From assembly GCA_947488605.1 (NCBI GenBank), contig CANKZJ010000001.1, forward strand, positions 1,019,603 through 1,083,602: a stretch of 64,000 bases of DNA, written 5' to 3'. The position numbers and the translations under genes are program-made. The notes beneath the pieces are model-generated. The model did no database searches. It was not told the origin of the DNA and saw only the letters and a program-made list of their open reading frames with translations. This DNA is from an uncultured Paracoccaceae bacterium (GTDB lineage: Bacteria > Pseudomonadota > Alphaproteobacteria > Rhodobacterales > Rhodobacteraceae). Of the stretch, positions 1 to 64,000 are shown piece by piece (positions within the stretch are counted from its first letter, which is position 1; each line of letters starts with the position of its first letter).

Positions 1-2
1 GT

Positions 3-437
3 ATGAACCTTTATGATACCAAAACAGGTCTCGTGCTGTTCCACATCGCATTTCAGACCGGGTTCTGTACGCTCTTTATGCGTAACTTTATCCGCGCGCT
101 GCCGTTTCCATTGATTGAGGCCGCGCGCGTTGAAGGTATTTCAGAATGGCGCATCTTCTTGTTTGTGGTCTTGCCATTAATGAAGCCTGCATTGGCCGCT
201 CTTGCCGTGCTGATCTTTACCTTCATCTGGAACGACTACTTCTGGGCTGTCGTGCTGACCCAAGGGCCAGACGCACAACCCGTTACCGCCGGGATTACAG
301 AGTTTAACTCGCAGTTCCGTGCGGCCTATCACCTGATGAGCGCAGGCTCGATCGTGGCAGCACTGCCGCCGGTCGTGATGTTCTTTTTGATGCAGAAACA
401 CTTTATCGCGGGCCTCACCCTCGGAGCAGTAAAGTAA
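3..437 (+). CDS. Carbohydrate ABC transporter permease, C-terminal part (5' end outside window)
   Basis: EAARVEGISEWRIFLFVVLPLMKPALAALAVLIFTFIWNDYFWAVV matches the EAA loop and C-terminus of MalG-type permeases. Confidence 0.85.
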   Translation: MNLYDTKTGLVLFHIAFQTGFCTLFMRNFIRALPFPLIEAARVEGISEWRIFLFVVLPLMKPALAALAVLIFTFIWNDYFWAVVLTQGPDAQPVTAGITEFNSQFRAAYHLMSAGSIVAALPPVVMFFLMQKHFIAGLTLGAVK

Positions 438-443
438 ACCACC

Positions 444-2528
444 ATGAACCGAACGTACCGTATCGACGACGGTCGCCAGACGCTTGTCCTGGCGGCCCGC
501 AACGACCGTCTGCCCGAAGTCGTCTATTGGGGCGCTTTGCTGCCAGCGAGTGAAAACCTTGACACGCTGCATGCAGCCCACGCGATTGACGTTACCGGCG
601 GAATGCTGGACGAAAATCCCGACCTGTCGATCTGTCCAGAGGCGACGCGGAGCTTTCCCGGTCAGCCCGGTCTGATTGTACGGGACAGCGATGGCACGCC
701 ACTTCTGCCAAAGTTTTGTTTTTCAGATGCAGTGCAAAAAGATGACCTTTTGTACCTCGCCTACTGGGATGAAGAAAATCGCATTGGTCTGAAGTTTGCC
801 TTCAAGAGCGACGATGAAACTCACGTCATCGCTTGTGAAACACATCTAGATGCAACGCGCCCGGTCCACCTGCACTGGCTCGCAGCCCCCGTCCTACCGG
901 GACCCCAGCAATCGGACGAGATGATTGATGTCTCGGGTCGCTGGTGTGGTGAATTCCAACTCTCGCGTACCGCTTGGGCACCCGGCATGCGTTACCGCGA
1001 AAACCGCACCGGGCGCACGGGGCACGAACATTTCCCCGGTCTTATCGTGCCCTGCCGTGGTGCGACGAACACCGAAGGCGAAGCCTACGCGTTTCATTAT
1101 GGCTGGTCCGGTGGTCACAAAATGATCGCCGAAGAGCTGCAAGACGGACGCCGCCAAATCCAATGGGGGCATGCCGCACGGATGGAAACCGAGGCGGCAA
1201 CGCAGTTTAAGACCGCACCGCTGTATATCGCCTATTCCAACACCGGACTGAACGGTTGCGCCGTCGCATTCCAACGCCATCTGCGTGACCGCATCGTCAC
1301 TTGGCCCAAGCCAAATGCGCCGCGCCCGGTGCACTATAACTGCTGGGAAGCCGTGTATTTCGACCATAAGCTTCCAGTCCTGCAAGACATCGCTGACCGC
1401 GCAGCAAAACTTGGTGCGGAACGCTTCGTGCTTGATGATGGCTGGTTTGGTAACCGTGACGACGACACGCGCAGTCTGTCGGACTGGACGGTTGATCCGC
1501 GCAAGTATCCTGATGGCCTGCACCCGCTTATTGAACACGTGCACAGCCTTGGCATGACATTCGGCATCTGGTTCGAGCCAGAGATGATCAATGAAGACAG
1601 CGACATTCACCGCGCCAACCCACATTGGGCGTTGGGCAGTGAAGATCAGACGCTTGGCCGCCAACAAAAAGCGCTCAACATGGCGCTGCCAGAGGTCCGC
1701 GATTTCCTTTATGAACGGATGTCGGCGATCCTGCGCGATCATCAAATTGATTATATCAAATGGGATCATAACCGGGTGCTGCCGATGCCGGATGCATCGC
1801 AAACGCGCGGTTCTTATGCGCTGATTGACCGGCTGCGCGCAGATTTTCCGCATGTGGAAATCGAAAGCTGCGCTTCGGGTGGTGGACGCATCGACTTTGG
1901 TATTCTGCAACGCACCCAGCGGGTTTGGCTGTCAGACAGCAATGACGCGCTTGAGCGCTTGCGTATCCAACATGACGCCGCCTTGTTCCTGCCACTGTCA
2001 GTGACAGGCAGCCACGTTGGTCCACGCCATTGCCACACCTCGGGCCGTAACCTTGATATCTCATTCCGGGCATGGGTCGCAGCCCAGCGCCACATGGGGT
2101 TCGAGATGGACCCGCGCGAATTAGACGAAACCGAAGCCGCCGTTCTGACCGAGGTCACAAGCTGGTGGAAGCAAAACCGCGACTGGATGCAGACCGCCGA
2201 TATCCTGCGGCTGGATAGTGCGGACCCCGCCGTTTTGGCCGAACAGCAGCTTGCACGCGACAAAGATCGCTTTGTGGTCTTTGCAGGCAAGGCCGCAACC
2301 AGTGCCCAGATTGCGCCGCGCCCCTTGCGCCTGACGGGCCTAGATCCGGCGGCCACCTACCGGATCAATCTGATTAACCGAAACACTTTGCACCGGCTGT
2401 CCCGCGGCACGACGACCCTTAAGACGGACGCGCTGGAATTGTCCGGCGCTTACCTGATGCGCCAAGGCGTGACATTGCCATGGTCGTTCCCTGAACGGAT
2501 GTGGGTGCTGGAGGGCGCAAAGCTATGA
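444..2528 (+). CDS. Alpha-galactosidase, GH36 family
   Basis: FVLDDGWFGNRDDD, FGIWFEPEMIN, YIKWDHNR and ESCASGGGRIDFGIL motifs. Confidence 0.93.
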   Translation: MNRTYRIDDGRQTLVLAARNDRLPEVVYWGALLPASENLDTLHAAHAIDVTGGMLDENPDLSICPEATRSFPGQPGLIVRDSDGTPLLPKFCFSDAVQKDDLLYLAYWDEENRIGLKFAFKSDDETHVIACETHLDATRPVHLHWLAAPVLPGPQQSDEMIDVSGRWCGEFQLSRTAWAPGMRYRENRTGRTGHEHFPGLIVPCRGATNTEGEAYAFHYGWSGGHKMIAEELQDGRRQIQWGHAARMETEAATQFKTAPLYIAYSNTGLNGCAVAFQRHLRDRIVTWPKPNAPRPVHYNCWEAVYFDHKLPVLQDIADRAAKLGAERFVLDDGWFGNRDDDTRSLSDWTVDPRKYPDGLHPLIEHVHSLGMTFGIWFEPEMINEDSDIHRANPHWALGSEDQTLGRQQKALNMALPEVRDFLYERMSAILRDHQIDYIKWDHNRVLPMPDASQTRGSYALIDRLRADFPHVEIESCASGGGRIDFGILQRTQRVWLSDSNDALERLRIQHDAALFLPLSVTGSHVGPRHCHTSGRNLDISFRAWVAAQRHMGFEMDPRELDETEAAVLTEVTSWWKQNRDWMQTADILRLDSADPAVLAEQQLARDKDRFVVFAGKAATSAQIAPRPLRLTGLDPAATYRINLINRNTLHRLSRGTTTLKTDALELSGAYLMRQGVTLPWSFPERMWVLEGAKL

Positions 2529-3283
2529 ATGCGACGTTCCATGACCTGCAAGATGCATCCGTCTTTATCACGGGCGGCGGGAATGGCATCGGTGCTGCAC
2601 TGACTGACGGGTTCTTGGCGCAGGGTGCAAATGTTGCCTTTGTCGGGCGTTCTGATGCGTCGGCATTCGTGGATGAAATGGCCGACAAACACGGATCGCG
2701 CCCTTTGTTCGTCCAATGCGACATAACCGATACCCCAGCTCTGCACGCTGCCTTTGATGACGCCGTAGCCGCGCACGGCCCCCTCAACGTCTTGGTCAAT
2801 AATGCCGCGAACGACATGCGGTATGATGCAATGGATATCACCGAAGATGTTTGGGACAGCCAACAAGCCATCAACCTCAAAGCCTATTTCTTTGCTTGCC
2901 AAAAAGCGGCCAAGATGATGGCAGCCAAAGGGTCCATCATCAACTACTCGTCCATCACATATATGATGGGTGCTGCCGGTATGGTGCCATATGTCAGCGC
3001 CAACGCAGGCATCATGGGCATGACACGCGCGCTTGCACGTGAATGGGGCCCACAGGGTATTCGCGTGAATGCCATTGCGCCTGGATGGGTCTTTACCGAC
3101 AAACAAGAAACTCAGTGGGCGACGCCAGAATCCAAGGCTGCGTTCTTGCAAAAGCAATGCCTGCAAGATTTCATCCAACCCAAAGATATGGTCGGCGGAA
3201 CACTGTTTTTGGCGTCATCCGCATCGGCTATGATGACCGGGCAGACCATAGCAATTGACGCAGGCGTGGTAGGAACCGGATGA
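2525..3283 (+). CDS. SDR family oxidoreductase (possible galactose dehydrogenase by context)
   Basis: Rossmann GGGNGIG, NNAAND and SDR C-terminus GQTIAIDAGVVG; start probably ATG 2525 inside ORF 2501-3283. Confidence 0.85.
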   Translation: MNATFHDLQDASVFITGGGNGIGAALTDGFLAQGANVAFVGRSDASAFVDEMADKHGSRPLFVQCDITDTPALHAAFDDAVAAHGPLNVLVNNAANDMRYDAMDITEDVWDSQQAINLKAYFFACQKAAKMMAAKGSIINYSSITYMMGAAGMVPYVSANAGIMGMTRALAREWGPQGIRVNAIAPGWVFTDKQETQWATPESKAAFLQKQCLQDFIQPKDMVGGTLFLASSASAMMTGQTIAIDAGVVGTG

Positions 3284-4185
3284 CAGATACAAGCATCAAA
3301 GCCGATTGGATCGCCGTTGACTGGGGCACCAGCAACATGCGTGCTTGGGCGATGTCAGCGTCAGGCACCGTGCTGGCCGAGGCCGCGTCGGATCAAGGCA
3401 TGGGCAAGCTTGCGCGCGACGGGTTTGAACCCGCGCTGCTTGCAACTGTCAGCGATTGGATCGACGGTCCTACCACTGTCATCGCTTGCGGCATGGTCGG
3501 ATCGCGCCAAGGCTGGGTAGAGGCCCCCTATGCAGCCGTACCCTGCCCGGTTCTATCCGACGCCTTTGTCCAAGCCCCCACGACACACCCTGACCTTACA
3601 GTTCACGTCATTCCCGGCATCAAACAAACCGATCCCGCGGACGTCATGCGCGGCGAAGAAACCCAGATCAGCGGGTTCTTGGCGCGTAATCCAAATTGGG
3701 ACGGCGTGATATGCCTGCCCGGAACCCACACGAAATGGGTGCATATCAGCGCCAACGAGGTTGTCAGCTTTCAAACCTTCATGACGGGTGAATTGTTCGA
3801 TACCATCGCCAAGCAAACAGTGCTGCGTCACTCCATCGCTGCGGATGGCTGGGACGATGACGCCTTTGCCATCGGGCTAGATATGGGCATGGCCCGTCCA
3901 GAGCGGCTGGCCGCGCGGCTTTTTTCGCTGCGCGCCAATGGACTGCTGAATGATATGGCGGGTGAAGCAGCGCGCGCGCAACTTTCGGGCCTATTGATCG
4001 GCGCGGAACTCGCCGCTGCAAAACCCTATTGGCTGGGCCAACAGATTGCAGTTATTGGTGATAGCAGCCTGTCCAAGCTTTATGTTGATGCGCTAGCGAC
4101 CCAAGCGGCCCCCGCGACGCAAGTCAATGCAAGTGCTATTACATTGGCAGGCCTCACAGCCGCCTATCAGCGCCTGAAAGGATAA
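3280..4185 (+). CDS. dgoK: 2-dehydro-3-deoxygalactonokinase
   Basis: DWGTSNMRAWAM, LPGTHTKWV; overlaps the previous gene by 4 bp, followed by an aldolase. Confidence 0.9.
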   Translation: MTDTSIKADWIAVDWGTSNMRAWAMSASGTVLAEAASDQGMGKLARDGFEPALLATVSDWIDGPTTVIACGMVGSRQGWVEAPYAAVPCPVLSDAFVQAPTTHPDLTVHVIPGIKQTDPADVMRGEETQISGFLARNPNWDGVICLPGTHTKWVHISANEVVSFQTFMTGELFDTIAKQTVLRHSIAADGWDDDAFAIGLDMGMARPERLAARLFSLRANGLLNDMAGEAARAQLSGLLIGAELAAAKPYWLGQQIAVIGDSSLSKLYVDALATQAAPATQVNASAITLAGLTAAYQRLKG

Positions 4186-4188
4186 CTC

Positions 4189-4794
4189 ATGACCCGCCCT
4201 CTGATCGCTATTTTGCGTGGTGTCACGCCAGCTGAGGCAGCACCGATCGCCGCTGCATTGATCGATGCCGGTATTACAAAGATTGAGGTACCGCTGAATT
4301 CGCCTGATCCATTCGACAGCATCAAGGCAATGGCGGACGCCTATGGATCGGACGCGCTGATCGGGGCTGGCACGGTTTTGTCGACAGATGATGTCGGACG
4401 GGTGGCAAACGCGGGTGGTAAATTGATCGTATCGCCTAATTGCGACCAACGGGTGATCGTGGCCACAAAGGCAGCTGGCATGGAAAGCTGGCCCGGGGTC
4501 ATGACACCGACCGAATGCTTTGCGGCGCTGAAAGCCGGCGCAGATGGGTTAAAGATTTTTCCCGCCAGCCTGCTTGGCCCTGAAGGCATCAAGGCGATCC
4601 GCGCCGTCTTGCCACAAGGCACGCAGGTTTATGCTGTGGGCGGTGCAGGCGCCGACAACTTTGCCGAATGGATCGCTGCATCGGCAGACGGGTTTGGTAT
4701 TGGTTCAGCACTTTATAAGACGGGTTTTTCCGTCGCAGATGTCGCGGCGCGCGCGCGCGATATGGTCGCCGCGTACGACGAAGCATCCCAATGA
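4189..4794 (+). CDS. dgoA: 2-dehydro-3-deoxy-6-phosphogalactonate aldolase
   Basis: KDPG/KDPGal aldolase pattern: [35 protein letters not shown]. Confidence 0.9.
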
Positions 4795-5612
4795 TTTATG
4801 ACGACACGCAATGCACACTTGGCGAAGGCCCTCTTTGGCATCCTTTGCGCGGGCAGTTGTTCTGGTTCGATATTCTGGATCGCAAGCTGCATACCGAAGG
4901 CCAGCATTGGCAGTTCGCCGACTATGTCAGTGCGGCAGGTTGGATCGATGAAGACACGCTTTTGGTCGCGACAAGTAACGCGCTGCGCCGCTTTGATCTG
5001 ACAACAGGCGATCATCATGTCGTCGTGCCACTTGAGGCTGATGACGCTGTGACGCGCTCTAACGATGGGCGCGCTGACCCGCAGGGTGGTTTCTGGATTG
5101 GCACGATGGGCATCGAGGCCGAAAATGATGCTGGCGCGATTTACCGCTACTACAAAGGCGAGCTACGTCAACTTTTTGCACCCATCACTATCTCGAATGC
5201 GATCTGTTTTGCACCGGATGGCAAAACAGCATATTTCACCGACACGCCTACGCAAAAGATCATGTGCGTTGCACTTGATGCTGATGGATGGCCCGCGGCT
5301 GATCCTGCCGTGCATCTTGATTTGTCCGGTACAGAGTTCCGCCCCGACGGTGCCGTGATCGATGCGGGCGGCAACCTTTGGAGCGCACAATGGGGTGTCG
5401 GGCGTGTTGCAGGTTATGATCCCAAGGGGGCTTTCTTGGAGAGCTTCAATTTCGCAGCAAGCCAGACATCCTGCCCGGCATTTGGTGGTGACGACCTGAC
5501 CACGTTGTTTTGCACCAGCGCAGCCGTTGGCACAAACGGCACCGAAGACGGCAAGACATTCTGCGCACAAACACGCTATAAAGGACAGGCAGAGCATCGC
5601 GTCATCCTGTAA
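4791..5612 (+). CDS. SMP-30/gluconolactonase/LRE family protein (probable galactonolactonase)
   Basis: [28 protein letters not shown] motifs. Confidence 0.9.
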
Positions 5613-5657
5613 CGCATTGTTTCGCGATCCCGGCCCTTAACTGCAAAGGTTCTTGCC

Positions 5658-7562
5658 ATGAAACGCACGCTTGGCGTTTGTTATTATCCCGAACATTGGC
5701 CCGAAGACCAATGGACCACGGACGCGGCCCAAATGGTTGCAGCTGGCCTGTCTTGGGTCAGAATTGGCGAATTCGGATGGAGCAGAATGGAAGCCGCACC
5801 CGGCACCTTTACATGGGACTGGTTGGACCGTGCGATTGCGGTTTTGGGTGACGCGGGGCTTCAGGTTATCCTTGGCACGCCAACGGCGACCCCACCGCGT
5901 TGGATGATCGACAAATACCCCGATATGCTCGCTATGGATGCCGACGGCCGGCCACGCAAATTTGGATCACGCCGCCACTATGACTTTAGCCATTTAGGCT
6001 ACCGCGACGAATGCAAGCGCATCGCGCGCTTGATGGGCGAGCGTTATGGCAAGAACCCCCATATCGCCGCTTGGCAAATCGACAACGAATACGACTGCCA
6101 CGAGACAACATTGAGCTATTCTGATGCCGCGCGAACAGGGTTTCAGGACTGGCTGGCGCAGAAATATCAATCCACAGATGCGCTAAACCGCGCGTGGGGA
6201 AATGTGTTTTGGTCAATGGACTATGACAGCTTTGACCAAATTGATCTGCCAAACTTGACCGTGACCGAGCCGAACCACCCCCATCAATTGGCGTTTCGCC
6301 GTTATAGCTCCGATCAGGTTGTCGCGTTCAATAAGGTGCAAGCCGATGAGCTACGCAGGCATACGGATGCACCATTGATACATAATTACATGGGTCGGAT
6401 CACGGCCTTCGATCATTGGAAAGTTGGCGCTGACCTCGATATCGCCTCTTGGGATAGTTACCCGATTGGCTTCCTATCGGACCGCCTTGAAGGAAGCCCT
6501 GCTTTCAAGCAGGCTTTCTTGCGTCAAGGCCACCCTGACAATCAAGCCTTCCACCATGATCTTTACCGTGCCGTCGGCAAAGGCCGCATGTGGGTAATGG
6601 AACAGCAGCCCGGTCCGGTGAACTGGGCACCCTACAACCCAGCCCCGCTGGCGGGCATGGCGCGTCTTTGGGCATGGGAAGCATTTGCGCATGGGGCAGA
6701 AACGGTCTGCTATTTCCGGTGGCGACAAGCCCCTTTTGCGCAAGAACAAATGCACGCAGGTCTGTTGCGCCCGGACAGCACTCCGGCCCCGGCCTTGGCC
6801 GAAACACGCCAGATCGCGGATGAATTCGCATCATTGGGCGATGTTGGCACTGCAAAAGCACAAGTCGCGCTTGTTTTCGATTATGAGAGCGCATGGGCTT
6901 GGGACACGCAGCCGCAAGGCGCTGATTTTGAGATGTTCCGTTTGGCATTTGCCGCCTATTGCGCGCTGCGGCGTGCAGGGTTGAGCATTGATATCTTACC
7001 GCCTGACACATCTGATCTGTCAGGCTACAAATTGGTATTGGCGCCGGGCATCATGACGCTGTCTGACAACATGCGCACAGCACTTACGTCCTTCGAGGGC
7101 ACGGCTTTGATTGGCCCGCGCACCGATACCAAGACCTCTGAACTTGCAATCCCCGTGCCGATGGGGCCGCTGCTACCTGAACTCGATGTCACGGTTGTAC
7201 TGACTGAAAGCATGCCACCAGACGACAAAATCAAGCTGCAGGGTGGAGGGCGCTTTGTGCATTGGTTTGAGCATCTGGAAGGCACAGCGCCAGTTCACTT
7301 GACCACAAAAGCCGGACAGCCAGCGATCATGGGTGGCGATCACATCAGGTACCTTGCGGGATGGCCGGATGACGCCACATTCGACAGCATTATCGGCGGT
7401 CTGTGTGACGCGTTAGAGTTGGAAACCCTCAGTTTGCCCGAAGGTTTGCGGATACGTGATACGGATACGCACCGTTTCGTCTTCAACTATGCGGCACACA
7501 CCCAGTCGTGGAATGGGACCATTATTCCGGCCGCAGGCGTCCATTGGGAGCCGCTCGCGTGA
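5658..7562 (+). CDS. Beta-galactosidase, GH42 family
   Basis: GVCYYPEHWPEDQW, TATPPRWM, AAWQIDNEYDCH, MEQQPGPVNWAP. Confidence 0.94.
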   Translation: MKRTLGVCYYPEHWPEDQWTTDAAQMVAAGLSWVRIGEFGWSRMEAAPGTFTWDWLDRAIAVLGDAGLQVILGTPTATPPRWMIDKYPDMLAMDADGRPRKFGSRRHYDFSHLGYRDECKRIARLMGERYGKNPHIAAWQIDNEYDCHETTLSYSDAARTGFQDWLAQKYQSTDALNRAWGNVFWSMDYDSFDQIDLPNLTVTEPNHPHQLAFRRYSSDQVVAFNKVQADELRRHTDAPLIHNYMGRITAFDHWKVGADLDIASWDSYPIGFLSDRLEGSPAFKQAFLRQGHPDNQAFHHDLYRAVGKGRMWVMEQQPGPVNWAPYNPAPLAGMARLWAWEAFAHGAETVCYFRWRQAPFAQEQMHAGLLRPDSTPAPALAETRQIADEFASLGDVGTAKAQVALVFDYESAWAWDTQPQGADFEMFRLAFAAYCALRRAGLSIDILPPDTSDLSGYKLVLAPGIMTLSDNMRTALTSFEGTALIGPRTDTKTSELAIPVPMGPLLPELDVTVVLTESMPPDDKIKLQGGGRFVHWFEHLEGTAPVHLTTKAGQPAIMGGDHIRYLAGWPDDATFDSIIGGLCDALELETLSLPEGLRIRDTDTHRFVFNYAAHTQSWNGTIIPAAGVHWEPLA

Positions 7563-8524
7563 TTGCTTTTGGCACGACCAAGACGGGCCAAGACGTCCAT
7601 AAGATCACACTCGGTTCTGGCGACTTGACAGTCAGCGTGCTGACTTGGGGCGCTGTGGTGCAAGACGTGCGGCTCGCAGGTGTTGATCGGTCCCTCACGA
7701 TGGGATCGGATCATTTGGCAGACTACGAGGGCGAGATGCGCCATCATGGAGCGTTGATCGGACCGGTTGCCAATCGGATCAGCACGGCACGTGTGCGTCT
7801 TGATGGAATGATGCACGAGTTGGAGCGCAACCAAGACAATCGCATCCACCTGCATTCAGGCGCGCAAGCGACCCATCTACAGGTTTGGGATGTCATTGAC
7901 GTAGCCGCCGACAAGGCGACGCTTGCAATCAACCTCACTGACGGGCAATGCGGCCTGCCCGGCAATCGAAGAATAACGGCGACATTTGAAGTTACACCGG
8001 CCGCGACACTCACACTGAAAATCACAGGTGTAACTGACGATACGACGCTGATGAATTTCGCCAATCACTCTTACTGGAACCTCGATGGTAGCCGCCGGTT
8101 TGACGGGCATAGCCTACAAATCAAGGCTGACCATTTCCTGCCGACGACAGCTGATTTCACCCCAACCGGTGAGGTCTTGGACGTGACGGGCACAGACATG
8201 GACTTTCGAAAGGCCCGCCGCATAGAGGCGCAAGCACCCGCGCTTGATCACAACTTTTGCCTTTCACAAAGCGACCAACCGCTGCGCGATGTGCTGATCC
8301 TGACAGGGCAAACAGGTGTGCAGATGACAATGGCGACGACCGCATCAGGTCTTCAAGTCTATGACGGACGCGGTCCCGCCCGACCCGGCAAAGACATCTA
8401 TGAAGGTCTCGCCGTTGAGGCGCAGTCCTGGCCAGATGCACCAAACAATCCGGGGTTTCCATCTATCAAGATCACCCCGGATGCGCCTTACCATCAAACG
8501 ACGGTTTGGCGATTTAAGGCTTAG
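7559..8524 (+). CDS. Aldose 1-epimerase (galactose mutarotase)
   Basis: GPVANRI, NFANHSYWNLDG, DHNFCL; GTG start overlapping the GH42 stop (ORF track opens at 7508). Confidence 0.88.
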   Translation: MIAFGTTKTGQDVHKITLGSGDLTVSVLTWGAVVQDVRLAGVDRSLTMGSDHLADYEGEMRHHGALIGPVANRISTARVRLDGMMHELERNQDNRIHLHSGAQATHLQVWDVIDVAADKATLAINLTDGQCGLPGNRRITATFEVTPAATLTLKITGVTDDTTLMNFANHSYWNLDGSRRFDGHSLQIKADHFLPTTADFTPTGEVLDVTGTDMDFRKARRIEAQAPALDHNFCLSQSDQPLRDVLILTGQTGVQMTMATTASGLQVYDGRGPARPGKDIYEGLAVEAQSWPDAPNNPGFPSIKITPDAPYHQTTVWRFKA

Positions 8525-8877
8525 CTTCCGCGGTACGTTGAAAAACTGAAGGGCGATACCAACAACGGGACATGATAGTGCGAGGTTGGATCATTGATGC
8601 CAAAACGGAGCGGGATCTCATCAAGAAAATGGATCGCTTCATCACGTCCGAAATAGGCGCCAGCCTGAAAAACCAGCTCATATTTCCCAACGACAAAATC
8701 ATCTGTTGGCAGGATGGGACTATCCGTGCGCCCATCATCATTTGTGACCATGCCAACGACATGATGGCGACCACTTTCGTCCAAACGGTAAAGGTCAATT
8801 TGCATACCAGCAGCGGGTAAACCGCTGGCCGTATCCAAGACGTGTGTTGTTAAAAATCCGCTCATGTGGTCCCCCAA
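8521..8877 (-). CDS. uraH: Hydroxyisourate hydrolase (transthyretin-like)
   Basis: LTTHVLDTASGLPAAGMQIDLYRL and C-terminal HYHVPLLVSPFSFSTYRGS. Confidence 0.93.
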   Translation of the reverse strand: MGDHMSGFLTTHVLDTASGLPAAGMQIDLYRLDESGRHHVVGMVTNDDGRTDSPILPTDDFVVGKYELVFQAGAYFGRDEAIHFLDEIPLRFGINDPTSHYHVPLLVSPFSFSTYRGS

Positions 8878-9052
8878 ATATTGCCGGCAACATTCCGGAT
8901 ATTGCGCAGAATGTCACGTGGCTTTTTGATCATGTCGCAACCGGTCTAATATGTCCGAAATACCCGCGCTGTGCTGTCGCACCCTCATGATCTTTGCTGC
9001 AGCGCAGCTATATCAGGTTCAAAGGTAGAATTGCTGAAAGCTGAGGCCCACG

Positions 9053-10447
9053 ATGGAACTCGAAACATTGCTATTGTCGCGTATTCAATTTGCGGCAAAC
9101 ATCTCTTTCCACATTCTGTTCCCGACGATTACGATCGCATTGGGCTGGGTGCTGTTGTTCTTTAAACTGCGCTACAACCGCACTGGCGAAGAACGCTGGA
9201 TGGAAGCTTACCGCTTTTGGGTGAAAATCTTCGCGTTGTCTTTTGCGATGGGCGTTGTCTCGGGCATTACAATGTCATTCCAATTCGGCACAAATTGGCC
9301 CGGATTTATGGAAAAAGTCGGCAATATTGCAGGACCGCTCCTTGCCTACGAGATCATGACGGCCTTCTTCCTTGAGGCCGTTTTCCTCGGCATCATGCTG
9401 TTTGGGTTTAGCCGTGTTCCCAACTGGGTGCACACAATGGCAACGTTCCTCGTCGCATTCGGCACGTTGATGTCGGCCTTCTGGATCATTGTTCTGAACT
9501 CTTGGATGCACACACCTCAAGGCTTTGAGATGATCGACGGTGTCGCCCATGCAACCGATTGGTCAGCCATCATCTTTAACCCGTCAATGCCGTACCGCTT
9601 TACGCACATGGTGCTGGCCAGTTTCCTGACCGTCAGCTTTCTGATTGCCGGTATCAGCGCGTTCCGCTGGTTGATCGGCGGCAAAACCGAAGGCGTGCGG
9701 GTCGCGTTGAAAACCGCCATCGTGGCCGCAGCCTTGTTGATCCCCGTGCAAATCCTTGTCGGTGACTTCCACGGCCTGAACACAAAAGAGTATCAGCCTG
9801 CGAAAGTGGCCGCGATGGAAGGCAACTGGGAAACCGGCACAGGCGTGCCTTTGATCCTGTTCGCGATCCCCGATGAAGAAGCCCGCGAAAACAAGTTTGA
9901 GATCGGCATCCCAAAACTGGCATCGTTTATCCTGACGCATGACTGGAACGGCGAAGTAAAAGGCCTGAACGACTTTGTGACCGACGATGGTGAAGTGCTT
10001 CACCCGCGTGTGTCGCCTGTCTTTTGGTCGTTCCGCGTGATGGTGGGGACAGGCCTGCTGATGCTCTTGGTCAGCTGGACTGCGACCTACATGATCATGC
10101 GCCGCAAACGTGGGGTCGAAGGGCTACCCAAGCCAATGCTTTACGCGCTTGTCGGCATGAGCTTTAGCGGATGGCTTGCCACTTTAGCCGGTTGGTACAC
10201 AACCGAGATCGGACGCCAGCCTTGGTTGGTTCATGGTGTCATGTCCACGAAGGAAGCGGTCGCAGATGTTCCTGCGCCTTTGGTTCTGTCGACACTGATC
10301 GCCTATCTTGTTGTCTACGCCGCACTCTTGGCAGCTTATATCTTCGTGATTTTCTATCTCGCGCGGAAAGCGGCCAAAGGCGAAAGCATCGGCACGAGGA
10401 TCGCACCCACACCAGCGGCGGCACCTCGCCCCATGCCAGCGGAGTGA
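9053..10447 (+). CDS. cydA: Cytochrome bd-type ubiquinol oxidase subunit I
   Basis: SRIQFAANISFHILFPTITIALGW, short Q-loop CIO-like subunit, followed by subunit II. Confidence 0.93.
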   Translation: MELETLLLSRIQFAANISFHILFPTITIALGWVLLFFKLRYNRTGEERWMEAYRFWVKIFALSFAMGVVSGITMSFQFGTNWPGFMEKVGNIAGPLLAYEIMTAFFLEAVFLGIMLFGFSRVPNWVHTMATFLVAFGTLMSAFWIIVLNSWMHTPQGFEMIDGVAHATDWSAIIFNPSMPYRFTHMVLASFLTVSFLIAGISAFRWLIGGKTEGVRVALKTAIVAAALLIPVQILVGDFHGLNTKEYQPAKVAAMEGNWETGTGVPLILFAIPDEEARENKFEIGIPKLASFILTHDWNGEVKGLNDFVTDDGEVLHPRVSPVFWSFRVMVGTGLLMLLVSWTATYMIMRRKRGVEGLPKPMLYALVGMSFSGWLATLAGWYTTEIGRQPWLVHGVMSTKEAVADVPAPLVLSTLIAYLVVYAALLAAYIFVIFYLARKAAKGESIGTRIAPTPAAAPRPMPAE

Positions 10448-10448
10448 T

Positions 10449-11462
10449 GTGATGTACTATTTTGGTGATCCAACCATTTGGCTACCCTTCGTCTTTGCAG
10501 GTCTGATGGGTGCCTCGATCCTGATATATGTTGTTTTGGATGGATTTGACCTTGGTGTGGGCGTCCTGTTCCCTTTTGCCAATGATGACGAAAAAGACCG
10601 GATGATCGCATCGATTGGCCCGTTCTGGGACGCAAACGAGACATGGCTTGTACTTGCAGTCGGGTTGCTGCTGGTCGCTTTTCCGTCAGCACATGGCGCT
10701 ATCCTGACAGCGCTTTATCTACCTGTAGCCATCATGTTGATCGGGCTGATATTGCGCGGCGTGGCTTTTGAGTTTCGCGCCAAAGCACCCGCACCCCACA
10801 AAAGACTTTGGAACAATGCATTCTTTGCAGGATCACTGATGACCTCGCTTAGCCAAGGTTTCATGCTCGGCATGTATGTGATGGGGCTGGAATGGACCTG
10901 GCTGAACTTCGCGTTCGCGCTGCTGACAGCGGTGTTTCTGACAGTCGGTTACAGTTTCATCGGTGCGACCTGGGTTATTCATAAAACATCCGCCGCGCTG
11001 CAAATCAAAGCGGTCGATTGGGCTAAAGGTGGCATTTGGGGATTGATCCTTGGGATTGGCGCGGTCTCGCTAGCGACCCCATTCGTCAGCACCCGTATTT
11101 TTGACAAATGGTTTAGTTGGCCAGAGGCGCTCTATCTGGTGCCATTACCAATTCTGTCTGCACTTCTGGTTTATTGGTTATGGGCGATGTTGCGTAAAAT
11201 GCCCTATCCGGAAGACCGCCGGTCATGGCAACCTTTTGCTGCGGCAACAGCGCTTTGGGTTATGGCATTTGGGGGCATGGCATATAGTTTTTACCCCTAC
11301 GTTGTGCCGGAACAGATCACGATTTACGAAGCGGCCAGCGCGCCTGAAAGCCTGTTCATCATCTTGATCGGCACCTGCGTGGTGTTGCCAACAATCATGG
11401 CCTACACCGTCATGTCATACTTTATTTTCCGCGGGAAAGCGACTGAACTGCGTTATGACTAA
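10449..11462 (+). CDS. cydB: Cytochrome bd-type ubiquinol oxidase subunit II
   Basis: YVVLDGFDLGVGVLFPF, GPFWDANETWLVLAVG; adjacent to cydA. Confidence 0.93.
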   Translation: MMYYFGDPTIWLPFVFAGLMGASILIYVVLDGFDLGVGVLFPFANDDEKDRMIASIGPFWDANETWLVLAVGLLLVAFPSAHGAILTALYLPVAIMLIGLILRGVAFEFRAKAPAPHKRLWNNAFFAGSLMTSLSQGFMLGMYVMGLEWTWLNFAFALLTAVFLTVGYSFIGATWVIHKTSAALQIKAVDWAKGGIWGLILGIGAVSLATPFVSTRIFDKWFSWPEALYLVPLPILSALLVYWLWAMLRKMPYPEDRRSWQPFAAATALWVMAFGGMAYSFYPYVVPEQITIYEAASAPESLFIILIGTCVVLPTIMAYTVMSYFIFRGKATELRYD

Positions 11463-11513
11463 GGGGCGGTGGATCACGTTCCACCTTACAATCCAGACCG
11501 CCGCGATATGTAA

Positions 11514-11531
11514 GGTGGGTTTAAACCCACC
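11514..11531. repeat. REP-like palindrome
   Basis: Perfect GGTGGGTTTAAACCCACC preceded by TAA. Confidence 0.6.
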
Positions 11532-11591
11532 CCATCCGCAGAATCGGTTTGACACCCCTGTCCCCATTGCGTAATCGGTCGCTCGTGGTAA

Positions 11592-11668
<77 letters not shown>

Positions 11669-11814
11669 CCAAACCTCTCACAGTCAAAATTCTAGACCTA
11701 TGGCATGAACGATGGCCCGACTTTTGGGCGTTTGGCTGCGCCAAGCCACCTTGAGTTCCCGGAATTGAAATCGTCGCCTTCCGGTCGTGGACCGGACATG
11801 CCACGTTACGTCGC

Positions 11815-12354
11815 ATGTCCGATATCTTCACAACAGCAATCATCACGACACCTCGTCTGCGATTGGAGCCCTTCGCGCCACTCCACGCACCTGCGCTGAA
11901 TGCCATCAACAATGAACCACAAGTCATGGAGTTTCTGAGTGATGGAACGCCTGAGACCATGGAGAAAACTCACGCAAACATCGCACGTGTCCGCGAACGT
12001 TGGGAGCAGCTTGGCTATAGTTGGTGGGCCATCATCAACCCAACATCAGAAACGGTAATCGGTGCGGCGTGCGCGCAAAACGTAGCCAACGAGGATGACG
12101 CAGAAATCGAAATTGGTTGGCGTCTAGCCACAAGTGCCAACGGACACGGATATGCAACCGAAGCTGGCAAAGCCGTGGCCACCTATGCATTTGAAACCAT
12201 CGGCGTTGACCATGTCGTTTCTGTCGCACACCCCAAAAACATCGCGTCGCACAAAGTCATGCAGCGTGTCGGCATGACCTATCGCGGCATCGAGACCCAC
12301 TATAACGAATCCTGCACCACCTATGTCCTGCACAAATCAGATCACATCGCATAG
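11815..12354 (+). CDS. GNAT family N-acetyltransferase (RimJ-like)
   Basis: TPRLRLEPF, EIEIGWRLATSANGHGYATEAG, NIASHKVMQRVGM. Confidence 0.88.
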   Translation: MSDIFTTAIITTPRLRLEPFAPLHAPALNAINNEPQVMEFLSDGTPETMEKTHANIARVRERWEQLGYSWWAIINPTSETVIGAACAQNVANEDDAEIEIGWRLATSANGHGYATEAGKAVATYAFETIGVDHVVSVAHPKNIASHKVMQRVGMTYRGIETHYNESCTTYVLHKSDHIA

Positions 12355-12420
12355 CAACATAGCATCTTTTCGCGCAGGGTCTTTGGAAGTAGCGTAACGC
12401 TGATACTGGCTGGAGGCCCC

Positions 12421-13833
12421 ATGACACTTCTCTCACAACTCGGCGATGCTATCGGGCCATCCAACGTCCTGACAGGCAATGACGCCGCTGCATATGGCAA
12501 AGACTGGACCGGTGCATATACCTCGACACCCCTCGCGGTCCTGCGTCCCGCGAATACCAGTCAAGTTGCGGCTATCTTAAAAATTGCGAATGAAACCAAA
12601 ACGCCTGTCGTTCCGGCCTCCGGGCGCACGAGCCTGACCGGTGCCACGCTCGCGCAAGACGCACTGATGCTGTCGGTTGAACGGCTCAATGACATCTCAG
12701 ACATCAATGTCGCTGGACGCACCGCAACAGTTGGCGCAGGCGTTATCCTGTCTAACTTGCACGATGCAGTCGACGCGCATGACTTGATTTTCCCACTCAC
12801 ATTGGGTGCACGTGGATCTGCGATGATAGGTGGCTTGCTGTCGACAAATGCGGGTGGATCGAACGTGGTCCGCTATGGCAGCACGCGCGGGCTTTGTCTG
12901 GGACTTGAGGTCGTCATGGCCGACGGTCGGATCATGAACTTGATGAGTGCTTTGCACAAAGACAATTCCGGGCTTGATCTGCGCAATCTGGTGATCGGAG
13001 CGGAGGGCACGCTGGGCATTATCACAGCGGCCGTCTTGAAACTGCGGCCAAAACCGCAGGCTTATGCCACAGCAATGGTCGCGGTCCCATCGCTGAGTGA
13101 TGCACTTGCGTTGTTGCACAAACTGCAAGACGAAACAGGTGGCGGCGTCGAGGCGTTCGAATACATGCCGCGCAGCTATATCGACAAACACATGCAGCTT
13201 TTCCCCGATATCTCCGCGCCATTTGATGACAGCTATGACGTCAACATCATGATCGAGGTCGCCGCAACGCAGGCGAAAGACGCAAAACCCAATTCAGACG
13301 GAAGCCTCCCCGTTGTCAGCGCGCTGGAAGACACGCTTGGCGCCATGTTGGAAGCGGGTACTGTGCTGGATGCCGTCATCGCCCAGAACGAAGCCCAGCG
13401 CCGTGATATTTGGAAACGCCGTGAAGATGCAGGAGAGGTTGCATTCTTTGGAGGCGTTTTTGTGAACACTGATGTCGCCGTTCCTTTGGATAAGGTCGCG
13501 GCGTTTGAGCAAGCGCTAACACCTCGGATCAAAGCGATTGATCCCGATGCAAGCGAAATCATCGTCGCCCATCTGGGTGACGGTAATATTCACCATACCA
13601 GCTATATCAGCCGCAATGACCCCGCCGTTATGGACGCACTCGTTGAAGCCGTCGAAGATGTCGTGCAAGAACTGGGCGGATCGTTCAGCGCCGAACACGG
13701 GATTGGTGTATCAAAGCTAGAGACAATGAAGCGCCGCAAAGACCCCGTTGCCTTGGATGCGATGCGCGCGATCAAAGCAGCGCTTGATCCAAATAATATC
13801 CTAAACCCGGGCAAGGTTATCCCTGGCATCTAG
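12421..13833 (+). CDS. FAD-binding oxidase (D-lactate/2-hydroxyglutarate dehydrogenase-like)
   Basis: PVVPASGRTSLTGATL, GAEGTLGIITAAVLKL, HLGDGNIHH, SAEHGIGVSKL. Confidence 0.9.
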   Translation: MTLLSQLGDAIGPSNVLTGNDAAAYGKDWTGAYTSTPLAVLRPANTSQVAAILKIANETKTPVVPASGRTSLTGATLAQDALMLSVERLNDISDINVAGRTATVGAGVILSNLHDAVDAHDLIFPLTLGARGSAMIGGLLSTNAGGSNVVRYGSTRGLCLGLEVVMADGRIMNLMSALHKDNSGLDLRNLVIGAEGTLGIITAAVLKLRPKPQAYATAMVAVPSLSDALALLHKLQDETGGGVEAFEYMPRSYIDKHMQLFPDISAPFDDSYDVNIMIEVAATQAKDAKPNSDGSLPVVSALEDTLGAMLEAGTVLDAVIAQNEAQRRDIWKRREDAGEVAFFGGVFVNTDVAVPLDKVAAFEQALTPRIKAIDPDASEIIVAHLGDGNIHHTSYISRNDPAVMDALVEAVEDVVQELGGSFSAEHGIGVSKLETMKRRKDPVALDAMRAIKAALDPNNILNPGKVIPGI

Positions 13834-13836
13834 GCT

Positions 13837-14772
13837 TCAGAAAAAGTTCGGACCGGCTTGTTCCAGCAACTTTGCCGCCATCGCGCGGCCCATCTCTGCG
13901 CCGTCTTCAATTGCGCCGCCCATATCGTCGCCATAGACCTCCGTCCCATCCGTGCGCAGAATCTCACCGCGCAGACGCACAGACCCACCATCAAGCTCGG
14001 CCAATGCGCCAATTGGCGTTTCGCACGATCCGTCCAGATGCGCCAGAAATGTACGTTCTGCTGCCAGACGTTGCCCGGTCGGGCCATGATGGATTGCTTC
14101 CAGCATTTCGGCCGCGCGGCTGTCATCGCCGCGACGTTCAATGCCAATCGCACCTTGTGCGACGGCAGGCAGCATGTCCTCTGGGGAGACGGCCGTGCGT
14201 GGCACATCCGTCATATTCAGACGGTTCAGCCCTGCCATTGCGAGGAAGGTCGCCTCGGCAACCCCGTCGCCTAATTTCTTCAACCGGGTCTGCACGTTGC
14301 CGCGAAACTCGACAATATTCAGATCGGGGCGCTTTGCCAGCAATTGCGACCGGCGGCGTAGCGACGAGGTCCCAACGGTGGCCCCTTGGGCAAGGTCATC
14401 CAGACCCTTGGCATTGAGCGACACAAATGCGTCACGCACATCTTCACGCGGCAAGTACGTATCCAACAGCAACCCATCGGGCTGATCAACTGGCATGTCT
14501 TTCATCGAATGCACTGCAATATCGATGGACCCATCCAACAACGCCTCTTCGATCTCGCGGGTGAACAAGCCTTTGCCGCCGATCTCTTTTAACGGCCGGT
14601 CCTGAATAGCATCGCCCATCACCTTGATGACACAAATTGCAAAGGCATCTTCGGGCAAGTCAAACGCGGACATCAGGCGCGACCGGGTCTCATGCGCTTG
14701 GGCCAAAGCCAAAGGCGATCCACGGGTTCCAATATTGAAGGGCGAAGCGGGAGTGGGCAAAATCAGTGTCAT
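13837..14772 (-). CDS. hemC: Hydroxymethylbilane synthase
   Basis: IGTRGSPLALAQAHE, IAVHSMKDMPVDQP, VGTSSLRRRSQL, DGSCETPIGA. Confidence 0.96.
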   Translation of the reverse strand: MTLILPTPASPFNIGTRGSPLALAQAHETRSRLMSAFDLPEDAFAICVIKVMGDAIQDRPLKEIGGKGLFTREIEEALLDGSIDIAVHSMKDMPVDQPDGLLLDTYLPREDVRDAFVSLNAKGLDDLAQGATVGTSSLRRRSQLLAKRPDLNIVEFRGNVQTRLKKLGDGVAEATFLAMAGLNRLNMTDVPRTAVSPEDMLPAVAQGAIGIERRGDDSRAAEMLEAIHHGPTGQRLAAERTFLAHLDGSCETPIGALAELDGGSVRLRGEILRTDGTEVYGDDMGGAIEDGAEMGRAMAAKLLEQAGPNFF

Positions 14773-14866
14773 ATTTGGATTGTTAGACGTGTCAACCTAG
14801 CCTGACAACTCCCTTGACAACATCTTCTGCAATTGGGACCACAGGGGCGATAAAAAAGGACACCTC

Positions 14867-15901
14867 ATGGCGCAGCAAAAGACCATCCTTCGGGCCCTCG
14901 CGGGCGAAACACTTCCTACACCTCCGATTTGGATGATGCGGCAAGCAGGGCGCTATTTACCTGAGTATAAAGCCACGCGGGCACAAGCCGGAGATTTCTT
15001 GTCGCTGTGCTACAATCCTGAACTGGCAGCCGAGGTAACGTTGCAGCCCATTCGCCGCTACGGCTTTGATGCAGCGATTCTTTTTGCAGACATATTGCTT
15101 CTCCCCCAAGCGCTCGGCGCTGATCTTTGGTTTGTGACCGGCGAAGGTCCACGGCTTTCCACGATCACCTCTGCCGATGAACTTGCCAAGCTGAAGCCAA
15201 CCGAGGCTATTCACGATACGCTGAACCCGATCTACGAGACTGTGAAAATTCTGTCGCGCGAACTGCCCAAAGAGACGACTTTGATCGGCTTTGCGGGCTC
15301 TCCTTGGACGGTCGCGACTTATATGATCGCGGGTCAAGGCACGCCAGACCAAGCCCCCGCACATGCATTGAAGGCCGAAAATCGCGCCGTCTTTGACGGC
15401 ATCATGGCCCGCATCACCGAGGGCACGATCGCGTATCTGTCAAAGCAGATCGAGGCTGGAGCCGAATGCGTAAAGCTCTTCGACAGCTGGGCGGGGTCCT
15501 TGCAAGGCGAGGACTTTATCAATTATTCAATCAAACCGATGCAGCAGATCATTGCCGCATTGAAAGAGAAACACCCCGGCATTCCGGTTATCGCGTTTCC
15601 GCGCGGTGCAGGTACAAGTTACGTAGGCGTGCATGCAGCGACGGGCGCCGATTGTGTGGCCGTTGACGACGGTGTCGATGCCGCTTGGGTGGCCGAGCAC
15701 GTACAAAAAGACGGCTGCGTGCAGGGCAATCTGAAATCATCGCATATGGTGACGGGTAGTGACGCCTTGGTCAGCGAGACACGTCGCATCTGTGATGCAC
15801 TCGCGGGCGGACCGCACATCTTCAACCTTGGACACGGGATCACGCCTGACGCGGACCCTGAGAATGTTCAATTGATGATTGATACGGTTCGCGGGTCGTA
15901 A
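14867..15901 (+). CDS. hemE: Uroporphyrinogen decarboxylase
   Basis: [36 protein letters not shown]. Confidence 0.96.
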
Positions 15902-15950
15902 ATCTGCCTCAAAAGCGATTTACGCATGGCAATGAATTGGAGCTTGCCCA

Positions 15951-16331
15951 GTGAAACTGCCGCTCACATTGCGTATTGCCTATCACAGTTTCCGCTCGGT
16001 CGTTCGGGCGGGACTTTTGTTCATGATCGCTTGGGTGGTGTTCATTCCCGCCAGCGCAGATGAAAACGCGGCATTGGGCGTGCCGCAAAGCATCCAGTAC
16101 CCGCCGGGCCTGCGGACGATGCGTATGGCACAAGTCGTGGTGAACGTCGCTCCACCGCAGCTATACACCCTTGTTGCACGTGCCTCTGGCCGGGATATCC
16201 CACCGTTTCTGATCCAGGTCGCCATGATGCAGATGGCGGCTGGTAACGTGTTGCCAGCCACCGCAACAGTTACCCCAAAGATCGACAGTTCACGCGATAT
16301 CGATGGTCCGCGCTTTATTCAGGTGGATTAG
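15951..16331 (+). CDS. Hypothetical protein
   Basis: ORF with hydrophobic N-terminus, no recognised domain. Confidence 0.5.
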   Translation: MKLPLTLRIAYHSFRSVVRAGLLFMIAWVVFIPASADENAALGVPQSIQYPPGLRTMRMAQVVVNVAPPQLYTLVARASGRDIPPFLIQVAMMQMAAGNVLPATATVTPKIDSSRDIDGPRFIQVD

Positions 16332-17206
16332 ACCCACTTCGCCAAAGGCGGCAAGCTCATCAAAACTGCATTCGCATCATGCCCAGTTGCGAGGCCGAAT
16401 TTTGTGCCCCGATCATAGACCAGATTGTATTCTGCATAGAGACCACGGTGCACAAGTTGCGTGTCTTTATCCGCATCTGTCCAATCGGTGTTGCGACGCT
16501 TTTCAACCAGCGGCACATAGGCAGGCAAGAAGGCTTTACCGATGTCTTGGGTGAGCGTGAAATCAGCATCCCAATCGCCTGTGCAGTAGTCGTCCATGAA
16601 AATGCCGCCGACGCCCCGCGCCCGATTGCGGTGCGGAATGTAGAAATACTCATCCGCCCATTCTTTGAGCTTTGGATAATGCGCCTCGCCGTGCGGGTCG
16701 AGATGAGCCTTTTGCGTGGCGTGGAAATGGGCGGTATCTTCGTCATATTCGATACAAGGGTTGAGGTCCGAGCCACCACCAAACCACCAAGCATGGGGGG
16801 TCCAGAACATGCGTGTGTTCATATGGACCGCGGGAGCATGCGGGTTTTGCATATGCGCGACCAGTGAAATACCCGATGCCCAGAAGCGCGGGTCATCGGC
16901 CATGCCGGGCACACCGCGTGCGGCCATCGCTTTCTGTGCTGATGCACCCAATTCGCCGTAGACGGTCGAGACATTGACGCCGACTTTTTCAAAGACGCGA
17001 CCACCGCGCATGACAGACATCAAACCGCCCCCTGCGTCTGACCCATCGTCAGATGTGCGCTTGGTCTCGGTTACTTCAAATCGTCCAATGTCGCCTTGCC
17101 TCTCAAAGCTATCTTCTAATCCCTCAAAGGACGCTACAATCTCGTCGCGCAACGTGCGGAACCATGATGCTGCTTTGTTTTTTTCCGCCTCAAACCCGTC
17201 TGACAT
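16328..17206 (-). CDS. hemF: Oxygen-dependent coproporphyrinogen III oxidase
   Basis: HAWWFGGGSDLNPCIEY, RNRARGVGGIFMDDY, YNLVYDRGTKFGL. Confidence 0.96.
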   Translation of the reverse strand: MSDGFEAEKNKAASWFRTLRDEIVASFEGLEDSFERQGDIGRFEVTETKRTSDDGSDAGGGLMSVMRGGRVFEKVGVNVSTVYGELGASAQKAMAARGVPGMADDPRFWASGISLVAHMQNPHAPAVHMNTRMFWTPHAWWFGGGSDLNPCIEYDEDTAHFHATQKAHLDPHGEAHYPKLKEWADEYFYIPHRNRARGVGGIFMDDYCTGDWDADFTLTQDIGKAFLPAYVPLVEKRRNTDWTDADKDTQLVHRGLYAEYNLVYDRGTKFGLATGHDANAVLMSLPPLAKWV

Positions 17207-17305
17207 TCTGCGCTCTTGTCCCTGATATTGAATAACATGCTAACTTAGCTTTTATGCACCATAAAGATGATACAGTTATGATCCAGATCAAAACCGGAGA
17301 GAGCC

Positions 17306-17692
17306 ATGCGCCCTGCCCTAATAATTCTACCACTTGTCGTTCTTGCGGCCTGTGCGACCCCGCGCGAGCAATGCATCAACGATGTGACCCGCGATACCCG
17401 TGTGCTCAGCAGTTTGATCAATGAAACACGTGGAAACCTGGATCGCGGTTATGCCTTGGAAGAACGTCAGGACGTGCGTACCATACGTTCAACCTGTCGC
17501 GGGCGCGATGATGCGGGTGACCTCTTTGAGTTCCGCTGCGACAAAACGAACACGTTCACAACGACAGTGCCCGTCGCGATTGACCTGAATGTCGAGCGTG
17601 CGAAGCTTGCATCGTTGGAAGAACGCTTTGCACAAGCACAGTCGTCGTCAAATCAGGCAGTGGCACAATGTATCGCGGTGCATCCAGAATAA
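17306..17692 (+). CDS. Putative lipoprotein, unknown function
   Basis: Signal MRPALIILPLVVLAAC with lipobox. Confidence 0.6.
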   Translation: MRPALIILPLVVLAACATPREQCINDVTRDTRVLSSLINETRGNLDRGYALEERQDVRTIRSTCRGRDDAGDLFEFRCDKTNTFTTTVPVAIDLNVERAKLASLEERFAQAQSSSNQAVAQCIAVHPE

Positions 17693-18496
17693 TTAATGTG
17701 CCGAAACAGCCGCCGGATCGATAAGTGTCCGGCCGCCATCGACCGTAATGATCTGGCCTGTGACAAAAGCAGACGCATCCGAGGCAAGATATTGCACCGC
17801 GTCTGAAACTTCACCCGGGCTCGCGATCCGATGCAAGGGCGTGCTTTCCACAATAGCATCACGCAATTCTTCATGGTCTTTAAGCGACCCTTTCAGGCTC
17901 GCGCTCATGACGCTACCGAATGCCACCGCATTCACGCGGATACCGTTCGGTGCAAGCGAGACCGCCAGTGAACGCGTCATCTGATCCAAGGCCGCAGAGC
18001 TTACAGAATATGCCAAAAGGTTTGGGTGTGTACGCCGTGCCGCGATTGAGCTGAGGTTCACAATAGATCCAATGGGGGATGAAAAATCACCGTCTGCTTG
18101 CTTAATCATCTTGCGGGCAACAGCCTGACTAACCCGCAAGGCTGTGAGCGCGTTTTGCTGCAAGAGTTCCTCGACAGAGTTATCATCGGGGTCAAGCGGA
18201 TCGGTCTCCATGACCTGACGCGATGCATTCACCAGAATATCAACACGCTCGAACGCTTCTACGGTCGCTGAAAGCAAATTGGCGATGGTCAGTTTCTTGC
18301 GCAAATCGCCTGCAAAAATCCTGACATTTTCTTCTTTGTCCGCGTCTTCACCCATCTCGTGGGTTAAAGTCTTTTCATCCATATCGGCGAATACAACATT
18401 GGCACCCATCTGCACAAAATGCCTGCCAATCGCGAGGCCCACGCCGTTGGCCGCCCCTGTCACAATCGCAGTCTTTCCAGCAATAGAAAATGACAT
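17693..18496 (-). CDS. SDR family oxidoreductase
   Basis: TAIVTGAANGVG, YSVSSAALDQM, GQIITVDGGRTL. Confidence 0.9.
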   Translation of the reverse strand: MSFSIAGKTAIVTGAANGVGLAIGRHFVQMGANVVFADMDEKTLTHEMGEDADKEENVRIFAGDLRKKLTIANLLSATVEAFERVDILVNASRQVMETDPLDPDDNSVEELLQQNALTALRVSQAVARKMIKQADGDFSSPIGSIVNLSSIAARRTHPNLLAYSVSSAALDQMTRSLAVSLAPNGIRVNAVAFGSVMSASLKGSLKDHEELRDAIVESTPLHRIASPGEVSDAVQYLASDASAFVTGQIITVDGGRTLIDPAAVSAH

Positions 18497-18517
18497 CAGA
18501 GAACTCCTTTGAGCCGA

Positions 18518-19486
18518 TCAGCGATGCGGACGGGTGGCGTGAAATATCTTGAACGCACCATTCCCACCAATCGTGTCCACATTACGGAAACTTTCGGTCA
18601 GGCTGCTTTCATATGGCAAATGCCGGTTCGCAACCATCCATAACTTGCCGCTTGGTGTCAGTAGGCGTGCAGCGGCCTGAATAAAGGCGCGACCTAAACT
18701 TGGATCAGACGCGCGGCCCACATGGAAGGGTGGGTTAATGACGATGCCGTCATAAGCCGCGCCCTGAAAACGTGTGGCGTCCGCCCAATGGAACGACACG
18801 CGCGGGTCATCCACGTTTCGCCTAGCGCAGTCCAGTGCGAGTGCCTCGGCCTCGATCAGATCTAATGACGTCACACCTTTGCGCGATAAAACGGGTGCGG
18901 CCAGATACCCCCAACCTGCGCCCAAATCTGCCATCCGGTGCGGCAGTTTAGCTGGCAATGCATCAACGAGAAGCGCGGACCCCGCATCAACGGCCCCGTC
19001 CGAGAATACGCCAGCGGTTGTGACATAGCCATGCGGGCCTTTGGCAGGCGGTGGCGACGCCCAATCAGCAAAAGCATCAGTTGCCTGAAACCAAAAAATG
19101 CGACCGTGCCCCTTTGTCAGGGTTGGCAATTGACCCAGTGACTTTCGGCAGGCCTTGAATAGACTATCTACGCCATCGGTCTTCTGTCCATCAACAATGA
19201 CGACGTCGGCGTTTGCGCAGGCGGCGGCAACCATCGCACGCGCCAAAGCCTTAGCGCGCGGAACAACGACGATTGCCACAGTCGCGCGCGGCAGTTCTTG
19301 CGCTACGGGATAACCGGCGCTTTCCCATGCTGCATAGTCGGGATAAAACCCGTGAACGATAGTGACCCGGTCGCGGGGCAAAGCCGACACATCATAGGTG
19401 GCAGACGGGCGCATAACGGCGATCTGACCTTCTGGCAGCGCCAACAGGCCGTCTTCTAGGGCGGTACTTAAACGGGATTGGGACAT
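18518..19486 (-). CDS. Class I SAM-dependent methyltransferase (RsmC/RlmG-like)
   Basis: MADLGAGWGYLAAPVLS and NPPFHVG motifs. Confidence 0.85.
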   Translation of the reverse strand: MSQSRLSTALEDGLLALPEGQIAVMRPSATYDVSALPRDRVTIVHGFYPDYAAWESAGYPVAQELPRATVAIVVVPRAKALARAMVAAACANADVVIVDGQKTDGVDSLFKACRKSLGQLPTLTKGHGRIFWFQATDAFADWASPPPAKGPHGYVTTAGVFSDGAVDAGSALLVDALPAKLPHRMADLGAGWGYLAAPVLSRKGVTSLDLIEAEALALDCARRNVDDPRVSFHWADATRFQGAAYDGIVINPPFHVGRASDPSLGRAFIQAAARLLTPSGKLWMVANRHLPYESSLTESFRNVDTIGGNGAFKIFHATRPHR

Positions 19487-19510
19487 ATCTGATCGAAAAG
19501 CGGCAGGCCG

Positions 19511-19852
19511 CTATTCTTTCTCCATTGTGCACTGGAGCGGGTGCTGATGACGTTGCGCGAAATCCATGACCTGCGCCACTTTGGTTTCGGCGATTTCATG
19601 ACTGAACACGCCAACAACAGCCAGACCCTTCTTGTGGACAGTCAGCATCAGCTCAAATGACTGCGCATGCGAAAGTCCAAAGAAACGTTCCAGCACATGA
19701 ACGACGAACTCCATCGGAGTGAAGTCATCATTTAAAATCAACACCTTATACATAGGTGGGCGCTTCGTCTTAGGCTTGGTTTCAAGCACAACACCGACGT
19801 CGCCGTCGTCATCACCCTTTTTATCCGCCATCATTTGAAACTCTACCAGCAT
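19511..19852 (-). CDS. clpS: ATP-dependent Clp protease adaptor ClpS
   Basis: [27 protein letters not shown]. Confidence 0.95.
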
Positions 19853-20136
19853 TGATCCGCCTTGGTTGGTTGGCGTTATATATAAGGCACACGGTGGCCA
19901 AGAAAACCCCCTGCGTTTTCACATTGTAAACGCTGTATTTTACCCCTGCAATTCGCCGATATTGCGATCACAGCAAGAACCGACACTAGATATGGATAAG
20001 TTGCGCGATGATCACAATGAAAGTCCTTGAAATAAAGGTGTTTTCTGAAAATCGAACCTGTGCTAGCGTCCTCTCATAATAATAAGGTCACCGGAAAAAT
20101 CTGGGGCCAGAGGCAGTAAAAAATGAGGCAAGCGAC

Positions 20137-21591
20137 GTGACAAGTCGTCCGGGACAGTGGGCCCTCCAAGGGCTATTTCTATGTGTGTTGTTGATATCCG
20201 TCCTGCTTGCGCCGATCCGCGCAACGGCAGCGCCGTATGCTGCAATGGTGATGGACGCGCGAACAGGCGAAGTGCTGCATTCACGTAATGCCGACACCCA
20301 ATTGCATCCAGCATCGCTTACAAAAATGATGACGCTTTATGTAGCGTTTCAAGCTATTGAACGCGGCGAAATCTCGCTTGATACACCGGTGCGCATCAGC
20401 CGCCTTGCGGCGTCAGAGCCACCTTCAAAGCTTGGCCTGCGTTCTGGTCAAACGATCCGCCTACGTTTCCTTCTGCGGGCAGCAGCCGTGAAGTCAGCCA
20501 ATGATGCTGCCACTGCCATCGGCGAAGCGATCTCTGGCTCTGAAGAAGCTTTTGCCACACGCATGAACCGCACGGCCCGCGCAATGGGTATGCGCAACAC
20601 AAATTTCCGCAATGCACATGGTTTGACCCAATCCGGGCACCTGTCAACGGCACGCGACATGTCCGTGCTCGGCCGTCATGTCATCTACGACTTTCCCCAG
20701 TATTATAACCTCTTCTCGCGCCGCTCTGCGAATGCAGGCATTGCCACAGTGCGCCACACGAACCGCCGCTGGTTGGATAGTTACTCAGGCGGTGACGGAA
20801 TCAAAACAGGATATACACGCGCGGCGGGCTTTAACCTTGTTGCCTCTGCCCAGCGCGGACAAGAGCGCGTCATTGCGACCGTCTTTGGTGGATCATCAAC
20901 GGCCGCACGGAATGCACGCATCACAGAATTGATGGATATGGGCTTTAACCGTGCACCAGCGCGCGCCACGATCCGCAGGCCAAACCCGCCAGCTGCAATG
21001 CTTTCAAGCAACGAGACACCGCGCAGCACAACAGGCGGCAGCAAGACTATTCGTGTCAGTGGTTCGGTGAACACAAGCATCCGTCCCGTTTCGCGCCCAA
21101 CCGTCGCGCCAGTTGCCGAAGAGTTACTGGTTGCAGCTGTTGAGCCGGACATCATCAATGCCGCGATAGCCTCGGCTGTTGATGCCGCTGTCGCCGAAGC
21201 CTTGGCAAGCAGCGTTGCTGTGGCACCACAGGTCACGCCCACAACACGGCCAGCACAAAACGAAACAATTATGACTGCGGCAGCAGCACCCGCCGCCGCC
21301 GCGCCAATTGAGATCGGACCCGAAGTCGTTACGCGCATCTCTACATCAGGGGGCCGCCACTGGGGGGTCAACGTGGGACGTTATGACACGCGTTATGCCG
21401 CTGAACGCGTTTTACTCCGCGTGGCGCTGAATGAAATGAGCACGCTTGATGGATCACTGCGCCGGGTCGTTCAACGCTCCGGTGGGTTTGATGCCAACTT
21501 TATGGGTCTGACCCGCGAAGGCGCTGATCTGGCCTGTCGCAGATTGCAAGCACGTGGCACGACCTGCTTTATGATAGGGTCCGAAGGTTAG
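20137..21591 (+). CDS. D-alanyl-D-alanine carboxypeptidase with C-terminal SPOR-like domain
   Basis: HPASLTKMMTLYVAF (SxxK), SANDAA (SxN), DGIKTGYTRAAG (KTG); C-terminal WGVNVGRYDTRYAAERVL SPOR-like. Confidence 0.92.
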   Translation: MTSRPGQWALQGLFLCVLLISVLLAPIRATAAPYAAMVMDARTGEVLHSRNADTQLHPASLTKMMTLYVAFQAIERGEISLDTPVRISRLAASEPPSKLGLRSGQTIRLRFLLRAAAVKSANDAATAIGEAISGSEEAFATRMNRTARAMGMRNTNFRNAHGLTQSGHLSTARDMSVLGRHVIYDFPQYYNLFSRRSANAGIATVRHTNRRWLDSYSGGDGIKTGYTRAAGFNLVASAQRGQERVIATVFGGSSTAARNARITELMDMGFNRAPARATIRRPNPPAAMLSSNETPRSTTGGSKTIRVSGSVNTSIRPVSRPTVAPVAEELLVAAVEPDIINAAIASAVDAAVAEALASSVAVAPQVTPTTRPAQNETIMTAAAAPAAAAPIEIGPEVVTRISTSGGRHWGVNVGRYDTRYAAERVLLRVALNEMSTLDGSLRRVVQRSGGFDANFMGLTREGADLACRRLQARGTTCFMIGSEG

Positions 21592-21594
21592 AAA

Positions 21595-21999
21595 CTAGAC
21601 CTCGCGGTAACGTTGCAGCCGTTCTTCCAACGTGCCGCTATGTAGCTCGAACATGTGGTTGTCGAAATCATAAAAGTAGATCGAATGCCCTTCACCGGCG
21701 ACGCGTGAGCGGCCTTCTTTCACTTCCAAGCCCAGCGATTGAATGCGCTGTAGCCTGTCATCATAGTCTTCAGGGGCCATCTTAAACGCGACATGATTGT
21801 ACGTCTTGTTGGGTAGGGGGTCGCCTTGCATGGTTGCAAGCCAGACACCACCAACATCGAAGAAGCGTTCTTTGGACAGCGAAAAAGTTGCATCACCGCT
21901 GTCATAAATCTTCTTGGCATCAAGAACCGTGGTGAGCATCTGTTCCATTTTGTCCAGATCGCGCACGATAAAAGTCATATGGCTGAGGCCGTCAATCAT
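21595..21999 (-). CDS. fosX: VOC family protein, FosX/FosE-type fosfomycin hydrolase-like
   Basis: SGDATFSLSKERFF, NKTYNHVAFK, RVAGEGHSIYFYDFDNHMFELHSGTLEERL resemble remembered FosX sequence. Confidence 0.8.
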   Translation of the reverse strand: MIDGLSHMTFIVRDLDKMEQMLTTVLDAKKIYDSGDATFSLSKERFFDVGGVWLATMQGDPLPNKTYNHVAFKMAPEDYDDRLQRIQSLGLEVKEGRSRVAGEGHSIYFYDFDNHMFELHSGTLEERLQRYREV

Positions 22000-22002
22000 C
22001 GC

Positions 22003-23601
22003 CTAGGCCACCTTGCCCTCAAAGGCAGCAGCCATCAGTGCACGGGTGTATTCAGTTTGCGGGGCGTCAAAGATTGCGGCGGCGTCACCTGCCTCTACGA
22101 CATCGCCCTGCTTCATCACCATGACTTTATGAGACAGGGCGCGAACAACCTTCAGATCGTGGCTGATAAACAAATAGGCCAGTCCGTACTTTTGCTGCAA
22201 CTCCCGTAACAAATGCACGATCTGAACTTGCACCGTCATATCCAGCGCAGACGTTGGTTCGTCCAAAATAAGCAGTTTGGGTCGCAAGATCATAGCGCGC
22301 GCAATTGCGATCCTTTGGCGTTGACCGCCTGAAAACTCGTGCGGGTAGCGGTCCATCAGTACCGGATCCAGCCCGACCTCGGCCATAATCTCGCCGACCA
22401 TATCGCGGCGATCCCTGCCCGGCTCAACGCCGTGCACGCCAAGACCTTCGGCAATGATCTCGGCGACGGTCATGCGTGGGGAAAGCGACCCATATGGATC
22501 TTGAAAAACGATCTGCATCTCACTGCGCAAAGGGCGCATCTGGCGTTGATTTAAGCGGTGAATATCGGCGCCTTGAAAGGCAATGCGACCCTCGGACCGG
22601 ATCAAACGCATCACTGCCAATGCAAGTGTTGTCTTGCCCGACCCACTTTCGCCCACAACCCCAAGCGTTTCGCCCGCGCGCACTGTCATCGTGGCCTGAT
22701 TGACCGCCTTGATGTGACCAACCGTCCTTTTGAGAAGTCCGCGATGGATCGGGAACCAGATTTTGGCGCCTTCAGTCTCTAGCACAACAGGCGCTTGCGC
22801 TGACACCGGCACTGGCACGCCTGTTGATTCAGCCGCCAAAAGCGTTTGTGTGTAGGGATGTTGAGGATTTGCAAAAATCTCGGCCGTTGACCCGCTTTCA
22901 ACGATTTCGCCGTCTTTCATAACACAGACGCGGTCTGCGATTTTGCGGACAATCGTCAGATCATGCGTGATGAAGAGCATCGACATGCCCTCGTCGCGCT
23001 TAAGGTCTTCAAGCAAATTTAGAATTTGCGCCTGAATAGTCACATCAAGTGCGGTTGTCGGCTCGTCCGCAATAAGCATCTCGGGACCATTGGCCAACGC
23101 CATCGCGATCATCACGCGCTGACGCTGCCCGCCGGAAAGTTCATGAGCATAAGCACCCAAGCGGCTTTCTGCATCGCGGATGCCCACACGGTGCAACAGC
23201 TGCACGATGCGATTGCGGACAGCGGCACCACGCAAACCTTGGTGCAACTCGATACTTTCGGCCAATTGTTTTTCAATGGTGTGTAATGGGTTCAGGGACG
23301 TCATCGGCTCTTGGAAAATAAAGCTGATGTCGTTGCCGCGGACACGGCGCAGTGCGGGCTCGTCCGCACCAACCATTTCTTCGCCGTTGTATTTGATCGA
23401 CCCGGCCATTACAGCACTGTCGCCAAGCAACTGCACGGTTGAAAGGGCGGTCACCGATTTACCTGACCCGCTCTCACCCACAATCGCAACCGTTTCACCC
23501 CTATTCACCTGAAAGGATACGCCGCGCACAGCATGGGTCGTGTCCCCATCTTGCCGGAATGCGACGCGCAGGTCTTGGACATCTAGAACCACGTCACTCA
23601 T
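22003..23601 (-). CDS. yejF: Microcin C/oligopeptide-type ABC transporter, fused dual ATPase (YejF-like)
   Basis: Two Walker A/B/signature sets (GESGSGKS, ELSGGQRQR, IADEPTTALD; GESGSGKTT, EFSGGQRQR, ILDEPTSALD). Confidence 0.92.
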   Translation of the reverse strand: MSDVVLDVQDLRVAFRQDGDTTHAVRGVSFQVNRGETVAIVGESGSGKSVTALSTVQLLGDSAVMAGSIKYNGEEMVGADEPALRRVRGNDISFIFQEPMTSLNPLHTIEKQLAESIELHQGLRGAAVRNRIVQLLHRVGIRDAESRLGAYAHELSGGQRQRVMIAMALANGPEMLIADEPTTALDVTIQAQILNLLEDLKRDEGMSMLFITHDLTIVRKIADRVCVMKDGEIVESGSTAEIFANPQHPYTQTLLAAESTGVPVPVSAQAPVVLETEGAKIWFPIHRGLLKRTVGHIKAVNQATMTVRAGETLGVVGESGSGKTTLALAVMRLIRSEGRIAFQGADIHRLNQRQMRPLRSEMQIVFQDPYGSLSPRMTVAEIIAEGLGVHGVEPGRDRRDMVGEIMAEVGLDPVLMDRYPHEFSGGQRQRIAIARAMILRPKLLILDEPTSALDMTVQVQIVHLLRELQQKYGLAYLFISHDLKVVRALSHKVMVMKQGDVVEAGDAAAIFDAPQTEYTRALMAAAFEGKVA

Positions 23602-24797
23602 CTTGTGTTTGTTCCTGCAACTTTCGAGGGTTTCGTGCTCTCAAAAACCATATCATCTGTGACGACATTGCCGTCCGCCACAAAGGTCTTGCGCGGATCA
23701 AATGCGTCCCGCACCCCCTCAAAGATAAAGACCAAGAGCGACAGCATCACAGCAAAGGTAAAGAACGCGGTGAAGCCCAGCCAAGGCGCTTGCAGGTTTT
23801 GCTTGGCCTGCAAGGTCATTTCACCCAGCGAAGGCGCAGACGATGGCAAACCGAAGCCCAGGAAATCAAGCGACGCCAGCCCGCCAATTGCACCGGTAAC
23901 AAGAAACGGCAGCATGGTGACGGTTGCGACCATCGCATTGGGCAACATATGGCGGAACATGATCGTGCGGTCGCGCACGCCCAATGCCTTGGCGGCGCGT
24001 ACATATTCCAAATTGCGGGCGCGCAGGAACTCGGCCCTGACCACACCGACAAGCGCGGGCCATCCAAATAACACTGTGAGGAACACAAGAAGCCAGTAAC
24101 TTCGCCCCAATATCGCAAAGACAATGATGATCACATAAAGCGACGGCATTCCTGTCCAGATTTCAATGAACCGTTGAAAGATCAAATCGGTCCATCCACC
24201 AAAATACCCCTGCACGGCACCAGCCATGATCCCAATGATCGAGGCCGCAACTGTGACCGTCAGGGCAAATGTCACCGATAATCGGAAGCCGTAGATGACA
24301 CGTGCGGTGACATCGCGTTTGGTATCATCGGTGCCCAGCCAGTTTTGCGGGCTTGGCGGTGCAGGCGCCACGCCGCCTACATCTACAATCGTGTTGTATG
24401 AATACGGAATAATCGGCCAAAGCATCCAACCTTTTTGGAAATCACCATCCAACGTCTCACCCGCATCCACAGCGGCAATCAATTCTTCCGGTGCATCAAA
24501 ACAAGCTTCCAGCCCGCCTGTGACAATTAAACAGTCCACTTCTGGCTCGCCGTAACCTGCCTCTGTCGGGAAATCCCCACCGAAGTCACGCTCGGAATAG
24601 AAATTGAAAATCGGCATGTGAAGCTCACCGCGATAGCTGACCGCAATGGGTTTATCGTTCGCGACGAATTCGGCCATCAGAGAAAGTCCGAACAACACGC
24701 TAAAGATCACCAGCGACCAATACGCACGTCGATTACGCCTGAAATTGCGCAATCGGCGTTGATTGAGCGGGGAAAGAAAAGGACGCTTTGCCATCAA
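23598..24797 (-). CDS. yejE: ABC transporter permease (YejE-like)
   Basis: [34 protein letters not shown]; operon context. Confidence 0.9.
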
Positions 24798-25867
24798 TTT
24801 CGCGCCTCGAAATCAATACGCGGATCAATCAGGACATAGGTGAGATCTGTTAGAATACCGACCACCAGCCCGATAAGCGAAAATGCGAACAAAGTGCCGA
24901 AGACAACAGGGTAGTCGCGTGAAACAGCAGCCTCGAACCCCAATCGGCCTAGCCCGTCGAGAGAAAATAGCGTTTCGATAATCAAGGATCCACCAAAGAA
25001 CACACCGATGAACAGTGCGGGGAATCCCGAGATCACAATCAACATGGCATTGCGGAACACATGCCCGTAAAGCACCTGATTTTCTGAAAGGCCCTTCGCG
25101 CGCGCAGTTATCACGTACTGCTTTTTGATCTCGTCCAGAAAACTATTCTTGGTCAGCAAAGTCAGCGTCGCAAAGGCCGAGATCGTTGAGGCCAAGACCG
25201 GCAAGGTGATGTGCCAAAGGTAATCAAGAACTTTGCCGATCAGGGTCAGGTCTTCGAAGTTGCTGGATGTCAGACCGCGCAACGGGAATATCCGGTAGTA
25301 TGACCCCCCCGCAAAGAGCACGATCAACAAGATCGCAAACAAGAACCCGGGGATTGCGTAGCCTACGATGATCGCGCCCGACGTCCACGTATCAAAGGGC
25401 GTGCCGTCGCGAACCGCCTTTTTGATGCCGAGAGGGATTGATATCATGTAAGCAATCAACGTCGACCAAAGTCCCAGCGTGATGGACACCGGCATCTTTT
25501 CGAGCACCAAATCCAGCACACTGATCGAGCGGAAATAGCTCTCGCCAAAATCAAAACGCATGTAGTTCCACATCATGTTGAGGAACCGCTCTAGGGGTGG
25601 TTTATCAAAGCCGAACTCGCGTTCGAGATCGGCAATGAAATCTGCGGGCAAGCCACGTCCGCCGATGTAGTCGCTGTCTCCTGTATCGAGAATCTCGCTT
25701 CCGCCACCAGAAATGCCTTCAAAGACATCCCCCCCGCCTTCCATTTCGGCCAATATCTGTTCGATCGGTCCGCCGGGGACGAATTGGGTAAGCGCAAAGT
25801 TGATCATCATGATCCCGAGCAAAGTCGGGATCACAAGCAACAGTCGCCTGAGTATATATGCGCCCAC
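24794..25867 (-). CDS. yejB: ABC transporter permease (YejB-like)
   Basis: [34 protein letters not shown]; operon context. Confidence 0.9.
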
Positions 25868-25877
25868 TTATGCTGCC

Positions 25878-27797
25878 TTACTGAAACGCGCCGGCGGCAC
25901 GTAGTTCGGCTGAGCGGTCAGCGTTGTACCACCAGTTATCGATTGGTGACAAACCAAGTGGCGGGATTTCCTTGAACTCGAACAGATCGTAATAGGCCAC
26001 CGTATGCACATTCTTTTGCCACTGCGGGATCCAAAACCTTTCAGCGCGCAGGACGCGATCAAGCGCACGGGTAGCAGTTGTCAGATCTTCCAGAGTTTTT
26101 GCGGCAACAACTGTCTCAATCAACCGATCGGCGGCGGGCATTTTCAGACGCATTGGATTGCGCGAGCTATCTTCTGCTGCGGCAGACCCAAAGAACTGCG
26201 CCAACTGCTGTCCGGGCTCATAGCCTTGGCCCAGGGACGCGTTGGTAATATCAAACGCACCTGAGCGCCGGCGTTCGATATATTGGGCGGTGTCGACCCG
26301 CTCTAACACGGCATCAACGCCAAGACGTTTGAGGTTTTCAACGATGGGGTTGATGACGCGGTCGAATTGCGGCGACCGCTCCAAGAACGACACTGACAGA
26401 ACTTCGCCATCCTTGCGACGTAAACCATCATCGCCAGCGATCCAGCCTGCTTCGTCGAGCAGCGCAGATGCCGCACGCAACTGCCCACGATCCAGCTGGC
26501 GTTCGGCAGAGGCCGAGACCGGAGGAATCACAGCCTCTGTTGTCAGGATTTCCGCGTCAAGCAACCCTTCGTCGACCAATGGCTGCAAAATCGCGATCTC
26601 TTCGGGTGATGGCAGGCCAACAGCCTTTAGATCAGAGTTATCCCAGAACGATTCAGGCCGTTCAAACAGGTCGTAGAACAGCGTCTTGTTCATCCATTCA
26701 AAATTGATCATCCGCGACAATGCTTCACGCACACGTCGGTCTTGGAATTTCTCTTGGTTGAGGTTGAACACAAAACCTTGGCCTGTGCCAATTGCCCCAT
26801 TATTCAATTCTTCGACATTGACCCACCCGTTTTCACGCGCGGGAAAATCATAACCGGTGGCCCATTGCAGCGAGCTGTTCTCGTTGCGGTAGGTGTAAGC
26901 GCCAGATTTGAACCCCTCAAACGCCGCACTGCTATCGGCAAAGTATTCAATCCGGATCGTTTCGAAATTATTACGGCCTTGGTTGATGGGCAGGTCTGCA
27001 CCCCACCAGTTTTCATCATACCGGTAGATGATCTGCCGCCCGATATCGACTTCATCCAACCTGTAAGCACCGGTCGCCATAAATGGCTCATCTGATGCCT
27101 CATCTAGCCGCGTTCCAGTTTCTTCAAACCATGCCTGCGACAAAGCCGATGTGCCGCCCACCCATCTGACAACATCGCGCCGCGGGGCGCTTTCGGTAAA
27201 CGTAAATTTGATTGTGAAGTCGTCGATCACTTCGACGGAGTCGATAAATTCGGAGTAAACCGAACGATATTCTGTGATCCCCTGCTCCAATGACAGTTCG
27301 AATATGAATTTCAGATCACCGGCAGTCATCGTGCTGCCATCCCAAAATTTGACGTCATCGCGCAGGTTGAAAATCACCCAATCGCGACTTTCCGGATATT
27401 CGAGCGTTTCACAAAGATAGCAGTATGTCCCATACGGGTCGTCTAACGTGGCGGTTAGAATGCTTTCAGAGCCAATTGTGGCAAGCGCTGCGGGAACGCC
27501 TTTGCGCGTTCTCAAATTGAAGCTGTCGAATGTGCCCATCGCCCACTGCGAAAACTCGCCGCCCTTTGGTGCATCAGGATTGACATAGTCGAGTACCGCG
27601 TCCGGCCCGTATTTCAGATCGCCAAAGTTCGTGTATCCGTGGCTTACCGTGATATTTTCATGCGCTTCCGCGAAAACCTCGGATCCGGCCCAAATCGCTG
27701 CAACTGCAATGACAGAGCCAACAATCCAATGTTTTGCGACGCTTTCACGGCGATCACGTTGGGCGGCAAGAGCACGAGACTGGGGACGATTTGGCAT
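25878..27797 (-). CDS. yejA: Extracellular solute-binding protein family 5 (YejA-like)
   Basis: DAPKGGEFSQWAMGTFDSFN, substrate-binding fold, operon with yejBEF. Confidence 0.9.
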   Translation of the reverse strand: MPNRPQSRALAAQRDRRESVAKHWIVGSVIAVAAIWAGSEVFAEAHENITVSHGYTNFGDLKYGPDAVLDYVNPDAPKGGEFSQWAMGTFDSFNLRTRKGVPAALATIGSESILTATLDDPYGTYCYLCETLEYPESRDWVIFNLRDDVKFWDGSTMTAGDLKFIFELSLEQGITEYRSVYSEFIDSVEVIDDFTIKFTFTESAPRRDVVRWVGGTSALSQAWFEETGTRLDEASDEPFMATGAYRLDEVDIGRQIIYRYDENWWGADLPINQGRNNFETIRIEYFADSSAAFEGFKSGAYTYRNENSSLQWATGYDFPARENGWVNVEELNNGAIGTGQGFVFNLNQEKFQDRRVREALSRMINFEWMNKTLFYDLFERPESFWDNSDLKAVGLPSPEEIAILQPLVDEGLLDAEILTTEAVIPPVSASAERQLDRGQLRAASALLDEAGWIAGDDGLRRKDGEVLSVSFLERSPQFDRVINPIVENLKRLGVDAVLERVDTAQYIERRRSGAFDITNASLGQGYEPGQQLAQFFGSAAAEDSSRNPMRLKMPAADRLIETVVAAKTLEDLTTATRALDRVLRAERFWIPQWQKNVHTVAYYDLFEFKEIPPLGLSPIDNWWYNADRSAELRAAGAFQ

Positions 27798-27912
27798 CTG
27801 TTTCTCCGGTTAGAAGGCATCTTGTTTCAACTAAATGAAGTAAAAGGACAGTTTGGCAAACTTTCAAGATGCGTTTACGTGAACAGATGGTGAGCAAACC
27901 GTAACATTTAAC

Positions 27913-27938
27913 GAAAAAGGCCGCCCCAGAGGACGGCC
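27913..27938 (-). terminator. Rho-independent terminator downstream of the cytochrome c gene
   Basis: On minus strand GGCCGTCCTCTGGGGCGGCC followed by TTTTTCG. Confidence 0.7.
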
Positions 27939-27963
27939 AATTGCGTATTCAAAGGACGAAAGC

Positions 27964-28512
27964 TTACCCACCAATCGTGGCCAGATATGCAATCAAATTC
28001 GCACGATCTTCGACGTCACGCATGCCGTTATAGCTCATCGCTGTACCTGGTGCATAACCGCGTGGGTTTTCCAGGAACGCGCTTAAGTTTTCAGGGGTCC
28101 AAACATCGGCCGCCTCAATCAAAGCGCCAGAGTAGGCGAAGTCATCGTAGAACTGTACGGGACGGTTCACGACACCGTAAAGCGCTGGTCCTGTTCCGTG
28201 GCTACCGGATTCAAGCGCGTGGCAAGACCGGCATCCGCGCCAGAGGCCCTCACCGTCGGATGCACTTGCTGATGCAAAGACCACTGCGAAAGGTACTTCT
28301 TCAACAACTTCGACGTCACCGTCCGCTTCGGTTTCAACTTCGATGACATAGGCCTGTTCGCCATAGCCATGCCCGCCGCTATGATAAATCTCTTCGGAAA
28401 GCCAAGCACCGAGCAAGAAAATAAGGAAAGTGCTGCAAAGACCACCAATCACTTTGGTCATTGTCATTGTGTCGAACATGTCGCGATCCATTCTGTTCAA
28501 AGATTCATGCAC
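27964..28512 (-). CDS. Membrane-anchored c-type cytochrome (CycM/c552-like)
   Basis: N-terminal TM, CRSCHALE haem motif, GTAMSYNGM Met ligand region. Confidence 0.9.
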   Translation of the reverse strand: MHESLNRMDRDMFDTMTMTKVIGGLCSTFLIFLLGAWLSEEIYHSGGHGYGEQAYVIEVETEADGDVEVVEEVPFAVVFASASASDGEGLWRGCRSCHALESGSHGTGPALYGVVNRPVQFYDDFAYSGALIEAADVWTPENLSAFLENPRGYAPGTAMSYNGMRDVEDRANLIAYLATIGG

Positions 28513-28600
28513 ATCTATCCGCTTCCAACACCGGGTTGCAAGGTATACTCCCGCGACCTAACGCCCATTTTTTCAGGGTGACACGAGGGAGGTCACAAAA

Positions 28601-29449
28601 ATGTCGCAGAAAATCGCTTTTCAAGGAGAGCTCGGCGCTTACGGGCACGAGGCTTGCGTCACGGCAAGACCAGAGTTTGACCCGCTACCATGTGCGACAT
28701 TTGATGCCGCTATTGACGCTGTGCGCAAGGGCGACGCTGATCTGGGGATGATCGCTGTCGAGAACTCGACCTACGGACGCGTGGCAGACGTACACTCTTT
28801 GTTGCCAGAAAGCGGTCTACATATCGTTGATGAAACATTTGTGCGCGTCCACATCAACTTGCTCGGCAAACCCCAAGCTGAGCTGACGGACATCACGGAG
28901 GCCCACGGCCACCCCGTGATCTTGCCTCAATGCGGTAACTTCTTGCGTGATCACGCGATCATACCCCGCACCAGTTCCGACAACGCGCGTGCGGCACGTG
29001 AAGTGGCGGCAGGTGATGATATCGGTGTTGCGGCGCTTGCATCAGAATTGGCCGCAGAAATATATGGGCTAAAGCTTCTGGCGCGCCACATTGAAGACCA
29101 TTCGCGCAACACAACCCGTTTCCTGATCATGGCGCGCGAACCTGATTATACGCGCCGCGGTGACTACGAAATGATGACCAGCTTTGTGTTCCGTGTCCGC
29201 AACATCCCTGCGGCACTGTACAAGGCGATGGGTGGTTTCGCGACCAACAGCGTCAACATGACGAAGCTGGAAAGCTACATGGTTGATGGTGAATTCACTG
29301 CAACACAATTCTATTCAGAGATCGAAGGGCACCCTGACGACGCTAACGTAAAGCTGGCTTTGGAAGAATTGGGATATTTCACAGACCACCTGCACATCAT
29401 GGGCGTCTACCCATCCGCCGCGCGCCGCCACGAGAAGAACACAAGCTAG
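28601..29449 (+). CDS. pheA: Prephenate dehydratase
   Basis: IAFQGELGAYGHEA, IAVENSTYGRV, NTTRFLIM, ACT-domain region SVNMTKLES. Confidence 0.95.
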   Translation: MSQKIAFQGELGAYGHEACVTARPEFDPLPCATFDAAIDAVRKGDADLGMIAVENSTYGRVADVHSLLPESGLHIVDETFVRVHINLLGKPQAELTDITEAHGHPVILPQCGNFLRDHAIIPRTSSDNARAAREVAAGDDIGVAALASELAAEIYGLKLLARHIEDHSRNTTRFLIMAREPDYTRRGDYEMMTSFVFRVRNIPAALYKAMGGFATNSVNMTKLESYMVDGEFTATQFYSEIEGHPDDANVKLALEELGYFTDHLHIMGVYPSAARRHEKNTS

Positions 29450-29910
29450 GTGCCGCGACGAAAGTCGTCTTCGACGCTTTCAGCGAATTCGGTAACGCGG
29501 GCCTTGAAGCGGTTCGTCATCTTTGACTTTGCCAGTTTCAAAGACTGCAAAAGCAGTCTTGCAGTGAGTGTTTTTGCACGCAGTTCAAAACTGACCAAAA
29601 CCCGGGTGCGCGTCTGCGAAAGCGGGACAAGCTCGACTTGGGTCAAAGCGATCAAACCATCGGAGTGGCTTTCAATTTCAATCGCTTCTGACGGGTCCAT
29701 TCTGGTCAATTCTGCCACGACCGCACGATGCCGTCCGCGGAATTCGAATGCGATGTCCCAAACGGTGCCAAGTTCGACATCGCCCTTTTTTTGGCGGGCC
29801 ACGTTGATACCTTGCCGCATGGCGCGACGTTCAAACCCATCAAAATCACTGACCCGGGCAAAGGCATAGTCAATTGGGACCTCAAGATCTTCGCGTGTGC
29901 TGAGTTTCAT
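29446..29910 (-). CDS. SRPBCC family protein
   Basis: Polyketide cyclase/START-like pattern LEVPIDYAFARVSDFDGFERRA. Confidence 0.7.
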   Translation of the reverse strand: MKLSTREDLEVPIDYAFARVSDFDGFERRAMRQGINVARQKKGDVELGTVWDIAFEFRGRHRAVVAELTRMDPSEAIEIESHSDGLIALTQVELVPLSQTRTRVLVSFELRAKTLTARLLLQSLKLAKSKMTNRFKARVTEFAESVEDDFRRGT

Positions 29911-29933
29911 CGTCTCATTCCATTGTCGTCAAA

Positions 29934-30881
29934 CTAATCAAGCCGGTCTGCAAGCCAGGCTTCAAGCAAGAAATGCGCGATCGCGCCCTTGCGTGCAGGC
30001 AATATTTTGGGGTGTTCACCACTGAATGCCAACGCCATGTCTTCGCGTGTGACCCAAAGTGCATCCTCAATTTCCAGTGGATCAATATTCAAGTCAGTGG
30101 TCAGAGCCACGCCCGCACACCCAAACATAAGCGACGCAGGAAATGGCCAAGGCTGGCTGGACAGATAGGTCACAGCGCCAACGCGCACGCCAGATTCCTC
30201 AAAGACTTCGCGACGCACGGCGGCCTCAATCGTCTCACCGGGTTCAACAAATCCAGCAAGCAGGGAATACATCCCATCGGGCCATCCCGGCGACCGCCCG
30301 ACCAACACCGAGTTGCCATGCGTAATCAACATGATCACAACCGGGTCCGTGCGCGGAAAGTGATGGCCGCCGCAAGCCGCGCAATCGCGTTGCCAACCGC
30401 CCATCGCCAATTTGCTTTCAGCGCCGCACCGCGCACAAAAACGGTGCGTTTCATGCCAGCCCATGACAGCTTTTGCCGTTGCCGCCAGTTCTGCATCACG
30501 GGCCGTGAGGCGCGTCATGATCGCCCGCAGTTCTGCAAAATGGGCATCTGGCAAAGCCGGGTGTTGTTGTTCGGATGGGTCAAGGAAACCGTCTAAGGTC
30601 GATGGGTCCAACCCTTGTGGCGTCCAGCCTGATAAATCGGCAGCAAACACAGGTGCACCATCTTCGCGGCCTAAGAAAATCAAGTCAGTGGCGGCATCTG
30701 CCATTGCCGGATGATCAAGCGACAAACGCACAACTGCATCTGCGGCGATCATTGGCTTACCGCGCCACAAAAGGATGGTCCGGGCATCCGATTGCACCCT
30801 CAATTCTTCGGTCTGATCCCGGAGCTGCGCCGCGCGATCTAGTCCTGACCCACCGAAGGTCACTGTCTCTGCAATTTTCAT
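29934..30881 (-). CDS. nudC: NAD(+) diphosphatase (Nudix)
   Basis: Zn motif CARCGAE...CAACGGHHFPRTDP; Nudix box GFVEPGETIEAAVRREVFEESG. Confidence 0.95.
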   Translation of the reverse strand: MKIAETVTFGGSGLDRAAQLRDQTEELRVQSDARTILLWRGKPMIAADAVVRLSLDHPAMADAATDLIFLGREDGAPVFAADLSGWTPQGLDPSTLDGFLDPSEQQHPALPDAHFAELRAIMTRLTARDAELAATAKAVMGWHETHRFCARCGAESKLAMGGWQRDCAACGGHHFPRTDPVVIMLITHGNSVLVGRSPGWPDGMYSLLAGFVEPGETIEAAVRREVFEESGVRVGAVTYLSSQPWPFPASLMFGCAGVALTTDLNIDPLEIEDALWVTREDMALAFSGEHPKILPARKGAIAHFLLEAWLADRLD

Positions 30882-30973
30882 TATGCCGAGATGACACGGA
30901 CGTTGCGTAAGTTCAAATTATTCCATCATTTTCTATGGTCGAGGACAGTCATACACGTTAAGATTGAATTAAT

Positions 30974-32821
30974 ATGTCCCTCACTGAAACTTCATCCGGA
31001 ATGCCCCCCGTAAAGGGTCAACTGCGTTTGCTCCAAACGACGGATTTGCACATGCAGCTTTTGGCATATGACTATGTCTCTGATCGATCTGACGACAGCA
31101 TCGGATTGATAGGTCTCGCAGACCAAGTTGCCGCCCTCAGGAATGATAAAAGCGCCACCACCGTGCATTTTGACACAGGTGATTTGATCCAAGGCAATCC
31201 ACTCGCGGATACGGTAGCCGCGACATTGGAACCATTGCAAACACATCCGATGATCGCCGCTCTTAACCTTCTTGGGTGCGATGCCATGACCGTTGGCAAC
31301 CACGAGTTCGACTATGGATTAGCAAAGCTGCGAAGCGTTCTATCCAAAGCTGCATTTCCGGTCGTCACCGCCAACATCACGCCAAGGGACGGTCCCGCTA
31401 TTGGCCCCGAGTTTGTCATTCTAGACCGTACTATTTTTTGCGGCGACGGCGTCATACGACAGATCAAGCTTGGCGTCGTTGGGTTTGGCCCGCCGCAGAT
31501 AGCAAGCCTCGACAGCGATATGATCGATACCAAAGATATCGTGACCGCAGCGCAAGACGCCGTGCCGCAGATCCGTGCTGCGGGGGCAGATTTGGTCATC
31601 GCACTTTGCCACACCGGTCTTGGCACAGCCTCAAACACAAAAGGGATGGAAAACGCAGCAATACCCTTGGCAGCCGTTGACGGGATTGATGTCCTGCTTA
31701 CCGGCCATACGCATGAAACCTTTCCGGATAAAAAGCGTGTAGCTTCGGTCAGTGTTGATCCAATTGCCGGAACGATACACGGCAAACCAACCGTGATGGC
31801 TGCCTATTGCGGCAAATCGCTGGGTGTTATTGATCTCGCGTTAAAATGGAATGCAGGGCATTGGACCATCAAGGACCATCTGGTCAGTTTCAAATATCCA
31901 GAACCCGCGACCGGTGCGCCATCACTTCTGCGCGCACGATTGACCCAACTTGTGGCTGAAGCTCACGAAGCCACCATCGTAAAAATGAACACGCCAATTG
32001 CGCGAACGGCCCTACCAATCCACAGCTATTTCGCAACAATCCAACCAGAGCTGAGCCAGCAGATTCTCGCAAGGTCTGCACGACAAGCTGTCCAAAAGGC
32101 TCTGCACGAAACGCCACATGCACACCTTCCCGTTCTCGCGGCCAAATCCTCCTTTCGCTTTGGCGGCAGGAGTGGGTTTGGGCATTACATCGACATCTGC
32201 GAAGGCCCGATCACCCTGCGCGATGCAACGGCGATCTTTCCGTTCGTGGACAGACTATTTGCGGTGAAGCGAAGTGGTGCGCAAATCAAAAGGTGGCTGG
32301 AAAGGAGCGCCTCGCACTACAATCAAATGACCACAGGAGTCTGCGACCAGCAGCTTCTTAATCCGCTAAGCGCTGGCTACAATTGTGATGCGATCCTAGG
32401 GCTGACCTATCAGATCGATCTTACGCAACCCGCTTGCTTCGATCCGCATGGACATGAACTACGCTCGGCGGCGTCCCGGATCACGGCACTGCATTTTGAT
32501 GGGAATCCCGTTCTCGATACAGACATTTTCATTGTCGCCACCAATAGTTTCCGCGCGAAGGGAGGTGGTGGGTTTCCGACATTTCCCGATTCAGATATTT
32601 TGCATAAGTCGACGGGCAACATGCAGGAAATCCTTGCCGCATATCTCAATCAGATCGACTGCATCTCGGACCCTATCCAACCGACATGGTCGTTCAGTCA
32701 GATAGAGAGTACCGCCGCCCAATTCCAAAGCGCGCCGAAAGCGTATTACCACATGTCGGGGCCAATCACACATATCGGGCGCGGAATGGACGGGTTTGAC
32801 ACCTACCAGATCAGTTTCTGA
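30974..32821 (+). CDS. 2',3'-cyclic-nucleotide 2'-phosphodiesterase/3'-nucleotidase-like metallophosphatase
   Basis: LLQTTDLHMQLLAYDY, GNHEFDYGL, TGHTHETFP; 5'-nucleotidase C-terminal domain. Confidence 0.9.
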   Translation: MSLTETSSGMPPVKGQLRLLQTTDLHMQLLAYDYVSDRSDDSIGLIGLADQVAALRNDKSATTVHFDTGDLIQGNPLADTVAATLEPLQTHPMIAALNLLGCDAMTVGNHEFDYGLAKLRSVLSKAAFPVVTANITPRDGPAIGPEFVILDRTIFCGDGVIRQIKLGVVGFGPPQIASLDSDMIDTKDIVTAAQDAVPQIRAAGADLVIALCHTGLGTASNTKGMENAAIPLAAVDGIDVLLTGHTHETFPDKKRVASVSVDPIAGTIHGKPTVMAAYCGKSLGVIDLALKWNAGHWTIKDHLVSFKYPEPATGAPSLLRARLTQLVAEAHEATIVKMNTPIARTALPIHSYFATIQPELSQQILARSARQAVQKALHETPHAHLPVLAAKSSFRFGGRSGFGHYIDICEGPITLRDATAIFPFVDRLFAVKRSGAQIKRWLERSASHYNQMTTGVCDQQLLNPLSAGYNCDAILGLTYQIDLTQPACFDPHGHELRSAASRITALHFDGNPVLDTDIFIVATNSFRAKGGGGFPTFPDSDILHKSTGNMQEILAAYLNQIDCISDPIQPTWSFSQIESTAAQFQSAPKAYYHMSGPITHIGRGMDGFDTYQISF

Positions 32822-32859
32822 CATCTTGCAGACCACACCAATCCATCCTATATCATCTT

Positions 32860-32955
32860 TGAGAGGTTGGCGCGGGCGAGCGCCTCGCCAACCTGGTCAG
32901 GTCCGGAAGGAAGCAGCCATAACGAGCCCCGCTTGGGTCGTTGTCAGCCTCTCAC
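32860..32955 (+). ncRNA. ffs: Bacterial small SRP RNA (4.5S)
   Basis: gagaggttggc...GGTCAGGTCCGGAAGGAAGCAGCC...cagcctctc: conserved SRP Alu-less apical loop and closing stem. Confidence 0.93.
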
Positions 32956-33134
32956 CTTCGATTTGCGCGGCAAATTGAAGCTTTGGAAACACCGGCAGCA
33001 AAGGAGGATGTTCATGATTGTCGCAAAAAACTCCCTCCCGGTCCGGGTGCGCTGAAGTTATTTCCGCCCCCTCGTCCACTTCTCGCTGATCTACCTAGAT
33101 CAGCGCCAAAAAACACTTTGACGAGGATAGATCA

Positions 33135-34166
33135 TTGACAGATCTCACACGCGACGCCCTTGGCTGGTCGCCCTTTTATATGTCCCAACTTGAAATTGAA
33201 GAACTTGAAACACACACGCCCGCCCGCATTGCAACGGTCCACCGCGACCGCGTTGTTGGCTTCTCGGAAATCGGAACGATTGAGCTAACGCTTGATCCTG
33301 GCATCACCACCGCAGCCGTTGGCGTCGGAGACTGGGTTCTTTGCATACCCGAGCAACGCCGCCTGTCCCGCGTGCTGGAACGAAAGACCGAGCTGTCGCG
33401 CGGAACGGAATACCATACTGGTGAAAAGCAACTGATTGCGGCCAATCTTGATACGCTTTTTATTACGTCATCGTGCAACAATGATTTCAACCCTGCCCGC
33501 CTGGAGCGCTATCTGGCGATGGCGCATGACGCGTTGATCACGCCGGTGATATTGCTCACTAAGGCAGACCAAACAGACGACCCCGATGTCTACATCACGC
33601 AGGCGCAAGCCTTGGGGCGCAATCTGGAAGTCATTGCAATAGATGCCAAGAATGACGATGTGCCGGCAGCGCTCGCACCTTGGTGTGGCAAAGGTCAGAC
33701 TGTTGCACTGGCTGGATCATCGGGTGTGGGCAAAACAACGGTTGCCAACGCACTCACTGGCGGCAATGCCGCGACCCGAGATATCCGCGAAGACGACGCA
33801 CGCGGACGACACACCACAACCGGGCGCTCACTGCACCGTATGGCAACGGGTGGCTGGCTGATCGATACGCCGGGCATGCGCGGTTTGGGTGTGGCAGAAG
33901 TCGCTTTTGGCATTGATGCGACATTTCCTGAAATCTCGGAAAGCGCTGAACTGTGCAAATTTCGCGATTGCGCCCATGAGGGAGAGCCCGGCTGCGCCGT
34001 GCAAGCCGCGCTAGAGGCAGGTGACATCACCCCTGAGCGGCTAGTGCGGTTCAAAAAGCTCAAACGCGAAAATGAGCATGCGACGGAAACCATAGCGCAA
34101 GCGCGCGACCGGGGACGCAAGTTGGGTAAGATGTACCGCTCGGCTGTGAAAAAGAAGGGCAGATAG
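33135..34166 (+). CDS. rsgA: Ribosome small subunit-dependent GTPase A
   Basis: Circularly permuted GTPase: LLTKADQ, AGSSGVGKTTVANAL, DTPGMR; Zn motif CKFRDCAHEGEPGC. Confidence 0.95.
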   Translation: MTDLTRDALGWSPFYMSQLEIEELETHTPARIATVHRDRVVGFSEIGTIELTLDPGITTAAVGVGDWVLCIPEQRRLSRVLERKTELSRGTEYHTGEKQLIAANLDTLFITSSCNNDFNPARLERYLAMAHDALITPVILLTKADQTDDPDVYITQAQALGRNLEVIAIDAKNDDVPAALAPWCGKGQTVALAGSSGVGKTTVANALTGGNAATRDIREDDARGRHTTTGRSLHRMATGGWLIDTPGMRGLGVAEVAFGIDATFPEISESAELCKFRDCAHEGEPGCAVQAALEAGDITPERLVRFKKLKRENEHATETIAQARDRGRKLGKMYRSAVKKKGR

Positions 34167-34176
34167 TCCCTTAGGG

Positions 34177-34200
34177 TAAGGTGGATCATGATCCACCTTA
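34177..34200. repeat. REP-like palindrome
   Basis: Perfect 24-bp TAAGGTGGATCATGATCCACCTTA. Confidence 0.65.
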
Positions 34201-34208
34201 CTGAATTG

Positions 34209-34700
34209 TCAGCCAGCGCGCGCCCATGCCATCTGCGCATCTGTTTCCACTGCGCAGGGGCGCACCTTGCGCAAGCGCACAAGCGCCGCTTCGGGTTCCT
34301 CGCCTGCTGCAATCATCAATCGCAGAACCATCATGCCGGAACGGCCACATCCACCAAAGCAATGCACCAACACGCGCCCACCGTTGCCAAGTACGGGCAA
34401 TGTCTGGTCGCGCACGCCCGGCCAATCCAAACCATCCGGCACACCAAAATCGACAACGGGCAAGTGAAGCCATCCAATATTTTTATTACCCAAATCAACC
34501 CCAAGGCTGCCGGCACCTTTCCGGTCCAACTCAGCCTGTGTTGTCATCGTCAGAACCAAGTCTGGCCGCCAAGCAAGAAGCCGCTGCCAGTCCGTGCCAT
34601 AGTGCCGCGTGCGGCCCGGCATTGGTGCTATGGCCAACTCACCGCCGCCGGCCTTTAGGCTATGGATCACAAACTCAATCATGGGGTCGCTGCCGTCCAT
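34209..34700 (-). CDS. Protein-tyrosine/dual-specificity phosphatase family protein
   Basis: VLVHCFGGCGRSG (CX5R) motif. Confidence 0.85.
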   Translation of the reverse strand: MDGSDPMIEFVIHSLKAGGGELAIAPMPGRTRHYGTDWQRLLAWRPDLVLTMTTQAELDRKGAGSLGVDLGNKNIGWLHLPVVDFGVPDGLDWPGVRDQTLPVLGNGGRVLVHCFGGCGRSGMMVLRLMIAAGEEPEAALVRLRKVRPCAVETDAQMAWARAG

Positions 34701-34749
34701 CTTACAATTCCGCTTCGCTTTCTGCGGATCAAATCATACGTTACCGGCT

Positions 34750-35112
34750 ATGACCAACACTGACAAACAGGCGCAGAAGCGCACCGAATGGGCAGAAGAT
34801 CGCACGATCATGGCGAATGAACGCACGTTTTCAAGCTGGATGGGAACGGGTTTGGGCGCGATTGGCGTCGCCATCGGCCTGAAAGCCGTATTCGGTGCGT
34901 TTGAACCGACGTGGGCTGCGAAACTCGTTGCGAGCATTTTCATAGGTGTCGCCATTGCGATTTTCTGGTCGGCACGGCACCAGGCTTGCAAGACCTTCGC
35001 ACGACTAAGCGAGCGCGATATAGAGGCAACGCCTTCACGCAATTATACGCGGCTTGCCAGCATCATGACGATTGCAGCAGTTGCGACAGGGATCATCCTT
35101 TGGTCATTGTGA
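34750..35112 (+). CDS. DUF202 family membrane protein
   Basis: EDRTIMANERTFSSWMGTGLGAIGVAIGL; start ATG 34750 within longer ORF. Confidence 0.85.
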   Translation: MTNTDKQAQKRTEWAEDRTIMANERTFSSWMGTGLGAIGVAIGLKAVFGAFEPTWAAKLVASIFIGVAIAIFWSARHQACKTFARLSERDIEATPSRNYTRLASIMTIAAVATGIILWSL

Positions 35113-35132
35113 TACGGTAGACCTCGGACGGT

Positions 35133-35154
35133 GTTGCACCTAACCTGGTGCAAC
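35133..35154 (+). terminator. Inverted repeat, probable terminator of the DUF202 gene
   Basis: GTTGCACC-taacct-GGTGCAAC perfect 8-bp arms. Confidence 0.45.
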
Positions 35155-35180
35155 GCGCGAATCCCACCTTAAGGGCCAAA

Positions 35181-36929
35181 ATGACAGATCAACCGCAGTA
35201 TCAAGTACTCGCCCGGAAATATCGTCCCGAAACATTCGCAGACATGGTCGGGCAGGATGCGATGGTGCGGACGCTCAAGAACGCGTTTGCGGCGGACCGC
35301 ATCGCGCAAGCCTTTATCATGACCGGCATTCGCGGGACTGGCAAAACCACGACGGCGCGTATTATCGCAAAGGGTATGAACTGCATTGGGCCCGATGGCA
35401 CAGGCGGTCCAACGACCGAACCTTGCGGGCAATGCGAGCATTGTGTGGCGATCATGGAAGGGCGTCATGTGGACGTCATGGAAATGGACGCGGCATCACG
35501 TACAGGCGTCGGTGATATCCGTGAAATCATCGACAGCGTCCACTACCGCGCAGCCTCCGCCCGCTTCAAAATCTATATTATTGACGAAGTTCATATGCTG
35601 TCAAAGAACGCGTTCAACGCGCTTTTGAAGACATTGGAAGAGCCGCCTGACCACGTCAAATTCATCTTTGCTACGACGGAGATCCGGCAGGTGCCTGTAA
35701 CCGTACTTTCGCGCTGCCAACGCTTTGATTTGCGACGCATTGAGCCAGAGGTGCAAATTGCATTGCTGCGCAAAATCTCAACCGCAGAAGGCGCTGAGAT
35801 CACCGATGAAGCCCTAGCGTTGATCACACGCGCTGCGGAAGGCTCTGCCCGCGACGCCCAATCACTGTTGGATCAGGCAATCAGCCACGGCGCTGGCGAA
35901 ACGACCGCAGATCAGGTCCGCGCGATGCTGGGACTGGCAGATCGCGGACGTGTGCTTGATCTTTTTGACATGATTTTGAAAGGCGAAGCTGCGCGCGCTT
36001 TGACCGAGCTGTCAGGACAATATGCTGACGGTGCTGACCCAATGGCCGTTTTGCGGGATTTGGCAGAAGTCTGTCACTGGATCAGCGTCATCAAAATCAC
36101 ACCCGAAGCTGCAGAAGACCCAACCATCGGCCCGGACGAGCGATCACGCGGACAAGCGATGGCAGCCGAGCTACCGATGCGCGTGATGTCGCGGATGTGG
36201 CAAATGCTATTAAAGTCGTTGGAAGAAGTGGCAATGGCACCAAACGCCATGATGGCGGCCGAAATGGCGGTTATCCGGCTAACCCATGTCGCGGACCTGC
36301 CCAGCCCCGAAGAACTGGTGCGCAAATTGCAAGACGCGACACCGCCGCCCTCTGGTCCGGGCGGTGGGCGTCCTGCCCCGCAAGGTCAAGCGACAACAGC
36401 AATCAGCAACACTGTAACACCGACCCATTCTGCCCCTACGGGACCATCCGCATCCGGCGCGCAGATGGCAGTCGCGGTAGCTGAAAATCCGTTGCAGCAC
36501 TATGCGCGCTTTGAAGATGTCGTTGAGTTGATCCGCACGCACCGCGACGTCAAATTGTTGGTTGAGGTGGAAACCGGGTTGCGCCTTGTGAACTATCAGC
36601 CCGGCCGCATCGAGGTGAACCCAACACCATCCGCTGCGCGCGATCTTGTCGGCAGGCTGCAATCGCGACTACAGGCTTGGACGGGCAATCGCTGGGCGAT
36701 CACGGTTGTGACAGACGGCGGCGCGCCCACAATTGCAGAAACACGCGACGCTGCGGAAACTGCAATCATGGAGCAGGCGCACCAACATCCATTGGTACAA
36801 GCCGTGATCACTGCATTCCCAAAAGCGAAGATCACGGACATCCGAACAGAAGCCGAAAAAACCCAAGAGGCGCTGACCGACGCACTGCCCGAAGTCGACG
36901 AGGAATGGGATCCTTTTGACGACGATTGA
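35181..36929 (+). CDS. dnaX: DNA polymerase III subunits gamma/tau
   Basis: YQVLARKYRPETFADMVGQ, GIRGTGKTTTARI, IIDEVHMLS; ORF opens at 35148 but ATG 35181 begins conserved N-terminus. Confidence 0.95.
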   Translation: MTDQPQYQVLARKYRPETFADMVGQDAMVRTLKNAFAADRIAQAFIMTGIRGTGKTTTARIIAKGMNCIGPDGTGGPTTEPCGQCEHCVAIMEGRHVDVMEMDAASRTGVGDIREIIDSVHYRAASARFKIYIIDEVHMLSKNAFNALLKTLEEPPDHVKFIFATTEIRQVPVTVLSRCQRFDLRRIEPEVQIALLRKISTAEGAEITDEALALITRAAEGSARDAQSLLDQAISHGAGETTADQVRAMLGLADRGRVLDLFDMILKGEAARALTELSGQYADGADPMAVLRDLAEVCHWISVIKITPEAAEDPTIGPDERSRGQAMAAELPMRVMSRMWQMLLKSLEEVAMAPNAMMAAEMAVIRLTHVADLPSPEELVRKLQDATPPPSGPGGGRPAPQGQATTAISNTVTPTHSAPTGPSASGAQMAVAVAENPLQHYARFEDVVELIRTHRDVKLLVEVETGLRLVNYQPGRIEVNPTPSAARDLVGRLQSRLQAWTGNRWAITVVTDGGAPTIAETRDAAETAIMEQAHQHPLVQAVITAFPKAKITDIRTEAEKTQEALTDALPEVDEEWDPFDDD

Positions 36930-36986
36930 TTGCGCAAATCGGTGAAAACGCCTAACTGAGTACAAACGAAATGCAGGAGGCAGAAA

Positions 36987-37331
36987 ATGCTCAAAGGACT
37001 TGGTGGGCTTGGCGACATGGCCAAGATGATGAAGCAGGCGCAAGAGATGCAGGGCAAAATGGCCCAGATGCAAGAAGACCTTGAGACAATCATGGTCGAA
37101 GGCGTCAGCGGCGCAGGTCTTGTAAAGGCGACAGCGACTGCCAAAGGCGAGTTGAAGGGTCTCGATATTGATCCATCAATCTTCAATGGTGACGATAAAG
37201 AAGTCGTCGAAGACCTGATCCTCGCGGCCATCAAAGACGCGCAGACAAAAGCCGCAGAGCGCGCGCAGGAAGAAATGGGTAAGATGACCGAAGGGCTCGG
37301 CCTACCTCCCGGAATGAACCTGCCGTTCTAA
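36987..37331 (+). CDS. YbaB/EbfC family nucleoid-associated protein
   Basis: MAKMMKQAQEMQGKMAQMQEDL; dnaX-ybaB-recR context. Confidence 0.95.
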   Translation: MLKGLGGLGDMAKMMKQAQEMQGKMAQMQEDLETIMVEGVSGAGLVKATATAKGELKGLDIDPSIFNGDDKEVVEDLILAAIKDAQTKAAERAQEEMGKMTEGLGLPPGMNLPF

Positions 37332-37375
37332 ACAGCCAAGAATTTCCCGCGAAATTCTTTTGAAGGCAGAACAAA

Positions 37376-37969
37376 ATGACAAACGGCACCGAAGATCTGG
37401 ATAATCTCATCGCGTTGATGGCAAAGCTGCCCGGTCTTGGGCCGCGGTCGGCCCGTCGCGCTGTGCTGCATTTGATCAAGAAACGGTCTTTGGTGTTACT
37501 CCCGCTTGCTGATGCGATGCACAGGGTCGGCAGTACCGTGCGCGAATGCCTCAATTGTGGGAACGTTTGCACCACAGATATTTGCGACATTTGCAGGTCT
37601 GAAAAGCGGAATGTCGGACAGATTGCCGTTGTCGAAGACGTCGCCGATCTTTGGGCGATGGAGCGCGCGCAAGTCTTCAAAGGGCGCTATCATGTGTTGG
37701 GTGGAACACTGTCCGCGTTGGACGCCGTTGGACCCGATGAGCTGCGGATACCCAAGTTAATTGATCGCATCAAAACCGAAGAGGTCACAGAAGTGATCTT
37801 GGCACTGGGTGCCACTATCGATGGCCAAACGACAGCACATTATATTGCAGATCAGTTGCCCGGTGTTGCAGTGACCTCACTGGCGCAAGGCGTACCCGTG
37901 GGGGGCGAACTGGACTATCTTGATGACGGAACAATCACTGCCGCGCTCAATGCGCGTAAAGCAATATGA
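37376..37969 (+). CDS. recR: Recombination protein RecR
   Basis: [17 protein letters not shown]4 Zn finger [16 protein letters not shown], Toprim [13 protein letters not shown]. Confidence 0.96.
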
Positions 37970-38065
37970 ACGAAACATTAAAGTTGCAAAGAATTGCCAC
38001 AACTTCGGACTTCATGCGCCTTTTTCTCGTTGTAGCCGGATGCTCGAACAAGGGAACGTCGTAAG

Positions 38066-39385
38066 ATGAGTGAAGACCAACGCCAGAAAGATTTCGCGGA
38101 GCGCCTTAAGCGCATTCACGGCCAGCAAAATGAACCCGAGCAAGCGCCGGAACCCGCTAAGCCCGAACGCAGCTCTGGTGGGTTTGACTATAACCCACCC
38201 AAAGAAAGCCATGTGGTCCGCAACAGCTTTATCTGGCTTGCATTCTTGGGCCTCATTGGTGTTGGCGGTTATGTGGCATGGAGCGCTTTGCCGCGCGATA
38301 TGATCGAGGCGGTCGCAGGACTGGCTGGTATCGAGGTGGATGCGCAACAAGCAACGGAAGCGGGCGAAGACCCCGCCGCTGATATCTTCTTGCAAGAAAC
38401 AGAGACGATGTCGATCCAAGGCCCGATCTTCGCGTCTCCAAATGTTGTGCAGGCAGGTTCGGCGCCGGTCCTACTTTCTGATATTGCGACGGGCATTGAA
38501 CTGACTGATGACAGCACGCAAATTGGGCAGATACTACCATTCGCGCGCAACGCACGGTGCGACCTACGCCAACCTCTTGCAGGCGAAACGGTATCCAATG
38601 TCCGCATCGAGAATGCACTCCTTTCTGCCCCGCTTCAGGCGTTCTCGGATGACCAGTTGATTGATCGGCTTGTTGAGAACGTCGAAGCCGTGACACAAGA
38701 TGGTCAGGACCTCCCGGCAGATGGCCATATGATTGGTCTCAAAGACAGCATCGACGTCTTCGTCACGGACACGTCCGCACCGCATTATCTTGTTCTGCAG
38801 AATATGGGGCCAGGTGTGATTTGGAACGTGCAAACAGCGCCGGGTACTACCGTGGCGCATGTTGCGATCATCGGCTCCAACTACTCCGGCGTGATCGTAC
38901 AATCACAAGATACCACCGTTGAGGGGTTGTTGGTTGGGGATTTTGTCGAACCCTATCGGTTTGGCGATGACAGTAGCGCACGCAGTTGCATGATACGCCC
39001 GTGGCGTAACCCACAGCCCGACTGGATTGGCGTTAAAAATGCACAATTGGGTGACACAGTCGCCGACAACGATATGTTCGCCTACTCCAAAGGCTATGAG
39101 GCATACAACCGTTGGTACACTGGCGCTCTGGGTATTGATGCGAGCACCAATCTGGTGACGGCCCGTGACGCAGCACATGTCCTTGTCGGTCCAGTGCCTA
39201 CTGCACCCCTGCAATACCAATCACTGGAAGGGCAAGACGTGCGTTTGATGGAAACCGATCATATGCTGACAGGCAATGCGGCAACCTTGGACAACCTCAG
39301 CAAAAATTTGCATGACAGCTTGTTGCAGGCAGCCGTTGGTGGGGACGTTAGACTGCTGAACCCCGCTACCTTGGAAAGGAACTGA
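38066..39385 (+). CDS. Hypothetical membrane-anchored protein
   Basis: Proline-rich N-terminus then TM NSFIWLAFLGLIGVGGYVAWSAL. Confidence 0.6.
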   Translation: MSEDQRQKDFAERLKRIHGQQNEPEQAPEPAKPERSSGGFDYNPPKESHVVRNSFIWLAFLGLIGVGGYVAWSALPRDMIEAVAGLAGIEVDAQQATEAGEDPAADIFLQETETMSIQGPIFASPNVVQAGSAPVLLSDIATGIELTDDSTQIGQILPFARNARCDLRQPLAGETVSNVRIENALLSAPLQAFSDDQLIDRLVENVEAVTQDGQDLPADGHMIGLKDSIDVFVTDTSAPHYLVLQNMGPGVIWNVQTAPGTTVAHVAIIGSNYSGVIVQSQDTTVEGLLVGDFVEPYRFGDDSSARSCMIRPWRNPQPDWIGVKNAQLGDTVADNDMFAYSKGYEAYNRWYTGALGIDASTNLVTARDAAHVLVGPVPTAPLQYQSLEGQDVRLMETDHMLTGNAATLDNLSKNLHDSLLQAAVGGDVRLLNPATLERN

Positions 39386-39387
39386 CC

Positions 39388-40230
39388 ATGAAGGGACTTT
39401 TCATTTTGGTTTTGCTTGCAGCCCTTGCTGTCGGCGGAAACATCGTAGCGTTCAACGTTTGGGGTTTTGACGTCAGGGTTTGGGCGCAAGACTTGATGGC
39501 GCAAGATGCAACAACGCCTGCCGCGGTCGAAGACACGGCAGCTGAGACACCGGCCGCACCGACCGGCCCACTCGCGTGGATGCAGGGCGATGCCGCGTTA
39601 CGCGATACTTTTGCAGCTGATGAAATCACCAGTGAACGCTACGTTGTGTTCGAAGAATTGGTTGAACCAGAAGAACTACTCAATCTTGGTGAAGCGTTAC
39701 CCAATGAAGACCTGATTGAGCTTTATGCAGCCGCGCGCACGCCCGTGCGCATGATCGGGTATTGCTCTGAGGTGCTCGCAACTATCGGTGCGACTTGCGA
39801 TGTCATCCATACGGAAGTCAGCGACAACCGTGACGGACGGCTTCAGTTGTCCGGGCGTTTGGGCTTTGCCGCTGGTGTCAGACTGGGTGAACCAGAACAG
39901 GTTGAGAATGGCGCGTTGATCAGCACTCAGGTGGTCTTGCCGTTTGAGGGTGATCTACGTCCCGCAAATGAACCCTCATCACGCATCGATATGATCAGAC
40001 AAGCCCAGTCCGCTTGCGACACGCTGCGCGCCCAATTTGGCAACTGTGTGCTCACGCGCGTGAATCTTAACATATACGAGCTTTGGATTACCGATCTTGA
40101 GGTGCTGCCGGCTGGCACTGATCCGCAACGCATCGAGGCGACAGCGCGTTTTACCGTTTATGCAGACAGTACCGAATGGGACACGCAGAGCTTCAATACG
40201 CTAGTGAGCGAGCTTGTGAATCCAAGCTAG
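39388..40230 (+). CDS. Hypothetical protein with N-terminal TM/signal
   Basis: MKGLFILVLLAALAVGGNIVAF; 2 bp downstream of previous gene. Confidence 0.6.
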   Translation: MKGLFILVLLAALAVGGNIVAFNVWGFDVRVWAQDLMAQDATTPAAVEDTAAETPAAPTGPLAWMQGDAALRDTFAADEITSERYVVFEELVEPEELLNLGEALPNEDLIELYAAARTPVRMIGYCSEVLATIGATCDVIHTEVSDNRDGRLQLSGRLGFAAGVRLGEPEQVENGALISTQVVLPFEGDLRPANEPSSRIDMIRQAQSACDTLRAQFGNCVLTRVNLNIYELWITDLEVLPAGTDPQRIEATARFTVYADSTEWDTQSFNTLVSELVNPS

Positions 40231-40249
40231 CAGCGGTGCTTCAAAACCA

Positions 40250-40280
40250 AAAAGAGCGCCCCGATTAGGGCGCTCTTTTC
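40250..40280. terminator. Bidirectional rho-independent terminator between convergent genes
   Basis: AAAAGAGCGCCC-cgatta-GGGCGCTCTTTT. Confidence 0.85.
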
Positions 40281-40302
40281 ATTTCAGATTGGCGAAAAGC
40301 GA

Positions 40303-41058
40303 TTAGTCTTTGCTGTCTTCATCATCTGGCAGGTTAAAGAAGCTATCCGCGTCGGACACGTCGCGTTTATCTGTTTCTTCTTCAGCTTCGCCATCACGTG
40401 GGTCGGACAAGCTAAATGTCTCAAGCCCAGCCAAAGCACTTGGCATTTTTGGCTCTGCCGGCATCGAAAGTGATTGCTCTGTACCAACGAGTTTGCGGCG
40501 CTCGTCATCGGACATAGCCGCGCCTTCTTTTTCCTTCTTGGCGTTGGCTTTTTGTACAGCCGCATCCAATTCAGACTGCTTGCACAGACCAAGCGCCACA
40601 GGATCAATCGGTTCGATGTTATTGATGTTCCAATGCGTGCGCTCGCGGATCGCCTGAATGGTTGGCTTTGTTGTACCAACCAGCTTGGAAATCTGACCGT
40701 CCGTTAATTCGGGGTGGAATTTCACCAGCCAATAAATTGACGCCGGGCGATCCTGACGCTTGGATAGCGGCGTATACCGCGGACCACGGCGCTTTTCTTC
40801 GCCAGCGGCAGCCGCATAAAATTTGAGCTTCAGTTTGTGCGCCGGATCAGCTTCGGCTTTGTCGAGCTCTTCTTGGGTCAACTGGTTGTTCGCAATCGGA
40901 TCAAACCCTTTAACACCGGTTGCGACATCACCATCCGCGATGCCTTGAACTTCGAGCTCATGAAAGCCACAAAAGTCGGCGATTTGCTTAAAGGTCAGCG
41001 TTGTGTTGTCACAAAGCCAAACAGCGGTCGCTTTGGCCATAATCGGTTTATCGGACAT
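40303..41058 (-). CDS. DUF1013 protein, cell cycle transcriptional regulator TrcR-like
   Basis: ATAVWLCDNTTLTFKQIADFCGFHELEVQGIADGDVA; conserved alphaproteobacterial family. Confidence 0.85.
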   Translation of the reverse strand: MSDKPIMAKATAVWLCDNTTLTFKQIADFCGFHELEVQGIADGDVATGVKGFDPIANNQLTQEELDKAEADPAHKLKLKFYAAAAGEEKRRGPRYTPLSKRQDRPASIYWLVKFHPELTDGQISKLVGTTKPTIQAIRERTHWNINNIEPIDPVALGLCKQSELDAAVQKANAKKEKEGAAMSDDERRKLVGTEQSLSMPAEPKMPSALAGLETFSLSDPRDGEAEEETDKRDVSDADSFFNLPDDEDSKD

Positions 41059-41194
41059 CTTTCATCTCCATCTTATCAGCGCACATGCCTCTCCCGCACC
41101 CTTGAATTGGGCAGACTACGTTAGCAGCCGGGTTCGCATTGTCGGGGAACTTGAGGTGTATATAGTGATGGTGATGAAAATTGGAAAGATCAAA

Positions 41195-41824
41195 ATGCAT
41201 CGGGTTATTGCCCTCTTCCTCATCCTGGCAGCGCCATTGCCCGCGCAAGATCGTGCAGGTGACTTTGATTACTATGTGATGTCGCTGTCATGGTCCGCCA
41301 ATTGGTGCGCCATTGAAGGGGATGCGCGCAGCTCGCCGCAGTGTGATGCCACTGAGGACTTTGGTTGGATTTTGCATGGGCTATGGCCGCAATACGAGCG
41401 TGGCTTTCCGGCAAATTGCGTCACAAGCCAACGCCCACCCAGCCGCAGCGATACAGGTGCCATGGCCGATATCATGGGAACCGCTGGACTGGCATGGCAC
41501 CAATGGCGCAAACATGGTGTCTGTTCCGGCCTAACGTCAGATGCGTACTATGAGTTGTCCCGCGACGCCTATGCCCAGATCGAACGACCTCAGATTCTGC
41601 GCGACCTCGACCGGTCGGTAACTCTGCCCGCCAAGTTGATTGAAGACGCCTTTCTGGATGCAAATCCAACACTTGAACCTGATCAAATCACAATCACCTG
41701 CAAGCAAGGCTACATTCAAGAAGCTCGCATTTGTCTCACGCGTGATCTGACGTTCAGGGACTGCGGCGCAGATGTCGTTCGTGATTGTAATATGACAAAC
41801 GCACAGTTCGATCCCATGCGTTAG
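41195..41824 (+). CDS. Ribonuclease T2 family protein
   Basis: DYYVMSLSWSANWC, WILHGLWPQYERGFPANC, WHQWRKHGVCS (CAS motifs); signal peptide; exact start uncertain (ORF opens 41003). Confidence 0.88.
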   Translation: MHRVIALFLILAAPLPAQDRAGDFDYYVMSLSWSANWCAIEGDARSSPQCDATEDFGWILHGLWPQYERGFPANCVTSQRPPSRSDTGAMADIMGTAGLAWHQWRKHGVCSGLTSDAYYELSRDAYAQIERPQILRDLDRSVTLPAKLIEDAFLDANPTLEPDQITITCKQGYIQEARICLTRDLTFRDCGADVVRDCNMTNAQFDPMR

Positions 41825-41833
41825 CTAGCCAGC

Positions 41834-42175
41834 TTAGGTGTTGGAAGGCTCTCGCTCTGACGGCATCGTGCTACCATCTTTTAGCGTAATTTGGCCACGA
41901 GCGTCCTGACATTTTGGCGTCCCATCGCGATTCAATCGCGGTGTCATAAAGCCTTCAAGCCCGTCGTCGATATACCAATGCTGGCACCCATCCGGGTCTA
42001 CCCAAACATTCGCTACACCGTCACGCAATAGACCGCCATCAAGGCCACCATCTGTGACTGTGTTGTCATCGCCCACGCGTTCACATGCAACAAGCGCACC
42101 TGCTGCCAGAACTATCATCACACCTCGTGCAAAACTCATTTCCAAGACCACCCAAAAGTTCACGACTCGCGCCAA
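41834..42175 (-). CDS. Hypothetical lipoprotein
   Basis: VLAAGALVAC lipobox; DPDGCQHWYIDDGLEGFMTPRL. Confidence 0.55.
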   Translation of the reverse strand: MARVVNFWVVLEMSFARGVMIVLAAGALVACERVGDDNTVTDGGLDGGLLRDGVANVWVDPDGCQHWYIDDGLEGFMTPRLNRDGTPKCQDARGQITLKDGSTMPSEREPSNT

Positions 42176-42245
42176 TTCGCCAGTGCGGATAGTCTAAAGC
42201 TTGTTTGCATGGAGGTCCACAGACTGCGCTGGCTCGCTGGAATCC

Positions 42246-43022
42246 TTAAGCTAACAATTGACGCGTCAGCTGCGCATCTGGATCAGCAAGTCCATCAATG
42301 ACACTAAAATGATGATGGCCCGCATCGATGACTTGGTGGCAATTCCAAGTATCCGTCAACGCTTGTGCCTGTTGCAAGAACACGGGCCGTTCGTCCGCAC
42401 CGACCCATACGGTCACTGGAACATCGGGATTTGGCAAATGAACCGGGCTTTCACTGCGCACCTCAGCAAGGTCAAGTTTCAGGTCGGCGTTCATCGATGT
42501 CTGCATAAGAGGTTCCAAATCCGCAACGGGCGAAATTGCGACGACCTTTTCGACACGCTGCTGCCATGCGGCATCAATGCGCGGCGCCGTCATCCGCGCG
42601 ACCAATTGCCCACCGGCAGAATGCCCCACCAGACGGATCGGACCGGGTACCCGGTCCGCCGCGCATTGGATCGCAGATGCAATTTGATTGCCAATCTCGG
42701 TAATCCGCACCGCAGGGCACAGATCATAAGACGGCATAGCGACAGCCCAGCCATGCGTTAACGGGCCCGCAGCCAAATGTGACCAAAAGGATTTATCAAA
42801 ACGCACCCAATATCCACCGTGCACAAAGACAACCAACCCTTTGGCAAGTCGCGGCGGGTGAAAGAGGTCAAACCTTTGCCGCGCGCTTTCCCCGTATGGC
42901 AAATCCAACTCGCACAGTGTCGCCCCGCGAAACGCCGCGGCGGCCTGCGTCCATTTGCCGGGATAAGCATCAGCGCCCTTAATATAGGCCGCATTGGCAT
43001 AAGCATCGTCGAAGTCCATCAT
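42246..43022 (-). CDS. Alpha/beta hydrolase
   Basis: VVFVHGGYWVRFDKS, LVGHSAGGQL. Confidence 0.88.
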   Translation of the reverse strand: MMDFDDAYANAAYIKGADAYPGKWTQAAAAFRGATLCELDLPYGESARQRFDLFHPPRLAKGLVVFVHGGYWVRFDKSFWSHLAAGPLTHGWAVAMPSYDLCPAVRITEIGNQIASAIQCAADRVPGPIRLVGHSAGGQLVARMTAPRIDAAWQQRVEKVVAISPVADLEPLMQTSMNADLKLDLAEVRSESPVHLPNPDVPVTVWVGADERPVFLQQAQALTDTWNCHQVIDAGHHHFSVIDGLADPDAQLTRQLLA

Positions 43023-43085
43023 GTCCCCCCTTTACGGCACTGCCTTGTATGGTTCAGATAGCGACCAAACCCAAGGGAGGCCATC

Positions 43086-44564
43086 ATGCTTGACGAAACA
43101 ACAAACCTCAAATCCATGCTCTCGCGTCCTGATCTGGTCTGCGAAGATGCATTCTTGGCAGGCAAATGGGTACAGGCTGAAAGCGGCAAGACATTTGCGG
43201 TGACCAACCCGGCCCGCGGCGATGTGATTGCCAACGTCCCTGATCTGTCGCGTGCAGAGGTCGCCAAAGCGATCGCAATCGCACAGGTCGCACAAAAATC
43301 TTGGGCCGCCTTGGCCGCAAAACAGCGCGCGAACATCTTGCGCAAGTGGTTTGATCTGATGATGGCGAACCAAGAAGACCTCGCGATCATTATGACTGCC
43401 GAGCAAGGCAAGCCTTTGGCAGAGGCACGCGGTGAAATTGCATATGGTGGGTCGTTCGTTGAGTGGTTCGCAGAAGAAGCAAAGCGGATCTATGGCGAGA
43501 CAATCCCCGGTCATATGGCGGACAAACGCATTACAGTGATCAAGCAGCCTATCGGCGTTGCCGCTGGCATCACACCGTGGAATTTTCCAAACGCCATGAT
43601 CGCCCGCAAAGTTGCTCCGGCCTTTGCTGCGGGCTGCGCATTCATCATCAAACCGTCAGAGCTGACGCCGTTGTCCGCGCTCGCGATGGCAAAACTGGCC
43701 GAAGAAGCCGGTGTTCCCGAGGGGCTATTTTCAGTTGTAACCTCATCTGATGCGTCTGCGATGGGCAAAGAGTTTTGCGAAAACCCCATCGTGCGCAAAC
43801 TGACTTTTACAGGCTCGACCCAAGTAGGTCGTATTCTTCTGGCGCAAGCGGCAGACCAAGTTATGAAATGCTCGATGGAGTTAGGCGGAAATGCGCCTTT
43901 CATCGTCTTTGATGACGCTGATCTGGATGAAGCCGTCATCGGCGCCATCGCCTGCAAATTCCGCAACAATGGCCAAACCTGCGTCTGCGCGAATCGGATT
44001 TACGTGCAATCAGGTGTTTATGACGCGTTTGCCGCGAAGTTTAAGACCGCTGTCGAGGCACTTGCGGTTGGTGACGGGATGTCTGACGGCACCACTCTTG
44101 GTCCGCTGATTGAGCCCAAAGCAGTTGATAAGGTGCAAAGCCATCTTGCAGACGCGCTGTCGAAAGGTGCTGAAATCCTGACCGGCGGCAAACCCCACGA
44201 TCTTGGTGGTCAGTTTTTCGAACCGACCATTGTCACGAAAGCTACCAAAGACATGCTCGTCAGCACTGATGAAACCTTTGGCCCGTTTGCGCCACTCTTT
44301 ATGTTTGAAGACGAAGATGACGTGATCGCACAAGCCAATGACACGATCTTTGGCTTGGCGTCCTATTTCTACGCCAAAGACCTATCGCGCGTCACCAAAG
44401 TCGCCGAAGCGCTGGAATATGGCATCGTTGGTGTGAACACCGGCATCATCTCAACCGAGGTCGCGCCATTTGGTGGGGTCAAACAATCCGGCCTTGGTCG
44501 GGAAGGATCGCACCACGGCATCGAAGACTACCTCGAGATGAAATACATCTGCATGAGTGTATAG
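43086..44564 (+). CDS. gabD: NAD(P)-dependent succinate-semialdehyde dehydrogenase
   Basis: ITPWNFPNAMIARKVAPA, FTGSTQVGR, MELGGNAPFIVFDDAD, NNGQTCVCANR. Confidence 0.93.
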   Translation: MLDETTNLKSMLSRPDLVCEDAFLAGKWVQAESGKTFAVTNPARGDVIANVPDLSRAEVAKAIAIAQVAQKSWAALAAKQRANILRKWFDLMMANQEDLAIIMTAEQGKPLAEARGEIAYGGSFVEWFAEEAKRIYGETIPGHMADKRITVIKQPIGVAAGITPWNFPNAMIARKVAPAFAAGCAFIIKPSELTPLSALAMAKLAEEAGVPEGLFSVVTSSDASAMGKEFCENPIVRKLTFTGSTQVGRILLAQAADQVMKCSMELGGNAPFIVFDDADLDEAVIGAIACKFRNNGQTCVCANRIYVQSGVYDAFAAKFKTAVEALAVGDGMSDGTTLGPLIEPKAVDKVQSHLADALSKGAEILTGGKPHDLGGQFFEPTIVTKATKDMLVSTDETFGPFAPLFMFEDEDDVIAQANDTIFGLASYFYAKDLSRVTKVAEALEYGIVGVNTGIISTEVAPFGGVKQSGLGREGSHHGIEDYLEMKYICMSV

Positions 44565-44745
44565 ATTTATCATATAAATAAGGGTTTTTTGATTTTCCGA
44601 ATCTCCTTATTGGAACACTATTGTAACCGCTATTGGGACAAGGATTGAATGTAAGCCCATTTATTCACACGTTGATCCATCCGTTGGCAGAGAAACAACT
44701 CGTCGCCTTTGATGACTGGTGATGGTCCTACCTTCGGCAATCGGT

Positions 44746-45915
44746 TCAACTCAAACTGGCCGACCTCGGGTCGTAGGCCAGCCCCTTGATCGATCCATCC
44801 CTGATTCGTTCGACAGCTTCATCGATTGCGAACACCGGAACGAGGAACCATTCTCTCGGAACTACAGGGTGACCAAACCGATCCTTGATTTCGATATCCA
44901 GACGCGCTCGTTCAAAGATACGGTGAAGCAAATTCTCCAATTTGACCCGATTGATGTTGTAGAGTTCATAGGTTGTGACGATGTCCACGTCGGCCATGAG
45001 GAACGTTGGGTCGAGTTTTGCGTTGGCGATGCGGCGTTCGACCGTACCACCAGTGACACCGATCTTGTGGAGTAGGTCACGATTTTCAGCCACAATCGGA
45101 AGGTCGGACTTACTGCGTAGAACATAGATCGTCCCGCTGGCCTCATCGCCATCAGTCGAGGCATCAGTGAACAATGGGCCAGCATCGGCTTCAGTCACCC
45201 GTCGGCTGGCGTCGTCATCGTTAAGAGCGCGTTGAAGTGACCGCATTAAGAGATTGCTCTCGGTACCATTGTCAAAGATCACACGCAGCCGAGCTTCAGT
45301 CATTCCGTTTTGGTTGACATAAACGTCACCTTTTACGGCGACATATGCTTTCATCCCCTTGAGAACGAAGAACCGCCCGACTTCGATTTCAGACTTCGCC
45401 TCAAATGGTCGAGTTGTTCGTAAACCAGCATCAAGCTCGGCTTGCACCTTTTCGAACAGCGGTTTGAACTTGTCAAAATCCGCGCAGGTTTCGCGGTTGG
45501 CGATCTCCTCTGCTGCCCGCTTCTCTGCGACGGGCCGCACATGCCGAAGCTGGGTGATATCATCCGCTACATCATCCAAATCCTCCAATTCGGCGGCCAA
45601 CGCATCGAGATCGAGTTCATCGTCAGCCTCGGATGCCTCTGTCGCCCCCTGGAGCAGCCCCTGGTGGTCAAGTGGCTTCAGGATGGCCACATAGTCAGCA
45701 GATGCAGCGAGGCGCTCTAGTCGTACCGCGTAGAGCCGCTCAAAGATATCCCGATCCTCGCCATACTGGGGCGGATGCTCTTCACGTTCCGTGAACCGTT
45801 GAATTTCTTCAAAGCCTGCGATCACCCGTTCTTCAATCGGGGAGCGTTTGACTAGCTTCTCCTCGACATCGAACTCAGCAAGATCACCGGCAAGGGCATC
45901 AAGGTCATCACTCAT
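44746..45915 (-). CDS. GIY-YIG nuclease family protein (T5orf172-like domain)
   Basis: GTIYVLRSKSDLPIVAENRDLLHKIGVTGGTVERRIANAKLDPTFL; likely start ATG 45915 (MSDDLDALAGD). Confidence 0.82.
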   Translation of the reverse strand: MSDDLDALAGDLAEFDVEEKLVKRSPIEERVIAGFEEIQRFTEREEHPPQYGEDRDIFERLYAVRLERLAASADYVAILKPLDHQGLLQGATEASEADDELDLDALAAELEDLDDVADDITQLRHVRPVAEKRAAEEIANRETCADFDKFKPLFEKVQAELDAGLRTTRPFEAKSEIEVGRFFVLKGMKAYVAVKGDVYVNQNGMTEARLRVIFDNGTESNLLMRSLQRALNDDDASRRVTEADAGPLFTDASTDGDEASGTIYVLRSKSDLPIVAENRDLLHKIGVTGGTVERRIANAKLDPTFLMADVDIVTTYELYNINRVKLENLLHRIFERARLDIEIKDRFGHPVVPREWFLVPVFAIDEAVERIRDGSIKGLAYDPRSASLS

Positions 45916-47956
45916 AACGACCCTCTTTGCGGAACCGCATAAACGCAGTGGCACCCTCGGCCATCAGCTTCTCGTATGGGTCAGTTGCAGTCATCGATGG
46001 TGAGCGTCCATTTTCCTTTTTGAAGCGGCTGGCCCGTTTTGCCCATGTCACGGCGTCTTCTGGGCTAATCTGCGTCCGCTTCGAGGTGATAACGGCTTGC
46101 ACCTGTTTCAATCGTTCTTCATCCATCGACTTCGATAGGATCGAGTATGCCTCGTTGAACGGGTTGATGGCATCAATCAGATCGATATCAAGATCGCGCA
46201 CATCCATGGCGAACTTACGGACCCCGTCGATCAGCGCGGTGTTGGCAGTTGGCTCTCGATCATCATCGTCTTCAAGCACAGCTTTCTTGGCCTGCTGGGT
46301 CAAGTTCATCGCGGCGACAGCACGTTGACGCACAGCCTCAATATCGCCCTCCTCCAATTCAGGATACCGATCTTTGATAATCTTCCCCATGCGCACGACT
46401 GTTAGTTCTTCAGGAACCAATTCCTCATCGAAGAGACCACGTTCAATCACGGGCTTGTCCTGTACGAATGCGGTGATCACTTCATTCAGGTCTTCCTGAC
46501 ATATCCGTTCAGCTTCTTTGGTCTTCGGCTCGGCGAGGCCCTTGATCTCAATCTGAAACTGACCGGTTTCTTCATTGAAGCCGACATTGGTCTTTGTGGG
46601 ATCATACCCGTCTTCGCCATACTCAAATCCCGGCTCCTCTGTGGAAGTGGTTGTTTTCGGCGTGAAGTTAAAACGTGGGGCAAGGACCTGCTCCATCAAC
46701 AGACTCGCGGCAATGGCTTTGAGCGTATCGTTGATCGCTTCGGTCACTGCGCCTTCCGATGCATCGGGTTCAGCTATCAAGTTGGTGAACCGTGAACGGG
46801 TCTTACCAACCGCATCACGTGTGGCACGGCCAATGATCTGGACAATTTCGGTCAGACTGGCACGGTATCCGACAGTCAGGGCGTGTTCGCACCAAATCCA
46901 GTCGAAGCCTTCCTTGGCCATACCAAGCGCGATGATGAGGTCTACATGATCGCGGTTGTTCTTCTGGTTTGGTTCCTTCAATGCAGTGGAAACTCGTTCG
47001 CGTTTGCTGGGATCATCCTCCACCAGATCAGCGATCTTGATTACACGGCCTTCAGCGGTTTTCACTAGATGGAAGCCCGTCGTCGAATCAGTTTCCACAT
47101 ACTCGCCAAGAGCGTCAATGATGTGATCGACCTCTTTGTGCTTGTCGCCGGTACTCTCCCGTGCGTTCACGTTCGGGATGTGCAGGATCGTTTTCTCATT
47201 CGGGTTCAGAACCGACAGCAGTTCATCCGCATATGAACCAGTGTAAAAGAAATACCCGATATCGAGCGTCTTCAGATGCTCGTAACCATTCAACTGCTCG
47301 TAGTAGGTATAGGTGACCGTGTCGAACTTGGACTCATCCTCGGGGGACAGCACAGCCTCTGCATCACCACGGAAATAGCTACCGGTCATGGCAACGACAT
47401 GCACCCGATCACGGGCGATCAACTGGCCCAGATGTGCGCCCAGTTTGTTGTCTGGATTGGCGCTGACGTGGTGGAATTCATCGACGGCGATCAAACGATC
47501 ATCGAAGACCTCAATACCAAACTTATCGACCGCGAACCGAAACGTAGCATGGGTGCAGATTAGGATACGGTCATCGCTTTGGAGGAATTTTCCGACAGAC
47601 CCAACCTTACCATCGTCGCCGCCGGGTACGTTGCAAAGGTTCCACTTTGGAACGACCGTCCAATCGGACCAGAAACCATACTTTGATAGTGATTCGTTAT
47701 TGAAACTCGACCCGATGGATTTCTCCGGCACCACCACAATGGCCTGTTTCAGCCCTTGATTTTCCAACTTGTCCAAAGCGATGAACATCAACGCCCGAGA
47801 TTTACCCGAAGCTGGTGGGGACTTGATCAGCAGGTATTGTTCACCGCGCCGTTCATAGGCCCGCTCTTGCATGGCCCGCATGCCGTATTCGTTCGACGTA
47901 GTGGACGCACCGTTCTGGGCGTAGGTGACGGAGACTGAGGGGATCGGTTTGGTCAT
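45908..47956 (-). CDS. SF2 DEAD/DEAH-type helicase (ResIII-like)
   Basis: Walker A LIKSPPASGKSRALMF, DExH-like LIAVDEFHHVSA, motif VI region VQIIGRATRD. Confidence 0.88.
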   Translation of the reverse strand: MTKPIPSVSVTYAQNGASTTSNEYGMRAMQERAYERRGEQYLLIKSPPASGKSRALMFIALDKLENQGLKQAIVVVPEKSIGSSFNNESLSKYGFWSDWTVVPKWNLCNVPGGDDGKVGSVGKFLQSDDRILICTHATFRFAVDKFGIEVFDDRLIAVDEFHHVSANPDNKLGAHLGQLIARDRVHVVAMTGSYFRGDAEAVLSPEDESKFDTVTYTYYEQLNGYEHLKTLDIGYFFYTGSYADELLSVLNPNEKTILHIPNVNARESTGDKHKEVDHIIDALGEYVETDSTTGFHLVKTAEGRVIKIADLVEDDPSKRERVSTALKEPNQKNNRDHVDLIIALGMAKEGFDWIWCEHALTVGYRASLTEIVQIIGRATRDAVGKTRSRFTNLIAEPDASEGAVTEAINDTLKAIAASLLMEQVLAPRFNFTPKTTTSTEEPGFEYGEDGYDPTKTNVGFNEETGQFQIEIKGLAEPKTKEAERICQEDLNEVITAFVQDKPVIERGLFDEELVPEELTVVRMGKIIKDRYPELEEGDIEAVRQRAVAAMNLTQQAKKAVLEDDDDREPTANTALIDGVRKFAMDVRDLDIDLIDAINPFNEAYSILSKSMDEERLKQVQAVITSKRTQISPEDAVTWAKRASRFKKENGRSPSMTATDPYEKLMAEGATAFMRFRKEGRYE

Positions 47957-48462
47957 ACGTCGTCCTCGGACTTGGCTAGTGGGGGAATTTCAAATGGGGC
48001 CAGTATCTTCGTGGCCCACGCAGGGACGCTTGGCCATGAATAGCTGCGGTGTTCGCTCCATGATTTGGATTTGTTGATCTTGTCAGCTTCACTGATCAAG
48101 ACACCCACATGGTCGTGAGGGTAAACGTAGCAACGTTCATTCTTACGATCAAAGAAGGCGATATAAAGACCCTTTTTCTCGTACTTCTTATTCAGCGTCA
48201 GTCGACCCTTGAGTTGAACGCGATAGAAGTCTTTTCCATTATGGTGGTAGGCGATAAAGTCTGCGCCCTGCCAATCGTCTGACAATAAAAGACTGTTGTA
48301 GCCGTAATCGGCAAGCCGCGCTGCAATCTTGTGGAAATTGTAGGTTTCCTTCTGTCGGGCGTTCATTGCCGCATACGCGGTGGGTGCAAGCACCAAAGGT
48401 TCACTATGCTGCTCAGACATTGATAAATCCGCATGGCTCGGATGCCAGCAGTCCTCTTGCAC
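47953..48462 (-). CDS. Hypothetical protein, PD-(D/E)XK nuclease-like
   Basis: GADFIAYHHNGKDFYRVQLKGRLTLNKKY: D-x(n)-QxK pattern; possible start ATG 48420. Confidence 0.6.
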   Translation of the reverse strand: MQEDCWHPSHADLSMSEQHSEPLVLAPTAYAAMNARQKETYNFHKIAARLADYGYNSLLLSDDWQGADFIAYHHNGKDFYRVQLKGRLTLNKKYEKKGLYIAFFDRKNERCYVYPHDHVGVLISEADKINKSKSWSEHRSYSWPSVPAWATKILAPFEIPPLAKSEDDV

Positions 48463-48525
48463 TCGATTTCGTAGGCTTACCCTTCTTAGGACATCTGAAG
48501 GTGGCTGAGCGGATTGCGCGACTCA

Positions 48526-48735
48526 TCAATTTGCCTTCGCGTCGAAGTGGTCAACAAAGGCTGCAATCGAACCATACTCTTGCTTAATCCTGGGTGCGGC
48601 CTGATGCATGAATTGCTGGCCATCCTCCAAAGTCCATCGGTGGTGTGCGAACATCACCCGATAGCTACCGTTGAAATGAGCCTTCGCGATACGTGATATC
48701 GCCTTGGCATCCCAGCCCGGTTGTTTTTCTCTCAT
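48526..48735 (-). CDS. Hypothetical small protein
   Basis: 69 aa ORF whose start overlaps the preceding stop by 1 bp. Confidence 0.5.
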   Translation of the reverse strand: MREKQPGWDAKAISRIAKAHFNGSYRVMFAHHRWTLEDGQQFMHQAAPRIKQEYGSIAAFVDHFDAKAN

Positions 48736-49226
48736 CAGTGCTTGGGTCCCCGCTTTGGCGTGTCGAGCCTATGGCCGTTCAGCATTTTGCGTTGCTCCTT
48801 GGTCAGCATCGCGGCCTTCTTCTTTTTTGCCTCGTACCGTGCCGTCGCTTTGCGGAAAGCACTGACATCCATCACAACACCTTCGGCTTTTGATTGCATG
48901 TTCTTCTTTAAAACAGGCTCACCGTCCGTGATCAGAACGCCCTGCATCTTTTCCGCGAACGCCGGACAGCCATGTTTGGGCCAAGGCGCTCCCAGATCAT
49001 CAAAAAACACCTTACTTCCAGCATCGTTGCGATAAAAAAAGACTCTCTTGCCACAGCCCCAACAATTCATCTGATAGGTTTGTTGGCCGTTCACATGTGC
49101 ATTGCCATGCCGCCACGATAGCCTTTGTGAGTGAGAGGCATCGCCCGGAGCGAAATCATGTTCGCGTACCTTGGTCGTTCTTCCAGATGACAGCTTTCTT
49201 GTATGTGCGCTTCTCTTCGATGTCAT
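48735..49226 (-). CDS. Zn-ribbon-containing hypothetical protein
   Basis: CWGCGKRVFFYRNDAGSKVFFDDLGAPWPKHGCPAF; 4-bp ATGA overlap with the upstream methyltransferase. Confidence 0.7.
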   Translation of the reverse strand: MTSKRSAHTRKLSSGRTTKVREHDFAPGDASHSQRLSWRHGNAHVNGQQTYQMNCWGCGKRVFFYRNDAGSKVFFDDLGAPWPKHGCPAFAEKMQGVLITDGEPVLKKNMQSKAEGVVMDVSAFRKATARYEAKKKKAAMLTKEQRKMLNGHRLDTPKRGPKH

Positions 49227-51982
49227 TGCTTCGGCACCTCTCGGGTCATCTTCGTGTACATCTCAAAGAGCTTCTCCAGCCGCTCGGTGTCGTTGCGGAA
49301 GCGTCTGCCGATGTAGATGCGTTCCAGCACTTCGTCGTTGCGGTCGTGGGCGGCGCGGAGGTTTTCGGGCATGGCGTCGGGTTTGTAGAGGTCGGCGATG
49401 GTCGCGGGGAAATGCGCCTCGCGGGCCAGCAGGATATCCTCTGCACAGCGGGTCAGGTCGGACTTGTTTTTTTCGGTGAGCTTGGGGACGGGGAAAGTGT
49501 TCCAGCCGAGGGTGTTGGAGTAGCGGAAATCGGTCTTCAGTTTGCCACAGACGGTAGCGATCCATACGAGGTGGATGCGGGAAGCTATTAGAGCCATATT
49601 CCAAAGTGGGGCGTCGTAGAGGGCAAACGTACTATCCGTAACAATGGATTGTTCTGGTAGAAAACCGCATGGCAAGTAATTTCGAGTTTCGGAAGATACC
49701 CTTGGTACTGCGATTACCAACTCTCCACCAATCTGCCTTAGTTCGTCAAAACGATGTGGGTTACTTGCTCCAGCGCGAGTAGCTTCTTTCGAGCTTGCGA
49801 GACGCATCTCCCGTACCGCTTCAATTCGGGCCAACACTGATGGGATCATTTCTGCTTCTTCAGCGTGCTCGTCAGTTATCCAGAGGCAATAGCGCTGAAT
49901 ACCCCGAATAAATTCGGCAGAACCAAACACTGGTCTTATGTAGGCATCCCGTTGATCGTGACTGAGTCCCAGTTCTTCAACTTCACTCGACGTTAAGAGA
50001 AGGTTTCCTCCGTCGGTTGGCTTGCTTCCGTAGTCCATTTCGGCGGTCTTACTGATTGGTTTTTGCGCCTTAACAACGACTATGCTTTGTCCACCAACAA
50101 GGTACGCATTTAGGTTCTGGACTTCATGCACAAACACCTCACCGCTATCACCAACCGAGAACAGTTTCTTTTCGCGACCTTTCACATTGGTGATCGCAAC
50201 AATCGCCACGGTCACGCCCGCATTGTGGCTGGCAAGGTTCGCCCATTTGAAGGACGTGTGAGCAAAGGTGATCTCATGTCCATCTCTGAAGATCGAAGGC
50301 CAGAGGATGGGAACCTGCTGCCCTTGGCAAATTGAGTTGGTGGTTACAAAAGCGCTGACAGTCGGCGTGTGTAGTGCGTAGTCCGCTGCCTTCATAAACC
50401 ACCCCGCAACGTAGTCCAGCGACTTCCAGCCCTTCACCCGACCGTCAAAGATACGGCCAAGGTCTTCTTTCTGTTCCGTCGATTGCCACGTTGACCCCAA
50501 ATACGGCGGGTTCCCACAAATATAGGTCTCACCACCCTCATTCTCGAAATCAATCGCGGCTTGTTCTAGTGGTGTATCGAAAAGATCATCCGAGGTCAGC
50601 TTGACCGCTTTACCGGTAGGCGGACAGACATCCAGCCAGTCCAGCCGCAGAGCGTTGCCTTGAGTGATCCAGTTCTGCGCATCCAATGGCAGGAAGGTGT
50701 CCCGTGCCACCTTGGGGCCACGGTACAGCACGTCACACTGATACTCAGCGATGATCAGGGCCAGACGGGCGATCTCGGCTGAGAAATCCCGCAGTTCGAT
50801 CCCACGGAAGTTCTGGATGCTAATGTCCGACGCCCGGTCCGCCTCTCCCCGTCGTTTGTTGATCTTGGCCTCGATCTCTCGCATCTGTTTGTAGGCGATG
50901 ACGAGGAAGTTGCCCGACCCGCAGGCCGGATCGAAGACACGGATGTTGGACATCCGTTTGCGCAGGTTGATCAGCTTTTGTGGGCTGTCACCGGCGCGGT
51001 CCAGATGGTCGTTCAGGTCATCGAGGAACAGCGGGTTCAGCACCTTCAAGATATTCGGCACCGAGGTGTAGTGCATACCCAGTTTCGAGCGTTCCTCATC
51101 ATCGGCCACGGCTTGGATCATCGACCCGAAGATATCAGGGTTGATCCGCTGCCAGTTCAGGTTGCCGATCTTGATAAGGTACCGTTGCGCGATGAGCGAG
51201 AAGCGCGGCACCTCTGTGCTGCCCGAGAACAGGCCGCCGTTCACGTACGGGAAGGCATCGGCCCAGCGGGGCAGGTCTGCGGTGGCACGATCCTTGATCG
51301 GTGTGTTCATCGCACGGAAGAGTTCGCTGATCACCTCATGCGTGTTGGACCCATCACGGTTGGCCATCGTTTCGACTGTTGCGGTGAAGAGGTCATCACC
51401 AGCTAGGATGTCGGTATCCTCGGCAAAGAAAAGAAAGATCAGACGGGCCATGAAGTGGTTCATCTCATGGCGGCGTTCAGGGGTACCCCATTCGGGGTTG
51501 TCGGATCGTAGCGTGACGTAGAGCTTATTCAGCCGCAGCGTGGCCCGTACGTCGAACTCGGACTCGCTGAGTTGCTTTGTTTTGCTGAGGCCAGCCAGTG
51601 GCCAGAAGAAGACGAAGTGGTTCGGGAAGTCGTCGTATTTACAAGAGACGATATCACCAGAGACGAGGTCTTCGGCTTCGAAATGCTCACCATCAGTGGC
51701 CAGTACAAACCGGACCTTGTTGCGTTTGGTCTGGGTCGCCTTACTGTCCTTCAGCGCGGTCAGCGTTTCTGGAACGAGGCCCACATCGCAGGTTTTGATA
51801 TGGATGTTCCCAACCTGAAGAACCCCATCGATGTCAGATTTGTTCGACGTACCTTTGCGCAGCTTCTTGGACCGCGCATCGCTGTTGTCGAAGCACTCCA
51901 AGAACGCGAACGGGAACTCGGCAGCGTCATATGGCTGGTCGGCCAACTCACTGATGGCCTGTTCGATTTCAACTGCGTTCAA
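49223..51982 (-). CDS. Class I SAM-dependent DNA methyltransferase, MmeI-like (Type IIL architecture, 919 aa)
   Basis: LGMHYTSVPNILKVLNPLFLDDL, FDPACGSGNFLVIAYKQMREIE, GNPPYLGSTWQSTEQKEDL, TTNSICQGQQVPILWP. Confidence 0.88.
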   Translation of the reverse strand: MNAVEIEQAISELADQPYDAAEFPFAFLECFDNSDARSKKLRKGTSNKSDIDGVLQVGNIHIKTCDVGLVPETLTALKDSKATQTKRNKVRFVLATDGEHFEAEDLVSGDIVSCKYDDFPNHFVFFWPLAGLSKTKQLSESEFDVRATLRLNKLYVTLRSDNPEWGTPERRHEMNHFMARLIFLFFAEDTDILAGDDLFTATVETMANRDGSNTHEVISELFRAMNTPIKDRATADLPRWADAFPYVNGGLFSGSTEVPRFSLIAQRYLIKIGNLNWQRINPDIFGSMIQAVADDEERSKLGMHYTSVPNILKVLNPLFLDDLNDHLDRAGDSPQKLINLRKRMSNIRVFDPACGSGNFLVIAYKQMREIEAKINKRRGEADRASDISIQNFRGIELRDFSAEIARLALIIAEYQCDVLYRGPKVARDTFLPLDAQNWITQGNALRLDWLDVCPPTGKAVKLTSDDLFDTPLEQAAIDFENEGGETYICGNPPYLGSTWQSTEQKEDLGRIFDGRVKGWKSLDYVAGWFMKAADYALHTPTVSAFVTTNSICQGQQVPILWPSIFRDGHEITFAHTSFKWANLASHNAGVTVAIVAITNVKGREKKLFSVGDSGEVFVHEVQNLNAYLVGGQSIVVVKAQKPISKTAEMDYGSKPTDGGNLLLTSSEVEELGLSHDQRDAYIRPVFGSAEFIRGIQRYCLWITDEHAEEAEMIPSVLARIEAVREMRLASSKEATRAGASNPHRFDELRQIGGELVIAVPRVSSETRNYLPCGFLPEQSIVTDSTFALYDAPLWNMALIASRIHLVWIATVCGKLKTDFRYSNTLGWNTFPVPKLTEKNKSDLTRCAEDILLAREAHFPATIADLYKPDAMPENLRAAHDRNDEVLERIYIGRRFRNDTERLEKLFEMYTKMTREVPKQ

Positions 51983-51985
51983 GGT

Positions 51986-52405
51986 TTATTTCCTAAAGAT
52001 CAGTTCGATCAGCCGCCGGTGGCGTGACGGGTCGAATTCTTGCTTAGGGTGATTGAAAACATACTCGATTTCGGTCTGGTAGACCTCAGCTACTGCATCC
52101 GCGACTTTCTCGGGAGAGGGGCGCACATCGAGATTGGCGATGGTATGCTCGATCTCGGTAACGACCTGCTTCAACCGGTCCATGTCCAGCCGGTGCGGTA
52201 GCCTCACGATGGAACCCTCCAGAAGCGCACCAGCCGATACGTCAAATATCTTGGCCAAATCGCTAAGCCGTTCGGTAGTAACTGCCGACAGACCCGCCTC
52301 CAGACGAGAATATGACGCTGGCGTAATTTCCAAAGCACCGGCGACCTGCGCCTGTGACATGCCGACCTGTTGGCGGGCCTCTTTGATCTTCCCATGTAAC
52401 GACAC
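51986..52405 (-). CDS. XRE-family HTH regulator (C-protein-like)
   Basis: IKEARQQVGMSQAQVAGALEITPASYSRLEAGLSAVTTERLSDLAKIF; 3 bp from the methyltransferase start. Confidence 0.85.
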   Translation of the reverse strand: MSLHGKIKEARQQVGMSQAQVAGALEITPASYSRLEAGLSAVTTERLSDLAKIFDVSAGALLEGSIVRLPHRLDMDRLKQVVTEIEHTIANLDVRPSPEKVADAVAEVYQTEIEYVFNHPKQEFDPSRHRRLIELIFRK

Positions 52406-52414
52406 AGCGTCACC

Positions 52415-52435
52415 TCAAACATGAACTGTGTTTGA
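52415..52435. promoter_or_regulatory. Candidate XRE operator palindrome
   Basis: TCAAACA-TGAACTG-TGTTTGA, 7-bp perfect arms, 10 bp upstream of the XRE start. Confidence 0.5.
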
Positions 52436-52521
52436 TCATTGCATGGCACGTAACGGAGTGACAGCATGTTTCTTCAATACCTGTTGCGAATCAATTGCGT
52501 TAGACGTAACTAATACATCAT

Positions 52522-52797
52522 ATGCAACTCAATGATTTCCTCACAAAAAACGGATTGACCATGGCGGCGTTCGGGAGCCGCGTGGGCACCTCTGCTGCCA
52601 CCATAAGTCGCGTAGCCAATAATACGGTGACAGCGAGAATGTCTTTGGTGAAGCGTATCTACGAGGAAACAGGCGGACAGGTGACCCCAAACGATTTGGC
52701 GGGTCTGTATTGTAAGACCCCTTGCCACGTCCGCAAATCGGATATCGACGGACGTTGGCAAGAGATCAATGAAAGTGACACGTTCGATGAGCAATGA
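52522..52797 (+). CDS. HTH (XRE/Cro-like) DNA-binding protein
   Basis: MQLNDFLTKNGLTMAAFGSRVGTSAATISRVANNTVTARMSLVKRIYEETGG. Confidence 0.7.
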   Translation: MQLNDFLTKNGLTMAAFGSRVGTSAATISRVANNTVTARMSLVKRIYEETGGQVTPNDLAGLYCKTPCHVRKSDIDGRWQEINESDTFDEQ

Positions 52798-53125
52798 TGA
52801 CCGAGATGCCCATTCAGATGAACCAAGCACTCAGGATGCGATTCTTGGGTTAGGCATTATTGTCGGTGTGGCGCTGCTCGTTTTCTGGCTGTTCTTTGAT
52901 GGTGACCGTGCCGAAGTGAAACGGTGCATTGATACAGCGGCTGAGGCAGACCAAGCGGGGGCGCAGGTTCTAACGCGGACCCTAAGGCAATTGCAGTTCG
53001 CCGTTGAGCATGCAGATGAGGTGCGGATTGTTGAGACATCTACCACCCCCTTTGCCAGCATAAGACTGAAGACCATCCGTTTTACAGTCGATGGTAGGCC
53101 TCAAGTGATCAGGTGCGCGACCTAA
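52769..53125 (+). CDS. Hypothetical single-TM protein
   Basis: TM segment LGIIVGVALLVFWLFF. Confidence 0.5.
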   Translation: MKVTRSMSNDDRDAHSDEPSTQDAILGLGIIVGVALLVFWLFFDGDRAEVKRCIDTAAEADQAGAQVLTRTLRQLQFAVEHADEVRIVETSTTPFASIRLKTIRFTVDGRPQVIRCAT

Positions 53126-53271
53126 TAGCATCACAGCATTGGGTCGGTCTGATTCCACCGCTGGCTCCAATCAACGCCATCGACCTGTGCTACGACATAC
53201 AACCGAGCGAGGCGGACAAAGACTGGCATCAATACTTTGGGTATGACCTTAGCGACGGAGGAGAACACTAG

Positions 53272-54438
53272 ATGATCAGGATGATCGTGATGGCGGGCGT
53301 TCTTGCTCTATCAGGATGCATGGACACAGTATCGGGCGTCTCCGGTGTCAGCCGTGCTGAGAAGCCGACATACTTCATCGCCGACCAACTTGGTCCAAGC
53401 TGCACCCGTGACAATCGTGGCGGCAGCGCAAGTGTCGAATTAGCCGATAGGGCGTTGACCGCATTGCGAGTGAATAGCGAACGGTACATTGCGGATCTGC
53501 AGCAATCGACGTCTATGACCGTGAAGTTCGATGACTTCAGGTTGCACTGGCAGCCGGTCCTGTTCAACAGCTACGCCGCCGCTGCGTCCAACGATGTCGA
53601 ATTAGCACGGACAATTATTGATGGTCTCAAGCAGATGGCCGTGGCCGGAAGCTACACGAATGAACCGAGCTTGATCACCCGCCAACAAGCAATTCAAATG
53701 ACCGACTGCTATTCGAGTGGCCCGAACTCACCCTGCGCACAATTTACCCCGTTGTTCGTGGCACGGATGTACGCGCTCTTGATGATCTCGACCGCTGTCC
53801 TTGATGTCTACGTCACCGATGAGGATCGGGACGTGCTGATCCCTTGGTTCGATCAAGCCTATCAGCGCTTCGTCAGAGACGCCGTAGAGATGGACCAGGA
53901 AGGCATCTATGATTTGGGCAACATGGGGATGGCCCGTCTCGCATATGCCGCGTTAAAGAATGATATGCGGCTGGCAGATCGCGAGTTTCATAAACGGCGG
54001 GCCGAATTTATCAACCGGATAGAACCATCCGGATACATTGATCGGAATTCGTACCGTGGCGTACGCGGTTTTTGGTATCATACATATGGGCTGGATGTAG
54101 CCTTGTCCTACGCTCTCGTCGCACGTGCGTGGGGATATGACTTTTTTGCTGATGAAACCCTCGGACCGCGTCTTCGAGCCGCCGTAGATAAGACCACACT
54201 GGGTATCAACGATCTTCGCGCATTCCGTTCAGTTGGTAACCGAGGCGACAACATCACAACCAATCCCGCCGATGCGAAGCCGCATGTCTTCCAACTATCC
54301 TTGAACCTCTACCAGATTTCTGAACGCGAATTCGGTGTCCGACTTCCACCGGACCGTCGATACCAAGAGATCGCCCGGTTCGAACAGTACCCAGCGATCT
54401 CGGGGATGGCAGCGAGTTGCTATTACAGCGGGCGATGA
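53272..54438 (+). CDS. Lipoprotein, possible alginate-lyase-like alpha/alpha toroid
   Basis: Lipobox VLALSGC; helical pattern with NMGMARLAYAAL, FWYHTYGLDVALSYALVARAWGYD. Confidence 0.6.
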   Translation: MIRMIVMAGVLALSGCMDTVSGVSGVSRAEKPTYFIADQLGPSCTRDNRGGSASVELADRALTALRVNSERYIADLQQSTSMTVKFDDFRLHWQPVLFNSYAAAASNDVELARTIIDGLKQMAVAGSYTNEPSLITRQQAIQMTDCYSSGPNSPCAQFTPLFVARMYALLMISTAVLDVYVTDEDRDVLIPWFDQAYQRFVRDAVEMDQEGIYDLGNMGMARLAYAALKNDMRLADREFHKRRAEFINRIEPSGYIDRNSYRGVRGFWYHTYGLDVALSYALVARAWGYDFFADETLGPRLRAAVDKTTLGINDLRAFRSVGNRGDNITTNPADAKPHVFQLSLNLYQISEREFGVRLPPDRRYQEIARFEQYPAISGMAASCYYSGR

Positions 54439-54510
54439 TGGTCGGCAAAGCAGAGTGGCATGTGGATTTAGAGCGACCGGAGCGAAACCGTTCGTGAGGA
54501 AAAAAGCACC

Positions 54511-54687
54511 ATGAGCCATGCTCGTCGGCGTCCGACGGCTCAGCAGCGGCAGCGCATCCTCGAACGTTTGTGGCTGCGTAACGCACATTTGCGGGCCAAG
54601 GGCATGCCGATGCTGGATGTCCGGCATCACTACGCGGCCCGGCTCCGGCTGATCAACAGCCAAACCAGTCTGACCAAGCCGAAGTAA
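54511..54687 (+). CDS. Small basic protein, 58 aa (not in supplied ORF track)
   Basis: MSHARRRPTAQQRQRILERLWLRNAHLRAKGMPMLDVRHHYAARLRLINSQTSLTKPK; purine-rich gtgaggaaaa upstream. Confidence 0.45.
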   Translation: MSHARRRPTAQQRQRILERLWLRNAHLRAKGMPMLDVRHHYAARLRLINSQTSLTKPK

Positions 54688-54795
54688 TCCAACTCGATTG
54701 TTGAGTTATCAGTACAGGTGGTTCGACCCGTCAGGAACCTTCTCCCTGCGCAGCCCCTTTCGGCCAAATACGGTGGCAAAGAAAGGGAACCTACC

Positions 54796-55155
54796 ATGCT
54801 TTATTCAATCCACACCGCCGATCTCGCTTCATCAATGCCAAGGATGCTTCCACTTCCATTGGTCACCGGCATCCTCCACCTTCAAGCTGGTATGCCACTG
54901 GAAGACGATGTCGCAGATTTCATTAATAGGAATGGAGGGAATGCAATGTCAGCGAATCACCGATGGTACATGGAGATTATGGACATGGGTGTAGGTGGTC
55001 ACATCGCTGCACAGGGGTCTTTCATCCGAGATGATGGGCAGATGGTCACAGAGGCGATGGTGGTCGATCCAGACTACGCTGGGGCGAACATAGGTCCGTA
55101 CCTGCAAGGCTTGGCTGAGCGGCTGTTTGGGTTGGGAAATAATTCTACAATTTGA
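54796..55155 (+). CDS. Hypothetical protein
   Basis: MLYSIHTADLASSMPRMLPLPLVTGI...; internal ATG preceded by aaaggga; RBS-like. Confidence 0.5.
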   Translation: MLYSIHTADLASSMPRMLPLPLVTGILHLQAGMPLEDDVADFINRNGGNAMSANHRWYMEIMDMGVGGHIAAQGSFIRDDGQMVTEAMVVDPDYAGANIGPYLQGLAERLFGLGNNSTI

Positions 55156-55276
55156 CTTGAATTGGTGAACCGATCCGCCAACGTTTAACGGTACCCGATC
55201 CTAGCATGCCCTAGTCAAGATGCCGCTCCGCTATTGTGTCGTTGTGAAAGCGTCGAGCCATAGGATCGGGACCCTA

Positions 55277-55456
55277 CTACACACTCGCCGGTTCTCTTAG
55301 ATCATGCCCGTCATCGATGTACGCGTTCCATAGCGCCTCCACGCTGTCATCCAGCAGTGCACCATAAGGCAGTCTGCTGTAGACCTTCAGCGCCCTTAGT
55401 CGATCCTGTGTGCGGCTCGACACTGATCTGACAGACAGTTTTACGTCATTACTCAT
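55277..55456 (-). CDS. Small ribbon-helix-helix-like protein, 59 aa (not in supplied ORF track)
   Basis: MSNDVKLSVRSVSSRTQDRLRALKVYSRLPYGALLDDSVEALWNAYIDDGHDLREPASV; strong AGGAGG RBS. Confidence 0.6.
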   Translation of the reverse strand: MSNDVKLSVRSVSSRTQDRLRALKVYSRLPYGALLDDSVEALWNAYIDDGHDLREPASV

Positions 55457-55612
55457 CTTCGTTTCCTCCTCTTGGTATTTACCGTTTGGACGAAAAACTG
55501 GCCATAACTACAGGTGTTGAAGGTCTGCGCCTACATATGAGTACGTCGCACACTGGTCGGACACATGACCGCCTGCGCGTCATGTTCAAAATAACACCCG
55601 AGGCCCGCTTCT

Positions 55613-56842
55613 TTGACGTACCCGACGAAAAATACCTTTGCTCACAATCGGATGGAATTCACGCCGATGCAGAAGGACAATCGGATGCTGAGCCTTGAGT
55701 GGAACATTCGCAATATGCGGCTGTCACAGCATCCCAAGGGTTCAGCGGCATGGATCAAAAGTGCGACCTCCTCGGCCTTGGCACTCGGGCATCCAGAGCT
55801 TGAGGACATACCCATCGTCAGAGGGAAACCCGCGTTTCTAGCCAATGCTGGCAACCCAATACGCAAGGCATGGAGCAAATCCGAACGGATTAATTTCAAG
55901 CGGATCAACCACGGCTACGGAAAGCGCTTTTCAAAGCGTGTTGTGCGGACAATGCGGCTTCTAGAAGACTGCCCCATACAGAACATTGGCTTTATCACGC
56001 CGGTGGTCGCCTACGCGACCACGAAAGAGGAAGCCTATGCACTCGCTCGTTCAGCCGGTACAAAGCTGAGCAGGTTCATTCGAAACCGGTTTCCCCACGC
56101 GATTTGGCTTCTCTTCCCAGAAGTGGATCAGGTGACCGTTGGCAGTGTTGCAGATAACATCTTAGTTGATCGTGGCTGGAAGCAGGGCCTTTCGGACAAA
56201 ACCTTGGTTTACAAGGTTCACTTCCACGGACCAATTTACGTACCGGGCTTGGACGCTCAGGCAATTGAGGCAGGGTTTCGTTGCTATCGTTCAGGCAAGC
56301 GTGTCAGTCACTACTGTGGCGTCAACCAAGTGCGTGTTTTACCGATACGTCCTGATCCTGATCAAACAGGCTCTCGTCCCGACATTGTGGGTGTGTCAGG
56401 TTATTCAACCAAGAAGCATTATCGTCCGGCTTGTGTTGCTCGAATGTTAGAGGGCTATGCCGAATGGATGTGGTTGACGCATCAGATCGCATCAGACGAA
56501 AGCCTTGTGCAGATTGGTGGTGTGATATCCGGCATACATGAATACTGCGCGGCTTGTGATCACTACTACACAAGAGGTGACGATTGTCGATGTGAGCCTG
56601 TAGTCGGACCAGATGACTCTATTGGGTTTGATAATGTCATCAATTCCTTCAAAGGTTCATCACCTGACAGTATCGTTAACATCAGTGATCAGACTGGGTT
56701 CCTCTCATCTTTAAACTCGGTCGGCTCAAGCATCTGGAATTCCTACAAGAAAAAGCCAACCGTGGAAAAAGTTACTTCCCGTATATTCAACGGTGTTTCG
56801 ACGCTCTGGTGGTGGATGCAAAACCATATTCGCGGTCCATAG
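55613..56842 (+). CDS. Candidate HUH (Rep-like) protein; true start may be an internal ATG (e.g. 55667 or 55688)
   Basis: VYKVHFHGPIYVPG (HxH), GYSTKKHY (YxxK-like), C-terminal CAACDHYYTRGDDCRC metal-binding cluster. Confidence 0.55.
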   Translation: MTYPTKNTFAHNRMEFTPMQKDNRMLSLEWNIRNMRLSQHPKGSAAWIKSATSSALALGHPELEDIPIVRGKPAFLANAGNPIRKAWSKSERINFKRINHGYGKRFSKRVVRTMRLLEDCPIQNIGFITPVVAYATTKEEAYALARSAGTKLSRFIRNRFPHAIWLLFPEVDQVTVGSVADNILVDRGWKQGLSDKTLVYKVHFHGPIYVPGLDAQAIEAGFRCYRSGKRVSHYCGVNQVRVLPIRPDPDQTGSRPDIVGVSGYSTKKHYRPACVARMLEGYAEWMWLTHQIASDESLVQIGGVISGIHEYCAACDHYYTRGDDCRCEPVVGPDDSIGFDNVINSFKGSSPDSIVNISDQTGFLSSLNSVGSSIWNSYKKKPTVEKVTSRIFNGVSTLWWWMQNHIRGP

Positions 56843-56893
56843 AAACGATTGCGGCCCCAAAACACCCCAATCTTCGCTCAGTCCGACTGATGC

Positions 56894-56918
56894 AACCGCT
56901 TAATAAATCGAAGCGGTT
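56894..56918 (+). terminator. Terminator downstream of the Rep-like gene
   Basis: AACCGCTT-aataaatcg-AAGCGGTT followed by ctttgg. Confidence 0.5.
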
Positions 56919-57083
56919 CTTTGGACGTGGACTGTGATTACGTTGGCCTTGTTCGGATGCTCTGTTCCCACCAGATGACGGGCTTGCCCCATCAATGAAC
57001 GTCAGCAAGTGAGGCCGAGGGTTGTCATCTATAAATACTGGCATCGACCGAATGTCTGTCACGGTAGCAACCCAAAGGAAGGT

Positions 57084-57461
57084 ATGAAGATGGAAGACAA
57101 AATAGACCACTTGGAAGAGCCGATAACTGGATTGTCCGACGCACTGTCATTCTTGGAAGAAAACAGCGACGACGCTCTGCATGGGTTTCTGCGGCGGATG
57201 CCGATGTACGCAGGGAACGTGGATGAGCCAATGACGCTGGGTGATCTGATCTACGAACTGAAGCTGGTTCCGTTCATCAAGGCAGCGTGGGTGTCCGTGA
57301 AACCGGGTGGTGGATTGGCCGGTCAGATCGGCGCGACGTTGCAGGTACTGAAGGCCGCTGAAGCCGCGTTGGAGAAAGAGACCGGCGACACCAGACGGCT
57401 TAAGCGAAGCGTCAACCTCTTCTCCTTCATGCAGGTTTATCAGTCCGGCGAAATTCAATAA
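57084..57461 (+). CDS. Hypothetical protein
   Basis: MKMEDKIDHLEEPITGLSDAL..., ATG preceded by aaaggaagg RBS. Confidence 0.55.
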   Translation: MKMEDKIDHLEEPITGLSDALSFLEENSDDALHGFLRRMPMYAGNVDEPMTLGDLIYELKLVPFIKAAWVSVKPGGGLAGQIGATLQVLKAAEAALEKETGDTRRLKRSVNLFSFMQVYQSGEIQ

Positions 57462-57560
57462 TGTTGCCGACGAAACCGACAAATATGAGTGTATACCAAA
57501 ATCACTAAGCTCGGCAGTTGTTGCGGTTAACGCTTCCAGAATCTTTTGGCCTGACCACCT

Positions 57561-58289
57561 TCATTCCATATCGAAGACCCATAGATATGAATGCGGCTTT
57601 CTTGCATGGTGCTGGATGTCCCATCGGGAATTTGGAACCCGTGATGTTGCGTCGAGGATGAACAGGTCCCGTCCGACCAATCCGATATCTTCTGCGTCGG
57701 CAAGGACATGGTGGTGCAGCCATCGTTGCCTCTGGCCGCTGACCTGATCCTTGCACTTCACCCAAACCTGACGACGCGCAACACGTGCCGCCTCGATGAC
57801 CCCCAACCGGTAAAGTTCACGGATGTCTTCATATAGCAAACCCTTTGTTGTCTCAGCGTTGCGATAACGGTCATCAGTGAAATGCGCACCGGGACTCGCA
57901 ATGTATGGCGGATCGAGAACAACAATATCAAACTCATCATCAGCGTATGGCAGGTCTCGAAAATCAAATGGTCGTTCTGGAACTGTGAGTAGATCTGAGC
58001 CGGTGACGTTCAGGTGAGGTGCCTTCTTCCAGAATGCGCCCCTTCCAAAAGTGACGTCGGCAATCCGCAAAGACGGATCGGTTGCGTAGAGGCGGGCCAC
58101 CTGTTTGATCAGGTCAGCATTGCCACCTCGCACCAGCGCCTCGACGGGTTTGTTCTTCACGTTCTGTCTACGTCGGTAGTCTGCCTGTCGGCAGCGGTTG
58201 GAACAGAACCGTCTGTCAGACCGGCTCGTTGTTGCTGGGATTGGATCGCGACAATGGATGCAAGCCGTAACGGAAATATCGGTATTCAT
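57561..58289 (-). CDS. DNA adenine methyltransferase-like protein with N-terminal Zn finger
   Basis: N-term CIHCRDP...CSNRCRQADYRRR; motif I-like IADVTFGRGAFWK; motif IV LDPPY. Confidence 0.75.
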   Translation of the reverse strand: MNTDISVTACIHCRDPIPATTSRSDRRFCSNRCRQADYRRRQNVKNKPVEALVRGGNADLIKQVARLYATDPSLRIADVTFGRGAFWKKAPHLNVTGSDLLTVPERPFDFRDLPYADDEFDIVVLDPPYIASPGAHFTDDRYRNAETTKGLLYEDIRELYRLGVIEAARVARRQVWVKCKDQVSGQRQRWLHHHVLADAEDIGLVGRDLFILDATSRVPNSRWDIQHHARKPHSYLWVFDME

Positions 58290-58459
58290 CCGTTACGGGT
58301 AATAGCTTTTTCGACCCGCTTCAATCATGCCATACTCATGATGACCCCGACAACGAAGCACAGGAATTCTCGTTCACAGCACGGATACAACGAGGCAAAG
58401 CTGCTCTTCGCCGTCAAATGCAGCATCGTCTCCAGTGCGAGACAAACCTGCCGTTTGTA

Positions 58460-58993
58460 TCATTCAACGGAAAGCCAATTTTGCGCCGCCTCGCGCTTCA
58501 TCATTTCAGTCTCAACGGGGCAGTTTTCGCACACCGGGCGGTTGCACAGCCGACAAACCCGAAACGCATGGTTTTCATCTCGAAGCAGTTCGCCCAAAAC
58601 TTTGGTGGATAGCTTAGCAAGCATGTCTTGCTCGTCCTCGCTCAGGGTTTCGAGCGCAGTCCTCAGCTTCTCCTGTCGCTGACGCATTTGGCTGGCATGA
58701 AGTTCGGCACCGTTTTCGCTTAAGCGGAGAACAACTATGCGCCCGTCGGTCTGTGAAGCGGAACGCTCAATGAAGCCACGATCTTCTAACCGCGCGACAA
58801 GCCTCACGGTCGCAGCGTGAGACAACGATATCGCATCAGCTAGATGAGTGATTGTCATATCCGGTGCATGGCCCAAATGCCCGACTGCTTCTGCTTCCGA
58901 GGGGACAAGGCCGTTTGATTGGATGCAGGCATGGATATCATCACTTAGGGCAAGGGCCAAAGCGCCAAAGGCATTTTCAAGAGCAGCGGTCAT
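58460..58993 (-). CDS. MarR family transcriptional regulator
   Basis: MTITHLADAISLSHAATVRLVARLEDRGFIERSASQTDGRIVVLRLSENG wHTH; C-terminal Cys-rich tail. Confidence 0.88.
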   Translation of the reverse strand: MTAALENAFGALALALSDDIHACIQSNGLVPSEAEAVGHLGHAPDMTITHLADAISLSHAATVRLVARLEDRGFIERSASQTDGRIVVLRLSENGAELHASQMRQRQEKLRTALETLSEDEQDMLAKLSTKVLGELLRDENHAFRVCRLCNRPVCENCPVETEMMKREAAQNWLSVE

Positions 58994-59007
58994 AGAAAAT
59001 TAGATAT

Positions 59008-59057
59008 ATGCATCATGCATGGACATCAAGGAGATAAAGGTTTATGCACCGTGCATA
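59008..59057. promoter_or_regulatory. Two palindromic operator candidates in the MarR/GNAT divergent promoter
   Basis: ATGCAT-c-ATGCAT (59008-59020) and TATGCAC-c-GTGCATA (59043-59057), centres 36 bp apart. Confidence 0.6.
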
Positions 59058-59077
59058 TATAAGCATAGGATTCTGAA

Positions 59078-59530
59078 ATGATACGCAACATGACCCGAGA
59101 TGACCTTCAAGCTGTGAAGGCTCTGATCGACTCTACAGGTTTGTTCCCCGGAGAAATGCTCGATGACATGGCCGGTGACGCACTGGACGGCAAAAGTGAA
59201 ACAGAACGTTGGATGGTTTTGGACGACAGCGGGCCAATTGGTGTTGTCTACTTCGCGCCCGAACGAATGACTGAAGGTACCTGGAACCTCTACCTCATCG
59301 CGATCCATGCAGATCGACAAGGCACAGGCGAGGGTTCCAAGCTCATCGCACATGTCGAAAGGACGCTGGCCGATGAAGGGCACCGCGTCCTGCTGGTAGA
59401 AACCTCCGGCAACCCGGATTTCGAACAGACACGTCAGTTCTACCACAACAACAAGTACAGCGAGGAAGCCCGGATACGGGAATTCTACACAACCGGCGAA
59501 GACAAAATCGTGTTTTGGAAAAAGCTGTGA
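59078..59530 (+). CDS. GNAT family N-acetyltransferase
   Basis: IRNMTRDDLQAVKALIDST, LYLIAIHADRQGTGEGSKLIAHVE. Confidence 0.85.
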   Translation: MIRNMTRDDLQAVKALIDSTGLFPGEMLDDMAGDALDGKSETERWMVLDDSGPIGVVYFAPERMTEGTWNLYLIAIHADRQGTGEGSKLIAHVERTLADEGHRVLLVETSGNPDFEQTRQFYHNNKYSEEARIREFYTTGEDKIVFWKKL

Positions 59531-59931
59531 CCATCGAAGAAGCCGTCGCGTTCCAGCCCATGTGGGTGCAATGGTGGCTCATCATCTTGACGATTGTCAC
59601 CATTGCGCTGCCTGTCCTGCTGGTGTTCCACAACAAGACCCGCATCATTGGCATCGTCGTGCTGGTAACGTCCTTTGCCGGTGGCTTTGGTGTCCAATGG
59701 CTTTTTGACCAGTTTGGATATGTACGGCTTTTGTCGCTCCCACATGTGATCCTTTGGACGCCCGCCCTCATTTACCTGGTCATTGTCTTGAGGCGTCCCG
59801 ATGGCGTCGCGTGGGCACGCTATGCTGGCATTGCCCTTGCAGCCGTTTTGGCCGTATCGCTTGCCTTCGATTGGTGGAGCTTGATTGTATACCTTTCGGG
59901 CCAGACTGCGCCGGTCAACTTACCGGTTTGA
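59515..59931 (+). CDS. Hypothetical multi-TM protein
   Basis: Several hydrophobic segments; overlaps the GNAT gene by 16 bp. Confidence 0.6.
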   Translation: MEKAVTIEEAVAFQPMWVQWWLIILTIVTIALPVLLVFHNKTRIIGIVVLVTSFAGGFGVQWLFDQFGYVRLLSLPHVILWTPALIYLVIVLRRPDGVAWARYAGIALAAVLAVSLAFDWWSLIVYLSGQTAPVNLPV

Positions 59932-60090
59932 CTGGTTGGAAAAGTTCCTTCGATTTAATGCAAACCCGACATTCGCTACGGTGCGGAAAGTTGGTAGGTG
60001 TGGGCTCGAACCGGAACTTCTCTGCGGCGAGTACCAATTGCCGCTAATGCAATATCCCGACAAATAGGCTTCACCGGTATCTCCCGTGAA

Positions 60091-60205
60091 GGTGCCCGTA
60101 TGAGTATGGTGTAGCGGGCACCACACAGCCTTCCCTTCATGATGTCCGTAAAGGTTGATCCAACCATACGTACTCTGATATCTACGGACAGGAATCATAC
60201 GGACA
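60091..60205. promoter_or_regulatory. Candidate res site for the serine resolvase
   Basis: Inverted repeat GGTGCCCG-N16-CGGGCACC (60091-60122), then TGTCCGTA (60143-60150), TACGGACA (60183-60190), TACGGACA (60198-60205); resemble Tn3-type TGTCYNNTA half-sites. Confidence 0.5.
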
Positions 60206-60217
60206 TAAGGGGATACT

Positions 60218-60850
60218 TTGACAACCATATTCTATGCAAGAGTTTCAACGCGGGACCAAACACTCGATCACCAGATCGTGCAGGCTAGGGCAGCGGGTTT
60301 TGAGATCGATCAGGTGGTCGCCGACCACGGTGTATCCGGCGTCAAGCACAGGCTGGATGAACGTCCAGAGGGGCGCAGGCTCTACGATAAACTTCGGAAC
60401 GGTGATACACTTGTACTGCGATGGTTGGATCGCCTAGGGCGTAACTACGATGACGTGACCGATGCGGTGCGGCATTTCATCCGACAGGGTGTGATCATAC
60501 GAACGGTGATCAACGATATGACGTTTGATGGTTCAACCACTGACCCCGTCCAACAGGCCGTCAGAGACGCAATGATCGCGTTTCTCGCAGCCACTGCACA
60601 GGCGCAGGCTGAGGCGACAAAGGTCGCACAGCGGGCTGGAATCGAGCTTGCAAAGGAAAAGGGAGATCGGTTTCGAGGGCGTAAACCGTCATATGATCGC
60701 AAGACATTTGATGAAGCCGTGAATCTACTGGGGCTTGGTAACGGACCAAGTACGGTCTCAAAGGAGACAGGGCTATCCCGCCAAACTTTGATCCGAATCC
60801 GAGATGACCCAGCCGCTGCTGCTGCGGCAATGGATCGATGGGGACTTTAG
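60218..60850 (+). CDS. Serine recombinase (resolvase/invertase family)
   Basis: IFYARVSTRDQTLDHQ, LRWLDRLGRNYDDV, GRKPSYD...HTH; probable TTG start. Confidence 0.9.
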   Translation: MTTIFYARVSTRDQTLDHQIVQARAAGFEIDQVVADHGVSGVKHRLDERPEGRRLYDKLRNGDTLVLRWLDRLGRNYDDVTDAVRHFIRQGVIIRTVINDMTFDGSTTDPVQQAVRDAMIAFLAATAQAQAEATKVAQRAGIELAKEKGDRFRGRKPSYDRKTFDEAVNLLGLGNGPSTVSKETGLSRQTLIRIRDDPAAAAAAMDRWGL

Positions 60851-60912
60851 TATAGAACACGCCGAGTAGAGCGATCTTTGGCCATTGACCACTTTCATAC
60901 GATATCACTTGA

Positions 60913-60958
60913 CGATTTCCGATTCTTAACCTACTCGTAGGTATGAAATCGGAAATCG
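60913..60958. promoter_or_regulatory. 46-bp imperfect palindrome upstream of the 60968/61656 gene pair
   Basis: CGATTTCCGATTCTTAACCTAC-tc-GTAGGTATGAAATCGGAAATCG, 18/22 arm matches. Confidence 0.6.
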
Positions 60959-60967
60959 GAGAGCGTA

Positions 60968-61654
60968 ATGCCTGATCAACAAGAAGTGCCAGAGACCGCA
61001 ATTATCCGCGGCTGCACGGTATACGCCACACCAGTCGCGAGACGTGAGAAGCTGAAATCTTTAGGTATACCTGAGCAACTTCTTATTGATGCAGTGCAGT
61101 ATGGCGTCGCCGAGAAGTTGACCCAGGTGGTTTACGATCCAGCTACGTCCGGTGGTATAGACCTTTACCGATACACCACGAGAGAAGTTCGTCGCGGACT
61201 TCACGAACTTGGGTGGGAACTGAGCGACAGCAACAATATCGCGCTAGTGCGAAACCCTATAAACGACACGACTGTTATCGTGTGCAGTGGGGATCAGCAA
61301 ACGGGTCAATTGATCGGTGATCTGCCGAAGACAAAACGCTCGAAGGGTGAGGTGTTCTTGGAAGTTACCGAAGTTCAATCCGTTGATCTATTCGGAAATG
61401 AGGAAGTCACCACACGGCTTGTTGCTGTACCAGACAAAGAGGTCTGGCTGCTGCTTCACTACCACTTGGATTGCAAAGACGGACAAACTCTACGTGCGGA
61501 ATTGTCTCGACCATTAGAGGCTGAGGACGGGATAATCACGAAATGGAGTGAGAGGATTATCTTGCACATACCACTTCCTGATGCGATGCCGGACGACGAT
61601 TCTGGCACCGACACCGGGCCTGTTGTCATTCCAAATGTGAAGATTAGGATTTGA
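60968..61654 (+). CDS. Hypothetical protein, partner of XRE-ImmA/IrrE
   Basis: 228 aa ORF ending 1 bp before the next start. Confidence 0.65.
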   Translation: MPDQQEVPETAIIRGCTVYATPVARREKLKSLGIPEQLLIDAVQYGVAEKLTQVVYDPATSGGIDLYRYTTREVRRGLHELGWELSDSNNIALVRNPINDTTVIVCSGDQQTGQLIGDLPKTKRSKGEVFLEVTEVQSVDLFGNEEVTTRLVAVPDKEVWLLLHYHLDCKDGQTLRAELSRPLEAEDGIITKWSERIILHIPLPDAMPDDDSGTDTGPVVIPNVKIRI

Positions 61655-61655
61655 A

Positions 61656-62729
61656 ATGAATGGAAGTAGGTTGTCCGTTGCTAGAAAGCGGAAGGGCTTA
61701 ACAAGGCCACAGCTTGCTGAGAAACTCGGGGTAACTTCACGCACCATTAATGGTTGGGAAACCGGTGCAGAAGTGCCTGAAGAGCGGATTGATTCGTTGG
61801 TCAGGGAGTTGGGGTTTTCGCGTGGTTTCCTTGGACTAGCCGACCCGGCAAGTGTCTCCACCAATGCTGTTAGCTTCCGCTCCCTTAGCAGGAAATCCGC
61901 AACCCAGCGTGACGCTGCGTTGGCGATGTGTGACATGGCAGTCGATTTGTCTGAGTGGATTGATCCTCGGTTTGGGCGCAATGATGTCGCGATAGCCGAT
62001 CTGTCAGAGGAAGCGCCCGATTTTGCCGCCGATCTATTGCGGAGAGATTGGGGCCTCGGGCATGCGCCACTCTCCAATTTGATCCATCTACTTGAAGCAA
62101 AGGGCGTCAGGCTATTTGGGCTTCCTGACAACTGTCGTGAGATTGATGCATGCTCTTTTTGGCTCGATGACATCCCGTACGTGCTTGTGGATACAACGCG
62201 ATCAGCAGAACGCATACGCTTCAATCTGGCCCACGAACTCGGGCATTTGGTTCTTCATCGTCACGGTGCACCAGTTGGGCAGACCGCCGAAAAGGAAGCA
62301 AACTTATTTGCGTCGAATTTCCTGATGACAACTTCAAGCCTTCACCAGCACCTGCCAAGACAAATGTCAGTAGGGGCCTTGGTTAAGTTGAAGAGAAAAT
62401 GGGGCGTTTCGGCCATGGCGCTGGCCTACCGATTGAATAAGATTGGACGGCTTAGTGATTGGCATTACAAGACGATGATTATCGAGATGCGGAGACGGAA
62501 GTACCACGAGGTTGAGCCGGAACCCATTCCACACGAACAGTCCTATGTTCTGGATGTCGTGTTGCGCACCTTGGTCTCACGGGATATTTCACTCCGCTCG
62601 ATAGCCGACGATACCAACCTGCCGCTGTCAGAGATCGTCGGATTGATGCAAGGCTTGGCGACTTTGGCAATCTCTGAACATGACATGGCCACCCCCACTG
62701 AAAGAAGGGCTGAGCTACGATTAGTGTGA
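61656..62729 (+). CDS. XRE HTH / ImmA-IrrE family metallopeptidase fusion
   Basis: HTH LARKRKGLTRPQLAEKLGVTSRTINGWETG; HEXXH NLAHELGHLVLHRHG. Confidence 0.9.
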   Translation: MNGSRLSVARKRKGLTRPQLAEKLGVTSRTINGWETGAEVPEERIDSLVRELGFSRGFLGLADPASVSTNAVSFRSLSRKSATQRDAALAMCDMAVDLSEWIDPRFGRNDVAIADLSEEAPDFAADLLRRDWGLGHAPLSNLIHLLEAKGVRLFGLPDNCREIDACSFWLDDIPYVLVDTTRSAERIRFNLAHELGHLVLHRHGAPVGQTAEKEANLFASNFLMTTSSLHQHLPRQMSVGALVKLKRKWGVSAMALAYRLNKIGRLSDWHYKTMIIEMRRRKYHEVEPEPIPHEQSYVLDVVLRTLVSRDISLRSIADDTNLPLSEIVGLMQGLATLAISEHDMATPTERRAELRLV

Positions 62730-62800
62730 AACGTGGTAGCAACCCAATTTCAATCTACCGGCATGACGGATAGGACAAACAGCAACAAGAATCAGCAGCT

Positions 62801-63007
62801 GTGTCTTTAGACTTTATGGCTAAATTTTCGGAGCAGCCTCTGCTTGGGTCCGATCAAACCAAAGAACTTAGGCGACGGCATCGAGACGCTACCGAGACTA
62901 GGCAAACTCTTTTGTATGGAGACCGGAGAGAAGAGGTATTGGGGTCAATCCCAACGTCGCCACTGTCCGTCGTCAGAGTTTTTGGAACCAAGAGCGGCGT
63001 AGACTAA
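62801..63007 (+). pseudogene. ORF possibly truncated by the IS insertion
   Basis: 68 codons (GTG start) running into the IS left-end region; low support. Confidence 0.25.
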
Positions 63008-63037
63008 GAGAGAGTTTGGCTCATCTGTTTGGTTTGA

Positions 63038-64000
63038 TTATGCGGCGTGTTTGCGGTGATGCAAGCGTCGCGCTTCGAGTGTCTTTCGTTTGATCCTTTC
63101 GCGTTGTTGCAGAATGGCTTTGTCACGCCCAAAGTAGACGTCAGCTGGTGTGACGTTGTTGATACTCTCGTGATAGCGCTGGTGATTGTAGTGGTCGACG
63201 AAGGCTGCGATCTGGGCTTCAAGATCACCGGGCAGGAAGTAGTTTTCTAGCAAGATGCGGTTCTTGAGTGTTTGGTGCCAGCGTTCGATCTTGCCTTGGG
63301 TTTGCGGGCGATACGGCGCACCGCGCGAGTGCTTCATGCCTTTGTCGTGCAGCCATTCCGCCAGGTCCCCAGAGACATAGCTTGAACCGTTGTCACTGAG
63401 CAGGCGCGGCTTGTGAACGACATGCACCTGATCACAGCCAGACGCCTGCAATGCGAGGTCCAGCGTATCCGTCACGTCCGCCGCGCGCATGTTTGTGCAG
63501 AGTTTCCAGGAGACGATGTAGCGGCTGTAGTCGTCGAGAACCGTGCTGAGGTAAAACCAGCCCCATCCCATCACCTTGATATAGGTGAAGTCAGTTTGCC
63601 AAAGCTGGTTGATGGCCGTCGTCTTGTGCTGGAACTCATTCGCTGCCTTGAGCACAATGAAGGCGGGACTGGTGATCAGATCATGGGCCTTCAGCACACG
63701 GTACACCGTAGATTCCGAGACAAAGTAGCGTTTCTGATCCGTGAACGTCACTGCCAATTCGCGCGGCGACAGCTCTGTTTCCTGCAAGGCGAGGTCGACA
63801 ACCTTGCGCTTCACCTCGTCAGGAACACGATTCCAGACGTGCTTCGGCTTGGGAGATAGATCCTGCAATCCAGCCTCACCGCGTTGCAGATAACGATCAT
63901 ACCAACGGTAGAATGTCGTCCGTGGGATACCCAGTTTGGCCAATGTCCGACGCGCCGACAGATGGCTTTCCTCGACCAGCCGGATGATCTCAAGCTTCTC
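63038..64000 (-). mobile_element. IS3/IS481-type transposase, 5' end beyond window edge
   Basis: DDE rve core QTDFTYIKVMGWGWFYLSTVLDDYSRYIVSW, LLSDNGSSYVSG, GKIERWHQTLKNRILLE; upstream frame EKLEIIRLVEESHLSARRTLAKLG open to the edge. Confidence 0.88.

What the first reader, a model, noticed from the sequence alone, without database searches (positions are those of the whole stretch)
44746..52435. Seven-gene overlapping operon: candidate undescribed restriction/defence system
On the minus strand the order is XRE, 919-aa MmeI-like methyltransferase, Zn-ribbon protein, 69-aa ORF, PD-(D/E)XK-like ORF, SF2 helicase, GIY-YIG nuclease. Junctions are mostly 1-8 bp overlaps or a 3-bp gap, with one gap of about 63-105 bp before the PD-(D/E)XK-like ORF. 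This implies co-transcription and co-inheritance. Established knowledge: MmeI enzymes are normally single-chain restriction-modification proteins that need no helicase. Coupling one to a helicase and two separate nuclease candidates suggests a multi-subunit modification-guided system. The set does not match the compositions I know for BREX (no PglZ/BrxC), DISARM (no DUF1998/DrmB), Druantia or Zorya. It could still be a known but less familiar type.
Basis: partly seen in the sequence, partly recalled or inferred. Interest (0 to 1): 0.88.

Follow-up and report, generated by a model that had tools for sequence, protein, structure and literature searches.

The report
Three-protein restriction system carrying swappable cargo
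This is a real, widespread bacterial DNA-defence operon whose three-gene core (a DNA-marking enzyme that has lost its own scissors, a DNA motor and a separate cutter) was noticed before in Bacillus subtilis, while the other genes here are a control protein and exchangeable passengers sitting in a slot that keeps being refilled.

Summary
Among 82 loci found through the helicase, the MmeI-like methyltransferase is detected in 77 and the GIY-YIG protein in 81. The core is therefore MTase-helicase-GIY-YIG. All 73 MTases aligned lack the N-terminal ExK nuclease motif; stand-alone MmeI enzymes of the same family have it and have no helicase neighbour. This is the dnmA-yeeB-yeeC arrangement of B. subtilis, already proposed in the literature as a 'Type I-like' R-M system, with a phage phenotype reported for Vibrio crassostreae and none found in B. 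subtilis. New here, as far as I could find, are two exchange sites. Near-identical operons differ only in the target-recognition block and in the genes between the MTase stop and the next gene. That slot is filled in 56 of 77 loci, with co-oriented cargo: RhuM, YhcG, AlbA_2, PLD-like, Abi-like or PD-(D/E)XK. Verdict: a known but poorly characterised R-M kind, with an unreported cargo-slot organisation. The restriction activity and the cargo function are inferred, not shown.

The parts
49223..51982 (-). Core 1: MmeI-like adenine methyltransferase and specificity subunit (919 aa, TTG start); N-terminal nuclease domain without ExK, gamma-MTase, TRD, C-terminal helical domain
   Evidence: Pfam MmeI_N/hel/Mtase/TRD/C; H61 at the Glu position in 73/73, DPACGSGNF and NPPY conserved; 77/82 loci
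45908..47956 (-). Core 2: SF2 helicase/translocase (682 aa; YeeB-like)
   Evidence: DEAD/ResIII; invariant ASGKS, DEFHH, GR.TRD motifs; fold matches to SF2 helicases, HsdR of EcoR124I among them
44746..45954 (-). Core 3: GIY-YIG/T5orf172 nuclease (402 aa; YeeC-like); likely real start ATG near 45915
   Evidence: MUG113 9e-15, T5orf172 4e-11; G274, K297, G299, R308, E340 in 79/79; 81/82 loci, always adjoining the helicase
51986..52405 (-). Head regulator: XRE-family HTH protein (139 aa), probable repressor of the operon
   Evidence: HTH_3 1.1e-14; related ORF at the same place in L007 and L030 only; other loci have other small DNA-binding ORFs there
47953..48462 (-). Slot cargo: small PD-(D/E)XK-fold protein with D...QxK (169 aa, perhaps ATG at 48420)
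   Evidence: Q83-L-K85-G-R invariant; AF2 pLDDT 77; top fold hits I-Ssp6803I, SPARDA nucleases, Hjc; 11/82 loci
48735..49226 (-). Slot cargo: small protein with CxxC...C zinc-ribbon-like motif (163 aa)
   Evidence: one related cargo in the same slot of L032, 50%; otherwise one partial match in 385 class genomes
48526..48735 (-). Slot cargo remnant or small protein (69 aa), like the N-terminus of a 392-aa T5orf172-type cargo
   Evidence: 42% to the N-terminus of the cargo ORF of L043 in the same slot

Best explanation
A three-component, helicase-dependent restriction-modification system of the DnmA-YeeB-YeeC kind. The MmeI-like protein recognises an asymmetric site through its TRD and methylates one adenine on one strand. 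Its N-terminal nuclease domain is dead and probably serves as a docking platform. On unmethylated foreign DNA it recruits the SF2 motor, which translocates and delivers or activates the GIY-YIG nuclease (Type I-like division of labour). XRE controls expression. The genes between MTase and helicase are exchangeable passengers, probably accessory anti-phage effectors, carried in a slot where cargo is replaced while the core stays. Shown: gene content, motif loss, core conservation, purifying selection, TRD and cargo replacement. Inferred: complex formation, translocation, cleavage, regulation, cargo function.
For: Core co-conservation and the same three-gene order without cargo in Staphylococcus, Arthrobacter and Klebsiella plasmids. 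ExK absent in 73/73 core-linked MTases and in the plasmid copies; present in five stand-alone MmeI homologues, none with a helicase or GIY gene in the flanks held. Helicase and GIY catalytic residues invariant. dN/dS 0.037 (helicase) and 0.078 (GIY) against L007, while the TRD is only 44% identical and N and C domains are 94-96%. L024/L025: DNA 93-98% identical apart from the TRD block and the cargo gene. Slot filled in 56/77 loci, 70/70 ORFs of at least 130 aa co-oriented. Literature: phage phenotype of V. crassostreae deletions (PMC9973331).
Against: B. subtilis dnmA-yeeB-yeeC gave no phage or transformation restriction under the conditions tested (PMC9973331, PMC7261158). No activity is shown for this locus. 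One-strand methylation leaves open how newly replicated host DNA is spared. The helicase model is low-confidence (pLDDT 65), so no docking surface is shown.
Confidence: 0.74

Rival explanations
1. Restriction relic: only the MTase is active, as an orphan epigenetic regulator, and helicase and GIY no longer restrict, as concluded for B. subtilis DnmA.
For: B. subtilis deletions gave no phage or transformation phenotype; DnmA methylation affects gene expression (PMC7261158, PMC9973331).
Against: Here helicase and GIY are under stronger constraint than the MTase, have all catalytic residues, and spread as a unit on plasmids and between genera.
Confidence: 0.12
2. A true multi-nuclease machine in which the PD-(D/E)XK protein and the Zn-ribbon protein are obligatory subunits beside GIY-YIG.
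For: Tight overlaps in the window; PD-(D/E)XK fold and invariant D...QxK.
Against: The PD-(D/E)XK ORF is in 11/82 and the Zn-ribbon ORF in 1/82 loci; 21/77 have no cargo; PD-(D/E)XK relatives occur with no core homologue within the ~6 kb fetched on either side.
Confidence: 0.05
3. The slot genes are not effectors but anti-restriction safeguards or recombination tools that tame the system during transfer.
For: Several cargo families have no defence annotation; operons move between genera.
Against: RhuM, YhcG and PDC-S11 cargo match PADLOC defence candidates at up to 5e-171; cargo-free operons exist.
Confidence: 0.09

Closest known systems
DnmA-YeeB-YeeC cluster of Bacillus subtilis (MmeI homologues without nuclease motif flanked by helicase and T5orf172 genes)
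   Same: Gene order MTase-helicase-GIY/T5orf172; MmeI-like MTase without ExK; helicase with SF2 motifs
   Different: Window has an XRE head gene and three ORFs in the MTase-helicase slot; B. subtilis YeeB/YeeC are reported to lack C-terminal stretches (PMC9973331) and show no phage phenotype
DnmA-YeeB homologues of Vibrio crassostreae (Piel 2021, as cited in PMC9973331)
   Same: Same cluster; deletion of the dnmA or yeeB homologue raises sensitivity to some phages
   Different: Not read directly; cargo content unknown to me
Type IIL/IIG MmeI (5HR4)
   Same: MTase, TRD and C-terminal domains align over their length
   Different: MmeI-type enzymes cut with their own N-terminal D...ExK and need no helicase; motif lost here
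Type I R-M with embedded modules (PrrC in EcoprrI; RptR-DarTG2 island of EPEC, PMC12255303)
   Same: Specificity/MTase plus SF2 motor; regulator at the head; accessory genes embedded before the motor gene
   Different: No HsdS and no HsdR; nuclease is a separate GIY-YIG protein; MTase and recognition in one chain
Type ISP enzymes (LlaGI, LlaBIII)
   Same: gamma-MTase, TRD, SF2 motor and nuclease acting on asymmetric sites
   Different: ISP fuses all in one chain with an Mrr-like nuclease; here three proteins with GIY-YIG

Membership tests
DnmA-YeeB-YeeC-type 'Type I-like' R-M | MmeI-like MTase without N-terminal ExK | tested here: met
   73/73 have His at the Glu position; controls with EQK
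DnmA-YeeB-YeeC-type 'Type I-like' R-M | SF2 helicase gene and T5orf172/GIY-YIG gene downstream in this order | tested here: met
   same order on Bacillota and Actinomycetota plasmids
DnmA-YeeB-YeeC-type 'Type I-like' R-M | Direct sequence homology to the B. subtilis proteins | tested here: inconclusive
   B. subtilis sequences were not fetched; MmeI_N rings in the B. subtilis control genome and other Bacillota homologues align at 42-44% (helicase)
DnmA-YeeB-YeeC-type 'Type I-like' R-M | m6A on one strand of an asymmetric site; restriction of unmodified DNA | not testable with these tools
   needs methylome and plaque assays
Type IIL (MmeI) R-M | Intact PD-(D/E)XK nuclease in the same chain | tested here: not met
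Type IIL (MmeI) R-M | gamma-MTase plus TRD in one chain | tested here: met
Type I R-M (HsdRMS) | HsdS subunit and HsdR with fused nuclease and motor | tested here: not met
   no such domains in the operon; helicase without nuclease domain in Pfam
BREX / DISARM / MADS | PglZ, BrxC, DrmB or MAD partner proteins | tested here: not met
   only MTase-level matches to PglX, DrmMI and mad2
Type ISP | single-chain nuclease-motor-MTase-TRD | tested here: not met
   separate ORFs
Embedded-defence cargo | Genes inside another defence operon, co-oriented and replaceable | tested here: met
Embedded-defence cargo | Anti-phage activity of the cargo | not testable with these tools
   needs phage assays

The most novel reading that the evidence does not exclude
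The slot holds interchangeable guard effectors of the restriction core, silent while it works and released when a phage inhibits it, as PrrC is by EcoprrI. The operon would be a two-layer defence with two independent cassettes: TRD for specificity, slot for back-up weapon.
Probability: 0.2. Interest if true: 0.75.

Novelty: new variant of a known kind. Interest (0 to 1): 0.5.

Why it matters
This locus and its relatives have intact, constrained helicase and nuclease genes and show natural swapping of specificity and cargo. They are better test subjects than B. subtilis for the open question whether it restricts DNA. The slot is also a list of new candidate defence genes, several with no entry in PADLOC.

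Tried and rejected
PADLOC, NCBIfam and PHROGs for a named multi-gene system: none. phmmer of the PD-(D/E)XK ORF in the PDB gave only chance antibody matches; the fold search was used instead. phmmer of the helicase in the PDB: nothing. GC profile: no clear step at the island edge. Promoter and terminator scans: no more than chance. Repeats near XRE: only weak short pairs, no convincing operator. Zn-ribbon search in 385 genomes: one partial match. Morgan 2009 and Makarova 2011 are not held; they are cited through later papers. Tree label counts: cargo states need 40 changes on the helicase tree, but no shuffled control was printed, so no significance is claimed.
Full report
Observation. The seven minus-strand ORFs are present with the junctions described. 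Pfam gives HTH_3 for the head gene; MmeI_N, MmeI_hel, MmeI_Mtase, MmeI_TRD and MmeI_C for the 919-aa protein; DEAD and ResIII for the 682-aa protein; and MUG113 and T5orf172 (GIY-YIG superfamily) for the 402-aa protein. The 169-aa, 69-aa and 163-aa ORFs have no family above cut-off. PADLOC recognises only the MTase, as a Type IIG enzyme (2e-290), and names no multi-gene system.

What is co-conserved. With two congeneric loci these make 82. The MTase is detected in 77 and GIY in 81; the PD-(D/E)XK ORF is in 11, XRE in 2, Zn-ribbon in 1 and the 69-aa ORF in 1. GIY always adjoins the helicase (81/81 between -200 and +3 bp). The MTase-to-helicase gap is under 100 bp in 21 of 77 loci and filled in 56. 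Plasmids of Staphylococcus, Arthrobacter and Klebsiella have the three genes alone. Ligilactobacillus has the same order with a disrupted MTase gene. The machine is therefore three genes; the others are optional.

A dead nuclease domain. In 73 core-linked MTases the position of the catalytic Glu of the N-terminal PD-(D/E)XK motif is His in all, and the Lys position varies, while Asp50, DPACGSGNF and the rest of the N-domain are conserved. In the same bacterial family, five stand-alone MmeI homologues read D...EQKS (L087, L088, L089, L092, L094) and have no helicase or GIY gene in the flanks held; one of them is on a contig of only 4.6 kb. Homologues from Bacillota and Actinomycetota also lack ExK. 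Loss of the built-in nuclease thus goes with gain of helicase and GIY. That the dead domain serves as a docking platform is inference.

Active, diversifying system. Against the Cognatishimia copy (L007), dN/dS is 0.037 (helicase), 0.078 (GIY), 0.045 (XRE), 0.14 (PD-(D/E)XK) and 0.19 (MTase). Within the MTase the N, spacer and C domains are 94-96% identical but the TRD only 44%. Over all 73, 9% of TRD columns are near-invariant against 34-54% elsewhere. All helicase motifs and the GIY residues G274, K297, R308 and E340 are invariant. This is the pattern of a working R-M system changing its specificity.

Two exchange sites. L024 (Sulfitobacter) and L025 (Tritonibacter) are 93-98% identical in DNA on either side of two replaced blocks: about 0.8 kb covering the end of the MTase domain and most of the TRD, and the interval from the MTase stop to the next gene, which holds the PD-(D/E)XK gene in one and an unrelated 294-aa gene in the other. 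L010/L016 and L043/L052 repeat the pattern. In L024 and L029, and more faintly L022, L026 and L028, a copy of the first ~100 bp of the helicase gene lies in the slot upstream of the AlbA_2 gene, the scar of an earlier insertion at the MTase-helicase junction. All 70 cargo ORFs of at least 130 aa point with the operon. Recurrent cargo: RhuM (PADLOC PDC-S05), YhcG/DUF1016 (PDC-S02), a NucS-like PDC-S11, AlbA_2/Schlafen, a weak DrmC-like protein (PLD-type by eye), a weak AbiV-like protein, the PD-(D/E)XK protein and several families without a match. The head of the operon varies likewise: VapC-like, HTH, ribbon-helix-helix-like or XRE ORFs (by eye).

Ten aligned members share D62/D63/D68 and Q83-L-K85-G-R. 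The model (pLDDT 77) matches PD-(D/E)XK nucleases first: I-Ssp6803I, SPARDA nucleases, fuselloviral D212 and Hjc (E 1e-3 to 2e-2, probability about 1). In three other alphaproteobacterial genomes it has no core homologue within the ~6 kb fetched on either side. It is a recruited passenger, not a core nuclease.

Surroundings. Synteny with five congeners ends at 44565, the end of the aldehyde dehydrogenase gene; the operon opens an island of at least 19 kb that runs to the contig end. The island also has an RmrT/RmrA pair (60968-62729; RosmerTA, name from my own knowledge), a resolvase/invertase and a transposase. The helicase is found in 17 of 376 genomes of the class and on 264 plasmids (154 with at least 80% cover), with no full-length phage copy.

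Prior art. B. subtilis dnmA-yeeB-yeeC has this order and a nuclease-less MmeI homologue; Morgan 2009 is cited as proposing a Type I-like system. No effect on transformation or on three phages was seen, and the authors call it a relic (PMC7261158, PMC9973331). They also report, from Piel 2021, that deletion of the homologues in Vibrio crassostreae raises sensitivity to some phages. Embedding of defence genes before the motor gene of Type I systems is described (DarTG2 between hsdS and hsdR, PMC12255303), and PrrC is silenced by its linked R-M enzyme and released by a phage anti-restriction factor (PMC2610378 abstract). I found no description of a cargo slot in the MmeI-helicase-GIY system; the library is open-access only, so this is not proof of absence.

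Verdict. An intact member of a known but poorly characterised three-protein R-M kind, with variable regulator and cargo.

Noticed in passing
window 60968-62729 +: RmrT/RmrA-like pair (PADLOC 8e-42 and 8e-121; HTH plus IrrE-type peptidase), a second known defence system in the same island.
   Followed up: partly
window 60218-60850 + and 63038-63943 -: Resolvase/invertase-like and transposase-like genes in the island (PHROGs 3e-34 and 8e-49).
   Followed up: no
window 57561-58289 -: Phage-type DNA methyltransferase (phrog_24333, 7e-36) in the island, possibly an orphan MTase.
   Followed up: no
L138:3289-5985: In Ligilactobacillus salivarius the MmeI-like gene has an internal piece (residues 171-253, about 236 bp) on the opposite strand, perhaps a phase-variable inversion; only weak inverted repeats were found.
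   Followed up: partly
L024:8219-8316, L029 slot: Copy of the helicase gene's first ~100 bp inside the cargo slot upstream of the AlbA_2 gene: scar of cargo insertion.
   Followed up: partly
L149:6349-6756, L151:6701-7138, L148:6421-6912: Relatives of the PD-(D/E)XK cargo occur with no core homologue in the ~6 kb fetched on either side, one of them in a 1.2-Mb genome; function unknown.
   Followed up: no
window 41003-41824 +: Secreted-type ribonuclease T2 family gene just left of the island.
   Followed up: no
L150:6414-7573: Two tandem, diverged copies of the PD-(D/E)XK cargo in the MTase-helicase slot.
   Followed up: no
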